Of a DNA stretch of 64,000 bases, positions 1 through 64,000 are shown in pieces. Position 1 is the first letter of the stretch; every line of letters begins with the position of its first letter. The stretch is from contig JAFGQN010000043.1 of the NCBI GenBank assembly GCA_016935665.1, forward strand, positions 1-64,000. The letters run 5' to 3'. Origin of the DNA: Deltaproteobacteria bacterium (GTDB lineage: Bacteria > Myxococcota_A > Polyangia > JAAYKL01). The translations under genes were made by a program, and so were the position numbers. The notes beneath the pieces were generated by a model that worked only from the letters and a program-made list of their open reading frames with translations, made no database searches and was not told where the DNA came from.

Positions 1-130
1 CTCGGTTGGCCCTGACCGTTCTTCCCGCGCCCACGAGGGGCGCGGTTACGATGTGCCAAAGTATTCCCGCGTATGCTCTCGGTTGGCGCTAACCGCCCTT
101 CCCGCGCCCACAAGGGGCGCGGTTACGATG
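1..130. repeat. REP palindromes in a 77-bp period, left flank of RAYT
   Basis: Two copies of a 21-bp palindrome lie at 25-45 and 102-122: arm CCGCGCCC, a short loop, arm GGGCGCGG. Each is followed by TTACGATG. The copies sit in a longer unit with a 77-bp period that also includes a GTGCCAAAGTATTCCCGCG stretch. The same unit recurs in the same orientation at about 915-1016. In the other orientation the palindrome is preceded by CATCGTAA, resembling the conserved tetranucleotide (GTAG/GTAA type) next to REP hairpins that REP-associated transposases recognise. The array may continue beyond the left edge. Confidence 0.85.
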
Positions 131-209
131 CGCTTCTTCCCTTCTCCCCGCTCCACAACATGTGCTTTCAACTATTGAGCATCCAACGCAAGTGCCTTAT
201 GCTCCGCCC

Positions 210-632
210 ATGAAACAACGTCACTCGTACACAAAGCTCTATTATCACGTGGTGATGCCCACGAAAAACAGAGCGCATCTGATTACAGATGCCGAAGCAG
301 AAGCATTTTTGTACGCCTGTTTCAAACGAAAAGCGCATGAACTCGATAGCTGGATTGATACGTTTGGTTGCTGGTATGATCATATTCATGTCCTTATACG
401 CACCAATCCCAACCTGGCTCTGTCGCAACTCTATGGCCAACTCAAAGGGTTTTCCACCTGGATGTGGCACGGCCAATGGCCCGACAAGCCATTCGCTCTG
501 GCCGACGGCGTATTCGCCGCAACCGTGGACCCATTTCACTGCGATCCTCTCAGACACTACATACAGAACCAAAAACATCATCACTCCATCAACGCTCTCG
601 TCCCCAACTGGGAACCGGACGCATCATCATGA
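210..632 (+). CDS. REP-associated tyrosine transposase (RAYT, Y1/HUH family)
   Basis: A 140-aa single-strand DNA transposase-like nuclease of the TnpA-REP group. The HUH metal-binding motif is seen as DHIHVLIR and the likely catalytic tyrosine as HYIQNQKHHH near the C-terminus. The N-terminal RHSYTKLYYHVV is typical of the family. The ATG at 210 gives the usual family N-terminus; an upstream GTG at 162 is in frame but no clear ribosome-binding site decides between them. The TGA stop overlaps the left edge of a REP element. The gene is flanked by REPs in opposite orientations, as expected for a RAYT and its substrate. It appears intact. Family members bind and cleave REP hairpins; activity here is inferred. 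Confidence 0.88.
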   Translation: MKQRHSYTKLYYHVVMPTKNRAHLITDAEAEAFLYACFKRKAHELDSWIDTFGCWYDHIHVLIRTNPNLALSQLYGQLKGFSTWMWHGQWPDKPFALADGVFAATVDPFHCDPLRHYIQNQKHHHSINALVPNWEPDASS

Positions 633-769
633 CCGCGCCCCTCGTGGGCGCGGCAGTGCAGGCGGGACAACGGCTCCCCTGTCATCGTAACCGCGCTCCT
701 CGTGAGCGCGGCGGAACACCGCAGCACACCCGCTCCGCATCATCGTAACCGCGCCCCTCGTGGGCGCGG
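625..769. repeat. Three REP palindromes, right flank of RAYT
   Basis: Palindromes at 633-653, 691-711 and 749-769 are spaced 58 bp apart and lie in the orientation opposite to the left-flank copies. The second and third are directly preceded by CATCGTAA; the first by the variant CATCATGA, which includes the RAYT stop codon. The middle copy has CCGCGCTC paired with GAGCGCGG, so a substitution in one arm is compensated in the other. Confidence 0.85.
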
Positions 770-918
770 CTGGCACCGCAGCTAAACGACCTTTCGCTTT
801 CGCTTCCAGTGTGGCGCAAGACCCATGACGGCCAGTAAGACTGCATCGGCGGAGGTTCAAGCAGACTTGATTGTCTCTGAGGTTTGAGCAGTTCTGAACA
901 GGGAGCTACCTGCTCTTC

Positions 919-1016
919 CCGCGCCCACGAGAAGCGCGGTTACGATGTGCCAAAGTATTCCCGCGTATGCTCTCGTTTGGCACTAACCGTCCTCCCCGCG
1001 CCCACGAGGGGCGCGG
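919..1016. repeat. Two further REP palindromes (77-bp unit)
   Basis: Palindromes at 919-939 and 996-1016 lie in the same orientation as the left-flank copies and with the same 77-bp spacing. The first has two mismatches in its right arm (AAGCGCGG) but is still followed by TTACGATG. The second has lost the TTACGATG tail and is followed by a transposase remnant. The stretch 770-918 between the clusters holds no recognisable gene. Confidence 0.8.
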
Positions 1017-1019
1017 CAG

Positions 1020-1066
1020 ACACCGTTCGTACACAAACCGCTATTATTGCGTGTTTGCCCGGAGCC
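1020..1066 (+). pseudogene. Remnant of a second RAYT gene (5' end only)
   Basis: The stretch after the last REP translates as RSYTNRYYCVF, matching RHSYTKLYYHVV at the start of the intact RAYT at 210-632. The DNA also matches over about 30 bases (TCGTACACAAA followed by CTATTAT). Beyond about 1066 the similarity is lost and no HUH or catalytic tyrosine motif follows. I read it as the 5' scrap of a second transposase copy. The rest, to 1310, holds no gene that I can see and must carry the promoter of exbB. Confidence 0.55.
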
Positions 1067-1310
1067 ATTTCGCGAAACGCCCCTACAGGGAGAATACGCG
1101 GTATCATCTGCGTTTTTTTTGTGCAACTCCCTTAATGACCGCTGCCTGAAGCGTTTGGCACCGTGCCAGTCGCGCCAATCTTTCGAATGCTGGAATAATT
1201 ATTTCCTCAAAAAAGTGGTGACACATTTGGGGGCGGTGTGTGTTCAACAGAACAACAGACAGCGAAACCAAACATAACCCATTGGGAAAAACTCACGAAG
1301 GAGAGTCATC

Positions 1311-1958
1311 ATGGTCGACAAATTATTAAATATGGCATTGCTCGGTGGAGAACCTATTTTGTATCTGCTTATCGTATTAAGTGTTCTTTCAATTGTTGTG
1401 GTCCTGGAGCGGGCAATTACCTATGCGCGCAATAGACTGGATGTGGCACAGTTTACCTCAAAACTGGTGGGGCTTTTGAATGATGAAAAGATGGACGAGG
1501 CGATTGAATATACCAAATCCCAGAAAAACGCCGAAGCGATTGTGATAACCGAGGGGCTGCTCAATTTTGATAAAAAGAAATCGGTGGTGAGCGAACTGAT
1601 GAGCGCATCGGAACTGGCGCAGCAGCAGCGACTGGACAAACGACTGAACATTCTGGGCACCATTGGCTCCAATGCACCGTTTGTGGGTTTGCTGGGTACA
1701 GTGCTCGGTATTATTAAAGCGTTCAATGATCTCGCTTTCAACTCGGAAGGCGGCGCGTCGGTGGTGATGGCCGGTATCGCCGAAGCGCTGGTGGCCACTG
1801 CCATTGGATTAATTGTGGCCATTCCGGCGGTGGTGTTCTTCAACTATTTTAAAAATCGTCAAAAGCAAATCATGACCAACGTATCAAGGCTGGAAAACAC
1901 ACTGCTGGCGTTCATTGCCGACAAAAAACTGTCCGTCATTGGTAAAAAAGCGGCGTAA
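1311..1958 (+). CDS. exbB: ExbB/TolQ/MotA-family proton channel protein
   Basis: A 215-aa inner-membrane protein with an N-terminal membrane helix (about residues 10-35), a cytoplasmic stretch, and two C-terminal helices (about 113-142 and 152-182) with the family's Gly/Pro-rich signature (GLLGTVLGII, then IAEALVATAIGLIVAIPAV). ExbB forms the proton-conducting stator with ExbD and energises TonB-type transducers. A good ribosome-binding site (GAAGGAGAG) precedes the ATG. It is followed after 20 bp by exbD, so the two are one operon. No tonB follows; a TonB-like gene lies at 27289-28344. TolQ is an alternative reading, but no other tol gene is nearby. Confidence 0.88.
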   Translation: MVDKLLNMALLGGEPILYLLIVLSVLSIVVVLERAITYARNRLDVAQFTSKLVGLLNDEKMDEAIEYTKSQKNAEAIVITEGLLNFDKKKSVVSELMSASELAQQQRLDKRLNILGTIGSNAPFVGLLGTVLGIIKAFNDLAFNSEGGASVVMAGIAEALVATAIGLIVAIPAVVFFNYFKNRQKQIMTNVSRLENTLLAFIADKKLSVIGKKAA

Positions 1959-1978
1959 CAAATAAAAGGAGTGCCATC

Positions 1979-2461
1979 ATGGCTGCCAAAGCAAATTTTC
2001 AGGACGAACCGATTACCGAAATCAACGTGGTACCGCTGGTGGACATCGTACTGGTACTGCTCATTATCTTTATGGTGACCGCCAACTTTATGGCCAAGCC
2101 GGCTATCGACATGGAGCTGCCCAAAGCCGATACCGCAGAGCGCAAGGAACGCAATCAATTCTCTTTGCTTTTGGGCGAAGACGGGTCTATCGCCATTGGT
2201 GAAAAGCGAATTTCCGACACGCAGGCGCCTGCCCAGTTCCGGCAGATGTTTGAAGAATACAAATCCGAAAAGCGCGCCACCGCACAGGCCGAAGGCCGTC
2301 GCCTCAGTGACAATCAGGCCACATTACTGGCGCAAAAGGAACTGACGATGATCATCGAAGCCGATAAAAAGGTCTCCCACGGTCGAATTATTCACTTCAT
2401 CGATTTGGCCCGCAAAACCGGCATTTTCAAATATGCGTTTAATGTGGATGCCCCGGAATGA
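1979..2461 (+). CDS. exbD: ExbD/TolR-family biopolymer transport protein
   Basis: A 160-aa protein with one N-terminal membrane helix (about 17-38) and a periplasmic domain. The helix contains PLVDIVLVLLIIFMV, in which Asp22 matches the conserved protonatable aspartate of ExbD/TolR. The periplasmic part ends with the typical segment about environment sensing (TMIIEADKKVSHGRIIHFIDLARKTG). AAGGAG lies eight bases before the ATG. It works with the ExbB-like protein just upstream. The periplasmic domain carries a charged insertion (about 80-115, rich in Lys, Arg, Gln and Ala) longer than in E. coli ExbD. Confidence 0.88.
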   Translation: MAAKANFQDEPITEINVVPLVDIVLVLLIIFMVTANFMAKPAIDMELPKADTAERKERNQFSLLLGEDGSIAIGEKRISDTQAPAQFRQMFEEYKSEKRATAQAEGRRLSDNQATLLAQKELTMIIEADKKVSHGRIIHFIDLARKTGIFKYAFNVDAPE

Positions 2462-2798
2462 ATTTGGAACTATCTCTTTCCCTTGCGTCGAACCAGCCTG
2501 GATTGCGCTATCTTCTTTCGTCTATCTGTCATTTTTCATTTCCCTATCACTAGTCGTTTTGGGTGATTCTCATTTTCGAGATGAGGTTGCACCAGTCTTC
2601 TGGATGAAAAGTTAATCCGTCCCAGTCACATGGCAACTGCATCCTTTCAACAATATGGTGACATCGCATTTATATCGGCCTCGGATTTTCATCTTTGGCA
2701 AGGCCTGATGGACGTTGGCGCAACCTCTTAATTTTTTTGTCATTTGACCGATTCTTTCACACAGGTATGCCCCCCGGGCCGACGAGATAAAAGAAACA
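2462..2798. other. Intergenic region, no gene seen
   Basis: A 337-bp gap between exbD and the hybrid kinase. It holds only chance reading frames. A short inverted repeat (CTCAT and ATGAG around 2569-2585) has no T-run. The kinase promoter presumably lies here; no clear sigma-70 boxes could be fixed. Confidence 0.4.
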
Positions 2799-5765
2799 AT
2801 GGCACAAACACGCAAAAAAATTCTGACGGTGGATGATGACCCGGCTGTTCTTCTGAGTATTTCGGGGTACCTTGAAGATCTGGAGTACGAGGTATACACC
2901 GCGACAAATGGTCAGGAGGGACTGAGCCGATTCTACGAAATATCGCCGGATATGGTACTGGTCGATTTGAAGATGCCGATCATGAGCGGGACCGCACTGA
3001 TTGAAAAAATACGTCAGTTTTCGCCCAACAAGCCAATTCTGGTAATTTCCGGCGCCAATGCAGTGTCCGACGCAATGGATGCCATCCGCATGGGCGCATG
3101 GGATTATCTGGCCAAGCCATTATCGGATTTGCGCCTGTTGCAACATACCATCTCGAAAGCGTTTGAAAAGGAACGGCTTATCCTGGAAAATGAGCGGTAC
3201 CAGCAGAATCTGGAAACCCAGATTATTGGTCATTCGGAAAAGCTCATTCGCGCCAATGCCGCCCTGCAAACCAGCGAGGAAAAATACCGAACCTACATTG
3301 AACAGTCGCCAGATGGCATTGTGGTGTTAAATCCCACTGGATTCCTGGTGGAGGTGAATTCGGCATTTACCCGGCTTACCGGTTACAGCAAGGCGGAGTT
3401 GCTGGAAATGGAGCCGCATATCACGCGGGAATTCGCAAAAAAACACTGGGGCCACCTGCACAGCCATATGCACAAGCTCCTGGATTCTGAACAGAGTACC
3501 GATGAACTGATATTTTTGCGCAAAGACGGTATACTCGCCTGGTTGGGCTTTACCGCTGCAAAGATGCCCGGCGGTGAAATGCTCGGCTTTTTCAGAGACA
3601 TCACCAGTCAAAAAGTGGCGGAAAAAGAAGCGCTCAAGCGCCAGGAAACACAGCAGATGCAAAAGGATTTGGCGGCATGGCTCAGTGTTTGCCCCAGTCT
3701 GTCGGCGGCAGCGGAAGATGTCCTTGGCCAGATCACCTGGCTGGACGAGGTGGACTGCGCATCATTGTTTCTGGTTGTGGGCGAGAATCAACTGGATCTC
3801 GTGGCCCAGCAGAATGTGCTGCCGGAATTCTGGGAAGAAATATCGCATCATGTCATCGCCTTTTTGCAGCGTCATCTGGGTGAGTACATGGATGCGGTCT
3901 ACTTTGGCCCCAACGGGGTGGAACAATACATGGGAAAAACCGCAGTGGATTGCGGTATTCACTCTGCCGGGATTATTCCCCTGCGCTATGGTGGCGAAAT
4001 AGAAGCAGTGATATGTATTGCCTCCAAATCATCGGGGTCTTTTTTAGACAGCACCAAAGATGTGGTGGAATCTGTTGCTGCGCTGACTGCAGTAGCCATT
4101 ACTCGATTAATGGCGGAACAGGAACTGCGGAATGCCATTTTGCATGCGGAAGACGCCAACAGACTAAAATCCAGGTTTGTATCGAACGTCTCTCACGAAT
4201 TGCGGACACCGCTCAACGGTATTATCGGTTTTTCTGAATTTATCATGGCGGCCAAATCGTTGGATGAAGCGCAGGATAACGCACGCACCATCGTCAGGGA
4301 ATCGGAAGTATTGCTCCGACTGATAAACGGATTGCTGGATCATGCAAAGATGGAAGAGGGCAAGCTGGAGCTGAACCCGGAAATCGTTGACCTCCACGCA
4401 TTGCTGGACGACATCGCGCGAACATCGTTTTTGCAGGCGCGTCGCAAGGGCCTGGATTTCGATTTGCAGCTTGGCAAAGGTGTGCCAAAATATATCGTCG
4501 CAGATGCTCTGCGATTGAGGCAAATCCTAAACAACCTGGTGTCCAATGCACTGAAATTCACAGATAGAGGCATTATCCATCTCATTGCACGGGTGGACGC
4601 ACAGCACAACAGCAACTGCTCCATGTATTTCGCTGTAAAGGATACAGGGATTGGCATTCCCAAAGAACGTCAGAAAGCCATCTTTGACAGTTTTGTTCAG
4701 GCGGATTCGGGCACTGCCCGAAAATATGGCGGAAGCGGTCTGGGTACCACCATTTCATTGCAACTGGTGAAGCTGATGAACGGCGAAATGGGTCTTGAAA
4801 GTGAAGAAAGCAAAGGCAGCACCTTCTGGTTTACGATTTCGTTCCCCACGCCGGCAATAGCAGATGCAGAGGCGAAAATTAAATCAAGTCTGGTAAAAAT
4901 GCTGCGTCCCATCGATGTGGCGGCGGGAACAATTCTTTTGGCCGAGGACTATCCCATCAATCAGAAGGTCATTGGCAATCACCTGGAGCAGGAGGGGTTT
5001 CATTTCAGGATTGTGGAAAGCGGAAAAGAAGCGGTGGATGCGTGTGAGGATGAAGTTTACAGTCTGATTCTCATGGATGTCAATATGCCAGTCATGGATG
5101 GTGTGGAGGCTACCCAACTCATCCGAACCCAGTCTACCCACAACAGGAAAACGCCCATTCTCGCCCTTACCGCCAGTGCAGAACCGGAAACGCGAGACGC
5201 CTGCCTGAAAGCCGGTATGAATGATGTGATTACCAAACCGGTGAAACGGGATTTTTTTCTGGGGGCGGTTTACAAGTGGTTCTCCCCCGTGACCCTGGAT
5301 GAAAACGGCATTGGCATCGTGCACCTCGCAAACAACATAGCGGAACGCAATGATTCTGCCAGCGAAATCGACACGCTCATGGATACGGAATCCCAACCCG
5401 CGCCATCACAACCCCACTCACTCTCTGATCAGACCGATGCACCGCTCGTACTTGATGAGAAAACTCTGATGGAGCAATTTGCCGGAAACCGGGTGCTGGC
5501 CCAAACTATGATTGATCACTTCAAACAGGCTGTTCCAAAACAGCTTGCGCAAATGCAAACGGCGTTAAGCAACAATAATCTGGAGCAGGTTCGAAAAGAA
5601 GCGCACAAAATAAAAGGAGGGGCCGGCAGCATTGCCGCGTTCGTAATAATGGAAGCGGCGAGGCAACTGGAATACGCCGCCCGGGATGGAATGCAAAACG
5701 ATGCCATGGCACTGCTGGCGGAGCTGACGTCCAAATACCAGCAGTTTAAGGAAATACAACTGTAA
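2799..5765 (+). CDS. Hybrid histidine kinase: REC-PAS-GAF-HisKA-HATPase-REC-Hpt
   Basis: A 988-aa cytoplasmic sensor with a complete internal phosphorelay. In order: a receiver domain (about 8-125, phospho-Asp56 in VLVDLKMP), a coiled linker, a PAS domain (about 163-285), a GAF-like region (290-445), HisKA with His466 (SHELRTP), an HATPase (N-box NNLVSNALKF, G-box GGSGLG), a second receiver (Asp760 in LMDVNMPVMDG) and a C-terminal Hpt domain (His936 in AHKIKGGAGS). No membrane helices are seen, so the signal is probably intracellular or arrives through the N-terminal receiver. The single-domain response regulator 51 bp downstream is the likely partner. The first ATG is used; its ribosome-binding site is weak (AAAAGAAACA). 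Confidence 0.92.
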   Translation: MAQTRKKILTVDDDPAVLLSISGYLEDLEYEVYTATNGQEGLSRFYEISPDMVLVDLKMPIMSGTALIEKIRQFSPNKPILVISGANAVSDAMDAIRMGAWDYLAKPLSDLRLLQHTISKAFEKERLILENERYQQNLETQIIGHSEKLIRANAALQTSEEKYRTYIEQSPDGIVVLNPTGFLVEVNSAFTRLTGYSKAELLEMEPHITREFAKKHWGHLHSHMHKLLDSEQSTDELIFLRKDGILAWLGFTAAKMPGGEMLGFFRDITSQKVAEKEALKRQETQQMQKDLAAWLSVCPSLSAAAEDVLGQITWLDEVDCASLFLVVGENQLDLVAQQNVLPEFWEEISHHVIAFLQRHLGEYMDAVYFGPNGVEQYMGKTAVDCGIHSAGIIPLRYGGEIEAVICIASKSSGSFLDSTKDVVESVAALTAVAITRLMAEQELRNAILHAEDANRLKSRFVSNVSHELRTPLNGIIGFSEFIMAAKSLDEAQDNARTIVRESEVLLRLINGLLDHAKMEEGKLELNPEIVDLHALLDDIARTSFLQARRKGLDFDLQLGKGVPKYIVADALRLRQILNNLVSNALKFTDRGIIHLIARVDAQHNSNCSMYFAVKDTGIGIPKERQKAIFDSFVQADSGTARKYGGSGLGTTISLQLVKLMNGEMGLESEESKGSTFWFTISFPTPAIADAEAKIKSSLVKMLRPIDVAAGTILLAEDYPINQKVIGNHLEQEGFHFRIVESGKEAVDACEDEVYSLILMDVNMPVMDGVEATQLIRTQSTHNRKTPILALTASAEPETRDACLKAGMNDVITKPVKRDFFLGAVYKWFSPVTLDENGIGIVHLANNIAERNDSASEIDTLMDTESQPAPSQPHSLSDQTDAPLVLDEKTLMEQFAGNRVLAQTMIDHFKQAVPKQLAQMQTALSNNNLEQVRKEAHKIKGGAGSIAAFVIMEAARQLEYAARDGMQNDAMALLAELTSKYQQFKEIQL

Positions 5766-5816
5766 TGGGCAGATCTTGCGCAATGAACTGGCCAACAGAA
5801 TTAGAGGGAGGTTCCC

Positions 5817-6215
5817 ATGAGAATACTAATCGTCGACGATGATTATATATCCCGCACACAAATCAAAGTTTTACTACTGGGTTATGGAGACTGCGACATC
5901 GCCCCAAATGGCGAAATTGCACTTACTCTGTTTGATGCCGCTCATGAAGAAAACATGCCATATGACCTTATTTCTGTGGACGTGGATATGCCAGGCATGA
6001 GCGGACAGGAATTGGTAAACGAAATCCGGCAGCGGGAAGATGCATTGGGTGCAGCTGCAAGGTCAACCGAAGCAAAAATAATCATGGTGTCCAGTATGGA
6101 TGATGGCAAAAACATTATGTCGTCATTCAGGCAAGGCGCCGAAGGCTATCTGGTGAAACCGGTAAATCCTGCCAAATTAAAAGAAACCCTCGATGAAATC
6201 CGCATAATGGGATAA
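5817..6215 (+). CDS. Single-domain response regulator (CheY-like)
   Basis: A 132-aa stand-alone receiver domain with the acidic pair near residues 7-9 (VDDDY), phospho-acceptor Asp55 (SVDVDMPGMSG), a conserved Ser/Thr position (VSSMDD) and the C-terminal Lys (YLVKPVNP). It has no output domain, so it acts through protein contact or passes phosphate on. GAGGGAGG stands before the ATG. It lies 51 bp after the hybrid kinase in the same direction and is probably phosphorylated through that kinase's Hpt domain. Confidence 0.9.
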   Translation: MRILIVDDDYISRTQIKVLLLGYGDCDIAPNGEIALTLFDAAHEENMPYDLISVDVDMPGMSGQELVNEIRQREDALGAAARSTEAKIIMVSSMDDGKNIMSSFRQGAEGYLVKPVNPAKLKETLDEIRIMG

Positions 6216-6235
6216 GTTATCCCGGAAACTTCCGG
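6209..6235. terminator. Overlapping inverted repeats between convergent genes
   Basis: GGGATAAGTTATCCC (6209-6223) overlaps CCGGAAACTTCCGG (6222-6235), between the response regulator (ending at 6215) and the convergent gene ending at 6248. There is no clear T-run on either side, so this could be a bidirectional transcript-end structure but is not a textbook terminator. Confidence 0.3.
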
Positions 6236-6247
6236 CAAAAAGTAAAT

Positions 6248-6901
6248 CTATTTCGAGCTGAAATAGTTGGATTTGTCTTTAAAGAGAACATTGAACGTCG
6301 TCAGTGTCCCGTAGCATTTCGAAATATAGCTTTGCAAATCCACTTTTTCCTGATCCGTTAAATTATCGCTGGCGTTGAGTTTGGCTTCCAGAACGCGAAG
6401 TCTGTCGCGAATCATTACAATCTTGTGAAAGAAGGATTCAATATCCACTTCTTTGGGCTGATTGTCGTCGCTTCCCGATTTGAGCACCATGGTTCCCCCC
6501 TGCCATTTTGCTCCCATTTCGGGATAGCCAAACATGGTTTCTTCTTCGAGCAATTCACGCAACACCTGCTTCAATCCATCTCTATCCACAGTAATTTCTC
6601 CTTCGGTATCTCCAATGACCGGCTCATCCAGAGTCGCACGCAAAGGCGCGGATACCGTCATGGTACGCCCGGAACCTCTTCTTTTGGATGCCGCGAACTT
6701 CACCGCAACCGGCTTAACAAATTCGCGACGGGATTCCCGCACCGAAAACTGGGCACAGTACTCCATGCCGGAAGGAATTTCTCCAAGCTCCCTGCGACGC
6801 ATGCACAATCCGCGCACAATGCCGTTTTCGTCTTTCGCTTCCTTATAAAACGCCTTGCAATCGCCACATGTAGGATTTTTTAATTTGCTGACATCATTCA
6901 T
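6248..6901 (-). CDS. Conserved-looking protein with N-terminal four-cysteine motif, function unknown
   Basis: A 217-aa soluble protein. The N-terminus has a cysteine set CGDCKAFY, GLCMRR and YCAQF (about residues 12-48), as in small metal- or Fe-S-binding modules. The middle is low complexity (SKRRGSGRTM) and the C-terminal half is helical and charged. The ATG at 6901 (start MNDVSKLKNP) is chosen because the cysteine motif follows it directly; the frame stays open upstream to 7015, but that extension looks non-coding. I do not recognise a named family. It converges on the response regulator, so no operon link is implied. Confidence 0.65.
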   Translation of the reverse strand: MNDVSKLKNPTCGDCKAFYKEAKDENGIVRGLCMRRRELGEIPSGMEYCAQFSVRESRREFVKPVAVKFAASKRRGSGRTMTVSAPLRATLDEPVIGDTEGEITVDRDGLKQVLRELLEEETMFGYPEMGAKWQGGTMVLKSGSDDNQPKEVDIESFFHKIVMIRDRLRVLEAKLNASDNLTDQEKVDLQSYISKCYGTLTTFNVLFKDKSNYFSSK

Positions 6902-7095
6902 AGGCACATCATACTCAAAGCGAGGCCTGTGAAAACGAAAAAACAGCAAAAACTGTCTTTGACCCAAGACCCCAATGAATAGGACGGCAACTGTTTCCGC
7001 ATGCGGCTGGCACAACTGAGCAGCAAAATATTCGGATTTGGAGTGGATTGCCCAGGGTGTTTCAGGCAGGGGGAATGCGGCAGGAGGGGGAAATA

Positions 7096-8178
7096 TCAGG
7101 AGAGGAAGGTTTTGTAGAAGGGGGCGTAGTCTTTTCGGATTTGTTCTTCGGTGAGGCCGTATTTGGCGAGATCGTATTGATGACCACTGTTGAATGCGCG
7201 TTGCTTTTCGGCAGTTGTCAGGATGGTCTGATGCAGTTCCGGGGTCATCTCTTTGCCAACGAATTCTACGATTTCAGGCATCAAATTATCGAAATCATTC
7301 ATCATTCGATCGAAGGTAACAATTTTAACCTTTTGCTGCAGTTCCAAATTTTCCCGGTACAGTTTCTCGAAGCGCAGGCTCAATTCCAGTAATGCATTGT
7401 AGAGTTTTTGGATAAATCGCGCGCGTTTTTCCTCTGGCAGATTCCAGAATCCAAACGCCCCATCCAAAACACCGGTGACCAGACTAAGTCCGGAAGGCAC
7501 AGTGGACAGCGGATCTCTGGCGGTATATAAAATTTTCGCATCGGGGAATTTTTCAAGGAACCTGGGCAATCGAATCCCCAGTGAAAACAGCTTGGCCACA
7601 ATGCGATCCTGCTTTTCGCTCACCAGAATTCGGCGCCACAGTTTTTCCCACCAGTTGAAATCCCTTCTGGCGGTGTCGCGAATATCGGGATCAAAAAAAT
7701 CGGTGTAATCATTTTTTGACCATGACAGGAAGAAACCCAGTAAAAAGAATCCATCGAAATATCGAAAGAGAATTCCCGGATCATCGGCTTCAAATCCGTT
7801 CAAATCGGTTTTGTGCGCGGCAGCGGCGTGATGCTTTGCAGGGCTGAATTTTTCAAGGATGGGCAAAATCGGCTTCAGGAAAAACTGCATGGTTAACGAT
7901 GGATAAATCATCTTCCACAACCTTGAACCGGTGCCAAAGGTGTTATTGATCAGAAACCTCTGTAAAAAAGTGGTGCCACTGCGCGGATTGCCAACGATGA
8001 TAATGGGCTCTTTTATCTTTTTTTTGCGCAGTGATGGAAAAAAGATGTGATCCAGCGCCATGTTGACCGATACCACAAAATGCAGCAGCCATATGGCGGA
8101 GAAAATAAAAACGGGGCGCACGTACATGCCGAACGCCCCGGCCAGAGCTTTGTGAACAATGAACATCCTTTGTATCAT
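7096..8178 (-). CDS. Sulfotransferase family protein, membrane-anchored
   Basis: A 360-aa protein with an N-terminal hydrophobic segment (about 20-45) and then the PAPS 5'-phosphosulfate-binding loop GNPRSGTTFLQ (about 63-73), characteristic of the sulfotransferase superfamily. The later ILYTARDPLSTVPSG fits the 3'-phosphate-binding region. Such enzymes move sulfate from PAPS to lipids, sugars or other acceptors; the acceptor cannot be told from sequence. The ATG at 8178 is chosen over an in-frame upstream start at 8307 because AAGGAA sits at the right distance before it. It stands alone on the minus strand. Confidence 0.82.
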   Translation of the reverse strand: MIQRMFIVHKALAGAFGMYVRPVFIFSAIWLLHFVVSVNMALDHIFFPSLRKKKIKEPIIIVGNPRSGTTFLQRFLINNTFGTGSRLWKMIYPSLTMQFFLKPILPILEKFSPAKHHAAAAHKTDLNGFEADDPGILFRYFDGFFLLGFFLSWSKNDYTDFFDPDIRDTARRDFNWWEKLWRRILVSEKQDRIVAKLFSLGIRLPRFLEKFPDAKILYTARDPLSTVPSGLSLVTGVLDGAFGFWNLPEEKRARFIQKLYNALLELSLRFEKLYRENLELQQKVKIVTFDRMMNDFDNLMPEIVEFVGKEMTPELHQTILTTAEKQRAFNSGHQYDLAKYGLTEEQIRKDYAPFYKTFLS

Positions 8179-8507
8179 ATCGAGTTTCCTTCTTTTTCCT
8201 GGCGCCACAAAAACGCAATGATGAGTGTCGGCCTTAATCCAGTGCTCCGGGAAAAGAGCGGTGGTAAATCCTGCGCATACCCTCTCAAAAAGAGTGTCAT
8301 TTGGCAAGCAATGTCGGTGGATGGAATGTCGGAATTTACAATTATATCAAAAGAAAAATCAGAAAATTCCTTTGGAGTTGCAAAATCTCCACTAATCAAG
8401 GTATTTTTGCATTGGATTTACAGCGTGAAAACATTTGCTCCCAAACCACCGGTGCGTTGCCCGGGACAAATAACACTGACGTACCGTATCTCAAGAGGAA
8501 CTCGCAG

Positions 8508-8651
8508 ATGAACAACCTGCTCGCATTATTGCTCGGCATATTGCCCGCTCTTCCCGCCAGACGCAAACGCCCACGGCGGCCCAACGTAACGCTGGGACTG
8601 CACGTCAACTGGTCATACGACAACAACTGCAACTGCGCCCATCTGGACTAA
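8508..8651 (+). CDS. Possible small peptide gene (47 aa)
   Basis: A short frame starting at an ATG preceded by AAGAGGA at good spacing. The peptide has a hydrophobic N-terminus (NNLLALLLGILPALPA), a basic patch (RRKRPRRP) and a C-terminus with two cysteines (NNCNCAHLD). I recognise no family. It lies between two minus-strand genes in a stretch otherwise without genes (8179-8706). It could be a small membrane or secreted peptide or a chance frame. Confidence 0.25.
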   Translation: MNNLLALLLGILPALPARRKRPRRPNVTLGLHVNWSYDNNCNCAHLD

Positions 8652-8706
8652 ATGCAGCCCACCGAATGGATCCCCAGCGAACCAAGCGAATGGCGGTGTC
8701 AAAAAA

Positions 8707-9660
8707 TCACTTCTTGCGCTTTTTATTCTTTGCGCCTGATTTTTTTGAAGGGGCGCCTTTGGATTTGGATTTGCTTGCTGGAGACGCCTTTTCGGCATCG
8801 CTGGGCGGGGGATTGAATGCGTTGGCCAGTCGCGCTTCTTTTCCTTCATCCGTGGGCACCCGTTTGGCGAAAACCCAGCCCAGAAGTAAAACACCTGCGG
8901 CAAAAGGAATAATGGACAGATACTGCCCCATGGTCAAAGTGGACTCCTCAAGCGTCTGAAATTCCTTGAAGAATTCCACTATAAATCGTCCGGCAAAATA
9001 CAGCACCAGAAACATCCCCGCCAGGAGCCCCAACGGACGTTTTTCTTTGCCGCCGAAACGGTCAGCGAGATATAGCGCCAGCAGGACAAAAAGCCCCATG
9101 AAAAACTCATACAGCTGAGAGGGATGACGACAGGTGGCCGGCTCTCCCATCATGGCGTCATAACGGACAAAATCCACCGCCCAGGGCACGTCGGTGGGAC
9201 GACCAACAATTTCGGAGTTAAAGAAATTGCCAAAACGCACCGCGGCGGCCCCCACAGCGGAAGGCATCGCCATACGGTCAAGAACTTCCAGATAGCGAAG
9301 ATTGTATTTTTTGCAAAACAGAAACATAGCCACTACCAGACCAATCGTGGCCCCGTGACTGGCGAGTCCGCCTTTCCAGAAATAGAGTATGGTAATGGGA
9401 TCCGACAGATAGCGTTCCGGCTCATAAAAGAGACAGTGGCCCAGACGCGCACCGATGAGCACTGCAAGGACGCCCCATATGAGAAAACGCTCCGCAAGCG
9501 CCAGGCTGTACCCGGCTCTGGTCATCTGCTTTCGCCAGATAATAAAACCGATGTATAGCATGGAGGCAAAAATCAAGCCGTAATAACGAAGCTGTAAAGG
9601 CCCAAGATGCATGATGACAGGATCAATATCCCACACAAAACAGTTATCCACAGTTTTCAA
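8707..9660 (-). CDS. lgt: Phosphatidylglycerol:prolipoprotein diacylglyceryl transferase
   Basis: A 317-aa polytopic inner-membrane enzyme that moves diacylglycerol from phosphatidylglycerol to the lipobox cysteine of prolipoproteins, the first step of lipoprotein maturation. The Lgt signature is clear: RFGNFFNSEIVGRPTDVPW, with HGATIG and HPSQLYE in their usual places. About seven membrane helices are predicted. The C-terminus carries an extra tail of about 45 residues rich in Lys, Ser and Pro, longer than in E. coli Lgt. It fits the many lipobox proteins in this window. Confidence 0.95.
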   Translation of the reverse strand: MKTVDNCFVWDIDPVIMHLGPLQLRYYGLIFASMLYIGFIIWRKQMTRAGYSLALAERFLIWGVLAVLIGARLGHCLFYEPERYLSDPITILYFWKGGLASHGATIGLVVAMFLFCKKYNLRYLEVLDRMAMPSAVGAAAVRFGNFFNSEIVGRPTDVPWAVDFVRYDAMMGEPATCRHPSQLYEFFMGLFVLLALYLADRFGGKEKRPLGLLAGMFLVLYFAGRFIVEFFKEFQTLEESTLTMGQYLSIIPFAAGVLLLGWVFAKRVPTDEGKEARLANAFNPPPSDAEKASPASKSKSKGAPSKKSGAKNKKRKK

Positions 9661-9759
9661 CCCTTCTTCATAAAATTAACATTTCAGTAATCGCGATTCA
9701 AAATGAATGCAGTCAGGGTAACCAAACACCCGCAAATAATTTTAGGCAAGTTTTAATCA

Positions 9760-11424
9760 CTAAAATCTGGGTGTCACATCCTTGGTCTCCCCCTGTCGAA
9801 TATTCACCATTTTAAGCTGTATTTTGCCATCCATTTCGAATCGGACCTCGTGCAAACCCGGAGGCAACCGCAGAATTCTGGGCGCTTTGCCTTTTTTCGC
9901 CCCATCTACAAATATCCGAATGTCACCGGTGGTGCCTGCGGGAACAGAAACGCGCAACCTGCCGGACGGGCCATCACCTGACGCATCACTGGGCGATGGC
10001 GGCTCAGACGCGTTTTCCACCACATTTTTTGAAACGGGACGCTTTGCCGTTACTTTTTCACGGTTATTCGGCCTGCGTTGTCGTGTGGACGCCGCTTTTT
10101 TGTTCCCTGCCTTCGACGCAGTCGCTTTAGGTGTCGATTCGTGTTCGTTGGCATCTGTGCGGGTTTTCCCTTTCTGGGCAGATTCCACGGCGTTGGCCTT
10201 GTCTGAGTCGTCGTCATCCCCTGCTGCCGTCGATGACGCAGTCGAGTCCTTTTCACTCGCGCTTTTATCACCTTTCCCGGCAGACGTTTTATCGCCGGGT
10301 TCTGCCATGTCGGCGGCAGATGAGAGGCCCGTCTCGCCGGACTTTACATCTTTTGTTAAAGCTGCTTTCTGCTCAGCCCCCGACAGATTGAAATAAAGTG
10401 ACACCCCCAAAAGTAAAAGAAGCACACCAACCGCGACAGGCCACAGAATCCGCCGAACATCTCGTTGGCTCCGTGTGAGCGGCACCGGTGGAGGAGATGG
10501 GATATCTTCTTTTGATCCGTTTGCTTTTTCTTTATCCTGCAAATCAATACGCGCAATCTCCACGATATCGGAGAGATCCACCGTCATGGTTACCGGTTCT
10601 TCTTCGAATTCCTCATCCTCAAACGTCAACATCTCTTCGGATGGTTCGCGCGGTTCCGATTTGGGTGCAACAAGAACATGTGGAGCGTTCTTCGCAAAAA
10701 GGTCAGTACTGGCCGGTGCAGCTGTCCGGGCCAAACGGGTTCCATTCTTTGACGTATCTTCTATTTTTTTCCACCCTGGGTTTTCAGACCCCACAAAGAT
10801 GGGTTTCACCTTTTTCAACGGTGGTGGAACAGCTGGGGAGTCGGTAATAAATTGTCTGGTGGCATCAACAGACGGCGATGAACCGGCCTTACTGCCAACG
10901 GACATATTTGCAGCTGCCCGGGGCGATGCTTTGGAATCGTCTTTCGAATTGTCTTTTAAGTTGGCTTTCGAACTGTCTTTGGGACTCTCAGATGGTGCAC
11001 TCGCCCAGGAATCTTCGGCAATCACCGAGTTGACGGGGGCAACCTTTTTTCCGGAAACGACGTCCTCAGCGTGTTGCACAGCATCCCGCTGCATTTGTTC
11101 CAACAACCGAATCTTATCCGCCAGCCAATCCATCTCCTGTTGGGATGGCGCACTTTTTCGGTCACGAATAACACCGAGCGCATCGAGAAATTCACCGGCC
11201 CATTTTGAAATCTGCCCCAGACCATAAACGGCGCCTGCACCGATGAGACTTTTGGCGGTTCGTTCCAGTCCATCGGTGGGCCATCCAACTTTGGACGTTG
11301 TTCTGGATTCCTTTGAACGGTTCAGCCGCTGCCATTCCCGATCAAGAACCTGAAACTTGCGATCGAAAGATTTAAGAAAACTTAATTGTCGCCGCGCCTC
11401 AAGTGCGCTCATTCTCCCGGTCAT
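9760..11424 (-). CDS. Single-pass membrane protein with C-terminal PEGA-like domain
   Basis: A 554-aa protein with three parts: an N-terminal helical region with a coiled stretch (about 1-130), a long low-complexity region rich in Ser, Lys, Asp and Pro, and one membrane helix (WPVAVGVLLLLLGVSLYF, around residue 330). After the helix comes another Ser/Asp/Lys-rich linker and a C-terminal PEGA-like domain (GDIRIFVDGAKKGKAPRILRLPPGLHEV), a fold often found in cell-surface or kinase-linked proteins. The start at 11424 follows AAAGGA; an ATG at 11412 is also possible. Function unknown; an envelope-anchored sensor or scaffold is likely. Confidence 0.72.
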   Translation of the reverse strand: MTGRMSALEARRQLSFLKSFDRKFQVLDREWQRLNRSKESRTTSKVGWPTDGLERTAKSLIGAGAVYGLGQISKWAGEFLDALGVIRDRKSAPSQQEMDWLADKIRLLEQMQRDAVQHAEDVVSGKKVAPVNSVIAEDSWASAPSESPKDSSKANLKDNSKDDSKASPRAAANMSVGSKAGSSPSVDATRQFITDSPAVPPPLKKVKPIFVGSENPGWKKIEDTSKNGTRLARTAAPASTDLFAKNAPHVLVAPKSEPREPSEEMLTFEDEEFEEEPVTMTVDLSDIVEIARIDLQDKEKANGSKEDIPSPPPVPLTRSQRDVRRILWPVAVGVLLLLLGVSLYFNLSGAEQKAALTKDVKSGETGLSSAADMAEPGDKTSAGKGDKSASEKDSTASSTAAGDDDDSDKANAVESAQKGKTRTDANEHESTPKATASKAGNKKAASTRQRRPNNREKVTAKRPVSKNVVENASEPPSPSDASGDGPSGRLRVSVPAGTTGDIRIFVDGAKKGKAPRILRLPPGLHEVRFEMDGKIQLKMVNIRQGETKDVTPRF

Positions 11425-11573
11425 ATTCAGATGAATCCTTTTGCAAGAGCAATTGAATAGCGTGTCCCCCGAACATACAACCAATTAATCTATAGAACCC
11501 CCAGCATCGATGTCAATTTCTACGGGTAAAAACAAATATATATTAAACGCTTTAATATGATAAAAACAGACTT

Positions 11574-12491
11574 ATGAATACACATCCTGACATCTGGCTC
11601 AAACGAATATCCACACTTTTCGCCATATTTGAACGTGTGGCGACTATGCCCGTGGAAATGCTCGAAAAACTGGAGCGAACACTTCCCGAATCGTCGCAGA
11701 AACGACTTCAGGAGCTCCATGACAAAGCGATAAATGGCCCCAAAGATCCGTTTGGAATGGATTTTGGCAGCATTCGTTCCGCTCTTGCGGTAACCAGCTT
11801 CTTTTATACCTACTACTTTCGCTGCAAAACCAGTGGTCTGGAAAATGTACCACCTGGGCCCATTATTCTCGCGGCCAATCACGCGGGTCAGCTCCCCATC
11901 GACGCGGTGATGGTAAACACGGCCCTTTTTCTCGAAGCAGACCCGCCCATGCTTTGCCGCAGCATGATGGACAAACTGGTACCGACTCTGCCGGTTATCT
12001 CCAACTGGTACAACCGCCTGGGTGTAGTGCTGGGAACACCGGACAACGCAAAGCGCCTACTGGACGATGGGCAAAAACTGCTCACTTTTCCCGAAGGAGT
12101 GACGGGCATCCAAAAGCCGATTTCGAAGGCCTACGAACTGCAAAAGTTTGGATTGGGCTTCATTCGTCTGGCATTGAAAAATCAGACGCCGGTTATTCCT
12201 GTGGCAATTGTGGGTTCCGAGGAGCAGTATCCCACACTGTACAACGTTCGCCGTGGCACGCATCTGCTCAATGTGCCCTCTCTTCCGGTGTGGCTGCAAA
12301 TGCCCATCCCCTTTTTGGGACTGTTGCCGTTGCCGGTGCGCTACTATATCCACTTTGGCGAACCGCTGACATTCAAAGGCGATCCGGACGACGACGATGA
12401 GGTCATCAATGAAATGGCCGTCGAGGTGAAAAACAAAATCGACGCCGAAATCAATCGGCTCAGAGAGCAGCGAAAGGGAATTTTTAAATGA
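11574..12491 (+). CDS. Lysophospholipid acyltransferase family protein (PlsC-like)
   Basis: A 305-aa acyltransferase of the 1-acylglycerol-3-phosphate acyltransferase superfamily. The catalytic His/Asp block is NHAGQLPID, with six residues between His and Asp rather than the four of E. coli PlsC; the FPEG motif follows (LTFPEGVTGI). Such enzymes acylate lysophospholipids or related acceptors at the inner membrane. The last four bases overlap the start of the epimerase-like gene (ATGA), so the two are translationally coupled and may work on the same lipid or glycolipid. Assignment to phosphatidic acid synthesis is not certain. Confidence 0.82.
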   Translation: MNTHPDIWLKRISTLFAIFERVATMPVEMLEKLERTLPESSQKRLQELHDKAINGPKDPFGMDFGSIRSALAVTSFFYTYYFRCKTSGLENVPPGPIILAANHAGQLPIDAVMVNTALFLEADPPMLCRSMMDKLVPTLPVISNWYNRLGVVLGTPDNAKRLLDDGQKLLTFPEGVTGIQKPISKAYELQKFGLGFIRLALKNQTPVIPVAIVGSEEQYPTLYNVRRGTHLLNVPSLPVWLQMPIPFLGLLPLPVRYYIHFGEPLTFKGDPDDDDEVINEMAVEVKNKIDAEINRLREQRKGIFK

Positions 12492-13429
12492 TAGCCCTGG
12501 CCCAAAAAAAGGATGCCGCCCAAAAATCCGTTGCCATCTGCGGCGCTGCAGGCCAATTTGGAAATGTGCTGGTGCGCACGCTGCATCGAACGCATGATGT
12601 AATTGCCGTAGACTCGAGAGCGTTCGACAACTGTCCAGCGGATGTGCGTCATCATCAGGCGGAGCTCACGCGGCGCTCGACTAAAAATCTGTTTCGAAAA
12701 GGCATTTTCGACACCGTCATCCATGTGGGCGCCAACACCACGTCAGAGCGCCGCGGGCCCACCAAATTTAGCCGCGCCGTGGAAAATTACGCCCGACTCC
12801 TGGAATACTGTGACGCATATGACGTTCGCAAACTGATTCTCATCTCATCAGCCAACCTCTATGGCGCCCGAGCCGAAAACTCACAGTTCCTTGAAGAGAA
12901 AGAGCCATTGCTCAGCCCCGACCTCTCCTCCCTGCGTGAAATCGACATGATGACCCAAAGCTTTTTCTGGAAACGCCCCGATATTGAAACAGTTATATTT
13001 CGACCGGTGCACATCACCGGCACTTCCAACGGCGTTCTTTGTCGCTACCTGCGCCACAGCAGGGTTCCCACGCTGTTTGGATTCAATCCCATGATTCAAC
13101 TGGTGCATGAGCAGGACCTGGTTTCAGCGGTGACGCTGGCGTTGCAGCAAAAATCCCGCGGCATCTATAATCTGGCCGGTCCAGAGGCCATTCCGCTCAA
13201 GGAGATTATTCGGGCACTTAAAAAGGAAACAGTGGAAATTCCGCACCCGCTGGCACGTCCGGTACTTCGTCATCTGAACAAGCTGGGCAAACTGGATATC
13301 CACCCCACTTATATTGACCATATCCGTTACATTTGCATGGTCAACGACAAACGCGCACGCGAGGAGTTGGGATATACCAATGCGTATAGTCTCAAGCAGA
13401 CAATTGAGGCCATCGACCTATGGAGTTAA
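12488..13429 (+). CDS. NAD(P)-binding epimerase-like protein (extended SDR fold)
   Basis: A 313-aa protein with a Rossmann glycine motif near the N-terminus (CGAAGQFGN), an acidic residue after strand 2 (VIAVDSR), and typical extended-SDR segments (HVGANTTSERRG, LILISSANLYGA, VIFRPVHITG). This is the fold of nucleotide-sugar epimerases and dehydratases. The expected YxxxK catalytic pair is not visible; the matching place reads SSLREIDMMTQ. It may therefore bind NAD(P) and a sugar or lipid without classical SDR catalysis. It overlaps the acyltransferase by four bases. Confidence 0.75.
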   Translation: MIALAQKKDAAQKSVAICGAAGQFGNVLVRTLHRTHDVIAVDSRAFDNCPADVRHHQAELTRRSTKNLFRKGIFDTVIHVGANTTSERRGPTKFSRAVENYARLLEYCDAYDVRKLILISSANLYGARAENSQFLEEKEPLLSPDLSSLREIDMMTQSFFWKRPDIETVIFRPVHITGTSNGVLCRYLRHSRVPTLFGFNPMIQLVHEQDLVSAVTLALQQKSRGIYNLAGPEAIPLKEIIRALKKETVEIPHPLARPVLRHLNKLGKLDIHPTYIDHIRYICMVNDKRAREELGYTNAYSLKQTIEAIDLWS

Positions 13430-13456
13430 CGCAAAACGGACAGCCGACACGCACCG

Positions 13457-15139
13457 CTATTTGAGTTGATTGACGCGCTTGGTTGGCGACACCGTGCGTG
13501 CATGTTCCAATATCTGTTCCGCGATAACACTGACATCAAAAGGTTTCTGCACAAAACCCGCGGCGCCGGCGCTAATCAGATTTTCAACTTTTTCGCCTTT
13601 GGAATATCCGGACGAAATCAACACCGGCAAGGTATTGTCTATTTCCCGGATTCGATGATAGGTTTTCTCACCGTCCATTACCGGCATCACCAAATCCAGA
13701 ATGACCAGGCACAGATTGGCGTTTTCCTGCTCCAGCACTTCCAGGGCTTCCACACCGTTGGCGGCAACCAACACCTTGTATCCAAGGGATCCCAGCAATC
13801 GGGAAGCGGAGCGTCGAATCATGTGTTCATCATCCACCAGCAGAATTTTGCCGGAACACCGCTGTGGCGCCACACGAAACTGTCCCGTATTGCGCAAGGG
13901 CATCCGGGCGTTTCTGGAAATGGGTATTAGAAGGTTCACTTTGGTTCCCGCCCCTTTTACACTCTCAATACGCACCGCTCCGTCATGGCTTTTCAACGTG
14001 CCGTACACCATGGACAGTCCCAGTCCCGTGCCTTTGTCCGTTTCCTTAGTGGAAAAAAACGGTTCAAATACATGTTCCAGCACATCCGGTGACATGCCCT
14101 CTCCAGTATCAATGATATTAACGTTAATGTAGCGGCCGGTACTCAATTCCGGCCATGCCAGCAAATCGAGACCATCCAGCTTCACCGTTTCTGTTGAAAT
14201 TGAAATCAGCCCGGATTCGGGAATGGCATCGGCGGCGTTCAGACAGATGTTCATCAATGCATGCGACAGTTGACCGTGATCCCCTTCAATCATGGGCAGG
14301 GCGTCATCGAGAAGGAGCTGCACATCCACATGAGAAACGGTGCGCACCACCAGTTTGCGAACCTCCTCAACGATCTCGTTGAAGTTCAGCCGTTCACGCA
14401 AATATGTCCCTTTGCGTGCAAATCCCAACAGATCGCGGGACAAGTCTCGGCCGCGTTTGGCGGCATAAATAATATCTTCAATATCCTGCCTGGTGCTGTC
14501 AGAGAATTGTGCCGCATTTATTTTCATCAGTGAACCAAGGTTAAAAATGGCACTGAGCACATTGTTCATATCATGGGCTATCCCTCCGGCCAGGGTGCCA
14601 ATGGCTTCCATTTTCTGGGACTGGTACAACTGTTCCTCCAGCCGCCGTTCCATGGATACATCTTTAAGAGAAATGATCATCGCCGAAGGAATAAGTCCGT
14701 CGTCTGTGACATACACAAAATCCGCAAACGCTGTAAATTCGGAGTCATCGGCCCGTTTGACAGAAATTTCACCGCTCCAGCGATATTCATCCCGAAGCGC
14801 AGGGATTACTCGAGCGCTTAAAAGACGCTTCCCTTCTTCGGAAATCAGGTCCCGAAAATTCTTTTCCACCACCTCAGTTTGACTTGTATATCCCACCAGC
14901 GACAACAACGCCCGGTTGCCAAAATCGATACGTCCGGCAATGTCGCACAGCAACACACCGCCTGGGGCCGCATCCAGCATGTTCAGCATTCGGCGTTCAC
15001 GCATCAGCGCCATGTCCAAATGGGCTTTCAGTTGCTGGTTTTCCCGCTCAAGCGCCGTAATGCGATCGGGGGGACTCTGCAACCTTCTAAAAAAACTGTC
15101 TCTCGATGTACTGCGTTTTCCAAACACTGCAAATTCCAT
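13457..15139 (-). CDS. Hybrid histidine kinase: PAS-HisKA-HATPase-REC (NtrB-like)
   Basis: A 560-aa soluble sensor kinase. An N-terminal coiled coil (about 25-50) leads to a PAS domain (50-165), then HisKA with His189 in GGIAHDMNNV (the NtrB-type His box), an HATPase with the GTGLGLSMVYG G2 box, and a C-terminal receiver (phospho-Asp482 in LVILDLVMPVMDG, Lys in VQKPFD). No membrane helix is seen. No output regulator is adjacent, so the receiver may pass phosphate to an unlinked Hpt or act as its own brake. It converges on the epimerase-like gene (27 bp between stops). Confidence 0.9.
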   Translation of the reverse strand: MEFAVFGKRSTSRDSFFRRLQSPPDRITALERENQQLKAHLDMALMRERRMLNMLDAAPGGVLLCDIAGRIDFGNRALLSLVGYTSQTEVVEKNFRDLISEEGKRLLSARVIPALRDEYRWSGEISVKRADDSEFTAFADFVYVTDDGLIPSAMIISLKDVSMERRLEEQLYQSQKMEAIGTLAGGIAHDMNNVLSAIFNLGSLMKINAAQFSDSTRQDIEDIIYAAKRGRDLSRDLLGFARKGTYLRERLNFNEIVEEVRKLVVRTVSHVDVQLLLDDALPMIEGDHGQLSHALMNICLNAADAIPESGLISISTETVKLDGLDLLAWPELSTGRYINVNIIDTGEGMSPDVLEHVFEPFFSTKETDKGTGLGLSMVYGTLKSHDGAVRIESVKGAGTKVNLLIPISRNARMPLRNTGQFRVAPQRCSGKILLVDDEHMIRRSASRLLGSLGYKVLVAANGVEALEVLEQENANLCLVILDLVMPVMDGEKTYHRIREIDNTLPVLISSGYSKGEKVENLISAGAAGFVQKPFDVSVIAEQILEHARTVSPTKRVNQLK

Positions 15140-15300
15140 AATTGGTCATACTGCAAAGCCCCGGGCCGTCCACTCATCGGCCTCACCTGTCAGCAATTCG
15201 TGTTGTTACCTGGTCCCAAATTAACTCAGAAATCCAAATGCGCAATGCTGCTGCACTTCATTCATATTCATGAAACGGCTCAATGATATAAAGGATTTCC

Positions 15301-16995
15301 CTAAAAGTTTAAATCGAAAAACGACACGAAAAGAGTGATGATGGTGTCATGGGAAACGGTCTGCGTTTTGCCCGGGCTGAAAACCTGACATGAAATCACG
15401 CCACCGCCCGAAAACGACACGGCGCCCTGGCTGGCCGTATCATGGCGCTCACTGCTGGAATCAGTTGCCGTATCTGCCGGTTGCGAAACGGAATCGGTGT
15501 CGCACGCGTCGCCAATGCCATCGCTGTCTATATCGGCCTGATCCGGGTTGCCTGCTGCAGCACAGTTATCGCACACATCGGCGTATCCATCGCTGTCCCC
15601 ATCGGGATATTTCATTGTGTAATCGGACGCCATACCATTCACTTCGGCGTCCCGGGGACACGGATCGCATATATCCGCGTTCCCGTCGCTATCCATATCG
15701 CCAAGGCCGGTGAACACACTGCCATCCCACGGGCACAAATCGCAGGCATTTCCCACACCATCGCTGTCACCATCCAGCTGCCACGGATTGGTCACCAGTG
15801 GACAATTGTCACAACTGTCAATGATTCGGTCTTCATCACTGTTCACCATTCCCTCCACCCAGGGACCAATTTGCGGATCCAGCGGACAGGCATCACAAAC
15901 ATTGCCCACACTGTCCGAATCGCGGTCGCCCTGTTCCTCGTTCCACTCGTCAATACAATTGTCGCAGACATCCCCTACGCCGTCACCATCCACATCCGAT
16001 GGGGAGCTGCAAAAATTGCCAACCCAAATCACGTCTGAAGAATATACAGTTGTCACGTCCCCCTGGAAATACAGTGGATTTTCAAACGCTCTGGGCACGC
16101 AGGCCGCTCCAGGGCAGTCATCGCCACCGATTTCGCACTGCAGAGACAAAAACACTTTCTCGAACTCCTCCACCCCCAATTGCAGCGCATTGGCCAGCGC
16201 CGACTCGGTTTGGTCGTGGCATAAGTCACAGGCATCACCGTAAAAATCGCCATCGGCATCTGCCTGCGAGCCATTGGACGCTGCGGCATTCCAGGTCACA
16301 GGACAGTTGTCGAACGGGCCGTCAAATCCACCTTCATCAAAGCTGTCGTCTTCATCATAGTCGCCTATGGTGTAACAGATACAGGTGGTCTCACTGCAGG
16401 ACACACTCCCCGAATCGGTGCCATCGAAAAACGCCATCCCATCGTACAGCAACAGCTGGTCACATGGCACCTGAATGACCGTGGAGCCGTCACACTGGTA
16501 GGGGCCGCCCGCAGTACTGTCAGTAGATATATCCACCTCGCTGTCATCGGTCACCGACGCTGTGTCCTGACGTTCAGACGTGTCCTTAACAGTTTCCGTA
16601 TCCACAACCGTCGCGGTATCCGCTGTGTTTACCGTGTCCGAATCTGTCCCGGTATCCGGATTGCCATACGAGGCCCTGTAGCACCATGAACGCAACGGGG
16701 CGGCCACCAGGTCACTCTGCATCGAAACATCCACACAGCACATGCCCTCATTGGCAGCAGATATGCCATTTCCATTCATATCCGCCGATCGACCATCCCC
16801 GCACATCTTTCCAGAATAATCCTCCCATAGCGATGTCACGAAACAGCAGTCGTCATCGCCGTTCACAATGCCATCGCCATCCCAGTCCAGCTCGGGATCC
16901 ATTGGCGCTGGGCACCCGGCAAAGGCAATGGCTGGCATCAGCAGTCCGGTCAAAACAGTAGTGGCAAGTGCGGTAGTCATCAGGTAGGCTCTCAT
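15301..16995 (-). CDS. Secreted thrombospondin type 3 repeat protein
   Basis: A 564-aa exported protein with a signal peptide (about 1-27, ending AIAFAG). It carries an Asp/Thr/Ser/Val linker (about residues 110-165) and then many calcium-binding TSP3 repeats of the type DADGDFYGDACDLC, DSDGVGNACD and DSDGIGDACD. TSP3 repeats in bacteria stiffen surface or outer-membrane proteins in the presence of calcium. The start ATG overlaps the stop of the upstream OmpA-like gene (ATGA), with GGGGAG at the right distance, so the two proteins are made together and probably cooperate at the outer membrane. It ends in Phe. Confidence 0.85.
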   Translation of the reverse strand: MRAYLMTTALATTVLTGLLMPAIAFAGCPAPMDPELDWDGDGIVNGDDDCCFVTSLWEDYSGKMCGDGRSADMNGNGISAANEGMCCVDVSMQSDLVAAPLRSWCYRASYGNPDTGTDSDTVNTADTATVVDTETVKDTSERQDTASVTDDSEVDISTDSTAGGPYQCDGSTVIQVPCDQLLLYDGMAFFDGTDSGSVSCSETTCICYTIGDYDEDDSFDEGGFDGPFDNCPVTWNAAASNGSQADADGDFYGDACDLCHDQTESALANALQLGVEEFEKVFLSLQCEIGGDDCPGAACVPRAFENPLYFQGDVTTVYSSDVIWVGNFCSSPSDVDGDGVGDVCDNCIDEWNEEQGDRDSDSVGNVCDACPLDPQIGPWVEGMVNSDEDRIIDSCDNCPLVTNPWQLDGDSDGVGNACDLCPWDGSVFTGLGDMDSDGNADICDPCPRDAEVNGMASDYTMKYPDGDSDGYADVCDNCAAAGNPDQADIDSDGIGDACDTDSVSQPADTATDSSSERHDTASQGAVSFSGGGVISCQVFSPGKTQTVSHDTIITLFVSFFDLNF

Positions 16996-18593
16996 GGTTC
17001 AATCTCCCCTTTTTGAATCTTGAATTCGACCCTCCGGTTGATTGCACGGCCTTCCTCCGTTGTATTGGAGGCTTTGGGCCGGGAGAAGCCGAACCCCTTG
17101 TAGCTTAGACGATCCCGCTCTACCGATTTGCCAACCAGATAATCCACCACGGCTTTCGCTCGGGACTCGGAAAGCTGCACATTGTAGCTTTCGGTGCCCT
17201 CGTTGTCGGTATGACCCTCCACTGACACATGGGTAATGTCCGGATTGTTCTTTAACGTTTCCGCCACCTTGTCCAATATCTCGTAACTGATGGCATTGAT
17301 CTCGGATTTATTGTAGTCAAAATAGACCTTGCTTGAGAGAAGCAACTGAGAATCTGTTATTTCCACTGTCGCTTTTCCAGGTCCTTCTTCCGGGCAACCG
17401 TCATCATCCTCAAAATCGTCTTTGTCCTCCGGAACCATCGGACATTTGTCTACCACATCCGGTACGCCGTCTTCGTCGTTGTCGAATTCGGGGCAGCCGT
17501 CGTCATCTTTAAAACCATCCAAATCCTCGGCCTGATCGCGGCATTTATCTGCCTCGTCCAACACCCCATCGTGATCATTGTCCGGGTCAATGCATTTGTC
17601 ATCATCCTCGAAACCGTCATAATCCTCAGGGCCCGCCTCGCACTCATGCAGAACCTTATCGAAATACACACCCGCCATTATACGAAACAACGGCATTCCC
17701 AGTGCGTCTGTGAGCCCCACACCAGCGCCTCCAACAAAAACAACGTCGTAGCGGGCTCGAAATTTTGCCACACCCAAAAGCTCCCAGGGCACCTGCGCGA
17801 TACTGTCGAGTCCCATGGCCACCTGTCCATTATTTTCGACGCCCACCTGGATTCCGCCGTACTCTTCGAAATCCCGAATATCCCGGGTGGCGCCCACACT
17901 CCACGTTCCGGCGATTTTCTGATCATACACGGCCGTTTCTTCAACTGGGCGCAGCAGGATACCCAGATTGGCCAGCAATTGGAATCCAAAAAAATCGTAT
18001 CCCAGCAACACTTTGGGATGCACGGTTGGCCCGGCGACGCCCATGAAGTCCGTTCCGCTCGATGTGGCGTATCCGATGGGCAGGGATACGGTGAGTGCAG
18101 CACCGACATCCAGCCGCGTTTTGTCAATTAAATGAATCTTGGCTTCAAATCTGGGGTCTCCCACGCCTCCGGTTGCCACGTCGTACCCATCCGCTTTTTC
18201 GGACTGATACAGAATCACTGGAAATACCAGTCCAAATTCCCAGATACGTTTGATTCCAATGGCAAAGCTCAAATCCCCCTGAAGTCGCTGGTACAGTGGG
18301 TAATCCACAAATTCAGCGCCTGCAGGCGTGGTTACAGTGCGCTTGACCAGTTTATGGTCAAAGTGAAACAAACCTCCAGCGGTCCAGTGCAGATGGCGCT
18401 TTGTCTGTGGTCTGTTTAATTGCACAACGCCTCCTGGGCTGGATGACGTCAGCAGCGTGTCGGCGCTCACGCCGTCCACGGTTTGCGCCCGGAGTGTGGA
18501 ACTCATTGAAAACAGGCAGAAAAGAGCTAAACTTGCAATTGCACAGCGATATAGACCGTGGAAAAGGACTTTGGAATAAAATTGAATTGTCAT
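16992..18593 (-). CDS. OmpA-family outer-membrane protein with TSP3 repeats
   Basis: A 533-aa protein with a signal peptide (about 1-36), an N-terminal beta-barrel region (about 45-290), four calcium-type TSP3 segments (about 300-400; EDYDGFEDDDKC, DNDHDGVLDEADKC and others), and a C-terminal OmpA peptidoglycan-binding domain (VYFDYNKSEI, VEGHTDNEG, NRRVEFKI). It likely links the outer membrane to the cell wall. It is the first gene of a two-gene unit with the TSP3 protein downstream (ATGA overlap). It starts only 35 bp from the divergent CAP/TPR lipoprotein gene. Confidence 0.9.
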   Translation of the reverse strand: MTIQFYSKVLFHGLYRCAIASLALFCLFSMSSTLRAQTVDGVSADTLLTSSSPGGVVQLNRPQTKRHLHWTAGGLFHFDHKLVKRTVTTPAGAEFVDYPLYQRLQGDLSFAIGIKRIWEFGLVFPVILYQSEKADGYDVATGGVGDPRFEAKIHLIDKTRLDVGAALTVSLPIGYATSSGTDFMGVAGPTVHPKVLLGYDFFGFQLLANLGILLRPVEETAVYDQKIAGTWSVGATRDIRDFEEYGGIQVGVENNGQVAMGLDSIAQVPWELLGVAKFRARYDVVFVGGAGVGLTDALGMPLFRIMAGVYFDKVLHECEAGPEDYDGFEDDDKCIDPDNDHDGVLDEADKCRDQAEDLDGFKDDDGCPEFDNDEDGVPDVVDKCPMVPEDKDDFEDDDGCPEEGPGKATVEITDSQLLLSSKVYFDYNKSEINAISYEILDKVAETLKNNPDITHVSVEGHTDNEGTESYNVQLSESRAKAVVDYLVGKSVERDRLSYKGFGFSRPKASNTTEEGRAINRRVEFKIQKGEIEP

Positions 18594-18605
18594 TGTATTG
18601 TTAAA

Positions 18606-18620
18606 TCCTCTTTAAAGGAG
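18606..18620. promoter_or_regulatory. Overlapping divergent ribosome-binding sites in a 35-bp gap
   Basis: The stretch holds AGAGGA on the minus strand (for the OmpA-like gene, start 18593) and AAAGGAG on the plus strand (for the TTG start at 18629), joined by the 8-bp palindrome CTTTAAAG (18610-18617). With only 35 bp between the two start codons, there is no room for two separate promoters between the genes, so each promoter must lie within the coding start of the other gene. Confidence 0.6.
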
Positions 18621-18628
18621 CCGCCACG

Positions 18629-20335
18629 TTGAGACTACTTTTAAAACTATATAACGATAATGGCACCCGCGCACTCTGGGCCGGTGTCGCTATACTGATT
18701 TTTGCCATCGTCTCCTGCATGCACACCACTTTCAGCACGCTCACAGACGCCCGCCGTGCGCAACTGACAGCCGATGCCAATCAGCAGCGAAACCAACAGA
18801 AGCTGGCGGCACTCACTTTAAATGACCAGTTGTCCAACACCGCCACTGAACGAGCGAGGGCGGTGGCCAATGGGGCAAAGGAGAAGGAAACCGACGCACT
18901 GCAACGACTGGTGAAAAGCGGTGTATTCGCCCGTTTTGCGCTTTCCACTGTGGTAAAGACATCCTCCGCTGAAGCCGCATATCACGAGTTGTTCTCCAAC
19001 CCGCTGCATGCGGGCAAACTGCAACACAACGGCATCTCCCACATTGGATTTGGGATGGCTACGGGCAACGGCAAGACTTTTCTGGTGGTGGATATGGCGA
19101 GGCTGGTGGAATCGGTAGACGAGAAAAAGCTGGCAGCGGCGCTTCTTTCGCGAATCAATCACAACAGAAGCCGCATCAAAGCCCCCCCGCTGAAGGACGA
19201 AGCCAATCTCATGGCCGCTGCCAATCGAATGAACACGGAGTTCATGACCTCTGGCACAGGAGAGGACATGCTGGTGGATTCCATTCGCACCGAGTTGTCG
19301 GGCAAGCAAATGACACTGGGTAAAATTACCATTTCATTCCAAACAGCGTCCGTGTCGGCGGATTTAAGTCTGCCGGAGCGCACCAGTGATCCCAGTGCCA
19401 GGTATATTGGCATGGCAGTTCATCAGGGAAATGTTCCCAATCAGGATCCGGGCGCATTGGTGATGACCATTATTCTGGCGGCGCCACCTGCGGACGCGGA
19501 CACCACCAGCCAGGCGAGCCATTTGCCGCCGCCCAGGGCGATGCCCGATGGGCACAAACCCGATACCAAAGCATCCGTGGAAGAACAGGCCTGGCTGGCC
19601 ACACTGGTTGGCAATCACAAAAAGGCCGCCGCGTTGTTTTTAAAAGCGTTTAAGCGCGCCAAAGAACCCCGATTCATGTACGAGGCTGCCCGGGCACATG
19701 CACGGAACGGAGAAAACGTCGCAGCGCTGGACAAAATGAAGCGATACGCCGGGCTGTGTGAGTCTTCGTGCAGTGATGCAGAAAAGCAAACCGCAAAGGA
19801 TATGATTAAAAAGCTCGAAAAAGGAGAGAGCATTTTTTCCACATCGAAGCAGGCTAAGTACAACGTGGAGGCGAAACGCTTTTTTATCCTCGGCCAAAAG
19901 CTTTTTTCCGATGGGCAATGGGAAGGCGCTCTTGATGCGTTCAGCCAGGCGTACACGTACGCGCCCCATCCCGATTTGATTTACAACATGGGTCTGGCAC
20001 ATCTGAAAGCGGGGCACGTGGGAGATGCGCTGGATTTTTTTCAGGAATATCAGCGACAGGTTCCCGAAGCCCAGAGCGCCGACCAGGCACAGCAACTTTT
20101 TTCCATGGGCGTGGAGCTCTACAATGTTGGCCAGTATGACGCCGCGGCAAAACGATTTACCATGGCGTACAGCTTTTTGCCTCTTGAAGAAATACTGTAC
20201 AACCTCGCCCTTTGCCACATGGCGCTTGAAGAAAAAAAAGAGGCGCTTCGCATTTTTCAGGAGTTGGCCGACAAAACAGCAGATGACGATAAAAAAGCCG
20301 AATACAGGAAAATGATTGAGGAACTGCAAAAGTAA
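18629..20335 (+). CDS. Lipoprotein with CAP-like region and TPR repeats
   Basis: A 568-aa lipoprotein. The signal segment ends in a lipobox (IVSC, Cys30). The next 250 residues show two CAP/SCP-like halves: HELFSNPLHAGKL with ISHIGFGMA, then LLSRINHNRSRIKAPPL with NLMAAANRMN. The C-terminal 220 residues are TPR-like (AALFLKAFKRA, ALDAFSQAYTYAPHPDLIYNMGLAHLKAG, AAKRFTMAYSF). It starts at TTG, chosen because AAGGAG lies eight bases before it and no ATG fits. It is divergent from ompA. A periplasmic scaffold is likely; the CAP reading is tentative because the active-site residues are not obvious. Confidence 0.72.
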   Translation: MRLLLKLYNDNGTRALWAGVAILIFAIVSCMHTTFSTLTDARRAQLTADANQQRNQQKLAALTLNDQLSNTATERARAVANGAKEKETDALQRLVKSGVFARFALSTVVKTSSAEAAYHELFSNPLHAGKLQHNGISHIGFGMATGNGKTFLVVDMARLVESVDEKKLAAALLSRINHNRSRIKAPPLKDEANLMAAANRMNTEFMTSGTGEDMLVDSIRTELSGKQMTLGKITISFQTASVSADLSLPERTSDPSARYIGMAVHQGNVPNQDPGALVMTIILAAPPADADTTSQASHLPPPRAMPDGHKPDTKASVEEQAWLATLVGNHKKAAALFLKAFKRAKEPRFMYEAARAHARNGENVAALDKMKRYAGLCESSCSDAEKQTAKDMIKKLEKGESIFSTSKQAKYNVEAKRFFILGQKLFSDGQWEGALDAFSQAYTYAPHPDLIYNMGLAHLKAGHVGDALDFFQEYQRQVPEAQSADQAQQLFSMGVELYNVGQYDAAAKRFTMAYSFLPLEEILYNLALCHMALEEKKEALRIFQELADKTADDDKKAEYRKMIEELQK

Positions 20336-20357
20336 CGGCCTGTTAAAAGACATCCCG

Positions 20358-20392
20358 CGCGCCGCATCGCACATCTTACGCTCCGCGGCGCG
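20358..20392. other. GC-rich hairpin upstream of ABC-F gene
   Basis: A perfect 8-bp stem, CGCGCCGC (20358-20365) with GCGGCGCG (20385-20392), and a 19-base loop, in the 5' region of the ABC-F gene and just after the stop of the TPR lipoprotein. There is no T-run. It may end the upstream transcript or act as a leader structure, since some ABC-F genes are controlled by attenuation. Confidence 0.35.
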
Positions 20393-20496
20393 AGAAGCAT
20401 CCATATACGAACCGCATTATCGGTAGCCATAGCGGACCACATCTGTTATGCCGCCCTCAACGTTAACGGGGAATATTGCGCGAGGGAGATTTTTTA

Positions 20497-22080
20497 ATGA
20501 TTCACACAACAGATGTCAGCCTGAGCTTTGGGGGTCAGTTGCTGTTCAAAGAAGTAAACGTCAAATTCACACCGGGAAACTGCTACGGCCTCATTGGCGC
20601 CAACGGTTCTGGAAAATCCACTTTCCTGAAATTGCTTTCCAAAGAACTGGAGCCCGATAGTGGTCAGGTGCACGTGGATAAGAAATGCCGCATTTCCCAG
20701 CTCAAACAGGATCACTTTGCCTTTGATGAGTTGGGCGTACTCGAAACGGTCATGCGCGGCAACCAGCGCCTGTACGAAATTATAGAGGAAAAAGATGCCA
20801 TTTACGCGCGTACTGATTTCTCGGAGGCCGACGGCATGCGGGCCGCAGAGCTCGAAGAGGAATTTACCGAAATGAACGGCTGGGAAGCGGAATCTGAAGC
20901 CGCATCCATGTTGGCAGGGCTCGATATTGATGAATCGTATCATCAGCGAAAGATGGCAGAGCTGGCCGGTCCTGACAAAGTGAAGGTGCTGCTGGCGCGG
21001 GCGCTGTTTGGCAATCCGGATATTCTGCTTTTGGACGAGCCCACCAACCACCTGGATATTAAATCCATTGTCTGGCTGGAAAATTTTCTCTATCGCTTTG
21101 CCAACACGGTCATTGTGGTCTCCCACGATCGACACTTTTTAAATAAGGTGTGCACCCATATTGCCGACATTGATTTCGGTAAAATCACCGCCTATGCGGG
21201 AAACTATGCGTTCTGGCGAAAGTCCGCGGAACTGGCCCTGCACCTTCGAAGCAACCAGCGAAAGAAGGACGAGGAAAAAGCCAAAGAGCTCAAGGCATTC
21301 ATCCAGCGATTCAGCGCCAATGCCGCCAAGTCCAAACAGGCCACCTCCAGGCAAAAGCAGCTTGAAAAACTTCAGCTGGAAGATTTGCCCGTATCCAGCC
21401 GCAAATACCCGTTTGTGGAATTCAAGCCGGACCGTGAGGCGGGCAAGGACATTCTGCGAGTGGAGGGACTCAGTAAGACCGTGGCGGGCGAACAACTGCT
21501 GAACAACATCACCTTTACGTTAAACAAGGGCGAGAAGGCAGTGGTGCTGTGTAAAAACACAGTGGCCATCAAAACCCTGTTCGAAATTCTGATGGGTGAA
21601 ACCGAACCGGACTTTGGCAAATACACATGGGGGGTTACCACAACACAATCTTATATCCCCAGCGACAATGCGGCATACTTTGATGGCAGCGACATGGATA
21701 TTATGAATTGGCTGCGCCAGTATTCCACCGACGAATATGAATCCTATCTGCGCGGTTTTCTGGGCAAGATGCTTTTCACCGGAGACGATGTGTATAAAAA
21801 AGTAAATGTCCTCTCCGGTGGCGAGCGGGTGCGCTGCATGTTTGCCCGAATGATGCTGTCCGGCGCCAATGTACTGCTTTTGGACGAACCCACCAACCAC
21901 CTGGATCTCGAAAGCATTACCGCGGTCAACGACGGCCTCATTCGCTACAAAGGGACGGCACTCTTTGCCACGCATGACCACCAGTTTATCCAAACGGTCG
22001 CTGACCGGATTATCGATTTGGACGACCTCGCCGGCAGTGCCGGCGCCACCAGTTACGACGCCTACACGGGATTCGAATAG
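20497..22080 (+). CDS. ABC-F family ATPase (YbiT-like)
   Basis: A 527-aa soluble protein with two ABC ATPase domains in one chain and no membrane segment. The N-terminal domain has Walker A GANGSGKST and LLDEPTNHLD; the C-terminal domain has the signature NVLSGGERVRC and a second LLDEPTNHLD, but its P-loop (around VVLCKNTVAIKT) is degenerate. The charged linker between the domains contains KKDEEKAKELKAFIQRFSANAAKSKQATSRQKQLEK, with the Arg/Lys/Gln pattern that ABC-F proteins insert toward the ribosomal E site. Family role: translation factor on stalled or resting ribosomes. The start at 20497 is fixed by GGGAG eight bases upstream; an earlier in-frame start at 20476 lacks one. Confidence 0.9.
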   Translation: MIHTTDVSLSFGGQLLFKEVNVKFTPGNCYGLIGANGSGKSTFLKLLSKELEPDSGQVHVDKKCRISQLKQDHFAFDELGVLETVMRGNQRLYEIIEEKDAIYARTDFSEADGMRAAELEEEFTEMNGWEAESEAASMLAGLDIDESYHQRKMAELAGPDKVKVLLARALFGNPDILLLDEPTNHLDIKSIVWLENFLYRFANTVIVVSHDRHFLNKVCTHIADIDFGKITAYAGNYAFWRKSAELALHLRSNQRKKDEEKAKELKAFIQRFSANAAKSKQATSRQKQLEKLQLEDLPVSSRKYPFVEFKPDREAGKDILRVEGLSKTVAGEQLLNNITFTLNKGEKAVVLCKNTVAIKTLFEILMGETEPDFGKYTWGVTTTQSYIPSDNAAYFDGSDMDIMNWLRQYSTDEYESYLRGFLGKMLFTGDDVYKKVNVLSGGERVRCMFARMMLSGANVLLLDEPTNHLDLESITAVNDGLIRYKGTALFATHDHQFIQTVADRIIDLDDLAGSAGATSYDAYTGFE

Positions 22081-22163
22081 TCGAATTTCCCATCACTACT
22101 TTTGAATCACCGCTGTTTTCCAACGGTTTCACTTCCTTTTTGTGTTTCAACAAAGGATTCCGT

Positions 22164-23258
22164 ATGATGAAAACCACTATGACTAACGCATCACACTCAG
22201 ATTCCCAAACAGGCGCCCCTGCACCCGAAAAGGGATTTGGCGAGGGCAAATTCAAACCGGTAATGGTTCTCGCCGCCATCGTCGTCATTCTGGCGGGGTT
22301 ACGCGTTGCGGCCCCGGTATTTGTGCCCTTTTTACTGGCGGGCTTTGTAGCCATGCTGTGTTCTGTACCGCTGTTCTGGCTGAACAGAAAAGGCGTTCCC
22401 AACGGTGTCAGCGTGGCCCTGGTCATCGTGATGCTGCTGGTGGGAGGCACTATTGTGGGAATCACTCTCGGTTCGTCCATGAAAGGCATCAGCCAGGAAT
22501 TGCCAACGTACAAAGACAGACTCACGACTCATACAACGAATCTCTTCCAGTGGCTGGAATCCTACAACGTGGATACATCAGAGTATAAAGACTCCATTTC
22601 AAATATGGTGCAGCCCTCCCAGGCTATGGGAGTGGCGACCACCGCACTCAAAAGCATCAGCAACGTGCTGACCAGTGGATTCATGATTCTACTCACCGTG
22701 ATATTCATCCTGCTGGAGGCGGTAGGGATGCCCAAAAAACTTGGAAAAGTGCTTAAAGATCCCCAAACAACATTTCAGGGGTTTGAGGAGTTCCTCAGCA
22801 GCGTTAAAAAATATCTCGTCATTAAAACGCTTATCAGCGCGGCCACCGGATTAATTATCGGAGTCACGCTGTGGATTCTGGGTATCGACTTTCCGTTCCT
22901 GTGGGGCATGCTGGCCTTCGCGTTTAACTTTGTCCCCACAATTGGGTCCATCATTGCAGCGATTCCCCCGTTGCTGGTGGGTCTAGTCCAGTTGGGCCCC
23001 GAAGCGTTACTCTCAGTGGGACTCACTTTTCTCATCGTTAATGTGGTTATGGGCAATGTGATTGAACCGCGCATCATGGGTGAGGGGCTGGGACTCTCCA
23101 CGCTGGTGGTCTTTTTATCGCTGGTATTCTGGGGCTGGCTGCTGGGCCCCATCGGCATGCTGCTATCGGTCCCCCTCACCATGATTGTAAAAATCGCCTG
23201 TCAGAGTTCTCACAGCCTCAAACATATCGGAATATTGCTGGGACCGACGCCCAAATAA
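22164..23258 (+). CDS. AI-2E family transporter (TqsA/PerM-like permease)
   Basis: A 364-aa polytopic inner-membrane protein with about seven to eight helices. The C-terminal signature of the family is clear (FPFLWGMLAFAFNFVPTIGS, NVVMGNVIEPRIMGEGLGLS, FWGWLLGPIGMLLSVPLT). Family members export small molecules or ions; the substrate here is unknown. The start at 22164 follows AAAGGA six bases upstream. It lies 83 bp after the ABC-F gene and may be co-transcribed. The 195 bases after its stop hold no gene. Confidence 0.87.
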   Translation: MMKTTMTNASHSDSQTGAPAPEKGFGEGKFKPVMVLAAIVVILAGLRVAAPVFVPFLLAGFVAMLCSVPLFWLNRKGVPNGVSVALVIVMLLVGGTIVGITLGSSMKGISQELPTYKDRLTTHTTNLFQWLESYNVDTSEYKDSISNMVQPSQAMGVATTALKSISNVLTSGFMILLTVIFILLEAVGMPKKLGKVLKDPQTTFQGFEEFLSSVKKYLVIKTLISAATGLIIGVTLWILGIDFPFLWGMLAFAFNFVPTIGSIIAAIPPLLVGLVQLGPEALLSVGLTFLIVNVVMGNVIEPRIMGEGLGLSTLVVFLSLVFWGWLLGPIGMLLSVPLTMIVKIACQSSHSLKHIGILLGPTPK

Positions 23259-23453
23259 ACAGGCAATCATTCCATCAGGGCAAATCAACTCTATCGAGAT
23301 TCATCACCATGGGGATTGTGCAAGACATCTGAAAGGCAACATTCGTCGCCATATGGCACCCCGGATATGCCAGCAGTGTGATACTTGCGCTCTGTAAGTT
23401 TTTGGAAACTGTGAACCCCGAAGCCAGGTTGTCAACAAATCACTGATGCGATA

Positions 23454-24698
23454 TCACTCACCACGACCAAGATACGTCATCAGCCATTCGAGTGCGGGTC
23501 TGGGTGTGCCGTTCTCTCTCTGCAGATATGCGTCCGCGAAATCAAGCGTTCCCGTAGACCACATATTGCCCTCAAGGTACCCCCAAAATGTAATACCGCG
23601 TATGGCCGGATTTTCATACAGCGCGGGAAACAGTCTTTGCATGGCTTTGAGCTGCTCGTTGTCATCTGCATATCTCAGATTGAATGCAGTGATGTATATA
23701 GGGAGTTTGAAAGGGGTAAAAAAACCAATATTCCGTTCGAGCTGTTCTCTTGAAAGTCCAGTGAGATCGTGACCGGCACAACCAATCCCGTCAATCAATC
23801 CCTCCTCCACCAGCGGAATTATCCAGCCCATGTAGTTGGTGGTGTCCCAGGTCAGAGCATTGTACTCGTCCACCAGCAATTTCTTTCCCGGACACAATTT
23901 CCGTGCCTCCGTGTAGACATTAATCAACCAGTCATATCCAGTCACTCCTGCCCCCCCCAATGCCGCACTGACCGCTGGCGGATCGTGAAATGGCGCTTTG
24001 GCTACAACTATTCGATTCACATCCGGATACCGTGTACAAAACTCCCCAATCCACTCGTACACTTCGTCGACCTGCTCCTCCGGGGTAAGCTCAGCCAACC
24101 AGGTGGGCTGTTCTTTTATCCAGAGCAGCGTGTGCGCAATGACGGTCACATTGTGGGCAGATGCTTCTGAGTACACTTTATCAAGGGTATCCCATGTCAT
24201 CACATCCTGTTCCATCTCCACATTTCCCCACAGGCCAGCATTTTCCGGAGAAACCTGATTCCACAGCGTAAAAAAATTCGAATCAAAATCCGCTTCCTTG
24301 ACGCTGCACCCCACCCACTTTCCAACGGGTCCAGAATCCGTATCCTCCACATCGGCTTCCGTTCCTTTTTCCATGCCGGTATCTGTGTCTTCCGGGGCAC
24401 AGGATTCAGTGCACACACTTGAATCCACAGCTGTTCCCGAGCCGGTTTCCGTCCCATGCAACAGCGTATCAGTATCCGAATCCATACCACTGTCGACTGT
24501 CGAAGGCGTATCAGAATCCCGCACTACAAGAGCATCATCGCTTTGTATCGTTTTGTCATCTGAGTCAGCGATGCCCGGCGCACCCTGCTCGACGGGGCCA
24601 TCGAGGGGTTCCAAATCAACGGCAAAACAGCCACTGAGACACTGAAGACTTGCCCATACCAACCAGACGATATTCACGCGAATTCCCGATATATCCAT
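23454..24698 (-). CDS. Tethered lipoprotein with GH10 xylanase-like domain lacking both catalytic Glu
   Basis: A 414-aa lipoprotein (lipobox LSGC, Cys24), then about 120 residues of Asp/Thr/Ser/Glu tether, then a GH10-like domain (about 148-410). Family landmarks are kept: VSPENAGLW, HTLLW with TWL, HDPP, LVDEYNALT, GIGCAGHDLTG, and GITFWGYLEGNMW. The acid/base site, normally VVNEP, reads VVAKAP, and the nucleophile site, normally ITE(L/F)D, reads ITAFN. Both expected glutamates are Ala in the DNA (GCG and GCA). It is therefore probably a xylan- or glycan-binding pseudoenzyme on the cell surface rather than a xylanase. Start: first ATG, weak ribosome-binding site. Confidence 0.85.
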   Translation of the reverse strand: MDISGIRVNIVWLVWASLQCLSGCFAVDLEPLDGPVEQGAPGIADSDDKTIQSDDALVVRDSDTPSTVDSGMDSDTDTLLHGTETGSGTAVDSSVCTESCAPEDTDTGMEKGTEADVEDTDSGPVGKWVGCSVKEADFDSNFFTLWNQVSPENAGLWGNVEMEQDVMTWDTLDKVYSEASAHNVTVIAHTLLWIKEQPTWLAELTPEEQVDEVYEWIGEFCTRYPDVNRIVVAKAPFHDPPAVSAALGGAGVTGYDWLINVYTEARKLCPGKKLLVDEYNALTWDTTNYMGWIIPLVEEGLIDGIGCAGHDLTGLSREQLERNIGFFTPFKLPIYITAFNLRYADDNEQLKAMQRLFPALYENPAIRGITFWGYLEGNMWSTGTLDFADAYLQRENGTPRPALEWLMTYLGRGE

Positions 24699-25133
24699 TT
24701 TTTACCAACTCTATGGCAACGCCGCATCCCAAACGGTTTGTTGCTGCTGCAATATTATACTTGTACCCACTGCGCTCAAACGGCTGCAACAACAAAATGC
24801 TGCATCCCTGCAACTGCAAGTTTTTGCAGAAATTATCGCCGCCTGCAAGCACCGTGCGCGAAACAGCGTCCTGTATCCATAATAAATATGTTAAGCTCAT
24901 GAAATTACGTTAATTTTCACGTAAACACCATTGCCGGCTTCCAAATAGTCGTGTGATATTAGTCTCTCCACACGTCCCATACAATTGCATTATTACGTTG
25001 GCGCCACTTCCTCTTTCAACCGTAATGGAATTCTTTTCCCCTTTGTTTTCTCCCGAGAGCCTTGGCAGACATATAAGCGATACAAAACAACCGTTTTGAT
25101 TGTTTGAATCTTTTTTGAGGAAGGAAAAGAAAC
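24699..25133. other. Intergenic region between divergent lipoprotein genes
   Basis: A 435-bp region upstream of two divergently read lipoprotein genes. It is AT-rich around 24890-24925, with an AAATTACGTTAATTTTCACGTAA stretch that has imperfect dyad symmetry and could hold an operator. GAGGAAGGAAAAG at 25118-25130 is the ribosome-binding site for the gene at 25134. No other gene is supported. Confidence 0.4.
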
Positions 25134-25988
25134 ATGAAAAAATTCGCTCATCTATCCATGGTTCCGGCTCTTATTCTGGGTGCCGCGCTAATGGCAGCTG
25201 GCTGTCAGGATGATTCCAAAGGAAAAGGAAATCCCAACGACACGGATACGGACAGTACATTGATTAATGACACCAGCAACCTGAATCTGGATTCCAGCAG
25301 CAGTGTCATTGATTCCGCCAGTGACACCCTCACTCTGGGAACGGACAGCACGATAATCACGGATACGGCCATTATACCGAGCACCGACAGTACATTGGAC
25401 ACGGTCTCTGTGATCGATTCCGCGACAACCGGCGACACGGCTACTCCCGACACTGCCGGCACGGCAGATACCAATGGGCAAGGGCCATGTGCGTATGAAT
25501 GTCTGCCCCACTGCCGTTCCTGGAGTGGGACACAACATGATGGCGCATGTGAGGGCGATTTACGATGCTGTGAGGGCGCCACCATTCCAGATACAAACGA
25601 TACCGGTAATGACGATACTGCCACCGAAGATACCGAAACCGAAGATACCGAAACCGCCGACTCCGAAGAACCGGCCGCCTGTGAGTTTGACTGTGTGAGC
25701 AAAGCAAGATGTGATGAGGAATTCAGAGTGGAAGGCGAATGCGAAAGAGGCTTCCAGGTCTGCTGCAACGAAGACGCGGACCCGGACACTGCGGATACTG
25801 AGGACACTGAGGACACCGAGGACACTGAGGATACCGAAGATACCGAAGACGACACCGAAGATACAGATACTGAAGACACTGAAACAGAATGCCCCTACTT
25901 CTGCGTCGACGCGTCTCAATGCCCCACCGACGACACCTACGCCAACCTCACCTGCTCTCTCTCCGGCACCGTCTGCTGCCACCTGTGA
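25134..25988 (+). CDS. Tethered lipoprotein with three six-cysteine modules
   Basis: A 284-aa lipoprotein (lipobox AAGC, Cys24) with an Asp/Thr/Ser tether of about 90 residues. It then has three short modules with the same cysteine plan, C-x3-C-x(3-6)-C, a gap, one C, a short gap and a CC pair: CAYECLPHC...CCEG, CEFDCVSKARC...CCNE and CPYFCVDASQC...CCHL. The modules are joined by Glu/Asp/Thr-repeat linkers. The plan resembles clip-like disulfide modules, but I cannot name the family. It is probably displayed at the cell surface with three disulfides per module. GAGGAAGG precedes the ATG. Confidence 0.8.
   Translation: MKKFAHLSMVPALILGAALMAAGCQDDSKGKGNPNDTDTDSTLINDTSNLNLDSSSSVIDSASDTLTLGTDSTIITDTAIIPSTDSTLDTVSVIDSATTGDTATPDTAGTADTNGQGPCAYECLPHCRSWSGTQHDGACEGDLRCCEGATIPDTNDTGNDDTATEDTETEDTETADSEEPAACEFDCVSKARCDEEFRVEGECERGFQVCCNEDADPDTADTEDTEDTEDTEDTEDTEDDTEDTDTEDTETECPYFCVDASQCPTDDTYANLTCSLSGTVCCHL
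25797..25888 (+). repeat. 9-bp coding repeat (Glu-Asp-Thr) in a lipoprotein linker
   Basis: About ten imperfect copies of the 9-bp unit GAGGACACT (with C/T and G/A changes) encode the EDT linker between cysteine modules two and three of the lipoprotein at 25134-25988. Such an array can change length by slippage without breaking the frame, since the unit is a multiple of three. Confidence 0.75.
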
Positions 25989-26104
25989 TTTCCTGCGGCC
26001 AACACCTCTCTGAAATAAAAAACAACCCCCAATAACGAATCATTCGCGGGCGCCATAGCGTTCATACCACACCATGCCCGTCCATTCCGAAGGGGATGCG
26101 ACCA

Positions 26105-26998
26105 TCACTCCGGTTTGCGGTTACTGTGGCGCATCACAAACGCATCTATCATTACCCCTGCAATGCTTCTTTTCGAAGGCACAGTTGGCAATGCATCGGC
26201 TTTGAACCACGCGGCATGTTCGATTTCCTTTTCGTCGATTTTGATTTCCCCTGAATCGTAATCGGCCACGCACCCCAGCATCAGACTGCCGGACATGGGC
26301 CAGTACTGACTGTCGAAGTAGCGAATGTTTTTCACCTTCACCCCCACCTCTTCACAAACTTCCCGCGTCACACATTCGTACAATGTTTCCCCAGGTTCCA
26401 TGAAGCCCGCCAATATACTGTAAAAAGGCCGTTTAAACTGCGCATTTTTCGCCAGCAGTATCTCGTCCCCCTTTTGCACCCGCACAATCATCGAAGGCGA
26501 AATCCGTGGATAATTCACCAGTCCACACTGTTCACACCGCCTCGCGCGCTCGCCATCCACAATAACCGTCTCCACGCCGCACCTTCCACAAAACCTGAAA
26601 TTCCTGCCCCACTCAAATATCTGCCAGGCGTACCCCGCCACCAACCATACATCCGAATCCCAAAGTTCAAACAAAGTTCGCAGATTGGCGGTAAACGCGT
26701 TTACAAATCGGCCAGGATCTTCGCGTCTGTCGATAACATACAGGACACAATCAGTGTCGTTATATGTTCCGAGATAATGCATCTGTTGTATGAGCCTTTG
26801 AGACGCACCCAACATCCGTTCAACATCACGCAACGGGCGTGGGGTCAATACAGCCTGATCTTCAAGAATAAACCCGTCGCCAATATCAATCACAAACGCA
26901 TAAACCGAAGACGTGCGTTCATGGGGAAATACACAACCTGATAAAAACATAAATTGCTCATTCACTTTCTCAACCGAATGTTCCGAATCGACAGCCAT
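26105..26998 (-). CDS. nudC: NAD+ diphosphatase / NADH pyrophosphatase (NudC-like)
   Basis: A 297-aa Nudix enzyme with the NudC layout: an N-terminal domain, a zinc ribbon (FCGRCG, 18 residues later RRCEQCG), and a full Nudix box (GFMEPGETLYECVTREVCEEVGV) with all box residues in place. The downstream SQPWPFPxS signature that marks NADH-preferring members appears in altered form, SQYWPMSGS. The enzyme splits NAD(H) to NMN(H) and AMP, and in E. coli it removes NAD caps from RNA. It stands alone on the minus strand. Confidence 0.9.
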   Translation of the reverse strand: MAVDSEHSVEKVNEQFMFLSGCVFPHERTSSVYAFVIDIGDGFILEDQAVLTPRPLRDVERMLGASQRLIQQMHYLGTYNDTDCVLYVIDRREDPGRFVNAFTANLRTLFELWDSDVWLVAGYAWQIFEWGRNFRFCGRCGVETVIVDGERARRCEQCGLVNYPRISPSMIVRVQKGDEILLAKNAQFKRPFYSILAGFMEPGETLYECVTREVCEEVGVKVKNIRYFDSQYWPMSGSLMLGCVADYDSGEIKIDEKEIEHAAWFKADALPTVPSKRSIAGVMIDAFVMRHSNRKPE

Positions 26999-27288
26999 CA
27001 GCTTTGCGAACCGTTATATCGTATCCGTTCATCTGCGAGTAACACCCGGCCGATAATCCAGCCACCCCAGCGTCGATAATGATCATTTTTTTCCGGGATG
27101 ATTCATTGAACACGCCTCCATCTATCTCTAATTATTCCCGAACGGATTCGGTGGCAATCCTACCATCTGAGCACCCGGCGTTGCAATCCCCACTGGACCC
27201 ATATCCGATTTATTTAGAATTACTTTAGAGGAATGTTCTTGACCCCCTGGGGGTTTGGTTTTAACTACATCTTATTAAAGGGAACCGA

Positions 27289-28344
27289 ATGACACCTTAC
27301 GAAAAAAAGCAGCGACAATTAAACTGGAAACTTGGAGTGGCGGCGTTGGTGGTGTCTCTTCTATTGCACCAGCTGCTTTTTTTTGGTCTTCAAAAAGCCG
27401 GTATTTTTGACGAACCGGAAAAAGAAAAAAAAATGAAGGTGTCCCTGCTGGAAGAACCCAAACCAAAGCCCAAAAAAGCGCCCAAAGAAAAAAAAACAAA
27501 GGTGGATAAACCAGCGTCCCAACCCAAACCACCAGCGCCAAAACCAAAACCCACTCCAAAGCCTAAACCCGTGCCCAAACCGGAGCCGCTCCCCCCGAAG
27601 CCCCCCGTTCCACAGCCGCCTGTGCCTCAACCACAGCCGGTAACGCCTCCGGTGGGGCCACAATTGCCGTCGCCTCCGGCAACGGAACCCAATCCCACAC
27701 CGCCCACGCCGCCCAAACTGCAGACCAAACTAAACTGGGGCGCCTTTGAACGCACCATGGGCGAAACGGCTGCAAAAGAGCGTATCGCATACGAGGACGA
27801 AAGTATGCGAAAGCGCGGTGGTGGATTCAAATTTGGAAAAATGAGCGCCCGCGTCGCTCGCTCCATTCAGGACCGCAGAAGTTGGGTGGCCGGAGCGCCC
27901 AAAGAACCACTGGGGGCCAAATCGGACGTATTCAGAAGTTACCTGGAAGCCACACATGACCAGATACACGCCCTGTTTGCCGAGAGCTTTTTACCATCAC
28001 TGGTGTCACTGGGCGCCAATCATCCACTCAACGATTTTTCACTGATGACGCTGTTGGAATTCCGCATTCTGGCAGATGGCTCGGTAGATGATATTCACGT
28101 GATTAAAACCTCCGGTCAGGCGGTATTCGATGCGGCGCCGGTAGACACGCTGTACAGAGCATCGCCATTTTTACCCCCTCCACCATCCATTTTGTCATAC
28201 GACAACAGCGTGTACTTTCGATGGGGGTTTTATCGAAACCAACGAAAATGCGGCACGTTTAACGCGACCGGATACATATTGAAAGGCCCTGCCGCCGCCC
28301 CAACGCCTATTCCGACCGACAAATATCGTATTATTGATGGATAG
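27289..28344 (+). CDS. TonB-like energy transducer
   Basis: A 351-aa protein with one N-terminal membrane helix (about 12-34) and a long Lys/Pro-rich periplasmic spacer (about 45-145). Its C-terminal domain has the TonB/TolA-like feature of a repeated strand with ILADGSVDDIHVIKTSG and a hydrophobic block near the end. TonB proteins carry ExbB-ExbD energy to outer-membrane receptors; exbB-exbD lie at 1311-2461. AAAGGGAACC precedes the ATG. A CCCCC-T-GGGGG hairpin (27243-27253) followed by T-rich sequence lies in its leader. Its stop overlaps the convergent CPBP gene by 14 bases. TolA is an alternative reading. Confidence 0.72.
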   Translation: MTPYEKKQRQLNWKLGVAALVVSLLLHQLLFFGLQKAGIFDEPEKEKKMKVSLLEEPKPKPKKAPKEKKTKVDKPASQPKPPAPKPKPTPKPKPVPKPEPLPPKPPVPQPPVPQPQPVTPPVGPQLPSPPATEPNPTPPTPPKLQTKLNWGAFERTMGETAAKERIAYEDESMRKRGGGFKFGKMSARVARSIQDRRSWVAGAPKEPLGAKSDVFRSYLEATHDQIHALFAESFLPSLVSLGANHPLNDFSLMTLLEFRILADGSVDDIHVIKTSGQAVFDAAPVDTLYRASPFLPPPPSILSYDNSVYFRWGFYRNQRKCGTFNATGYILKGPAAAPTPIPTDKYRIIDG

Positions 28345-29005
28345 AAAGCCCAGTGTCCTCTCCATGAATATGGTGAGCAGGATTGTATTTGTTAATGAAA
28401 TGTAAATTCCGGTAGTTTATGACAAAGTGCGCCGTGATACACGCCGCCAGATTGCCTGTGACAAAGAACATGCCCCCAAATGCAAAACCGATGATGATTG
28501 CCAGAAATGGCCAGGGCAAAAACTTTCGTCCCGAGCCAATATGAAGTGCGCCAAATACAAGACTGGCGATGACAATACCAAATGATGATTGAAGAGCGCC
28601 CCTGAAAAACAGCTCTTCGCCCACAGCGGAAAACAGGGCAAACGCAAGGACATCCAGGTTGTCGAGTGGACCAAGCAATCCCCGAAATTCGATATGCATC
28701 GTGCGCGCCCACTTATAACGCGATACTGTATAACGGGAGAACCGGGCCACACCAGCACCAAATCCGATGCCGATGAGGCTCCCCACTCCAATTGACAACC
28801 AGGTGTCAGCGTTGGTCAGCAGCGCATCCGGATGAAAAAAAAGTTTTACGCAACTGTCATCCCGAACCATTCCCCACACTACTGCTGAGGCAGTCAGAAG
28901 ACCGTAAAAAAGCGCTGCAATTTTTATTCTATGACGATTCACGGGTTCCTTTCGACCGGGCACAATATCAGAACGACCCGCCGACGTCGAGATAGAGCGT
29001 TTCAT
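28331..29005 (-). CDS. CPBP-family intramembrane metalloprotease
   Basis: A 224-aa polytopic membrane protein of the CAAX protease / bacteriocin-processing family. The three metal and catalytic motifs are intact: EExxxR in GEELFFRGAL, FxxxH in FGALHIG, and HxxxN in HFVINY. About six membrane helices. Bacterial members cut within the membrane and are linked to peptide processing or self-immunity; the substrate here is unknown. The first ATG is used, with no strong ribosome-binding site. It converges on and overlaps the end of the TonB-like gene. Confidence 0.85.
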   Translation of the reverse strand: MKRSISTSAGRSDIVPGRKEPVNRHRIKIAALFYGLLTASAVVWGMVRDDSCVKLFFHPDALLTNADTWLSIGVGSLIGIGFGAGVARFSRYTVSRYKWARTMHIEFRGLLGPLDNLDVLAFALFSAVGEELFFRGALQSSFGIVIASLVFGALHIGSGRKFLPWPFLAIIIGFAFGGMFFVTGNLAACITAHFVINYRNLHFINKYNPAHHIHGEDTGLSIHQ

Positions 29006-29091
29006 TTTTGTGAGAATTATTGGTACCGGATTAATGCGAGCGGTAATCGGCTCAGATATGAAAATCTGCCGTTTTGGACGAAATGGCGTTG

Positions 29092-30411
29092 CTAGAACTG
29101 GGCGATGGCATCAAAAAGCAATGACCATACAAACGTTTTTTCCGCGCGAAATCGGGTGCCGGGTTCATCCAGCTGGGGGCGATGTCCGGGATTATACTTG
29201 ACGCAAACACCATCTTTTACGCCGCCCAAAGGGCATTGATCGGTCTTGGTGATGAAGTGCTGCGTTTGATGTCCCGCTTTAAATCCAATCTTAAACTTCA
29301 CATACTTCGCAGGCTGAATCGCCAAATCCAACCGGCCAAACAGCTCGGCGTAATTTTCAATATCGGTCATGCCATTCCAGGCTTCCATCGCCCTGAATTC
29401 CTGGCTGTTCTTAAGATCATTGTGAACGCCGTCTGTAATGCCATCATCATTGAGATCCGCAGGATTTACTTCGACGCCTGTCACTTCTCTGTTATGGAAA
29501 TAATTGGACGTCCCCAATGCATCAAACAACGGTGTATACGTGCGACCTTCCGAATGATACGTCGCGCCACCACCCACAACGATAATAAATCTGCGGTCGT
29601 CGGACGGCACCTCCCACGGCACCAGTTCCAGACCAAAATCGAAGGTTCCTTCCACAGGCGGCATGGTATTGAGGGCGTTGCTTCCCAGAGTTAAATCCGT
29701 ATCCTTGTAAAAACCAAACATCCCGTCAATCCCCATGAATGGTTCCATAAGACCGTATCTTTTGGAAAAACGCAGACCCAGCCGAACCTGATTCATGTTG
29801 CGGCTGATACCGCCCGCATCGCCGTCGCATTTGCTACGCTGCAAATTGCCAACACAGGCTGCCTCGAGAGGTTTGCCCACAGCAAATCGTCCCTCCACAA
29901 AGGCGGTAAATGTCGGATATTCAGCCACCCGGCTTTGGTCCAGGATGGACCACCACAGACCGGTAACCAGCTGATCCACGCCACTGCGCTGGGGCGATTT
30001 CAGATTCTCGCCAAAATAGGCGGGGGAATGACTGGCGAAGCCAACCCGTTTGCTGACAGACCGATCATCACTTAAAATCACAGGCACATCGAATTTAAGC
30101 ATTACATCGCGAAACAGGCCCACATCCATGCCAAGATTCAGGATATTCTGAACATGCTTGTAGGTTCCAAATCGATACGTGGGGTAGTAGTCATCCTTCG
30201 CGGCAGTACCGTTTCGGGTTTCCCGTGTAATATCTCCTTTTTCCTGAAACCGTTCATATCCAATTCGAATATTCAAATCAAAAGGGTCTCCGTTATCTTT
30301 GTCAAATGCGTCTATCACATTGGTGTATTCGCCAGCCCTCGCAGCGGACGCGCCAATGTTCATCATCGAAAAACACAACAAAAACACAGGTATTTTAGAG
30401 GCTTTATTCAT
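29092..30411 (-). CDS. Outer-membrane beta-barrel protein
   Basis: A 439-aa exported protein with a signal peptide (about 1-26, ending ASAARA) and a body of alternating short strands and turns ending in a C-terminal Phe (LLFDAIAQF), as outer-membrane barrels do. It lacks the TonB-box and plug of a TonB receptor. GGGAGC is nine bases before the ATG. It is divergent from the MglA-like gene with 239 bp between. I do not recognise the specific family; it may be a channel or an envelope scaffold. Confidence 0.7.
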   Translation of the reverse strand: MNKASKIPVFLLCFSMMNIGASAARAGEYTNVIDAFDKDNGDPFDLNIRIGYERFQEKGDITRETRNGTAAKDDYYPTYRFGTYKHVQNILNLGMDVGLFRDVMLKFDVPVILSDDRSVSKRVGFASHSPAYFGENLKSPQRSGVDQLVTGLWWSILDQSRVAEYPTFTAFVEGRFAVGKPLEAACVGNLQRSKCDGDAGGISRNMNQVRLGLRFSKRYGLMEPFMGIDGMFGFYKDTDLTLGSNALNTMPPVEGTFDFGLELVPWEVPSDDRRFIIVVGGGATYHSEGRTYTPLFDALGTSNYFHNREVTGVEVNPADLNDDGITDGVHNDLKNSQEFRAMEAWNGMTDIENYAELFGRLDLAIQPAKYVKFKIGFKAGHQTQHFITKTDQCPLGGVKDGVCVKYNPGHRPQLDEPGTRFRAEKTFVWSLLFDAIAQF

Positions 30412-30650
30412 CCATTTGCTCCCGAATCAATTGACTGACAAAGTTTTATCCAATTGCGCCAGTGACAGAAAAAGTACCAATTTGCAAGCCATTAGGCAAG
30501 ATACGCACCGGATTCTGTTGACTTTTATTAAATTATTATTGGTCAGATTTCGACATATAAATAAATTTAATAATGAGGTATACCGAAACGATCCTGTGTA
30601 TCCGGTAATGAATTGCAGTGACCCAACAGTAAAGGAAACAGTATTCAACT

Positions 30651-31820
30651 ATGTCATCCATTGACCTGCATAACGATGAAATTGGTATTAAAATTGTGTA
30701 CTACGGCCCTGGGCTGGGCGGAAAAACCTCGTCATTACAACACATGCACACCGTATTGAAACCCGAACACCGCGGACGCATGATTTCCCTGGCAACAGGG
30801 ATTGACCGAACACTATATTTCGATTTTCTGCCCATACAGCTGCCCAAAATCAAAAATTTCTCCATTCGCATGTCGGTTTACACTGTTCCCGGGCAGGTTC
30901 ACTACGACGCCACCCGCAAACTGGTACTGCAGGGAGCGGATGGGGTGGTTTTTGTAGCAGACTCCCAGCCTGCCAGACAGGATGCCAACATTGAAAGCAT
31001 GGAGAACCTGCAGGAAAACCTGAAAAACCATGGAATGGACCCCAGTACCGTGCCGATGGTCATTCAATACAACAAACGGGATTTGGCCAACATTATGCCA
31101 TTGGACCAAATGGACAGGGAACTGAACTTCAGGGCGGTTCCCTACTTCGAGACCAGCGCCACCAAGGGATTTGGGGTTTTTGAAGCATTAAAAGCCATCA
31201 CCAAACTGGTCCTGGCCGACTTGAAGCGCAAAGGCATTTATCGCGATGATACAATGTCCATCGTTCCGTCTCCCCCTGGTGATGATACTGCACCGCAGCC
31301 TGCTGTGGCGGTTCGAAATACACGTGTACCGGGCTTCGCGCCGGATGGAGAGGGGCAGGATTTTGCAGCTTTAAAAAGTCAGCCACCGGCGCCGTCCGCT
31401 GGCAGGGCAGAATCGTCCGGCTCGTTGGAAGCCGCGCTGGCTCAGCATGCGCACCTGAGAAAATCCACACCGCCGCCGCCAACATCAGCCGAGGAACGCA
31501 TGCGGTTCTCAAATTTGTGGACATCCGGATACCAGAAAGCCCAGGAAATTGAATTGAATATTCAAAAAGGCAAATACCGGGACGCAGTTGTACTGGTCGA
31601 AAAACTAATGAAAACCCATCTGAGCGAATCGGGTGTCAAGTACAGCTCTTTAGAAGAAGCGCTTCTGGTACTGGGCATATCCAGTGGCCATTACGTCCGA
31701 TATTCAGGGATTGTTGCCAAATCCCAAAGTGGCAATACCTCCATGACGGACGCCCTGTTCTGCCTATTCTTTCTGACGGATGTGGAATTGCGCATGCAGT
31801 CTGCCGGGCTGAAGCATTAG
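30651..31820 (+). CDS. MglA-like small GTPase with C-terminal extension
   Basis: A 389-aa protein. Residues 1-205 match the MglA Ras-like GTPase that sets cell polarity and motility in Myxococcus: P-loop GPGLGGKTSS (19-28), the G3 region YTVPGQ (77-82) with the MglA-typical stretch DGVVFVADSQ, and G4 NKRD (141-144). The remaining 185 residues are an extension rich in Pro and Ala, then a helical part (LWTSGYQKAQEIELNIQKGKYRDAVVL). Ordinary MglA is about 195 aa, so the extension is the unusual part. No MglB (Roadblock) partner lies next to it. Confidence 0.87.
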   Translation: MSSIDLHNDEIGIKIVYYGPGLGGKTSSLQHMHTVLKPEHRGRMISLATGIDRTLYFDFLPIQLPKIKNFSIRMSVYTVPGQVHYDATRKLVLQGADGVVFVADSQPARQDANIESMENLQENLKNHGMDPSTVPMVIQYNKRDLANIMPLDQMDRELNFRAVPYFETSATKGFGVFEALKAITKLVLADLKRKGIYRDDTMSIVPSPPGDDTAPQPAVAVRNTRVPGFAPDGEGQDFAALKSQPPAPSAGRAESSGSLEAALAQHAHLRKSTPPPPTSAEERMRFSNLWTSGYQKAQEIELNIQKGKYRDAVVLVEKLMKTHLSESGVKYSSLEEALLVLGISSGHYVRYSGIVAKSQSGNTSMTDALFCLFFLTDVELRMQSAGLKH

Positions 31821-31848
31821 CGCGCTTTGCCGCTCCAATTTAATTCAA

Positions 31849-33684
31849 TCACTGCTCTCCCCAGATAATGGCACTCTGATCGCCTGAAGCGGATATAAGT
31901 CTCTGGCCGGTCCTATTGAATTCGATTTGATACACATTGGCATTCCCCCGGTGTTTAAGCGCTTTGAGCAGTTTCAATTCCCCGGATGCAATATCGGTGT
32001 TCACAATGCGCACACGGCCATCGTAAGCGGAAGCGGCCACTGCATCTCCGCTGGGAGAAAAACGAACCGTATTGATGTTGTTATTAAAAGCATCATATGT
32101 CGCTTGCAGCGCGGGGTCGATTACTGAAAAAATTACCAGAAATGCGCCGCCCATCGCCAGCAATGTGCCGTCTGGTGAAAAATCAAGGGACGCGGCGTAT
32201 TGTGGAGATTTTTCTGTCCATTTCGCCGTTCCGCTTCGCAAATCAATTACAGTGACGGTATCAGAGGGGTACATTCCCATGGCAAGCAACTGGTTATCTT
32301 TTGAAAGCGCGATACTGTCCACGCGTTCTTTGGTGGGGACACGCGCCATGAGCGACAACGTGTCGTCCGGACGCCGTTCATACACGGACACCAACGATAT
32401 TTGCGCATCAAGACTGGAGCCCACAGTCAACAAATAGTGACCATCTGCAGAGAAGAGAAGTTTCCAAACCGGTTGCGTGTTTAGTTGCTGCACCAGTTCA
32501 CCTGTCGTTGCAGAATACAGATACAGCCCCTGCTCGTTTCCAATCAGAAAGCGAGGCATCGTTGCGGCATCGGTGTTGGGCCAGAACGCGACCTCGCCCA
32601 TCGCAAATGCCCCGGGGGAAAAGCCCTCGACCCGCCAGTTGCCAATCAGTGTTTGATTGCGGGTCTGATAAATGCGAACTGTCGCCTCGTTTTCACTCAT
32701 TAGTAGAAAATATTCTCCATCCGCACTGAACGCGGCTTGCGATAAATGACTCTGCCCCACTCGGATACGCGACTGTGGGCGCCATCTTCGGTACCGCGTC
32801 TCATCCTTGTCCGAGAAGAGAGTACTCAGATACCCATCGTTCGCTGACAACGCTAATTGCCAGGTATCCATTGGCTGCCGAGGCGCGTCATTAGACTCAT
32901 CCGCATCCGAATTCCTGTCCCCCACCGTTTGAGGATAATTGTGTTCCTCCTGCATCCAGCTCTGCAGCTTATCCCTCTGGTCTTCCTTCATCCGCCACAC
33001 CAGCGTTTGGGGCACATAATAGCCCTTTGCCGCATCATACCGAAAACTCATGGAGAAAAACTCATGCTTGCTTTGAATAGCCAATATGGGATTCTCGCCG
33101 TCGTCATTCAACCGTTCGATACCATACACATTAAATCCCCCCAGCACGTAAACCGAACTGCTCACCGGAAAGGAAAACATTTTTGAGTACAGGGTCGCGC
33201 GCACATGCAACAGCAACATGGCGGCATCCCATCCATAAAAAAATCGAATCACCTCCCGGTTGCCTGCACGCTTGAATGTAAGCAATTCATCTACCACACG
33301 TGGGACATCTTCGGTTTCCTGGAGCGGCGCCCACCAGTCTTTAACATCCATTGCGGTACGCTGAGGCAGCAGATTGTAAAACCAAAGCGCATGCTGATGC
33401 AGCAGTTCTTTGTGCGGCATCAGTATTTCGCCAGCCGTGCTTGCAAAGTGCAATTCCGCTCCCTCGGTGGATTCTTTTTCCACAGCGTTGTATTCGTTCA
33501 ATGCCAGGGCGAACTCCCGCATCAAACCATACGCTGGTCCCATGCCGCCTCTGTTTTGGGGGCCCGCTGCATCTGCGCGGGAACAATCTGTTTCAACAGT
33601 TGCGCGAGGTCCGCCACACGCGGCCATCCCCCAAAACAAAAAAGCCAGGGCCATCCATAACACAACTTTTTCGCGCTGCTTCAT
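31849..33684 (-). CDS. WD40-repeat lipoprotein
   Basis: A 611-aa lipoprotein: signal segment with lipobox MAAC, an N-terminal region of about 200 residues, then WD40-type beta-propeller repeats (about 230-611; for example TVIDLRSGTAKW, ASLDFSPDGTLLAMGG, VRFSPSGDAVAASAYDGRVRI, IEFNRTGQRLISASGDQSAIIWG). It probably acts as a protein-binding scaffold in the periplasm or on the outer membrane. The start at 33684 is fixed by AAAGGA six bases upstream. It converges on the MglA-like gene (28 bp between stops). Confidence 0.85.
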   Translation of the reverse strand: MKQREKVVLWMALAFLFWGMAACGGPRATVETDCSRADAAGPQNRGGMGPAYGLMREFALALNEYNAVEKESTEGAELHFASTAGEILMPHKELLHQHALWFYNLLPQRTAMDVKDWWAPLQETEDVPRVVDELLTFKRAGNREVIRFFYGWDAAMLLLHVRATLYSKMFSFPVSSSVYVLGGFNVYGIERLNDDGENPILAIQSKHEFFSMSFRYDAAKGYYVPQTLVWRMKEDQRDKLQSWMQEEHNYPQTVGDRNSDADESNDAPRQPMDTWQLALSANDGYLSTLFSDKDETRYRRWRPQSRIRVGQSHLSQAAFSADGEYFLLMSENEATVRIYQTRNQTLIGNWRVEGFSPGAFAMGEVAFWPNTDAATMPRFLIGNEQGLYLYSATTGELVQQLNTQPVWKLLFSADGHYLLTVGSSLDAQISLVSVYERRPDDTLSLMARVPTKERVDSIALSKDNQLLAMGMYPSDTVTVIDLRSGTAKWTEKSPQYAASLDFSPDGTLLAMGGAFLVIFSVIDPALQATYDAFNNNINTVRFSPSGDAVAASAYDGRVRIVNTDIASGELKLLKALKHRGNANVYQIEFNRTGQRLISASGDQSAIIWGEQ

Positions 33685-33882
33685 TTGTTTCCTTTCCAGT
33701 ATCCGGTCGTTTGTACAACTCATATAGCGCTTTCCCAGATTGACTCAATGTTATTTTTTGTGTCCCGGACGCCCGTAAAATTCGCTGCATTCTGCCTGCA
33801 TTTAAATCGCAGGCAGCACAAAGCTATTATTTATTGAAAAATATGTTATATTTTAAGTTCTGGCCGGGGGCATGAAAGCGAG

Positions 33883-34710
33883 GTGTCTTTGCAGCAGACG
33901 ACTAAAGGAACAACGTCAAAAGCGACCAGATTCATTTTTGTTTTGCTGGTGTTGTGCACACTGGGGGCAGAAAATCCATTGCCACCGCAAGTCGAATCAA
34001 TCACCGATGTACCACATCCGGAGGCCATCGAAGAGCCGGATACTGGCATTGGAAAGGCAGATGCCTCGGCAAATCGTAACGAACCTGTGATATGCCTTTC
34101 GCCGGGACATCCGTCATACGACGGCGACAAATACTACGAAGCCGTCATCAATCGCAAGGTGGCGTGGCTGCTTAAATATCGGCTTGTTGAAACGGGCTAC
34201 GCTGTAGCAATGGCCGTGGAAGATCTGATGCCCACTGAACTGTTTTTTTCCAATCAGGGAAACGAGGATGAAGTACTCTGGGAAAATCTAACTGTAATGA
34301 CACCGGAAGAAAAAGCGAATCGCTGCAACGACGCGGGGGCCGATTTTGTCATCAGTATTCATCATAACTATTCCTATCACGTTGAAACCAACCAGACCAT
34401 GGTCTTTTACACCCTGGACGACGTGTATCGCCCGGTTCACAAGGAAGCCAAAACGTGGGCGGAAACCACCGCTGAATATCTGGGAAAAGTCATGAAAACC
34501 AGCGATAGTTACGCCATCGCCGACATGGAGCGACTGGGATTTCAGCTGGGCATCCTCAGCAACAGCAATGCACCGGGAATTCTCACCGAAGCGTCGTTTT
34601 ATTCCAACCCCGAGGAACGCCGGCGGCTCAACGACGATACCTATCTGATTGATGAAGCCGAGGCGATATTTCGAGCATTTGTGGCGCATTTCGAAAACAC
34701 GGTACAATAG
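33883..34710 (+). CDS. N-acetylmuramoyl-L-alanine amidase (Amidase_3 family)
   Basis: A 275-aa exported zinc amidase that cuts the bond between N-acetylmuramic acid and L-alanine in peptidoglycan. A signal segment (about 15-32) precedes the domain. The expected metal ligands are in place: His in SPGHP, Glu in YEAVINRKVAWLL, and His in SIHHNYS; the catalytic Glu is in TEASFYSNPEER. It starts at GTG (33883); an out-of-frame ATG lies at 33872. The ribosome-binding site is weak (GAAAGCGAG). Followed by a likely terminator at 34796. Confidence 0.82.
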   Translation: MSLQQTTKGTTSKATRFIFVLLVLCTLGAENPLPPQVESITDVPHPEAIEEPDTGIGKADASANRNEPVICLSPGHPSYDGDKYYEAVINRKVAWLLKYRLVETGYAVAMAVEDLMPTELFFSNQGNEDEVLWENLTVMTPEEKANRCNDAGADFVISIHHNYSYHVETNQTMVFYTLDDVYRPVHKEAKTWAETTAEYLGKVMKTSDSYAIADMERLGFQLGILSNSNAPGILTEASFYSNPEERRRLNDDTYLIDEAEAIFRAFVAHFENTVQ

Positions 34711-34795
34711 GGAGTAACCGCCCCCCCATCTTGTTTGTACAATAACAATGTATTTAAGCCGTGTGTCCCTTGCGAAGGGGAACGGTGTCCGCCCC

Positions 34796-34830
34796 AATCA
34801 TCAAAAAACGGAATACATTGATGATTTTTT
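34796..34830 (+). terminator. Likely Rho-independent terminator after the amidase gene
   Basis: A perfect 9-bp stem AATCATCAA (34796-34804) with TTGATGATT (34818-34826), a 13-base loop, and a run of T directly after. The stem is AT-rich, so it may be weak. It separates the amidase gene from the aldolase gene starting at 34951. Confidence 0.5.
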
Positions 34831-34950
34831 AAAGGCTTGTGTCACGCCCTTTTTGCATTGTGAATTGAACCAAAGGCAGGTATAACGCGGGCGAAAAATC
34901 TCTCATTGGGAGAAGACGGATAACTCATACAGTACTAAGGAGATTCAAAA

Positions 34951-35961
34951 ATGGCAGTCAGTTATAAAGATCTTGGATTGGTAAACACAAAGGCAATGTT
35001 CAAAGCCGCCGTCGAAGGCAAATTTGCAGTTCCCGCTTACAACTTCAACAACATGGAGCAGTTGCAGGCTATCGTGACCGGTTGTGCGGAGTCCGATTCT
35101 CCCTTTATTCTTCAGGTTTCCAGCGGTGCGCGCAAATATGCCAACCAAACCCTCCTGCAATACATGGCGCAGGGTGCGGCAGAATTGCTTAAAGAGCTCA
35201 ATCCCCACCTGAAATTCGCATTGCACCTGGATCACGGCGATACTTTGGAATTGTGCAAATCCTGCATCGATTCCGGTTTTTCTTCGGTCATGATTGACGG
35301 TTCTCACCACTCTTTTGAGAAAAACATCGAACTGACCAAATCGGTTGTCGAATATGCCCACGAACGCGATGTGACTGTGGAAGGCGAGCTCGGCGTGTTG
35401 GCCGGCATCGAAGATGACGTGGTAGCGGCAGAGTCCGTATACACACGGCCCAGCGAAGTTGAAGAATTTGTGAGCAAAACCGGTGTGGATTCACTGGCCA
35501 TCTCCATTGGCACATCCCATGGCGCCAACAAGTTCACCCCTGCTCAATGCACCAAAAACGAAGACGGCGTGCTGGTACCCCCTCCGCTGCGCTTCGACAT
35601 TCTGGAAGAAATCGAAAAACGCATTCCCGGATTTCCAATCGTTCTGCATGGGTCATCTTCGGTAATGCCCGAATATGTCAACATGATTAACAGCAATGGT
35701 GGCGCCCTGAAGGATGCCGTGGGCATTCCTGCCAGTCAGCTGCGCAAAGCGGCTACTTCGGCCGTATGCAAAATCAACATCGACTCTGATGGTCGTCTGG
35801 CCATGACCGGCGTTATCCGCAAGGTATTCGCTGAATCACCCGCGGAATTCGATCCCCGCAAATATCTGGGACCGGCTCGCGAAGCCCTCAAAGCGATGAT
35901 TATCGAGAAAAACGAGACTGTTCTTGGCTCTGCCGGCAAAGGCAAAGTGATTTTTGGATAA
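34951..35961 (+). CDS. fba: Class II fructose-bisphosphate aldolase, type B
   Basis: A 336-aa zinc aldolase that splits fructose-1,6-bisphosphate in glycolysis and reverses it in gluconeogenesis. The family core is clear: VPAYNFNN near the N-terminus, ALHLDHGD with zinc-binding His, VMIDGSHHSFE, EGELGVLAG with the metal-binding Glu, ISIGTSHGANKF, and VLHGSSSV. The pattern and length fit the type B (non-E. coli-type) class II group. AAGGAG lies nine bases before the ATG. It converges on a second, type A aldolase gene. Confidence 0.92.
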   Translation: MAVSYKDLGLVNTKAMFKAAVEGKFAVPAYNFNNMEQLQAIVTGCAESDSPFILQVSSGARKYANQTLLQYMAQGAAELLKELNPHLKFALHLDHGDTLELCKSCIDSGFSSVMIDGSHHSFEKNIELTKSVVEYAHERDVTVEGELGVLAGIEDDVVAAESVYTRPSEVEEFVSKTGVDSLAISIGTSHGANKFTPAQCTKNEDGVLVPPPLRFDILEEIEKRIPGFPIVLHGSSSVMPEYVNMINSNGGALKDAVGIPASQLRKAATSAVCKINIDSDGRLAMTGVIRKVFAESPAEFDPRKYLGPAREALKAMIIEKNETVLGSAGKGKVIFG

Positions 35962-36055
35962 TGCGTTCCTGATTTGTCACTCCTGATTTTCCATTTTTTA
36001 ATTTTAATAAAGAGTAAAGAGGACTTTAGACAGGGCAATCGAGTTCTCAAAATGG

Positions 36056-36118
36056 TGGGACCGGGCTTTATGCCCGGCCGCTTACGGTGCAAGGTGGCAG
36101 ATAAACTACCATCCTACG
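36056..36118. repeat. REP-like double hairpin (second repeat family, copy 1)
   Basis: On the plus strand: ACCGGGCTTTATGCCCGGCC, a short spacer, then GGTGG, a loop with AGATAAAC, and CCATCCTAC. On the minus strand this reads GTAGG, hairpin, spacer, hairpin, which is a BIME-like arrangement. It lies in the gap between the two convergent aldolase genes. A related copy is at 46698-46757. Confidence 0.7.
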
Positions 36119-36183
36119 TTGTTTTCTACTCTTTGGCAAAACTCGATACGCCAGGGACTATAGAGGACGCTGATTTTTTATTT

Positions 36184-37248
36184 TTAGCAACGGTTGATGG
36201 CATTGAGGTCGGCGAAGGCCTGTTTGACGCGTGCCACCATGGACTCCTGACCTTTGCGCAGCCATACACGCGGGTCGTAGTATTTTTTATTGGGTTTGTC
36301 CTCGCCTTCGGGATTTCCCAACTGCCCCTGCAGGTAGGCTTCTTTTTCTTTATAGAAATTCAAAATACCACTCCATGCGGCCCACTGGGTATCTGTATCA
36401 ATGTTCATTTTGATAACACCATAAGAAATGGACTCTTTGATTTCTTCGGGAGAAGAACCGGAACCACCGTGGAATACAAAATTCAAGGGTTTTTCAGCAG
36501 TACCAAATTTCTTCGCAACATACTTTTGAGAATCGCGCAAAATGGTGGGCGTCAATTTAACATTGCCGGGTTTGTACACACCGTGCACATTGCCAAATGA
36601 TGCAGCGATGGTGAAATTGGGGCTGATGGCAATCAGTTTCTCGTACGCATAGGCCACATCTTCGGGTTGAGTGTACAGCTTGGATTCATCCACATCACTG
36701 TTGTCCACGCCGTCTTCCTCGCCGCCGGTAACACCGAGTTCGATTTCGAGGGTCATTCCGATTTTGCTCATGCGCTCCAGATACTTGCAGGAAATTTCAA
36801 TGTTTTCTTCGAGGGGTTCTTCCGACAAATCGAGCATGTGAGAACTGAACAATGGACGGCCCTCTTCCTTATACATTTTTTCACCCGCCTCAAGGAGGGC
36901 GTCAATCCAGGGAAGCAGCTTTTTAGCCGCGTGATCCGTGTGCAGAATAACCGGTACACCATACGCTTCGGCCATCATATGAACGTGTTTTGCGCCGGAA
37001 ATCGCCCCAAGCGCAGGCGCATTTACACCCTTCCCTGCATAGAAAGCGGCGCCACCATTGGAGAATTGGATGATAACGGGAGATTTTACTGCGGCGGCAG
37101 CTTCAAGTACACCATTTACAGAGTCTGTTCCCACCACGTTTACCGCAGGGAGTGCGAACTGGTTTTCTTTCGCAATTTTCAAAACTTTTGCTACATCATC
37201 ACCGAATAATACTCCGGGCTTCACTACGTCTAAAATTTTGGTCGACAT
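36184..37248 (-). CDS. fbaA: Class II fructose-bisphosphate aldolase, type A (FbaA-like)
   Basis: A 354-aa aldolase close in plan to E. coli FbaA (about 359 aa). It has LPAVNVVGTDSVN, IIQFSNGGAAFYAGKG, ILHTDHAAKK with the zinc-binding His, SHMLDLSEEPLEENI, TLEIELGVTGGEEDG, and FVFHGGSGSS near the nucleotide end of the active site. The start at 37248 is set by AAAGGA upstream; an in-frame ATG at 37293 lacks one. It is convergent with the type B aldolase at 34951-35961. Two aldolases of different subtypes suggest different conditions or directions of use. Confidence 0.93.
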   Translation of the reverse strand: MSTKILDVVKPGVLFGDDVAKVLKIAKENQFALPAVNVVGTDSVNGVLEAAAAVKSPVIIQFSNGGAAFYAGKGVNAPALGAISGAKHVHMMAEAYGVPVILHTDHAAKKLLPWIDALLEAGEKMYKEEGRPLFSSHMLDLSEEPLEENIEISCKYLERMSKIGMTLEIELGVTGGEEDGVDNSDVDESKLYTQPEDVAYAYEKLIAISPNFTIAASFGNVHGVYKPGNVKLTPTILRDSQKYVAKKFGTAEKPLNFVFHGGSGSSPEEIKESISYGVIKMNIDTDTQWAAWSGILNFYKEKEAYLQGQLGNPEGEDKPNKKYYDPRVWLRKGQESMVARVKQAFADLNAINRC

Positions 37249-37640
37249 GGTAATATCCTTTCCTGTCGCAAAAATGTTGTACAGCGAATTCATTGCTGAA
37301 TCACATTAAAAACCTGGCGACCACTATAACAAGCAATTGTCTTTAATCAACTCTCCTGTCGTGAAAAGCGAACCTGATACAGACGGTGACAAAAAAGGTA
37401 ACAAATACAAATGGTTCACCCATGACCAGCCTGTTGTCCCGGCCAATACCCTTTAACAATGACCATTTTTAAACAATGTTGGAAAAATTTATTTTTAAAC
37501 GAATTTATTTCGCTGCTGATAAAAAAATACACTTACGGAAGAATGCTATTATAATATATTTGATATAGTATTTCAAATGGTTGAAAGATTAAGTGATTCT
37601 TTCATCCGCCGTTACAAGAGTAGCGAGTCGAGAGGACGAT

Positions 37641-40600
37641 ATGGACGGCAAATCAACAGGCACAGAAAACCGCGGGTTGCATAGCGGTAAAACCATCGAT
37701 GGAGAATACAAAATCGGGGATCAACTGTGCCAGGATTCGCTTGGAGGACTCTATGAATGTACCAATGCGGAAAAAGATGACTTAATCATCAAACTGTTCA
37801 GTGGTGGCATAACCATCACAGCTACCAAAGAAAAATATCCCCTGCATCCCAATATACTGCTGCCTGTCGCCGTATCGGCCCCTGGCAAATTGCCTCGTTA
37901 TGCCGTGGTGGAGTCATTTGTAAAAACCACCCTGAGAGACTGGATGAAAATTCGGCTCCATTCCACCGCGGAAAATCTAATAGCGACCATGCTGCAACTG
38001 ACAAGCGCCATCCATGCAATTCACGAAACCGGACGCGCGCTGGGGAATCTTTGTCCTGAAATCGTGCTGATTGGCGAGGACTTCATGGGAAAACTGGAGG
38101 TATACCTTCTGGATGCCAACATTCAGTTTTCCGCTCGTGCGATGACGCAGCGACTTTACCAGCCACTGGAACAACTGAAAGCCCCAAAGCCCACCGTCGC
38201 CGGCGATATTTGGTCGGTTGGGGCCATGATGTACGAGGCCCTCTATAAACACAAGCCCTACAGTGGCAAAACCAAAGATGAACTCATTGCTCAGATTGAC
38301 AAGGAAACGCTGAAGTTTGCCACATTTGCCAGGGTCCCTTCGGCGTTCATCCGCATCATCCAAAAATGTCTGGCAAAGGATGTACAAAAGCGCTACGCCA
38401 GCATGCAGGAGCTGGGTGGAGATTTATTGCTCCTTCAGGAAAGAGCCGTAGATAAAAACGTCAGCAGTGAAGCAGCGCAAAAAGCGATTCACGATTCCAT
38501 CATACCGGCAGCGCGCATATCGGTTGCCCCCTCCCCCAAAGAGAAAAGCGCACGTTTTTCTCTGGCGTCGCTAAGTGCAGGCCATCTGTCTCAAACGCGC
38601 ATATCGGAGGTGCCCCCAAAAAAAGTTGCCTCCAGACGTTCGATTGCGAGTGCGTCCTCTTCGCGTACATCCAAGGCGCCTCAAAAGAGTCCTTCTTCTG
38701 CGACGAGATCCATGCTCACATGGGAAGGATCGATCATCCCCAAAACGGAGCCGCAGGCGTCGGACAAAAAAGAGGATGCGACAGGAAAAAAAGTCGACGT
38801 CCGTCCAAAGACAGACACTCAGAAAACATCCGAGGACAAGCCACGCAAAAGCAAAATTCCCAAAAGAAAAGCGACTATCGCTTTTGCCAAAGATCCCTTT
38901 GGCACAGAAGAGCCTTCAACCGCATTGCTCAACGATCCGTGGCAACAGGCGCGCAATGAGGCGATTCAAAAAAAGAAACCGGAAAAAAAAACAACGCAGG
39001 CATCTGGGACAGCTCCCAAAAAAGAAACTACGACAGCAAAAAAGGAACCGCAAACAGTATCCGCCCAAATAACTGAAACGCGCGGTTCGCTTGACGACAA
39101 ACCCCAAAACGATATTCCAATAAAATCGATTCAGAAAAAGACGCAGAAAAAAACACCGGCCACCGCGGGCAAACAGAACGGATTGCTGGAAAAAAAATCG
39201 TCGCCAGACGCCAAGGGCCAACCGGAAAAAGACAAGCCGGCGATAGCACCGGAGGAAAAGAAACCCACGCAAAAGAAAAGCACGGTGCTGTGGGGACAGG
39301 CGGTAGCGCCTATAGATATCACACCGAAAGCGGATAAGGCAGGGCAGAAAAACCGTGAACGCACGGGGACTATTCAAGCGAAACGCCCAACCTTGAAAAA
39401 ACCGGCTGCATCGCTCAAAGACGAAAAGCCGCAAGTGGATATCGCTGCACCGACGCAACAGACGGCAGGCATTGATACCAGTGCTCTGGAAACACCGACG
39501 GAGCAGGCAAAGCGCCCACGTTCAGGGCGTCCCCGATCGCAGACGATGCTGGGAATGCCCGCGATACAGTATCCAACTCCCGACGTTGTATCTGACAAAA
39601 TGGTGACCACTGATGCCAGCGGTTCTCGCCCGGATACGGGTGCATTGGAAATACCGGATTCCGACTGGACCGATGATATGGAAGAAGAAAAAACCCTTCC
39701 AGTCAGTCCACAGGCGCTGACAGATGCCATGAGAGCTCAGGCCCAGTGGTTGCTGAATCGGGACGACAACACTGCAAACAGCGATATTTCATCACCGGCG
39801 TCACATAGCAACCGGGACGCTCTTGGCGACAAGTTGTTTGATGACATTTCCATGGCGGATTTCAGATTGCCAGTGGACCCAACGATGCAGCCACGGCTAC
39901 CCGGAACGTTTCGGGATGAAGCGCCCGTGGATTCGCATCGGCCAACACCTGTGGTGTCTCCCCCCGCAGATGGTGGCGAAAATATGGAGACGAGCGCCCC
40001 CAATATTCCCAGACCGAGGGCGGGTATACAGCTGAAAATGGCTGCCATGGCGCGACGAATGGCACAGATTTTTGCACTGGTTGCAATCTTTGTGGGACGT
40101 ACCGGGAAAACGGCGGGTACGCGCGTCGCAACTCTCTGGAAAGGAAAAATTGCATCCGGCCATATCCGAAAAAAAATCAGCGTTGGAGTGACGGCATCCT
40201 GGCACCGTTTTAATTCACTGGAACGGAAGAAAAAAATAATCGCACTGAGTGTGCTGGCGATGGTCCTTTTACTTTCGGCAATCGGCATCGCGCTGGGCAT
40301 CAGCGCCAGCGGCGATAATCGTTCACAGTCAGATTTGGAAAAATCCGTCGCAGGAGGAAGTGAATCTTTATCCGATCCAAAACTCTTCGACGGCGAACAA
40401 CAATCCGGTGGGGATGTCAACCAGGCTACAGGCGACAGTGTCGAAAAAAAATCAACGCGCGATTTGAAGAAAAAGCGGCGGATGAAAAAGGCTGAAAAGA
40501 GACGGAAAAAGGCCAGACGGCAATCGATTATTTCGAAGGCTGAGTCTCATGAAACCGGCACATCCGGGGCATCGGCGCGGGATGAAAAAAAACGGGCAGA

Positions 40601-40955
40601 GCGAAAGTATAAAAGGCGGGCGTCACTTCGAAAAAGTGAAGTGTCCGGCGAAGACATTTCCGATCCCAAATACAACGCCGGGATTCGACGGGGAACAAAC
40701 GCTGTCGATGAAGAGGCGCCCCCTAAGAAACCAGAGACAACCGCCAAAAAGGCGGCCCCAAAAAAGGAGACTGAAACTCAAGGCAAAACAATCGATAACA
40801 AGGCCCCCAAAAAGACCAAACCGGTTGTGAAGAAGGCGTCAAAAACGGAGAAACCCAAAGCGGGTCAAAAAAGCAACACAGGTGCCCCAAAGAAGAAGTC
40901 GAAAGAAAAGAAACCGAAAAGCGGTGACTGGGCGACAAATCCATTTGGAGGTTAA
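37641..40955 (+). CDS. Large membrane-anchored Ser/Thr pseudokinase
   Basis: A 1104-aa protein. Residues about 20-285 have a eukaryotic-type kinase fold with Lys51 of the VAIK motif (LIIKLF) and the APE-like region (LYQPLEQL), plus the DIWSVGAMMYEAL helix. The catalytic loop HRDLKPEN reads LGNLCPEI, and DFG reads DAN. A Lys/Pro/Thr-rich disordered region of about 500 residues follows, then one membrane helix (IIALSVLAMVLLLSAIGIALG, around residue 870) and a very Lys-rich C-terminal tail outside. It lies 7 bp before the TPR membrane gene. The ATG at 37641 follows AGAGGA; a GTG at 37593 is less likely. Confidence 0.82.
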   Translation: MDGKSTGTENRGLHSGKTIDGEYKIGDQLCQDSLGGLYECTNAEKDDLIIKLFSGGITITATKEKYPLHPNILLPVAVSAPGKLPRYAVVESFVKTTLRDWMKIRLHSTAENLIATMLQLTSAIHAIHETGRALGNLCPEIVLIGEDFMGKLEVYLLDANIQFSARAMTQRLYQPLEQLKAPKPTVAGDIWSVGAMMYEALYKHKPYSGKTKDELIAQIDKETLKFATFARVPSAFIRIIQKCLAKDVQKRYASMQELGGDLLLLQERAVDKNVSSEAAQKAIHDSIIPAARISVAPSPKEKSARFSLASLSAGHLSQTRISEVPPKKVASRRSIASASSSRTSKAPQKSPSSATRSMLTWEGSIIPKTEPQASDKKEDATGKKVDVRPKTDTQKTSEDKPRKSKIPKRKATIAFAKDPFGTEEPSTALLNDPWQQARNEAIQKKKPEKKTTQASGTAPKKETTTAKKEPQTVSAQITETRGSLDDKPQNDIPIKSIQKKTQKKTPATAGKQNGLLEKKSSPDAKGQPEKDKPAIAPEEKKPTQKKSTVLWGQAVAPIDITPKADKAGQKNRERTGTIQAKRPTLKKPAASLKDEKPQVDIAAPTQQTAGIDTSALETPTEQAKRPRSGRPRSQTMLGMPAIQYPTPDVVSDKMVTTDASGSRPDTGALEIPDSDWTDDMEEEKTLPVSPQALTDAMRAQAQWLLNRDDNTANSDISSPASHSNRDALGDKLFDDISMADFRLPVDPTMQPRLPGTFRDEAPVDSHRPTPVVSPPADGGENMETSAPNIPRPRAGIQLKMAAMARRMAQIFALVAIFVGRTGKTAGTRVATLWKGKIASGHIRKKISVGVTASWHRFNSLERKKKIIALSVLAMVLLLSAIGIALGISASGDNRSQSDLEKSVAGGSESLSDPKLFDGEQQSGGDVNQATGDSVEKKSTRDLKKKRRMKKAEKRRKKARRQSIISKAESHETGTSGASARDEKKRAERKYKRRASLRKSEVSGEDISDPKYNAGIRRGTNAVDEEAPPKKPETTAKKAAPKKETETQGKTIDNKAPKKTKPVVKKASKTEKPKAGQKSNTGAPKKKSKEKKPKSGDWATNPFGG

Positions 40956-40962
40956 TCAGCTT

Positions 40963-41832
40963 ATGCGAATTATCATTGTTGGATTGACGATATTTCTCAT
41001 CAGTGCAACGGCACTGGGAGGACCCAAAAAATTCAAATGTCCAGCTGTTCCCGGCCAGGAATCACTGGCAGTGAAGAAGGCGGGCAAATATTTTGCAGCG
41101 GGCCAGAAGATGGCAGTTCAGGGATTTTATAAAAAATCACTGGAAAGATATTTGTGCTCGCTAAAAATGAAAGAGCATCCCAACACGATGTTCAACATCG
41201 CTCAGGTTGCCAAATTGATTGACAACAAGAAACCGGCGTTGCACCTGTTGAAAAAATTCCGCGAAAATCACCCTGAACATCCATCGGCAAATGAAATAGA
41301 CCAACTCATCGCCAAGATGGAAAAGGGTGAATACGACACGATTAACGCTGATGATCCCCCCGAAGAGTCCCTGCCAAACGAGTTCGAAGACGCAATGGTC
41401 GCAACGACAGAACCGGAAGCGGCCCCCCCAACAGAGGCGAGTGAACCCGAACCATCGATTGCCAAAGGCAATAGCGCGCCAACTGAACAGCAGGTGAAGA
41501 AACGCCGTATCACGGGAATTCTGCTGATTGTGGGAGGGACAGTGTTTACGGGAATGGGCATCGGTTTCGCCATCGGTGCGTCGTTGGCAAAAGACAACGC
41601 ACTGTCGGCGGACGCATACAATGACTACGAACGCTACGACAAACAGCGACAGGGATTCGCTGCACTTTCGGTGACGTCATTTGTGCTTGGTGCAGCAGGC
41701 CTGACAACGGGCCTTATCTTTCTTATTCGTTCCCGAAAACACAACCAATCCTCGAATCAGTTGTCGCCTTCGACATCGTCAGCAAAAGTTCGATTTCAAC
41801 CTGGCGTGTCCGGCGTGTCCGTCACATTTTAA
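40963..41832 (+). CDS. Exported TPR-like protein with C-terminal membrane helices
   Basis: A 289-aa protein with a signal peptide (about 1-22), a TPR-like helical region (AVQGFYKKSLERYLCSLKMKEHPNTMFNIAQVAKL, ALHLLKKFRENHP), an acidic Pro/Glu linker, and two C-terminal membrane helices (ITGILLIVGGTVFTGMGIGFAIG and FAALSVTSFVLGAAGLTTGLIFLI). GGAGG stands ten bases before the ATG and overlaps the stop region of the pseudokinase gene; the 7-bp gap makes an operon near certain. It may be the envelope partner of the pseudokinase. Confidence 0.75.
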   Translation: MRIIIVGLTIFLISATALGGPKKFKCPAVPGQESLAVKKAGKYFAAGQKMAVQGFYKKSLERYLCSLKMKEHPNTMFNIAQVAKLIDNKKPALHLLKKFRENHPEHPSANEIDQLIAKMEKGEYDTINADDPPEESLPNEFEDAMVATTEPEAAPPTEASEPEPSIAKGNSAPTEQQVKKRRITGILLIVGGTVFTGMGIGFAIGASLAKDNALSADAYNDYERYDKQRQGFAALSVTSFVLGAAGLTTGLIFLIRSRKHNQSSNQLSPSTSSAKVRFQPGVSGVSVTF

Positions 41833-41857
41833 TGCCGGCCTGGTTTCACCAATGCAC

Positions 41858-42451
41858 TTAATCTGAAAATGGATTGTCTTTCATGGCCTTCTTGCCTTTC
41901 GGTTCCAGCACCGCATCACAATCTGTCAAATGGGACATCAGGTCTGCGGTTTCATCCAGCGAGAAGTTCTGTTGCATAAACAGATTATTCACGTAATTCT
42001 TCTGAAGGTTTAAAAGCTCGGAAAGGCATTTCGCGGCATCCTGATATTGCAAAGGCGCAAGGTACTGCATGTCGTTGTACTTGCACAATTGAGCGAACCG
42101 CGCCTTCCACTCCGTTGAAAACTGATTGAGTTGTGTGGTCAATCGCTCGGCATCTGCTGCTACAATTTTTCCTTCGTAAACCTGTACAGCCAGATTGAGT
42201 CGCGCCTGAATTGAATACGACCAAATGCTGTTGGCGGCATCTTCATGTTGCGAACAACCGGCGAAGTCGGCGCTGCTCAAATCCATCCCATGCTTCACCA
42301 CCTCGGGAACCGGCACTTCAGTATCTTCAGGCTCCGGTGGTGGCGGCGCGGGCGGGGGCGCGGCGGGGGGGGGCGCGGGATGACAACCGCCACCAATAAA
42401 TATTGCAATGGACATCACAACCCAGGTAAAAAAAACACATGTTTTCCGCAT
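41858..42451 (-). CDS. Lipoprotein with proline-rich N-terminus, function unknown
   Basis: A 197-aa lipoprotein (lipobox IGGGC) followed by a Pro/Ala-rich stretch (about 24-50), then a helical domain with four spaced cysteines (FAGCSQHEDAAN, QLCKYNDM, AKCLSELLN, TDCDAVLEP). I do not recognise a family. It converges on the TPR gene (25 bp between stops). The ribosome-binding site is weak. The 154 bp between its start and the next gene must hold promoters for both divergent genes. Confidence 0.65.
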   Translation of the reverse strand: MRKTCVFFTWVVMSIAIFIGGGCHPAPPPAAPPPAPPPPEPEDTEVPVPEVVKHGMDLSSADFAGCSQHEDAANSIWSYSIQARLNLAVQVYEGKIVAADAERLTTQLNQFSTEWKARFAQLCKYNDMQYLAPLQYQDAAKCLSELLNLQKNYVNNLFMQQNFSLDETADLMSHLTDCDAVLEPKGKKAMKDNPFSD

Positions 42452-42605
42452 ACATCGTTAAGATAGCTGAAAAGCAATCGAACTGCAAAAAGAAGCCTGT
42501 TTTGCCTGATTTATTCTCTCATCACTTGCAACGAACGCTTCTCTATCCATAGTAATTATATTCGACAGTTTCCACAAAACGCTGGAACGCTCTCAGGGGG
42601 ATAAT

Positions 42606-42932
42606 ATGAAAAACGACCTGTTCATCATCGGTGCACTGGCTTTTCTTTGCGGCTGCAGCCTTTCCAAACCGGAGGGACAGTTCGAATGCAACAGTGCGGC
42701 GGAATGTCCAGCCAACTGGATCTGCCATACAGACCACCTCTGCTACTCATCCCAGGAGGCAATCGACGCGGCATACAGCACCGACGCCACAGAAAACGAC
42801 AGCGCCACAAGCGACTCTGACGGCACCGAAACGGAGACGGCGGACTCATCATCCTCCACTGACACAGAAACAGACAGTCAATCCGATACAACAGCCACTG
42901 ACTCGGACAGTGATACCACCACCGATACATGA
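42606..42932 (+). CDS. Small tethered lipoprotein with a short cysteine motif
   Basis: A 108-aa lipoprotein (lipobox LCGC, Cys17) with one short four-cysteine motif (FECNSAAECPANWICHTDHLC, about 27-47), then a low-complexity Asp/Thr/Ser/Glu tail that runs to the C-terminus with no further domain. The tail resembles the tethers of the other lipoproteins in this window. AGGGGG precedes the ATG. It may be a surface spacer, or a gene that has lost its C-terminal domain; no domain remnant is seen downstream. Confidence 0.7.
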   Translation: MKNDLFIIGALAFLCGCSLSKPEGQFECNSAAECPANWICHTDHLCYSSQEAIDAAYSTDATENDSATSDSDGTETETADSSSSTDTETDSQSDTTATDSDSDTTTDT

Positions 42933-42970
42933 AGAATCCAAACGTATCCCGGATTAAAGTATTGCAGAAA

Positions 42971-43699
42971 TTAAAACCGACTGCCAAATGAGATGGCCAC
43001 AGAAGGATTTCCATTATCGTCCATCCAGAATTGTGGCGATAAACCAGCGGGGGCACTATTTTCAGAGTCAGAGGCTTTAAGCAATGCCAGATCATCGAGC
43101 TTCATTTTGGAACGGATAATAATTCCCCCACCCGCTGCCAGCAGTAGCCCCCCGGCCAGATAGTATGGCCAGATTCGAATTCCAGCCATGTCGGCATCCC
43201 GCTGTTTTCGGACAGTTTGATAAATAGCATTGCTCAGCAGCACGGTGGAGAGCGTGGCCAGATATGACCCAAAAATAAGAATCTTTCTGGTGGATTTTTG
43301 CTTGTCGCGCACAAATTCAGATTTCTGAGCGTCCAGGTCGACATTGGCGGGATTCGCATCATATGCATCCATAAATGACGTTGCAGCGTCCCGCTCTTTT
43401 TTACCAAATCCCACACTTCCAAACCCATGCAGCGAGGCGCCAAGCGTGGCCATGGCAAATACAGCACTCAGTGCCGTATACTTTTGGGGATTGTCCACCG
43501 CTTTGGAAATCATTAGAGATGTGGGCCAGATAGATATCAATCCCAGGGCGGCAAGGCCAGCACCGCGTCGCATTTTTCCCGTGGCCAGTGAATGCTGCTC
43601 CTGCCAGTAGTCCCTGCTGAATGCGGGGTACGTCTCCGTTGCCGACAATGTTGCCGGAAAAAGCAGCATGAAAACCAAACCAATGACTATTAACTTCAT
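42971..43699 (-). CDS. Membrane protein with signal peptide and about four helices, unknown
   Basis: A 242-aa protein: N-terminal signal or anchor (about 1-20), then hydrophobic segments near 46-65, 75-95, 140-160 and 175-195, and a hydrophilic C-terminus ending in Phe (SVAISFGSRF). I do not recognise a family; its helix pattern is close to that of the small TPR-linked proteins found beside myxobacterial kinases. GAGGAG is six bases before the ATG. It lies 177 bp downstream of the cytochrome gene on the same strand, so co-transcription is possible but not shown. Confidence 0.62.
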   Translation of the reverse strand: MKLIVIGLVFMLLFPATLSATETYPAFSRDYWQEQHSLATGKMRRGAGLAALGLISIWPTSLMISKAVDNPQKYTALSAVFAMATLGASLHGFGSVGFGKKERDAATSFMDAYDANPANVDLDAQKSEFVRDKQKSTRKILIFGSYLATLSTVLLSNAIYQTVRKQRDADMAGIRIWPYYLAGGLLLAAGGGIIIRSKMKLDDLALLKASDSENSAPAGLSPQFWMDDNGNPSVAISFGSRF

Positions 43700-43876
43700 A
43701 TAAACTCCTCGTTGTCCAAAATAGTCACGAGGTGGGCCGATGCAATGGGAATCCCAACATTATCCACATTCAACAAACTGGCTCAATGGGTTCACTACCG
43801 CCCCATCTCTCACCAGCGCCGTCCTCGACAATTCACAATTGGAGTACGCCGGAACACACAAATTCATGGGCGGCAT

Positions 43877-44734
43877 CTAACGGCAGCGCTTCTCCACGTC
43901 GTCGTGGTGACATTTGGCACAGGCACGCTTGTTTTTCTTCACCAGCGGTTTGCATCGGCGCGAGAACCCAACGGGGTGTGGATTAATAACCGAATGACAG
44001 GTGGTGCAGGAACTTTCGGAGTGACACGACGCGCACGCGCTAATGTTGCTGCGAGCCCGACGACATATTTTTTTGGGGGAGGCGTTGCCATGATATTTGG
44101 ATGGTTTGGATTGTCTGCGGCTGGTTGGGGCATCCGGGGCAACCCCTGTGCGCCGATGACAGGAGAGACAGAATTGCTGTTGTCTGTGGCAGCCTGTGCA
44201 GCGCGGGTTGTCGATACTGGACTGATTGCCATGGGTGTTCACCCAATCGGCGGGATGAATCTTTTTGGGACGCATCCTTCCGGTATGGCAACTGCTGCAC
44301 TCGGTTTCACGATGGCAATTGGCGCAGAATTTTGAATCCGAACCGGCCACCGTCGCGTGATTGCCTGCCCAGTCGATGCCGTGGGTAGGCCCTTTCAACC
44401 ATGCCGGCGGAATCAATACCCTCTCGCCCAAATGCGTTTTCATCCGACCATCGGGATGGACCAGGTGACAGGTGCGGCAGGTGTCAATTTTGCGTTTCGC
44501 TTTCTGATGACAGCCAAAACACTGCCGCATGGAGATGTTTTCCAGATTTCCTTTATCATCTCCCGGATGACAGGATTCACAGGGCTGTGTTTGATGGGCG
44601 CTGTGTGAAAATCGAATTTTCAATCCACCCACGTTTTTGGCCACCGGGGTGCCAGTTACCATCGACGTTAGCAGGAATGCGATGAGCATCCCCAAACAAC
44701 CTGTTATCCGTTTTTGCCTGCCCGTCATCGCCAT
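43877..44734 (-). CDS. Periplasmic ten-heme cytochrome c
   Basis: A 285-aa exported protein with an N-terminal signal segment and ten CxxCH heme-binding motifs (CESCH, CFGCH, CRTCH, CANCH, CSSCH, CTGCH, CLSCH, CASCH, CTTCH, CAKCH). Ten hemes in about 250 residues give a chain of closely spaced redox sites, like the MtrA-type cytochromes that plug outer-membrane barrels. It follows the barrel gene with an overlap at the stop (start at 44734, or at 44728 with an ATGA overlap), so the two are coupled. A role in electron transfer across the outer membrane is inferred. Confidence 0.9.
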   Translation of the reverse strand: MAMTGRQKRITGCLGMLIAFLLTSMVTGTPVAKNVGGLKIRFSHSAHQTQPCESCHPGDDKGNLENISMRQCFGCHQKAKRKIDTCRTCHLVHPDGRMKTHLGERVLIPPAWLKGPTHGIDWAGNHATVAGSDSKFCANCHRETECSSCHTGRMRPKKIHPADWVNTHGNQSSIDNPRCTGCHRQQQFCLSCHRRTGVAPDAPTSRRQSKPSKYHGNASPKKICRRARSNISACASCHSESSCTTCHSVINPHPVGFSRRCKPLVKKNKRACAKCHHDDVEKRCR

Positions 44735-46173
44735 ACATCCAGCTGAAAAAGAGCGGTCACCACAAAACGTGGAATATCCGACCCATAATAGTTTTCGAAT
44801 TCGAGCAATGTGCGGGCTTTTTCGTTAAACTGATAGTTGGCGGAGACAACGTATCCACCGATGGTTTTCTTTGTATCGTACATTTTATCCCGCATATACC
44901 ATAGAGAGCCGCGCACGGACAGCCACAGATGGTCGTCAAAAAATCGATGCCCCAACTCCTGTTCAACGCCCAACCGGGTGGCGCCCAATTCGTTGTCCAC
45001 ATTCACTCGGGACGACACGCGCCTCGACCACACACCATAATTCCATCCGGCGCCGCCGCCGCCGCCGATGAGCAACCGTTCCTGTTCGGCATCATCGCCA
45101 ACGGCGTTATCGTCCACAAACCGCACATTGGACCATAAAGCCCATTGCATCCGTGATGACGGACGATGCGCGTATCGTAAAACCACATCGCGGCGGCCCA
45201 GCTGACCAAACAGGTTAAAAATGGAATCCAGCGCAAATACCGGTCGATACAGTTCGTATGCCACACTCATCCATCCGTGGGTAAACAAAGCGGCGCCCGC
45301 CTCAAGGGTTGCTTCCGAAACGAGCGTCCCTTCGCGCAGCGCACCGCCAATTCGGTCGTATCTGTCCAGCAGGGGATTCATCACCACCCTGGCAAAAGTG
45401 CGCACCCGTTCATTGCCCAGGGCCATCCGACCGGCAATGGTTCGCTGCTGCAGTTTATGTCCATGCCCCGCCTGCCGATACGCCACTGCCCCTTCCAGCC
45501 AGGCGGTGGGCGCCATGGACAATTCAGTGCCAAAAACCATTGTGGCTTCGGGCTCCACCAGAGAGTTGAAATAAGCGTCCTCCAGCTCATCGCGGCCAAC
45601 GTTGTCGGTTCCGTCCAATGCCAGATTGTCGTATCCAAACGGCTTGCTGTTTTTAACTTCATACCCAAAGAATCCGTCCACCCGCATTCCCAAGGGACCA
45701 TAAACGGTCACATCTGCACCATCGTAGGCCGCGTAGCCAATCACATCGGAACGAATTCGCCTCCCGGCGCTCAAATCCAAATGATCGCCCGCCAGTCCCT
45801 GAAGGTTTACATACGCGAACACCGCTTCCACAACCATGGCTTCAAGGCCAGGTACAAATCGGTCCATGCGCTGAGCGTCCATTTCGCTGTTGCTGACACC
45901 GTAATCGCCACCGATGCGCAAATCCACTTCCAATGAAAGTCTGGGACCTTTGTAATCAAGCGCATCGCTGCCGGGCAAAATATTCCACGCCCCCAGATAC
46001 AGGTCCTGCATAATTGTTCGGCGATCAATGAGAGTGCCGTTTGCCGCTCGGACCGAATATCCGGATGCGGACAGTGTGGCGTTAAGCTGCTGATCGTACG
46101 CAAACGTCGGCGCGGCGAAAATCGCAACCGCCAGCAACACCCCGAAAAGGAAAAACTTACAATTGAAAGGCAT
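44725..46173 (-). CDS. Outer-membrane beta-barrel, partner of the ten-heme cytochrome
   Basis: A 482-aa exported protein with a signal peptide (about 1-25) and a barrel-like pattern of alternating strands (for example TMVFGTELSMAPTAWLEGAVAYR, WLSVRGSLWYM, GGYVVSANYQF) ending FQLDVWR. It overlaps the cytochrome gene and starts 4 bp after the YbjN-like gene, so the three form one operon. Gene order and partner recall porin-cytochrome modules (MtrB-like), though at 482 aa it is shorter than MtrB (about 700 aa) and I see no direct sequence signature that proves it. Confidence 0.75.
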   Translation of the reverse strand: MPFNCKFFLFGVLLAVAIFAAPTFAYDQQLNATLSASGYSVRAANGTLIDRRTIMQDLYLGAWNILPGSDALDYKGPRLSLEVDLRIGGDYGVSNSEMDAQRMDRFVPGLEAMVVEAVFAYVNLQGLAGDHLDLSAGRRIRSDVIGYAAYDGADVTVYGPLGMRVDGFFGYEVKNSKPFGYDNLALDGTDNVGRDELEDAYFNSLVEPEATMVFGTELSMAPTAWLEGAVAYRQAGHGHKLQQRTIAGRMALGNERVRTFARVVMNPLLDRYDRIGGALREGTLVSEATLEAGAALFTHGWMSVAYELYRPVFALDSIFNLFGQLGRRDVVLRYAHRPSSRMQWALWSNVRFVDDNAVGDDAEQERLLIGGGGGAGWNYGVWSRRVSSRVNVDNELGATRLGVEQELGHRFFDDHLWLSVRGSLWYMRDKMYDTKKTIGGYVVSANYQFNEKARTLLEFENYYGSDIPRFVVTALFQLDVWR

Positions 46174-46177
46174 TCAC

Positions 46178-46642
46178 CTAATCCAGGTCAAATATGCGTG
46201 TGCCGCCGAACTCCGCCACCAGAATGTCATCGTACATGTCGGCATAATAACCGACCATGTTAAGCATTTCCTGGACTTCAAGCTGATTCAGGTCCAGCAC
46301 CGTACGCTCCGCCACCAAAACCACCATATCCCCCTGAATCAAACCGAATGCAACCCCTGGCAGCTGGGTGCCATTGAGTTCCAGCAGACGCACAGCAGCC
46401 TCGAGGCTGATTCCGCCATCCATTTTTACAATGGGAGATACCACGCGAATCCGTCCGGCCGTATGGTCATTGCCCGGCACCAATGAGACCATCACATCAG
46501 CGGAACCGCGGGCCACCTGCCATGCGTGTCCCCCTTCCATGGATTCCACTTCATTTTCAACGGCATTGACGCCCAGCTCTTTGAGCACGTTTTCCACAGT
46601 CTTCCTGGCTTTGGCCAGGCCTTTTTCCAGTTTTCCAGTCAT
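46178..46642 (-). CDS. YbjN / type III secretion chaperone-like protein
   Basis: A 154-aa soluble protein of the YbjN or CesT-like chaperone fold: an N-terminal helix, then strands (HAWQVARGSADVMVSLVP, GRIRVVSPIVKMD) and a helical part (GISLEAAVRLLELNG, VQEMLNMVGYYADMYDDILVAEFGG). GAGGAG lies before the ATG. It is the first gene of the barrel-cytochrome operon; its stop is 4 bp before the barrel start, so it may help fold or deliver those proteins. The role is inferred from position only. Confidence 0.7.
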   Translation of the reverse strand: MTGKLEKGLAKARKTVENVLKELGVNAVENEVESMEGGHAWQVARGSADVMVSLVPGNDHTAGRIRVVSPIVKMDGGISLEAAVRLLELNGTQLPGVAFGLIQGDMVVLVAERTVLDLNQLEVQEMLNMVGYYADMYDDILVAEFGGTRIFDLD

Positions 46643-46697
46643 GAAGTCTCCTCTTTCAGGGCAATCGCAAAAACGACCAGCATCTCCAAAAAAAGCA

Positions 46698-46757
46698 GGG
46701 ACCGGGGTTTATCCCCGGCCGTCCTTGAATTCGGCGGCAGATAAACTACCGCCCTAC
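46698..46757. repeat. REP-like double hairpin (second repeat family, copy 2)
   Basis: Plus strand: ACCGGGGTTTATCCCCGGCC, spacer, GGCGG, loop with AGATAAAC, CCGCCCTAC. Matches the copy at 36056-36118. The inner stem reads GGCGG/CCGCC here and GGTGG/CCATC there, so the central C-G pair has become T-A: paired change in both arms. It lies between the YbjN-like gene and polA. Confidence 0.7.
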
Positions 46758-46896
46758 AATTATTTTTTAGAAATCTACTTTTTTGTGATCACCCAGTCTC
46801 CCTTTTGCTCTGATGCGTTAGCGTATGGTTGTCCAAAGAACGTCGATTGTCAATACGTTAAAAAGATATGACCGGGATGTTCCAGGACCACATGTT

Positions 46897-49617
46897 TCAG
46901 TGAGCATCATCCCAATTGGGGCCCACACCGGCTTCCACTTTCAGCGGCACATCCAGTTTCATGGCGTTTTCCATCTCGTGCACCACCAGCGCCTTCACCT
47001 CTGCCACCGTCGATTCAGGGACTTCGAGCACCAGTTCATCGTGGACGGTGAGCAGCATCTGCGCCAAAAGCCCCGACGCCTCCAGCGCTTTATCCACATT
47101 TATCATGGCCACCTTCATCAAATCCGCGGCTGTTCCCTGAATGGGCATGTTTCGCGCCATGCGTTCCGCGTGCTGACGCATGTTGAAATTTTTGGAATCA
47201 ATTTCCTTTAAATCCCGTTTCCGACCCAGCAGTGTGAACACCGCTTTCTGTTCCTTTACACGGGTCACCACATCCGCCATGTATTTGGCGACCCCTTTAT
47301 ACAGCTCAAAATACGTATCAATAAATCGTTGCGCCTCGGGTCTTGAAATGCCCAGCTCCTTTGAGAGCGAGAAACTGGTTTTACCGTAAATCACCCCAAA
47401 GTTAATGGTTTTGGCCACCGAACGCTGCTCCCTGGAAACAGGTGTATCATCCGCCAGTCCAAACACCGCCCGGGCGGTGCGCTCATGAATATCGCGGTCG
47501 TGAATATAAGCGTCTTTCAGCGCTTCATCGCCGGACAAATGCGCCAGTATGCGCAATTCAATCTGAGAATAATCGGCAGACATCAGAACACATCCCGCTT
47601 TGGCCACAAACGCCTTTCGAATATCGCGTCCCCGTTCAGTGCGGATGGGAATATTCTGCAGATTGGGATTGGAGCTGGAGAGCCGGCCCGTGGCCGCGAT
47701 GGCCTGATTGAAACTGGTATGAATCCGTCCGGTTGCCGGGTTCACCAGTTTGGGAAGCGCATCCAGATATGTGCTTTTCAGTTTGGTCAGGTTGCGGTGT
47801 TCCAAAAGTACTTTGGGCAAATCGTGCATAAACGCCAGGGTTTCGAGCACTTCGGAATCGGTGGAGTAACCGGTTTTTGTTTTTTTCTGGGTGGGAAGCT
47901 TCAATTCGTCAAACAGAATCTCCTGCAGCTGTTTGGGCGACGCCAGATTAAATGGCCGTCCCACCAACTCAACGGCGGCCGCTTCAAGGCCATCGATTAG
48001 ATGACCAAACTCCGTGGACATTTCCATTAATTTGGCAGTATCGACCTGGACACCGGCCAGTTCCATTTTACACAGCACCCGGGCCAATGGAATCTCCATG
48101 TCTTTGAGCAGCGAAGACATTCCCGCCTCGGCCACCTGTTTTTCCAAAGTCCGGGCCAAATCAAACGCCACCTCGGCGTCTTCGGCGGCGTATTCCGTGG
48201 CGCTGTCGATGGCCACCTCATTGAACAGCAACTGGGTGCCCCGCCCTTTTTGCGTCACCTCATCGTAGGATTTAAGCGTTCGCCCAAGCAACCCTTTGGC
48301 CATCGCATCCAGCGAATGCGACCGCTCCTGGGCCCTAAGCAGATAGGAGGCCAGCATGGGGTCAATGGGCACATTCTGAATGACAATGCCGTGCCGCCTG
48401 AAAATGGTATCCTCGTACTTGATGTTCTGCACAATCACTTCAATATCCGAGTCTTCAAGCAGCGGCTTTACAATCTTCAACACATCTTCAAGCGGTACCG
48501 ATACACCGGTTTTATGGGCGATGGGCACGTAGTACCCCACATACGGTTCCACACACAGCGCCAGCCCCACAATCTCCGCCACCACCGCGTCCACACTGGT
48601 GGTTTCCAAATCCACTGCAAACCGTTTCTTTTCGCGAATCTGTTGCGCTATTTCTTCCAGTTTTGCCAGCGTCTCCACAGTATAGTAAGTCACGGCAACC
48701 GACGGTTTTCCCTCACCATCCGACACATAATCCTTAAACAACCTGTCCCGTAACTGGTGAAATTCAAATCGCTCCAGCAACGGAACCATCCGGTCGGCGC
48801 AAATATCATTTTTAGAACAATCATCCAGTTGCCATTCCAGCGGCACATCGTCTTTCAGCGCCACCAGCTTTCGCGAAATCCGCGCGTCGGATTCGTGCTC
48901 CGCCAGTCGCTTCTGCATGGCTTTGGATTTGATTTTTTCCAGATTGGCATACATGCCATCCAATCCGCCCAACTCCACCAGCAGGGGCGCGGCCGTTTTG
49001 GGGCCCACACGGGGCACACCGGGAATGTTGTCCGAACTGTCCCCCGCCAGCGCCAGCAAATCCCCCACCAGCGACGGGGGCACCATCCATTTTTCCTCCA
49101 CTGCCGCCGCGTCCCATACCTTCTTTTTCATGGTATCCAACATGACCACGTTTTTTGATACCAGCTGCAAAAGATCCTTGTCACCCGAAACGATAACCGC
49201 TTTCAACCCGGAATCCACCGCGGCCTTCACGGATGTGGCAATGATGTCGTCCGCTTCAAATCCATCCTTTTGCAGCACCGTGAACCCAAAGGCGTTTACC
49301 AGCTCCTCCACAAACGGAAACTGCACCACCAGGTCATCCGGTGGCGGCGGCCTGTTGGCCTTGTATTCGGGAAAAAACGCTTTTCGAAACGTAGGTGTTT
49401 TAGAATCCATGGCAATGGCAATATGGGCCGGCTCAAACTCCTTGAGCAGCGAAACCATCATATTGGCCACTCCAAACACCGCGCCTGTGGGCGTCCCATC
49501 CGACGTGGAGAGATATCCCGTGGAGTAATACGCCCTGAAAATAAAGGAAGAAACATCTACAACGTAAAAGACGTCCTCTGCCTTTGCCGATAATGTCTGT
49601 AAAATCTGTTCTTTCAT
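46897..49617 (-). CDS. polA: DNA polymerase I
   Basis: A 906-aa repair and Okazaki-fragment polymerase with all three domains. N-terminal 5' nuclease (FRAYYSTGYLS, SGDKDLLQL, LAGDSSDNIPGVPRVGPKTA). Proofreading domain with its acidic residues kept (DLETTS, QNIKYED, YAAEDAEVA), unlike Taq polymerase. Polymerase domain with motif A (SADYSQIELRILAHLSGDE), the O-helix (RSVAKTINFGVIYGK) and motif C (LLTVHDELVLEVPE). The ATG at 49617 gives the expected N-terminus; an in-frame extension to 49731 looks non-coding and no start has a strong ribosome-binding site. Confidence 0.96.
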   Translation of the reverse strand: MKEQILQTLSAKAEDVFYVVDVSSFIFRAYYSTGYLSTSDGTPTGAVFGVANMMVSLLKEFEPAHIAIAMDSKTPTFRKAFFPEYKANRPPPPDDLVVQFPFVEELVNAFGFTVLQKDGFEADDIIATSVKAAVDSGLKAVIVSGDKDLLQLVSKNVVMLDTMKKKVWDAAAVEEKWMVPPSLVGDLLALAGDSSDNIPGVPRVGPKTAAPLLVELGGLDGMYANLEKIKSKAMQKRLAEHESDARISRKLVALKDDVPLEWQLDDCSKNDICADRMVPLLERFEFHQLRDRLFKDYVSDGEGKPSVAVTYYTVETLAKLEEIAQQIREKKRFAVDLETTSVDAVVAEIVGLALCVEPYVGYYVPIAHKTGVSVPLEDVLKIVKPLLEDSDIEVIVQNIKYEDTIFRRHGIVIQNVPIDPMLASYLLRAQERSHSLDAMAKGLLGRTLKSYDEVTQKGRGTQLLFNEVAIDSATEYAAEDAEVAFDLARTLEKQVAEAGMSSLLKDMEIPLARVLCKMELAGVQVDTAKLMEMSTEFGHLIDGLEAAAVELVGRPFNLASPKQLQEILFDELKLPTQKKTKTGYSTDSEVLETLAFMHDLPKVLLEHRNLTKLKSTYLDALPKLVNPATGRIHTSFNQAIAATGRLSSSNPNLQNIPIRTERGRDIRKAFVAKAGCVLMSADYSQIELRILAHLSGDEALKDAYIHDRDIHERTARAVFGLADDTPVSREQRSVAKTINFGVIYGKTSFSLSKELGISRPEAQRFIDTYFELYKGVAKYMADVVTRVKEQKAVFTLLGRKRDLKEIDSKNFNMRQHAERMARNMPIQGTAADLMKVAMINVDKALEASGLLAQMLLTVHDELVLEVPESTVAEVKALVVHEMENAMKLDVPLKVEAGVGPNWDDAH

Positions 49618-49685
49618 AACCCGCATTCGTAAACCGGGGACACATGGAGGGTCAAGGCGCAAATGATGCATTAACGCCCTCTGAA

Positions 49686-49707
49686 GGGGATAGACCCCGG
49701 ACCCTAC
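49686..49707. repeat. Short REP-like hairpin upstream of polA
   Basis: GGGGATAGACCCCGGACCCTAC on the plus strand; on the minus strand GTAGGGTCC then a GGGG/CCCC hairpin. It shares the GTAG tetranucleotide and the hairpin plan of the copies at 36056 and 46698 but has only one hairpin. It lies upstream of polA. Confidence 0.5.
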
Positions 49708-49840
49708 ATTTGGGGTATACATTACAAACATCGCCAGATCATCTTCCCATCACACCGATTTGGGCTTTTCTCGCATATCCGGTGGCCCTGAAACCAATGC
49801 GAGAACTCTTGAAAACAATGCCCAAAGACACAAAAACATA

Positions 49841-50030
49841 TGCGAGAACACGCGGTACCCGTGCGAGAAGCGATGTACGCCCTGCGAGAAGCGATGTACG
49901 CCCTGCGAGAAGCGATGTACGCCCTGCGAGAAGCGATGTACGCCCGTGCGAGAAGCGATGTACGCCCTGCGAGAAGCGATGTACGCCCTGCGAGAAGTCA
50001 CAAAAACGCTGCAAGAAGCTATAAATACGC
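49841..50030. repeat. 21-bp tandem repeat (minisatellite)
   Basis: Seven near-perfect copies of TGCGAGAAGCGATGTACGCCC start at 49862, 49883, 49904, 49925, 49947, 49968 and 49989. Degenerate copies lie at each end (49841 and about 50009), and CACAAAAAC flanks the array on both sides. One spacing is 22 bp (an extra G), which breaks the frame inside the array. Every frame stays open on both strands, giving repeats such as REAMYAL, CEKRCTP and ARSDVRP. It is not a CRISPR array, as there are no unique spacers. Confidence 0.88.
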
Positions 50031-50451
50031 TGATGCTGTCCAATTGGCGATATCAGAGTCGGCATCTGAATCCGCGTCGGCATCGGCATCACCGGCACCC
50101 GTCGCGCCATCGGATGCCTTAAGGGACGAATCACTTTTACAGGGCCGTCACCATTTGGCACAGATCGCGAGAAAAACGATTCGTTGCCGAATAGTAATGA
50201 AAAAAAAAATGCAGATTACCTCTTCCTTCCTTTCGTGGTCCCTATCCTCTCACGCAACGTCAATGCCATGGAAGTCGGCATTTTTTTCAATGAAATCGGA
50301 CAGCTATCGCATGCGGCCGCCGAAAGTGCCCGTTAAGCTGTTGTGCCCGCCTGTGTCAAACGCAAAAAGTGAAGCGTCATCCCAACGCAATTCCGCTTTG
50401 TTTTTGGGCGTGCGTTCGGGTATTGTGAAGGATGCAACAAAGGAGATAAAA
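50031..50451. other. Gene-free stretch with a possible decayed exported peptide
   Basis: No intact gene is supported. One trace is worth noting: an ATG at 50197 followed by a run of ten A; if one A is added, the frame reads MKKK, a hydrophobic stretch (LFLPFVVPIL) and then MEVGIFFNEIGQLSHAAAESAR up to a stop at 50334-50336. This would look like a short exported product with a homopolymer frameshift. It may also be chance. Confidence 0.3.
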
Positions 50452-51549
50452 ATGAATTTAACGCGTATTTTTCTGGTAGCCTCGTTGATGATGTATCTGA
50501 CCGGGTGTGGCGATTCAAGTACGAATTCGGCGGATACAGATACCCATTCGGATTCAAATACGAATGCCGATTCCGAAACAGATTCCACCATCGGTGCGGA
50601 CAGCAGTTCAGATTCTGTGAACAACAACGGGTCCGATACAGATGCCGATAGCAGTACGGCCAATATCGACACCACCGCAACGGACAGCGATTCGCAACAG
50701 GCTGGGGATACCGGAGGGGACACCACTGTGGGCACTGAAACAGAATCTGTTGCAGATACACAAAGCGATACCAATACAGATTCGAATTCAGACACGGGTT
50801 CAGATACAGGGGACACCGCTACCGATGCCGCCACTGTCCGTTTGCCACCGGCCAATGCGCCCTGGGATTACCAGATTGGCGGCGGGTATACGCCACCTTC
50901 AGGAGTACAGGTTGTCAGTCGCGACCGGGAGGACTCGCCGGCGCCGGGACTTTACAATATTTGCTACGTGAACGGGTTTCAGATTCAGCCCCATGAGGAA
51001 AACTGGTGGAAAACAAATCACCCGGATTTGATTTTACGGGACAGCAACGGCGACCCGGTGGTTGATGAGGATTGGGACGAGATGCTGCTGGACGTGCGCA
51101 CCGAACAAAAAAGAGAGGCCCTGGCCGTTATTGTTGGCGGTTGGATAGCGCAATGCGCCACGGATGGATTTGACGCGGTGGAAATCGACAATCTGGACAG
51201 CTGTGACCGCTCGAATGGCCTCATCGACTCCAATGACAACATCGCCTTTATGGGAATGCTGTCCGACATCGCCCACGCCAACGGACTGGCGTCGTCGCAA
51301 AAAAACGCGGCCGCGTTCCTAAATGACATCGACAAAATGAAAACCGACTTTGCCGTTGTTGAGGAGTGCAATCGCTGGAACGAATGCGGCGATTTTCAGG
51401 ATGCATATGGAGATTTGCTCTTTATTGTGGAATACCGAACCCAGGATTTCGATAAAGGCTGCAGTGCCTTTCCCGAGCTTTCCATTGTGCTGCGCAACCT
51501 GGACGTCAGCACACCGTCCAGCGGCAACTATGTGTATGACGGCTGCTGA
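50452..51549 (+). CDS. Tethered lipoprotein with GH114 (endo-alpha-1,4-polygalactosaminidase-like) domain
   Basis: A 365-aa lipoprotein (lipobox TGC, about residue 18), an Asp/Thr/Ser/Asn tether of about 110 residues, then a GH114 domain (about 135-365). Landmarks: WDYQIGGGY at the domain start, GLYNICYVNGF, GFDAVEIDNLDS with the likely catalytic Asp, and VVEECNRWNECGDF with the likely catalytic Glu; both are intact. The family cleaves alpha-1,4-galactosamine polymers such as those of biofilms and fungal walls. The ATG at 50452 has AAAGGAG upstream; the frame stays open back to 49840 through the tandem repeat, but that is not part of the gene. Confidence 0.87.
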   Translation: MNLTRIFLVASLMMYLTGCGDSSTNSADTDTHSDSNTNADSETDSTIGADSSSDSVNNNGSDTDADSSTANIDTTATDSDSQQAGDTGGDTTVGTETESVADTQSDTNTDSNSDTGSDTGDTATDAATVRLPPANAPWDYQIGGGYTPPSGVQVVSRDREDSPAPGLYNICYVNGFQIQPHEENWWKTNHPDLILRDSNGDPVVDEDWDEMLLDVRTEQKREALAVIVGGWIAQCATDGFDAVEIDNLDSCDRSNGLIDSNDNIAFMGMLSDIAHANGLASSQKNAAAFLNDIDKMKTDFAVVEECNRWNECGDFQDAYGDLLFIVEYRTQDFDKGCSAFPELSIVLRNLDVSTPSSGNYVYDGC

Positions 51550-51595
51550 AACGATGCACGTCGGTGTGCGGTCATTTCCCCTTCCCCAACCTCCG

Positions 51596-51979
51596 TCATG
51601 AGCTTACCAACCATTCAAGTGCTTCTGCTTCAGTGTTGAAAATCTCCTGATACCGTCCTGCGCCAGTAAAAAAATTGTATGCGCGCAACAAAACCATCTG
51701 CGCCGGTCCCACGCCAATCATCGCCTGCTTCTCAGTTTTTGCAAAAAAAACCTCTTTGCCCAGTTTTCTTGCATGCTTCATGTATTCAGAACCCGCTTTG
51801 CCGTTGCGTACATCCACAAGAGTTTTCACTTTGCCAGAAACGTGTTGCATCATTTCCGCTTCTCTGTACAACAGAGGAATTCCCTCATCCTTCGAAAGTC
51901 CACTGAAATCCACTTTCAATATGCGCTGCCCTTTGTATTCAATCCATCTCACTCTATCCTCAGATACCTCGGTTGTCAT
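51596..51979 (-). CDS. SpoIIAA-like / STAS-related small protein
   Basis: A 127-aa soluble protein with the SpoIIAA-like fold seen in many environmental bacteria: alternating strands and helices with KTLVDVRNGKAGSEYMKHARKLGKEVFFAKTEKQA and a C-terminal YQEIFNTEAEALEWL helix. Such proteins may bind lipids or act as anti-anti-sigma-like switches; the function here is unknown. GGGAGG is five bases before the ATG at 51979. It converges on the GH114 lipoprotein gene. Confidence 0.78.
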   Translation of the reverse strand: MTTEVSEDRVRWIEYKGQRILKVDFSGLSKDEGIPLLYREAEMMQHVSGKVKTLVDVRNGKAGSEYMKHARKLGKEVFFAKTEKQAMIGVGPAQMVLLRAYNFFTGAGRYQEIFNTEAEALEWLVSS

Positions 51980-52174
51980 GTTGCCTCCCCACATTCATTT
52001 TTGAAACAAACACCAACAATACATATTACTGCTAAACAAGTGCCACGCCTCCCTTGCTACAGCAAAAAACCAATGTCGCGAAACCGAAATAAACCAATTC
52101 GGGGCTGCTGTTCGGGGGGGGCTGTCATTAAAACATTTGTGACGTTGTTTTTCCCAATATAATGCGATGGAACC

Positions 52175-52521
52175 ATGGTGACTATTTATTCATATGGGTT
52201 GCGGTCCGACGTTTGTTGCACGCACGCAACAGGTGACGATGATACCGGTTCAAATACAGATATAGACACCGTTACAGACTCTACTCATACACATGCGGCC
52301 GCCGACACGGAGGCGAACACCGGTACAGCTGCAGATACAGACACGGACACCAGTTTGGATGCCGACTCCGAAACCAATGCAGAGTGCGATACAGCAACGG
52401 GGCAGATTTGCAACACTGGGCGGCGCAGGGATTACCCCGGACTCCGTTAGATGGGGTCTCGCTGCTGGTCGAAGGTTATCAGAGCGAAGGGACTGCTGAT
52501 GCAACGGTAACGTTTGAATAA
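52175..52521 (+). pseudogene. Collapsed tethered-lipoprotein gene
   Basis: A frame at 52175-52450 begins with GCGG-like sequence and then reads as an Asp/Thr/Ser/Ala tether (DDDTGSNTDIDTVTDS and onward) up to ECDTATGQICN, like the tethers of the intact lipoproteins nearby. It then loses the frame. In another frame, the last 24 codons read LDGVSLLVEGYQSEGTADATVTFE to a TAA at 52519-52521, which looks like the true C-terminus. The catalytic or binding domain in between is missing. I read it as a deleted and frameshifted lipoprotein gene. The region 51980-52174 holds nothing else I can see. Confidence 0.55.
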
Positions 52522-52577
52522 CCGTTCGCTGCTGCGTCACGTTCAATCATACCCATGGTTGAAAAATGTTGAATCAA

Positions 52578-54863
52578 TTACGGCGCGGGTGTGGTTGCCA
52601 TGTCGTAGCCCAGCTGGGGTATCTGGTAATAGCCCATGGACTGTGCGGAAACGCCGGCGCGGTAAAACGGGTCCTGCATCAGCCAGATGCGACGCGTATC
52701 CGCTTCGATGTTACTCGAATAGATGAGTATCCGTCCGCGATCAGCGGCGATGATTTCCTCGCGAAAATCGCCAACCACATCGGCAATCGCCAGCAGCCGC
52801 ACATAATCCACGTCGTCACCGACGATGTCATCCGGTAAAGTGAGCACTGGAAATTGCTCATTTGTGTCGGGATCCCCTGGCTGATAAAAAGCAGTCGACG
52901 GCTCGCCTGACAATGGATCCAGTAGTTCGCGCTGAGGATCGCCATCCCAGTAGGCAGCAAATGGACTCAACATGTCAAAGAAAGATTCTTCCAACAGTAC
53001 GTCGCCCATGCTGTCAAACAGCCAGTAACCCGAGAGGTCGGCTTCGCCGCTGTAGCACTCGGTGCCTGGCGTATGCGCATACATGTCGGCACACAACCCC
53101 TGCTTGTGGATATGCGACGTTTTCCAGTCATTTATCCACAGCACACTGCCCGTGGCGGCGTCGACCATACCCATGCCACCGGCGTCATGTCCGCGTTCAC
53201 TGCCGTAGTAGATTTCGAGCCCGGGGTGGTTGGGGTCCAGGTCGCCCAGATACACGTGGTCCAGGTCGCCACGCCCGAGCGTCCACAGTACCGATCCATC
53301 GTCATCAAGCACCATTGCGCCCAGCACCACTTCCTCTTTGCCATCGCCATCGACGTCGCCGGCGCGCAGCGAATGCGCCCCCTGCCCCCAGTAGCGGTGC
53401 AGCTCTCGATAGTGGGCGTCGTACTCTGCAAAGCCATCTTCGCCGGGCTCAACCTTCTCAAGCAGGAAGGGATCTTCGTTTTCGTAGTACCAGGCCAGGG
53501 TGAGCCGTCCATTGGCGTATCGATACGCGGCAACCTTGTGCTTGCCGTATGTGCCGCGCGATACAATCACATGAGGCGTCTTGCCATCCAGGTGCGCGAT
53601 GGCCAATTGATTGCGCGAGTACCGGTTGTAGTCGGAGTATTCGCGCTCCTCCGCGGGTGTGCCTGGCGGGTCAGGTACGCGATATCCCGTTCGATCGGGC
53701 CAATCCGCCTCTGCCAGGATGGTTGTGCCGTCGAGGCCATCGACGATGCGCAGATACTCGGGACCGTTGACCACACGGCCGGTATCATCACGAAGCGCTT
53801 CCTTGCTCAACGAATCGTCGCCCGCCTTGACAATCAGTTCCGCGCGGCCATCCTGGTCGAGGTCGTGGATTAAATATGGCGCATACCACATTCCGGTTTC
53901 GATGGACCACCCCATGTCGTACGTCCACAGCGCCTGACCCTTGTCGTCGAACGCACTTACCTTGTAGGTTTCGTCCACCAGATACCAGTTACTCGTGGCA
54001 GGGTCGACAGTTACCGTTGAGTACCGAAACGCGTAGTCCAGCCGTCCGTTACCCTGAAGGTCTCCAAACGCCGGCCAGCGCGCATGTCCGCCACGGCCAC
54101 CTGTTATAAGCGCCAACACCGGTATTGCGTCAGAAATCGATTTCCATGCCGGCGCAGAGTTCGGTTGTTCCACGCCGTGTATGACCGCGCGCACGTAAAA
54201 CGTCTGATCGAGTGTGGCGCCTTCGGCAACGAAGTTGGTGCGCCCCGCCAATGGTTCGGTCGTCAGGCGTACAGGCGACGCGTCACCCGTCACCGAATAC
54301 ACATGAAACGCAATGGACACGTCGTCGTCGGCCTGCAGCCGCCAGCTTAAAAACACTCCGCGGTCATGGGGCAGCGCAACCAGCGCGCGATCGAGCGAAG
54401 GCTGCCACGGCGTTGCAGGACCGATTGGCGTGGATATGAACTCACACGGTTGTCCAGGCTGCCGGCATATGAAACCATCTTCAACCGCATCGCACAGTGC
54501 CGAACAGCCATCGGAAGATGTGGTGTTGCCGTCATCGCAGACCTCAGACGCTTCAACGACGCCATTGCCACATCCCGATGGTTCGATTCCCAGCGAGTCA
54601 GTACCAACATTGGGGATTGTCGCCGTATCTGTATCAATCCGGGAATCCGACGATGGAGACAGGGTATCCGGCGCCATTGAAGACGTGCCAGAATCCGTTG
54701 AAATTGAAACCGACGTGTCACCATAAATGGAATCGGTTGAAACGGGGATAACAGACGTTGAGTCCAAACCTTTGTGGTCCAAAGAAGCATTCGAAGAGCA
54801 GCCAGTACCATTTGTAAACACCAGCAACGCAATACCTGTTAGAACGATAATTTGAGGAATCAA
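52578..54863 (-). CDS. Tethered lipoprotein, rhamnogalacturonan lyase (PL11 family)
   Basis: A 761-aa lipoprotein (lipobox GTGC), then an Asp/Thr/Ser tether, then a myxobacterial cysteine-rich repeat (CGNGVVEASEVCDDGN ... CSALCDAVEDGFIC; about 97-140), and then a PL11 rhamnogalacturonan lyase domain (about 165-760) with calcium-type DxDxDG loops (HDLDQDGRAE, GDVDGDGKEEVV) and the family's ARWPAFGDLQGNGRLDY and SHIHKQGLCADMY. It cleaves rhamnogalacturonan I of pectin by beta-elimination. It starts at TTG (54863): AGGAGG lies seven bases before it, and upstream in-frame codons lack a ribosome-binding site. Confidence 0.9.
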   Translation of the reverse strand: MIPQIIVLTGIALLVFTNGTGCSSNASLDHKGLDSTSVIPVSTDSIYGDTSVSISTDSGTSSMAPDTLSPSSDSRIDTDTATIPNVGTDSLGIEPSGCGNGVVEASEVCDDGNTTSSDGCSALCDAVEDGFICRQPGQPCEFISTPIGPATPWQPSLDRALVALPHDRGVFLSWRLQADDDVSIAFHVYSVTGDASPVRLTTEPLAGRTNFVAEGATLDQTFYVRAVIHGVEQPNSAPAWKSISDAIPVLALITGGRGGHARWPAFGDLQGNGRLDYAFRYSTVTVDPATSNWYLVDETYKVSAFDDKGQALWTYDMGWSIETGMWYAPYLIHDLDQDGRAELIVKAGDDSLSKEALRDDTGRVVNGPEYLRIVDGLDGTTILAEADWPDRTGYRVPDPPGTPAEEREYSDYNRYSRNQLAIAHLDGKTPHVIVSRGTYGKHKVAAYRYANGRLTLAWYYENEDPFLLEKVEPGEDGFAEYDAHYRELHRYWGQGAHSLRAGDVDGDGKEEVVLGAMVLDDDGSVLWTLGRGDLDHVYLGDLDPNHPGLEIYYGSERGHDAGGMGMVDAATGSVLWINDWKTSHIHKQGLCADMYAHTPGTECYSGEADLSGYWLFDSMGDVLLEESFFDMLSPFAAYWDGDPQRELLDPLSGEPSTAFYQPGDPDTNEQFPVLTLPDDIVGDDVDYVRLLAIADVVGDFREEIIAADRGRILIYSSNIEADTRRIWLMQDPFYRAGVSAQSMGYYQIPQLGYDMATTPAP

Positions 54864-55584
54864 AAAAACACCTCCTGAAATATGGACACAAATGTGTGTC
54901 TCTGTATGTGGCACAACGCGCCAGCCAACAATTTTTTCTCTGCCGAATCACATGTACGGCGACTCAATCGCGGTGGCTATTGCAAAAGACGTGACAATAT
55001 TATTACAAAAATACAATGTTTCCAAAATCGATTTACCCCCCCTTGAACCTTACACACGATTCGACGCACCCAAATACCGCAGAACGACGTTTCTTTTTCA
55101 CCATTCGCAAATGAAATATCACAATGCAGGAATGAAACGCACCTGGCATGAATGAAGTTGTCAACGCCGAAGGCGCCCTCGTCTGGCTCTTTCCCGATGG
55201 TGTTCAGCGAACACCGATTAGCTTTATTCACCGCAGGGACTGAATGCTGCACCAGCGCGATACTCTACTGCGCTGCCTGCGATACGATACATCCACCTAT
55301 CCGTGTGAGATCTCTCGATGCAGTAACGGGTGCGACGCACTTCTGTCTCGCTCCCCTCGGGTATCCATGACCCCGCACCATGTTCGGGCAGTGCAAAGGA
55401 AAGTTCTTCCAGGGCTTCATCGGGCGACGTGTCCCTATCGTTTGATAAAACCAATTTACAATGGCAGGATTTGGCTTTTGCATGATGTTGTCATTCATCA
55501 TTTGATGTGCACACCGCACATCCACTTTCGAAACCAAATCCGGCGCAACGTCACGGTTCATTGGGCTTACCCTGGAAGGGGGGG
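54864..55584. other. Gene-poor region upstream of the pectin lyase gene
   Basis: Several short overlapping frames occur on both strands but none is convincing. One plus-strand frame at 55148-55246 encodes about 32 residues (start MNEVVNAEGALVWLFPDGVQ), which might be a fragment, but it matches nothing I recognise. The region must carry the promoter of the PL11 gene. It has the look of relic DNA near other broken genes. Confidence 0.35.
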
Positions 55585-57412
55585 TCAAGGTGTATAAACG
55601 GGCGTCGAGGGCGTGTGGGGTATGAACACAAGATCGTCAGTATTGTTCATGCTATCCAGCAGATCCTTCATATCATTCTTCTCAGTATCCGTTCCATATA
55701 ACCATATATGGATAGCGTCGCTGATAAGGTCGTCGGCAGTGTATAACGTTCCATTAAACATAAATGTTGTACCTGCCTCGCCAAGTCTGTACTGAACGTT
55801 AAACAGGAAAGCAAGCAGCTGTTGCGCCAGTTGCTCTGCCGGGTCCCCGCCGCCATTGGAATCAGTGAGGAAATGCGAGATCTCCGCACCGGCCTCTCCT
55901 TCACCAGCCGCAATTCCGTCAGTGATTTTTTCATTATTATAGGCAGCATCCACAGGGGTGCCGTCAGAATACACCCCGTCAAAGGGCTCATCTCCAGCGT
56001 CGAAGTAGGACGTTGGTGAACTATAAGGTACAAGTTTATTTACATGATTGATATATACGTCCGTGATTTCTCCCAGGCCATTCCTGTTGTGCCAGTATCC
56101 CTTTGTTCCAAAATCAGCATGGGACAACAGATAGTTCGTGAAGACAACTTCAGATGAAGAGCCTGCTATAACCGGGCCGTCATCCGTGTAGGTGAGCGTG
56201 GAGACGACATCAAAACTCTGGCTTGTTTCTCCGGTTGCAATCCATCCGCCGACCTCAGGTATGATTTCGGTTACTGTATAGCTTCCGGGCAGTAACCCGT
56301 TATATACTGCAACACCGTCCGAACCGGCTGTCAGTTCTGTAGACCATACAACTGCTTCATCCGGAGCTATACGCTTAAGCGTGAATTTCCATCCTGGAAC
56401 GCCCGGCTCACCTTCATCGTCAATACCATTGGCGTTTCTGTCGTACACCTTCTTAACAGTTACAGATCCCGTCCCGAAATTTCCATAGATTAGCTCATGA
56501 AGCTCCTGTGTTGCTTTTCTTGAGAAATCGGCTGTTATCGAAACATTGACGTCAGGAGAAGCAGTAACATCTTCCAACCGGCAGGAAGCATTCTGACCAT
56601 CAAGAATGGCTACCGTCTGAATCACTCCAACAGGTATATCTTCTGTAAAAATAAAGTCGCCCGGTTCGGCAGCCACGATAGTAAACGGGGTATAATCAGA
56701 TCCCCCATCAACGGTCGTTACATAGTTCACCGTCCATCCGATCACTTCTTCTTCCTCTCCTTCGTCCCAGACACAGTTCATATTCTTGTCATGAAATTTT
56801 CGTACGGTTATTTCGGGCGGTTCCACGTTGATATGTTTATCCTTAACCTTGAAATTATCTGTTTTTGACCATGCAGGGATGAATCCATGGTAATTTCCGG
56901 GGACATATCCTTCACCGTTTACACTCAGGCCTTTGCAGCTGTTTCCAGGAACAGGTTCCAGAACAGGATTAACAGGGTTGTACATTTCAACAGGGGTCAT
57001 CCATACTTTGTACACGCCTCCCGGGTTGGGGGTATCATCAAACGGATAGAGCTGAACCGTAATCGCGCCAAGCTTACTATGATCAACATCAACGCCCACT
57101 TCGTGCACTCCAACATTGTCAACCGCTTCCCATGCCCAAAGGGGGCCCGAATGAATGCATTCATAATTCCTCCCCAGATATTTGTCGATGACGCCCGCGT
57201 CATTAACATGCACTCTGCGTGCTGAAATGTGATCGGTGGACAGAAGCACCTTTCCACTGGGGTCGGTTACCTGAAAGTAGTAATCGCCTTCAGACAGTTT
57301 TGTCATTCTCAAAAGCACACCCAACCGCCATGAGAATTAAAATCATTACTATTGACAGGCGCCAAATCACGCAACCCGGCATGGTCTGCGTTGACGAATG
57401 AAAATCTTCCAT
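55585..57412 (-). pseudogene. SdrD-B-domain surface lipoprotein, frameshifted near its start
   Basis: The body (55585-57324) reads through about 575 codons: a first region (GDYYFQVTDPSGKVLLS), two SdrD-B-like domains (ITVRKFHDKNMNCVWDEGE and VTVKKVYDRNANGIDDEGE), and a C-terminal domain (GYWHNRNGLGE). This is the plan of calcium-binding surface adhesins. The signal peptide lies one frame away: ATG at 57412 with AGAGG seven bases upstream, then WRLSIVMILILMAVGC (lipobox AVGC), ending in TGA. Removing one base from the T run at 57298-57301 (A run in the gene) joins the two frames as ENDKLSEGDYYF. So either a real frameshift, a phase-variable site, or an assembly error. Confidence 0.7.
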
Positions 57413-58082
57413 GGATACCTCTGCTTTCCGCGCATACAACAGCGCCGATCTGCACGATTGCAGCGTGGCGGCTTATATACGCTGTAGTATTGTCGACCTG
57501 ATTTCCGACGTATCTGCGGGCAGTAAGAGAATCGTGGCCAGCGCTTCTCAGACTGTCGACGGACAGGTCATCTGTTTGACAACGCCTTCCTTCTGAAGGC
57601 TGGCTCTCTCCTGAAAACAGGAACAGAACCTGGTACAAATATATTGATGCATTTTTTTGAATCAACTGAATCAGCGGGTACCCAGTCTGCAGCAAATGAC
57701 CTACATTTTCATACATTAACCTGCAACCCGCAGATAAGACTGGGCTTTTGATCACTTCGCCCCAGGTCAAAATTCAATCACCTGAAATCGAATGAAAAAA
57801 AATTTCTGACCCCCCCTGCACTTCAGTCACAGTGGCAAAAGGAGACTGGGGTGGCAATGATGTTGAATTGACGAATGTGAGTTTGGTGAACAAAGACGTC
57901 GCAACCAACAGGAATGGACCCAAAGCCAACTGCACCGCCAAAAGAACTGTCCCCGTTGCCACGCGGTCCCCGTTGCCACGCGTTGCCACGAACTTTTTTT
58001 TGCAACCTGCCCCTGCAATATAGCGCGGTTATTTTTTGCTGCTATAGTTCACTGCGTTAGTTTTGGCCAACAGGAATAAACC
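57413..58082. other. Gene-free region with short GTTGCCACG repeats
   Basis: No gene is supported. Near 57955-57995 the motif GTTGCCACG occurs three times with close spacing. Overlapping frames on both strands (around 57820-58020) have no recognisable domain. The stretch lies between the frameshifted SdrD-B gene and a parA fragment and looks like decayed DNA. Confidence 0.4.
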
Positions 58083-58319
58083 ATGAGGAATACAACTATG
58101 GCAGCCGGTGTTGGATACGGTTCAGGAAAAACGAGCCGCACAGTGAATCTGGCGGATGCGCTGGCAAAAAAGAACACTCCGTGTTGATTATTGATTTGGA
58201 TGCGCAGGGAAGCGTCGGCCTGGTATCGAAAAAAAAAAGACACAGAACGAACGAGTCTGGCAGAGGCAGGTCGAGTGCTGTTGACGCTGGTGTCTGCCTT
58301 TAAAATACATGTTGTGTAG
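58083..58319 (+). pseudogene. ParA/Soj-like ATPase fragment with two A-run frameshifts
   Basis: The first part reads MAAGVGYGSGKTSRTVNLAD, a ParA-type deviant Walker A (GSGKTS) with NLADALA. One added A at the run 58166-58171 continues the protein as KKEHSVLIIDLDAQGSVGLVS, which is the ParA IDLDPQG motif. One fewer A at the ten-A run 58229-58238 continues it further to a TAG at 58317-58319. Even with both repairs, only about 75 residues remain, so it is a 5' fragment of a partition-type gene and not functional as it stands. Confidence 0.6.
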
Positions 58320-58378
58320 AATAAACCGTTTTTGCGATTGGACGCATTTTGTGGCGAAACGCCTACGGGAGGAACACT

Positions 58379-59326
58379 ATGAAGATCAAACGGATTTACG
58401 ACCCGGCAATTCAAAATCAAGCATCAATGATTCCGTTGTTTGATGTCTCCAATCCTGATGTAGCCAGGGAACAATTAAACGCTTTTTACCAGCACCTGGC
58501 GGCAATAGGTGTGAAGAGACCTGAGGACGACAGGGTAGAAGAGATAAGTCAATCGGTATCGAGGCAAGATGGCTCCAACATACCGATTCGAATATATATG
58601 CCGAAGGACAGACGGGATGCGGGGCCGTGCTTTATCAACTTTCATATGGGGGGCTTTATTCTGGGTGATCTGGAGATGGAGCATGTTCGTGCGCTCAACA
58701 TGGCCGCCAGAGGCGGCGCCGTAGCGATTGGCGTAGACTATCGTTTGGCCCCTGAACACCCTTTTCCGGCCGGTGTGGAGGATTGCTATGACGTATTAAA
58801 TTGGGTGTGGAAAAACGCAAAAGAGCTCAAGGTTGACGCATCCAGGATTGCAGTGGGGGGAGGCAGCGCGGGTGGAAACCTGACCGCTGCTGTTGCATTG
58901 ATGGCACGAGATAATAATGGACCGAAAATCGCCTATCAAATGCTGTTCTACCCGGTGCTGGACGATACGTGCAGCACGTGGTCAATGAAAAACGGCGGCG
59001 AGGCATATATTTGGAACACTCAAAACACGTCGGACATGTGGAAACACTATCTCGGAGCCGACCGCGCAAATATTTCCCCTTATGCCGCGCCCATCAGAGC
59101 CGAGGATATGTCTCATCTGCCCCCTGCATATATCATGACCTGTGAACACGATGTTTTTCGTGATGAAGGAATTCTGTATGCCACGAAATTGCTGACGGCC
59201 GGCGTCCCTGTCGAGCTGCACAACTATCCGGGCACGGTTCACGGCTTTGACTTGTTGATTGACTCAGAGATATCAAGAAGGGCAATGGATGATGGCATCG
59301 AGGCATTTAAAAAGGCGATGATATAA
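58379..59326 (+). CDS. Alpha/beta hydrolase, hormone-sensitive-lipase-type esterase
   Basis: A 315-aa soluble esterase. The HSL oxyanion motif HGGG appears as HMGGF and the nucleophile motif GDSAGG as GGGSAGGN, with the catalytic Ser kept. The Asp is likely in TCEHDVFRDEG and the His in TVHGFDL. DYRLAPEHPFPAGVED is a family signature. It hydrolyses short- to medium-chain esters; the substrate is unknown. The ATG at 58379 has GGGAGGA upstream. No signal peptide, so it is cytoplasmic. It follows the parA fragment. Confidence 0.87.
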   Translation: MKIKRIYDPAIQNQASMIPLFDVSNPDVAREQLNAFYQHLAAIGVKRPEDDRVEEISQSVSRQDGSNIPIRIYMPKDRRDAGPCFINFHMGGFILGDLEMEHVRALNMAARGGAVAIGVDYRLAPEHPFPAGVEDCYDVLNWVWKNAKELKVDASRIAVGGGSAGGNLTAAVALMARDNNGPKIAYQMLFYPVLDDTCSTWSMKNGGEAYIWNTQNTSDMWKHYLGADRANISPYAAPIRAEDMSHLPPAYIMTCEHDVFRDEGILYATKLLTAGVPVELHNYPGTVHGFDLLIDSEISRRAMDDGIEAFKKAMI

Positions 59327-59842
59327 ACCGAGCTTTCCCCTGCGTCGCCGCCTGTGCATTTTGTTGCCTCAATTTTTCAATGATTACTGTCGGTATGAAT
59401 TTTTTGCAAGACTCCGTCCCGCCGCGAGCCGCAGCAGGGGGTGCTGCATCATTCGAAAATCATAGGCTTTGAAACAAAACGACATATTTCGTTCAGATGA
59501 AGGCGCCTGAGTTGATTCAGGTTTTTTTTGAGGCTTCCAAATCTCAAATTGGTGCATTGTTGCGCGTTCAGGTGGGTACGAAGTAAAATTTTTCAATGAA
59601 CCAAACACGCGTCGCATTTTCTCATGCAGATTTCTTCAGAGAAATGCAATGGTGTCCATTGGAGGGTAAGGAAATTGCGTTGGAGAATGTGAGAACTGAC
59701 TAATAGTCGGAATTGCTTGAATTTATAATCATAATCCGTACTATCGTCTTAAATCGATAACCAATCACCTGTACGAAGGTTTGCCGGGAGTTGGTCCCGT
59801 GGGAGCGCATCGCATGATGCCGCTTTACAGAAAGGAGCGCAA
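59327..59842. other. Gene-free region upstream of the collagen-like lipoprotein
   Basis: A 516-bp stretch with no supported gene. It contains an eight-T run (59522-59529) and short open frames that match nothing I recognise. It carries the promoter of the gene at 59843, whose ribosome-binding site AAAGGAG is clear just before the ATG. Confidence 0.4.
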
Positions 59843-61537
59843 ATGCGCAGATTTAATCTTAGTTGTTGTATTGGATGTGTCCTTGGTGTTGTTTTTGTTT
59901 TCGCAATGGGATGCAAGAGTGAAAACAATGGCGGCGGCTCAGTATCTGTCGAAAAGAATGTTGCTGCAACGCAACACAGCACGCTGAACCGGGTTGGCCA
60001 GCCGACGCAACTGCCGGATTGCGCGCCTGCGTTTAACGGTGAGATATATTATGTGGTGTCGACCAGCGAATTTTATTACTGCAATGGCCATGAATTTACT
60101 CAGCTGGATGTGCAGGGCGCCCCTGGCGCGGATGGTATCGGGTGGCTTGTTTCAACATCTGCTGCGCCCAGTGCCAGCTGTGCGGCGGGTGGAATTCAGT
60201 TGAGTGTTGGACCTGATACCAATGGAGATGCCATTCTGGCTGCGGATGAAGTCGCGTCGATCGAATTTGTATGCAACGGCGTTGATGGCGCTGATGGTAC
60301 TAACGGTGTTGACGGAGCTGACGGTGTTGATGGTATCAATGGTATTGATGGTATGAACGGCGTTGACGGAGCTGATGGTGTTGATGGTACGAACGGCGTC
60401 GATGGAGCCGATGGGCAGGACGGTGTGGACGGCAGTTCGTGTTCGGTGACTGACAATAACGATGGGACTGCCACTATCGCATGTGATGATGGCACGTCTT
60501 TTACTGTAACGAACGGTACGGACGGTAAAGACGGACAGGACGGTCAGGATGGTGAAGACGGTCAGGATGGTGAAGACGGTCAGGATGGTGAAGACGGTCA
60601 GGATGGTGAAGACGGTCAGGATGGTGAAGACGGTCAGGACGGTGAAGACGGCACTTCCTGCACGGTGATTGACAATGAGGATGGAACCGCGACGATCAAA
60701 TGCACCGACGGTACTTCAGCGGATATTGGCAGTGAACCGACACCGCTGATTATCAGGACAACGAATCTCCCCGTTTCATCCGATTGCCCCAGCGGCGGCG
60801 TTTTCACAGAGGTTGGATACGACCTTGACGGCAACGAAAAGCTTGACGCATCTGAAATTGTCAGTACTTCCACCCGCTGCAATCCTGTTGTGTGTTCTGG
60901 TACATCACTCAATACCGATAACGCCGTAGCGGCATTCGCTGCTCAGAAATGTACCCGCATGGAAGGATCCTTAACAATTGGTGGAACCGTTTCGTCTTTG
61001 GCCGGTCTCGAAACACTTTTGGAAATAACCGGTGCGCTTTCAATTCACGATACCACACAGCTGATTGATCTGACCGGGTTGGAAGGTCTTAAACAGATTG
61101 ATGGAAACCTTAATTTGTTGAATAACGTTGCTTTGTTGGATCTTGCCGGGATGGAAAGCATCGTCAGTGTTGGTACCGATCTAAACCTGTCGGAAAACAG
61201 CGCGCTTGAAAACCTCGAAGGATTGGCGGGGCTCTCCAGCATTGGCGGCAGCGTGACAATCAGTGGCAACAGCGCACTTACCAATCTTGTGGGGCTGGAG
61301 GGTGTCTCCGTCATCGAACAGAGGCTGACGATTGTGAGCAATGACTCGCTGACAACCCTCGATGGACTGGAAGGAATCGCCAGTATTGGTGTATATCTTG
61401 GTATTTTGAACAATACCAGTCTGCCTCTATGTGCGATTGACCTGTTTGTGGCGGGCGTCGGTGCATTACCGGATGCTGCTGCCATCTCAATTTCTAACAA
61501 CGGCAGCACCGATCCGGGTTTGTGCGTCGCCCCCTGA
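59843..61537 (+). CDS. Collagen-like lipoprotein with leucine-rich C-terminal domain
   Basis: A 564-aa lipoprotein (lipobox AMGC, about Cys24). In order: an N-terminal domain, a collagen-like G-x-D/G-x-N block (about 145-195, GADGTNGVDGADGVDG), a short globular segment with NDGTATIACDDGTSFTV, a second Gly-x-Asp block (about 230-270, GEDGQDGEDGQD), a repeat of the short segment, another globular part (FTEVGYDLDGNEKLDASEI), and a C-terminal leucine-rich region (about 365-550; LAGLETLLEITGALSIHDT, LEGLKQIDGNLNLLNN) like receptor L-domains. It is likely surface-displayed as a trimer. The Gly-x-Asp triplets are unusually acidic and lack Pro. Confidence 0.85.
   Translation: MRRFNLSCCIGCVLGVVFVFAMGCKSENNGGGSVSVEKNVAATQHSTLNRVGQPTQLPDCAPAFNGEIYYVVSTSEFYYCNGHEFTQLDVQGAPGADGIGWLVSTSAAPSASCAAGGIQLSVGPDTNGDAILAADEVASIEFVCNGVDGADGTNGVDGADGVDGINGIDGMNGVDGADGVDGTNGVDGADGQDGVDGSSCSVTDNNDGTATIACDDGTSFTVTNGTDGKDGQDGQDGEDGQDGEDGQDGEDGQDGEDGQDGEDGQDGEDGTSCTVIDNEDGTATIKCTDGTSADIGSEPTPLIIRTTNLPVSSDCPSGGVFTEVGYDLDGNEKLDASEIVSTSTRCNPVVCSGTSLNTDNAVAAFAAQKCTRMEGSLTIGGTVSSLAGLETLLEITGALSIHDTTQLIDLTGLEGLKQIDGNLNLLNNVALLDLAGMESIVSVGTDLNLSENSALENLEGLAGLSSIGGSVTISGNSALTNLVGLEGVSVIEQRLTIVSNDSLTTLDGLEGIASIGVYLGILNNTSLPLCAIDLFVAGVGALPDAAAISISNNGSTDPGLCVAP
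60538..60654 (+). repeat. 18-bp coding repeat (GEDGQD) in the collagen-like gene
   Basis: About six near-identical copies of GGTGAAGACGGTCAGGAT encode the second Gly-x-Asp block. The copies are almost identical at the third codon positions too, unlike the first block, which points to recent expansion or slippage. The unit is a multiple of three, so length can vary without a frameshift. Confidence 0.85.
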
Positions 61538-61691
61538 TGATTATCATTCTGCCCAAAACACAGTCCTGAATGCACGTCTGAACACGCCATTGGCGTGAAT
61601 CGCAACAACATTTTTGAAAGAAGATCAGGGAAGATCAGGGGTTGGACGTTCTCACTTCACATATGTGTAGAGATTTGTCAGGTTTTGATTC

Positions 61692-62570
61692 ATGGCACGA
61701 AAAAAAACGAGATGATTTTCCCGGAGCGTGGCATCATGTGATGCACCGTGGCGCACGACGGAAATCGATATTCAATAATGAAGAACATTGCTTTCTGTTT
61801 TTGCAGTTGATTAGTGAGGCGATTGCACGGTTTGGGACTGAAGTGTATGGGCATCGCTTATGCCAAATCATTATCACCTGTTGGTGCGTTCAAAGCTGGG
61901 CAATCTGTAAAGAGTGATGCAATTTGTCAATGGAGAGTATACGCAGCGGGTCAATCGCCTGCATCGCCGGGATGGCCCGGTGTTTCGGGGGCGATTTCGC
62001 AGTGAACTGATATCGGATGAAAGCCGTTTACCATACGTGCCGGCATATATTCATTTGAATCCATTAAAAGCGCATCTGGTAACCCGAATTGATTCAGAGT
62101 GCTGGACAGGCACGGAAGTTATCTGGGCCGCAAGGATGCCCTTCAATGGGTCTCCACCACAAATTTTTCTCGACCTGTTTAAACCGCCTGCCAATCTGCA
62201 GACATACATGCTGGAATTGCATTGCGGCATACGGGACTGGCCGGAACTGCGTGATTTTGAATGGGGTGTGTTTGGGGCAAATCAAAATAGTGTTTCTGAG
62301 CAGCGTGCGGCAGGAATGAGTGGCATTGAGTTGCGCCGGCCGGACGAAGTGATTGAAAATATCATTAAAATTGCGGGTTGCAGCAGAACAGATCTGGAAC
62401 TTGCGGCAAGGGGTCAGGGGGCGAATTCTGCCAGACGGTTTGCCGTTGCAGCGTTGCGGAAATATACGCAGCGGACACAACGGGAAGTTGGCGAAAGAGA
62501 AATAGATGCTTTGGGAAACATTGTTTATCAGGAATCAATTTTTTCGCGAGCAATTTTATCAAAGAAGCGA
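61692..62570 (+). pseudogene. IS200/REP-type Y1 transposase pseudogene
   Basis: Three lesions break one gene. An extra A in the eight-A run at 61700-61707 separates MARKK from RDDFPGAWHHVMHRGA. A one-base loss near 61861 shifts the frame at the HUH motif (the repaired frame reads LMPNHYHLLV). A TAA stop near 61910 sits where TCA would give NLSRVMQFVNG. The later part (61914 onward) is open and includes a helical C-terminal domain (PDEVIENIIKIAGCS, LEARG-like) typical of this group. The natural 3' end is lost where the gene meets the convergent GH9-like gene. Confidence 0.75.
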
Positions 62571-64000
62571 TCTTGTTGCGTTCACCATGGAGAGCACGAA
62601 TACCAGGGTGGCGTTGGTGTCGATGCGGTGGTTGGAGACGCGCCAGTCGGTGTTGGTGTCGGAGTAGCATTTGCCAGCGTAACGGGAATAACTCCAGCCT
62701 TCGAATTCGTTGGGGCCGCCCACCAGAATTCCGGGAGGCAGCCCGGTAAAACTGTCGTTGCTGTAAATATTTGAATAGATGATTTCAGGAGGGGTCACGC
62801 CCAGTCCGGTGATATAGCTTCTGCCCAGCGGATTCGCCCCCAGCAGATAATTCAGCTGCGCTCTGGCGGCGGTAATCAGTCTGGCATCCGGCGTCTGGCC
62901 CAGGGCGTGGTCCCCCAGGGCAATGGCGGTAATCATCTGGAGGGTTATGGCGTTGCTGAAGGTTTCATAGTCCGATGCGAACCCGTCGTCACCACTGTTG
63001 AGGAAATTGCGCCAGGTGGAGGCGGACCTTCTCAATTGCCGGTTGCGCCACGGGATGAACTGCCTGCGGAACCATCGTTGAATCCGGGGTTGGGCCTGCG
63101 CTGAATCGCTATAGGCGACAAACGCCCGGAACTCAGCGTCGTTTGCGTTGCAGTATGCGGAATGCCAGTCGAAATCAGTGTGTCGGTAGTGGACGCGGAA
63201 GTACGCATCATAGACAGATGAACCAGTGGTGCGAAACAGTTCGGCCGCCGCCCAGAGACGGGTTGCCGAATCAGACATCGCATCGTCCGGGCTTTCGGAA
63301 GATATCGCCAGCGGGTGGTTTTCCAGATAGGCCCAACCGGCGGATGCGGCCCGCAGCAGTGTGTCTGCAAAATGGTTGTCGGTTTCTGCAAAAACGCGGG
63401 TGGCGGTGGCGAGCGCAGCGATGGCCACTGCGGTGGTCGCAGTGGGACGGACATTTTCCTGGCCATTGATGACGTCTTCAATATACCGTTGTTCGACATT
63501 GTCTTCGGGGCGGCAGGACGCATTCTTCGGACAACGGTCGGGAGAAACCCGCTCATAAAAACCACCGGAGGTTGAATCCTGCATTTTAAGCAAACCGTTC
63601 AATCCCCATCTGGCTTCGTCGACCAGGTCTGCAATGGCATTTCCACTTTCCGGAATGTTCAGATGGTCGGTACGCGTGATGGGAAACAGAACATGTGTGT
63701 TGACAATATCCGCAATGGTCAGCGCAGCCACCCGCGTGGACCTGGCGAATCCACCCCCATCGTACCAGCCCGTTGAAACGTCGTGTATGGCGCCACTCGA
63801 TCGTAACTGCGCTGTTTCATCACCGGGATGACCGACGCCGCGGGGAAATCCTTCGGCAAACGCATCCTCAATGGCCATGCCCTGACGCTGATAGTAAAAG
63901 TATCGGCCGGCATCGCGCAGGGCCGAAGCGAATACATCCGCACCAATCTCAAAAACAGATGAGGTCAACTGCTCAGTGCCCGGAACGTCGAGATAATATT
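62559..64000 (-). CDS. GH9 cellulase-like protein, partial at window edge, with altered catalytic motifs
   Basis: At least 480 residues; the frame is open to the window edge (LDVPGTEQLTSS before FEIGADVFASALRDAGRYFYYQ), so the 5' end lies outside. GH9 landmarks: YYQRQGMAIEDAF, GHPGDE, GWYDGGGFARS, NYLLGANPLGRSYITGLG, and ATLVFVLSM near the C-terminus. The DAGD motif with the catalytic base reads DGGG, and the C-terminal NEVxI with the catalytic acid reads NHRI. Both expected catalytic acids thus seem absent. It may bind glucans without cutting them, or be a divergent member; the fold assignment is firm, the inactivity is inferred. Confidence 0.78.
   Translation of the reverse strand, partial: YYLDVPGTEQLTSSVFEIGADVFASALRDAGRYFYYQRQGMAIEDAFAEGFPRGVGHPGDETAQLRSSGAIHDVSTGWYDGGGFARSTRVAALTIADIVNTHVLFPITRTDHLNIPESGNAIADLVDEARWGLNGLLKMQDSTSGGFYERVSPDRCPKNASCRPEDNVEQRYIEDVINGQENVRPTATTAVAIAALATATRVFAETDNHFADTLLRAASAGWAYLENHPLAISSESPDDAMSDSATRLWAAAELFRTTGSSVYDAYFRVHYRHTDFDWHSAYCNANDAEFRAFVAYSDSAQAQPRIQRWFRRQFIPWRNRQLRRSASTWRNFLNSGDDGFASDYETFSNAITLQMITAIALGDHALGQTPDARLITAARAQLNYLLGANPLGRSYITGLGVTPPEIIYSNIYSNDSFTGLPPGILVGGPNEFEGWSYSRYAGKCYSDTNTDWRVSNHRIDTNATLVFVLSMVNATRSLL

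Follow-up and report, generated by a model that had tools for sequence, protein, structure and literature searches.

A GH10 domain within the anti-sigma factor RsgI6 of Clostridium thermocellum binds xylan and cellulose, has very low activity and is described as adapted to binding (PMC4711584). Control of genes for carbohydrate-active enzymes by ECF sigma and anti-sigma factors is known in other phyla (PMC10766802). We found no natural GH10 protein without both catalytic glutamates in the open-access literature, nor did we find there any lipoprotein with a carbohydrate-binding module (CBM) that is linked to an ECF/FecR pair. The stretch of DNA analyzed here (the window, 64,000 nucleotides) comes from an uncultured lineage of Polyangia (Myxococcota), the class to which the cellulose degrader Sorangium belongs. 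Its source genome (G000) comprises 8.16 Mb in 249 contigs and contains sixteen GH10 matches, some of which are fragments.

One gene of the window (23454-24698, reverse strand, as are all features of this gene given below) encodes a protein of 414 amino acids and was identified from its uninterrupted reading frame, a Pfam match and alignment with a relative of solved structure. Reading the sequence by eye, we found a signal peptide (residues 1-23, 24630-24698) that ends in the lipobox LSG/C, with the lipid-acceptor cysteine at residue 24; lipoprotein signals are also present in the two closest relatives described below. Cys24 opens the motif CFAVDLEPLDG (24597-24629), which is followed by a linker rich in serine, threonine and aspartate (residues 35-123, 24330-24596) with counterparts in the relatives, and then by the GH10 (beta/alpha)8 domain (residues 124-412, 23463-24329). 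GH10 (PF00331) is the sole Pfam family in the protein at E<=1 (E=1.1e-35, 123.8 bits against a cut-off of 22.1), and no anti-sigma domain of the RsgI type was found at that threshold. The best relative of solved structure is XacXynB of Xanthomonas (PDB 4pn2, 4pmx and 4pmy; E=1e-53). An AlphaFold2 model of the domain built from a 29-row alignment has a pLDDT of 91.4 and a pTM of 0.90, and superposes on XacXynB (4pmy) with a Z of 37.7 and an rmsd of 2.1 A over 285 residues (Foldseek TM 0.89). A sequence-only reading of this stretch had described a lipoprotein with a structurally preserved GH10 domain, and both the family match and the model agree with it.

The same reading had proposed that the acid/base and nucleophile glutamates are both replaced by alanine. 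In the pairwise alignment with XacXynB, AKAP stands opposite VNEP and ITAFN opposite ITEFD, and in the multiple alignments the two alanines likewise fall on the two catalytic glutamate columns. The acid/base position is taken by Ala235 (codon GCG, 23994-23996), which is preceded by Lys234 in place of the conserved asparagine (Lys234-Ala235, 23994-23999), whereas the nucleophile position is taken by Ala338 (codon GCA, 23685-23687). It had further been claimed that the loss was confined to these two residues with hardly any other change, which does not hold, as at least five more residues of the catalytic centre are changed. These are Asn234 to Lys, Gln308 to Ala (23775-23777), Asn277 to Asp and Asp278 to Glu (Asp277-Glu278, 23865-23870) and Asp340 to Asn (23679-23681, two residues past the nucleophile). 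The motifs Asn-Glu, NDY, Q-x-H and E-x-D of active enzymes consequently read Lys-Ala, Asp-Glu-Tyr, Ala-x-His and Ala-x-Asn in the window protein.

Residues retained in the alignment are Glu152, Asn153, His189 and Trp193 (the sugar-platform stretch His189 to Trp193, 24120-24134), Tyr279, Asn280, His310 and the platform aromatics Trp372 (23583-23585) and Trp380 (23559-23561), most of which we take to line the sugar subsites of GH10 proteins. Two changes were observed in the binding platform, namely Lys156 to Leu and a glutamate at position 196 where the relatives have glutamine, and because of these the affinity for sugar may be low or the specificity different. From the loss of both glutamates together with their supporting network we strongly infer that the protein no longer hydrolyses xylan. 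The best reading of the gene product from its sequence is a lipid-anchored GH10 pseudoenzyme with a predicted intact fold and a lost catalytic centre.

The double change was also found in related genomes, where the sequence-only reading had suggested looking for it. Two proteins stand closest to the window protein: L011, encoded on another contig (C182) of the same genome, and L018 of a sister species (G001), each with 48% identity over the matched part. The acid/base and nucleophile positions carry Ala and Ala in the window protein, Ala and Gln in L011, and Met and Gly in L018. The three proteins form a clade confined to one Polyangia genus, with two copies in G000 and one in G001; its support is 100/100, and the SH-aLRT value is still 100 after removal of the catalytic columns. 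As a full-length profile was swamped by the low-complexity linkers, a profile of the GH10 domain only was used for searching. Against 318 genomes of the class it gave 550-562 bits to the three clade members and no more than 314 to any other sequence, and a scan of the whole phylum with the same profile returned no additional member. A plasmid search gave only distant matches at 22-25% identity, most of them carrying a xylanase annotation.

Of the 109 GH10 domains aligned, 103 have both glutamates, three have one of them substituted and three, namely the clade members, have neither. A second alignment of 96 rows drew on loci of many phyla, and there both glutamates are present in every row outside the clade. 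A sequencing or alignment artefact is ruled out by the open frame and by the double loss common to the relatives. A natural GH10 protein without the entire catalytic centre is apparently rare, with no other among about 190 aligned. Partial degeneration was observed elsewhere: a second degenerate GH10 in the source genome (L006, contig C130) has the acid/base motif VVKDAI (Asn to Lys, Glu to Asp) and has lost the histidine of HxLxW while keeping the nucleophile, and two other Polyangia GH10 proteins, L127 (G067, C92) and L125 (G227, C636), carry Glu to Gln at the nucleophile and Glu to Asp at the acid/base position, respectively.

L011 and L018 are orthologous, and the synteny around them is conserved. 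Both are transcribed divergently from a cassette that encodes an ECF sigma factor, FecR with a TPR-like stretch and a third protein; after these come genes which we recognize from their sequences as presumably RimO and NadC. Other homologous ECF/FecR cassettes of the family are often accompanied by a divergent lipoprotein with the motif C-x4-[LI]-x-P-h-[GD] directly past the lipid cysteine, and the window protein carries this motif as well (CFAVDLEPLD). Besides the window protein, seven motif lipoproteins were found, all beside ECF/FecR, in G000 (contigs C29 and C182), G001, G002 (two), G004 and G005; a motif lipoprotein is present at seven of the 17 listed ECF loci of this kind. One of those in G002, a third species of the genus, lies at an orthologous ECF locus (L172, 3-332, on contig C245), where the contig ends within the linker. 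When the whole source genome was scanned for the motif in DNA form, 25 matches were found against 16 for a reversed control, and only three of the 25 translated matches are true lipoproteins, these being the window protein, L011 and the ECF-linked gene on C29. Among 107 surveyed GH10 reading frames other than that of the window, some of them truncated, only L011 and L018 have the motif.

The domains behind the motif vary and include the dead GH10, DUF4215 repeats, a weakly matching thioredoxin-like stretch and a domain without a Pfam match. The last of these is modelled as a jelly roll (pLDDT 91), for which Foldseek alone gave weak matches and VIA-align gave CBM11 of C. thermocellum at Z 13.5; CBM30, CBM29, CBM15 and CBM22 were found lower in the matches, together with a relative that is not a CBM, NDUFAF1, at Z 13.1. 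This CBM11-like fold is found at the lipoprotein position of two ECF/FecR loci (L171 and L175). As the jelly-roll model matches CBM11, the dead GH10 of L011 and L018 occupies, on this modelling, the place of a CBM-like fold in other cassettes. The third cassette gene (L066, 11353-12444, about 364 amino acids) is conserved across the family and has no Pfam match; its C-terminal half resembles an outer-membrane barrel (ending in VVDVHF) and could be a trans-membrane link. Three related ECF loci (L171, L173 and L174) adjoin genes for a GH5 cellulase, a polysaccharide deacetylase, a pectinesterase and a GDSL esterase with CBM6.

The surroundings of the window gene are of a different kind. On one side it is flanked by an AI-2E family transporter and on the other by a divergent cysteine-rich lipoprotein, beyond which lie NudC and a TonB-like protein; the flanking genes include neither an ECF/FecR pair nor any xylan-degradation cluster. 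The AI-2E orthologue in the sister species G001 is 82% identical and has no adjoining GH10 gene, so the window copy is lineage-specific at its present position. The divergent lipoprotein (25134-25988, forward strand), which shares one intergenic region with the dead GH10 gene, has linkers of aspartate and threonine and three cysteine-rich repeats (C-x3-C ... CC) and belongs to no Pfam family. Far from the GH10 gene, the window also encodes a GH114 protein (49840-51549) and a rhamnogalacturonan lyase of family 11 (52578-54914).

The function that had been suggested for the protein is that of a tethered, surface-displayed xylan lectin that binds without cutting. The loss of cutting stands as stated above, but with the relatives tied to ECF/FecR signalling, the role of a sensor or receptor is no less fitting than that of a plain lectin. 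A plain lectin would capture xylan at the cell surface for the active xylanases of the same cell, with no part in signalling, and the long linker of the lipoprotein, the kept sugar platform and the richness of the genome in GH10 genes are all in keeping with such a role. It is at odds with the position of both sister proteins and of all other motif lipoproteins found, which adjoin ECF/FecR, and with the location of the window gene outside a xylan-degradation cluster. Overall we regard a plain lectin as unlikely, although capture remains a live rival for the window copy in particular, because that copy is distant from any ECF/FecR cassette.

The distribution of the losses in the clade was compared with conservation in 94 catalytically intact relatives. 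The columns of Asn234, Asn277, Asp278 and Asp340 are at least 95% conserved in these relatives and that of Gln308 is 88% conserved, and all are lost in the clade. At the 95% level, the three clade proteins have all lost the conserved residue in five of six catalytic columns, compared with one of 32 other columns, with a Fisher p of 7e-5 that is only indicative, as the catalytic set was drawn from textbook knowledge of GH10 after the conservation table had been viewed. The single lost non-catalytic column is that of Asp278, which adjoins the centre, and 88 of 96 non-catalytic conserved cells are kept. By these alignments the losses cluster in the catalytic centre, with the fold and the greater part of the sugar platform kept. 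Catalysis could in principle have been relocated, with Asp277 and Glu278 serving as new carboxylates in a hydrolase or transglycosidase of altered mechanism, since each of the three clade proteins has acidic residues at the end of beta-5 (Glu-Glu in both sisters), where active enzymes have Asn-Asp. However, the nucleophile and its His-Asp partners as well as the acid/base residue and its asparagine are degraded, and differently so in the three proteins, a pattern unlike that of a conserved new active site, which makes relocation improbable.

Among the clade members the GH10 domain has a dN of 0.39-0.49 with saturated dS, whereas neighbouring genes have a dS of 1.6-3.1. The open frames and this moderate dN against saturated dS show purifying selection on the frame and fold of the clade, which has nevertheless diverged more quickly than the genes around it (48-54% identity compared with 61-83% for neighbouring genes of the same two genomes). 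This faster evolution might be expected of a paralogue decaying towards a pseudogene under relaxed selection after duplication, which we consider the least likely account, given three intact frames in two species, the conserved synteny of the L011/L018 pair, the excess of synonymous change and the retention of non-catalytic conserved cells.

We favour, with moderate confidence, a lipid-anchored glycan-recognition module that probably derives from an ECF/FecR sensor, the window copy being a detached paralogue. We count for recognition or sensing the double loss by different substitutions, its focus on the centre, the kept fold, purifying selection, the well-supported clade, the ECF/FecR synteny, the motif, the CBM11-like domain at the corresponding place in other loci and the precedent of RsgI6; against this reading we count the missing ECF/FecR neighbour of the window gene, the changed binding residues and the incomplete occurrence of motif lipoproteins at the ECF loci. 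With the minus-subsite residues retained, the barrel would hold a chain of xylan or xylo-oligosaccharide; such binding of xylan, like display on the cell surface, is a weaker prediction than the loss of activity. The ancestral role of the clade may have been glycan recognition feeding an ECF/FecR pathway, in which the lipoprotein would bind the glycan, FecR would relay the signal and the sigma factor would be released, the GH10 barrel presumably doing the job of the CBM11-like domain in sister loci. This signalling role is likewise a weaker suggestion, drawn from the neighbouring genes and one short motif. The window copy would have been duplicated and relocated with its post-lipobox motif retained, and might work together with a FecR protein encoded far away or simply capture glycans.

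A broader and more tentative proposal, which we hold somewhat short of probable, is that Polyangia have a modular form of trans-envelope glycan sensing made up of an ECF sigma factor, FecR, the third protein and a lipoprotein with the fixed motif, in which a dead GH10 may replace a CBM sensor. We found no direct evidence on substrate sensing in Polyangia in the open-access literature, and the ECF/FecR link, if true, would show how these bacteria may sense substrates. A clade with member-specific losses and most of the sugar platform kept also offers a natural experiment in the passage from enzyme to binding module.

Compared with known systems, the window protein shares with XacXynB a common barrel (Z 37.7, with 36% identity over the 285 aligned residues), an equally short N-terminus and most of the sugar-platform residues. 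XacXynB has both catalytic glutamates and the conserved residues around them, whereas the window protein has neither glutamate and is a linker-tethered lipoprotein. The XynA E182A/E280A mutant (7d89) is likewise a GH10 barrel inactivated by a double Glu to Ala change (Z 32.2), but it was made in the laboratory, while the window protein is natural and has at least five accompanying changes. The CBM11-like lipoproteins L171 and L175 resemble the sister proteins in their position relative to ECF/FecR and in the post-lipobox motif, and differ in having a jelly roll where the sister proteins have a GH10 barrel. The nearest precedent is RsgI6, in which a GH10 domain serves polysaccharide recognition in sigma/anti-sigma regulation (PMC4711584). 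That domain is fused to the anti-sigma factor of a SigI/RsgI system, whereas the window protein is a separate lipoprotein that has lost both glutamates and whose sisters are partnered with ECF/FecR.
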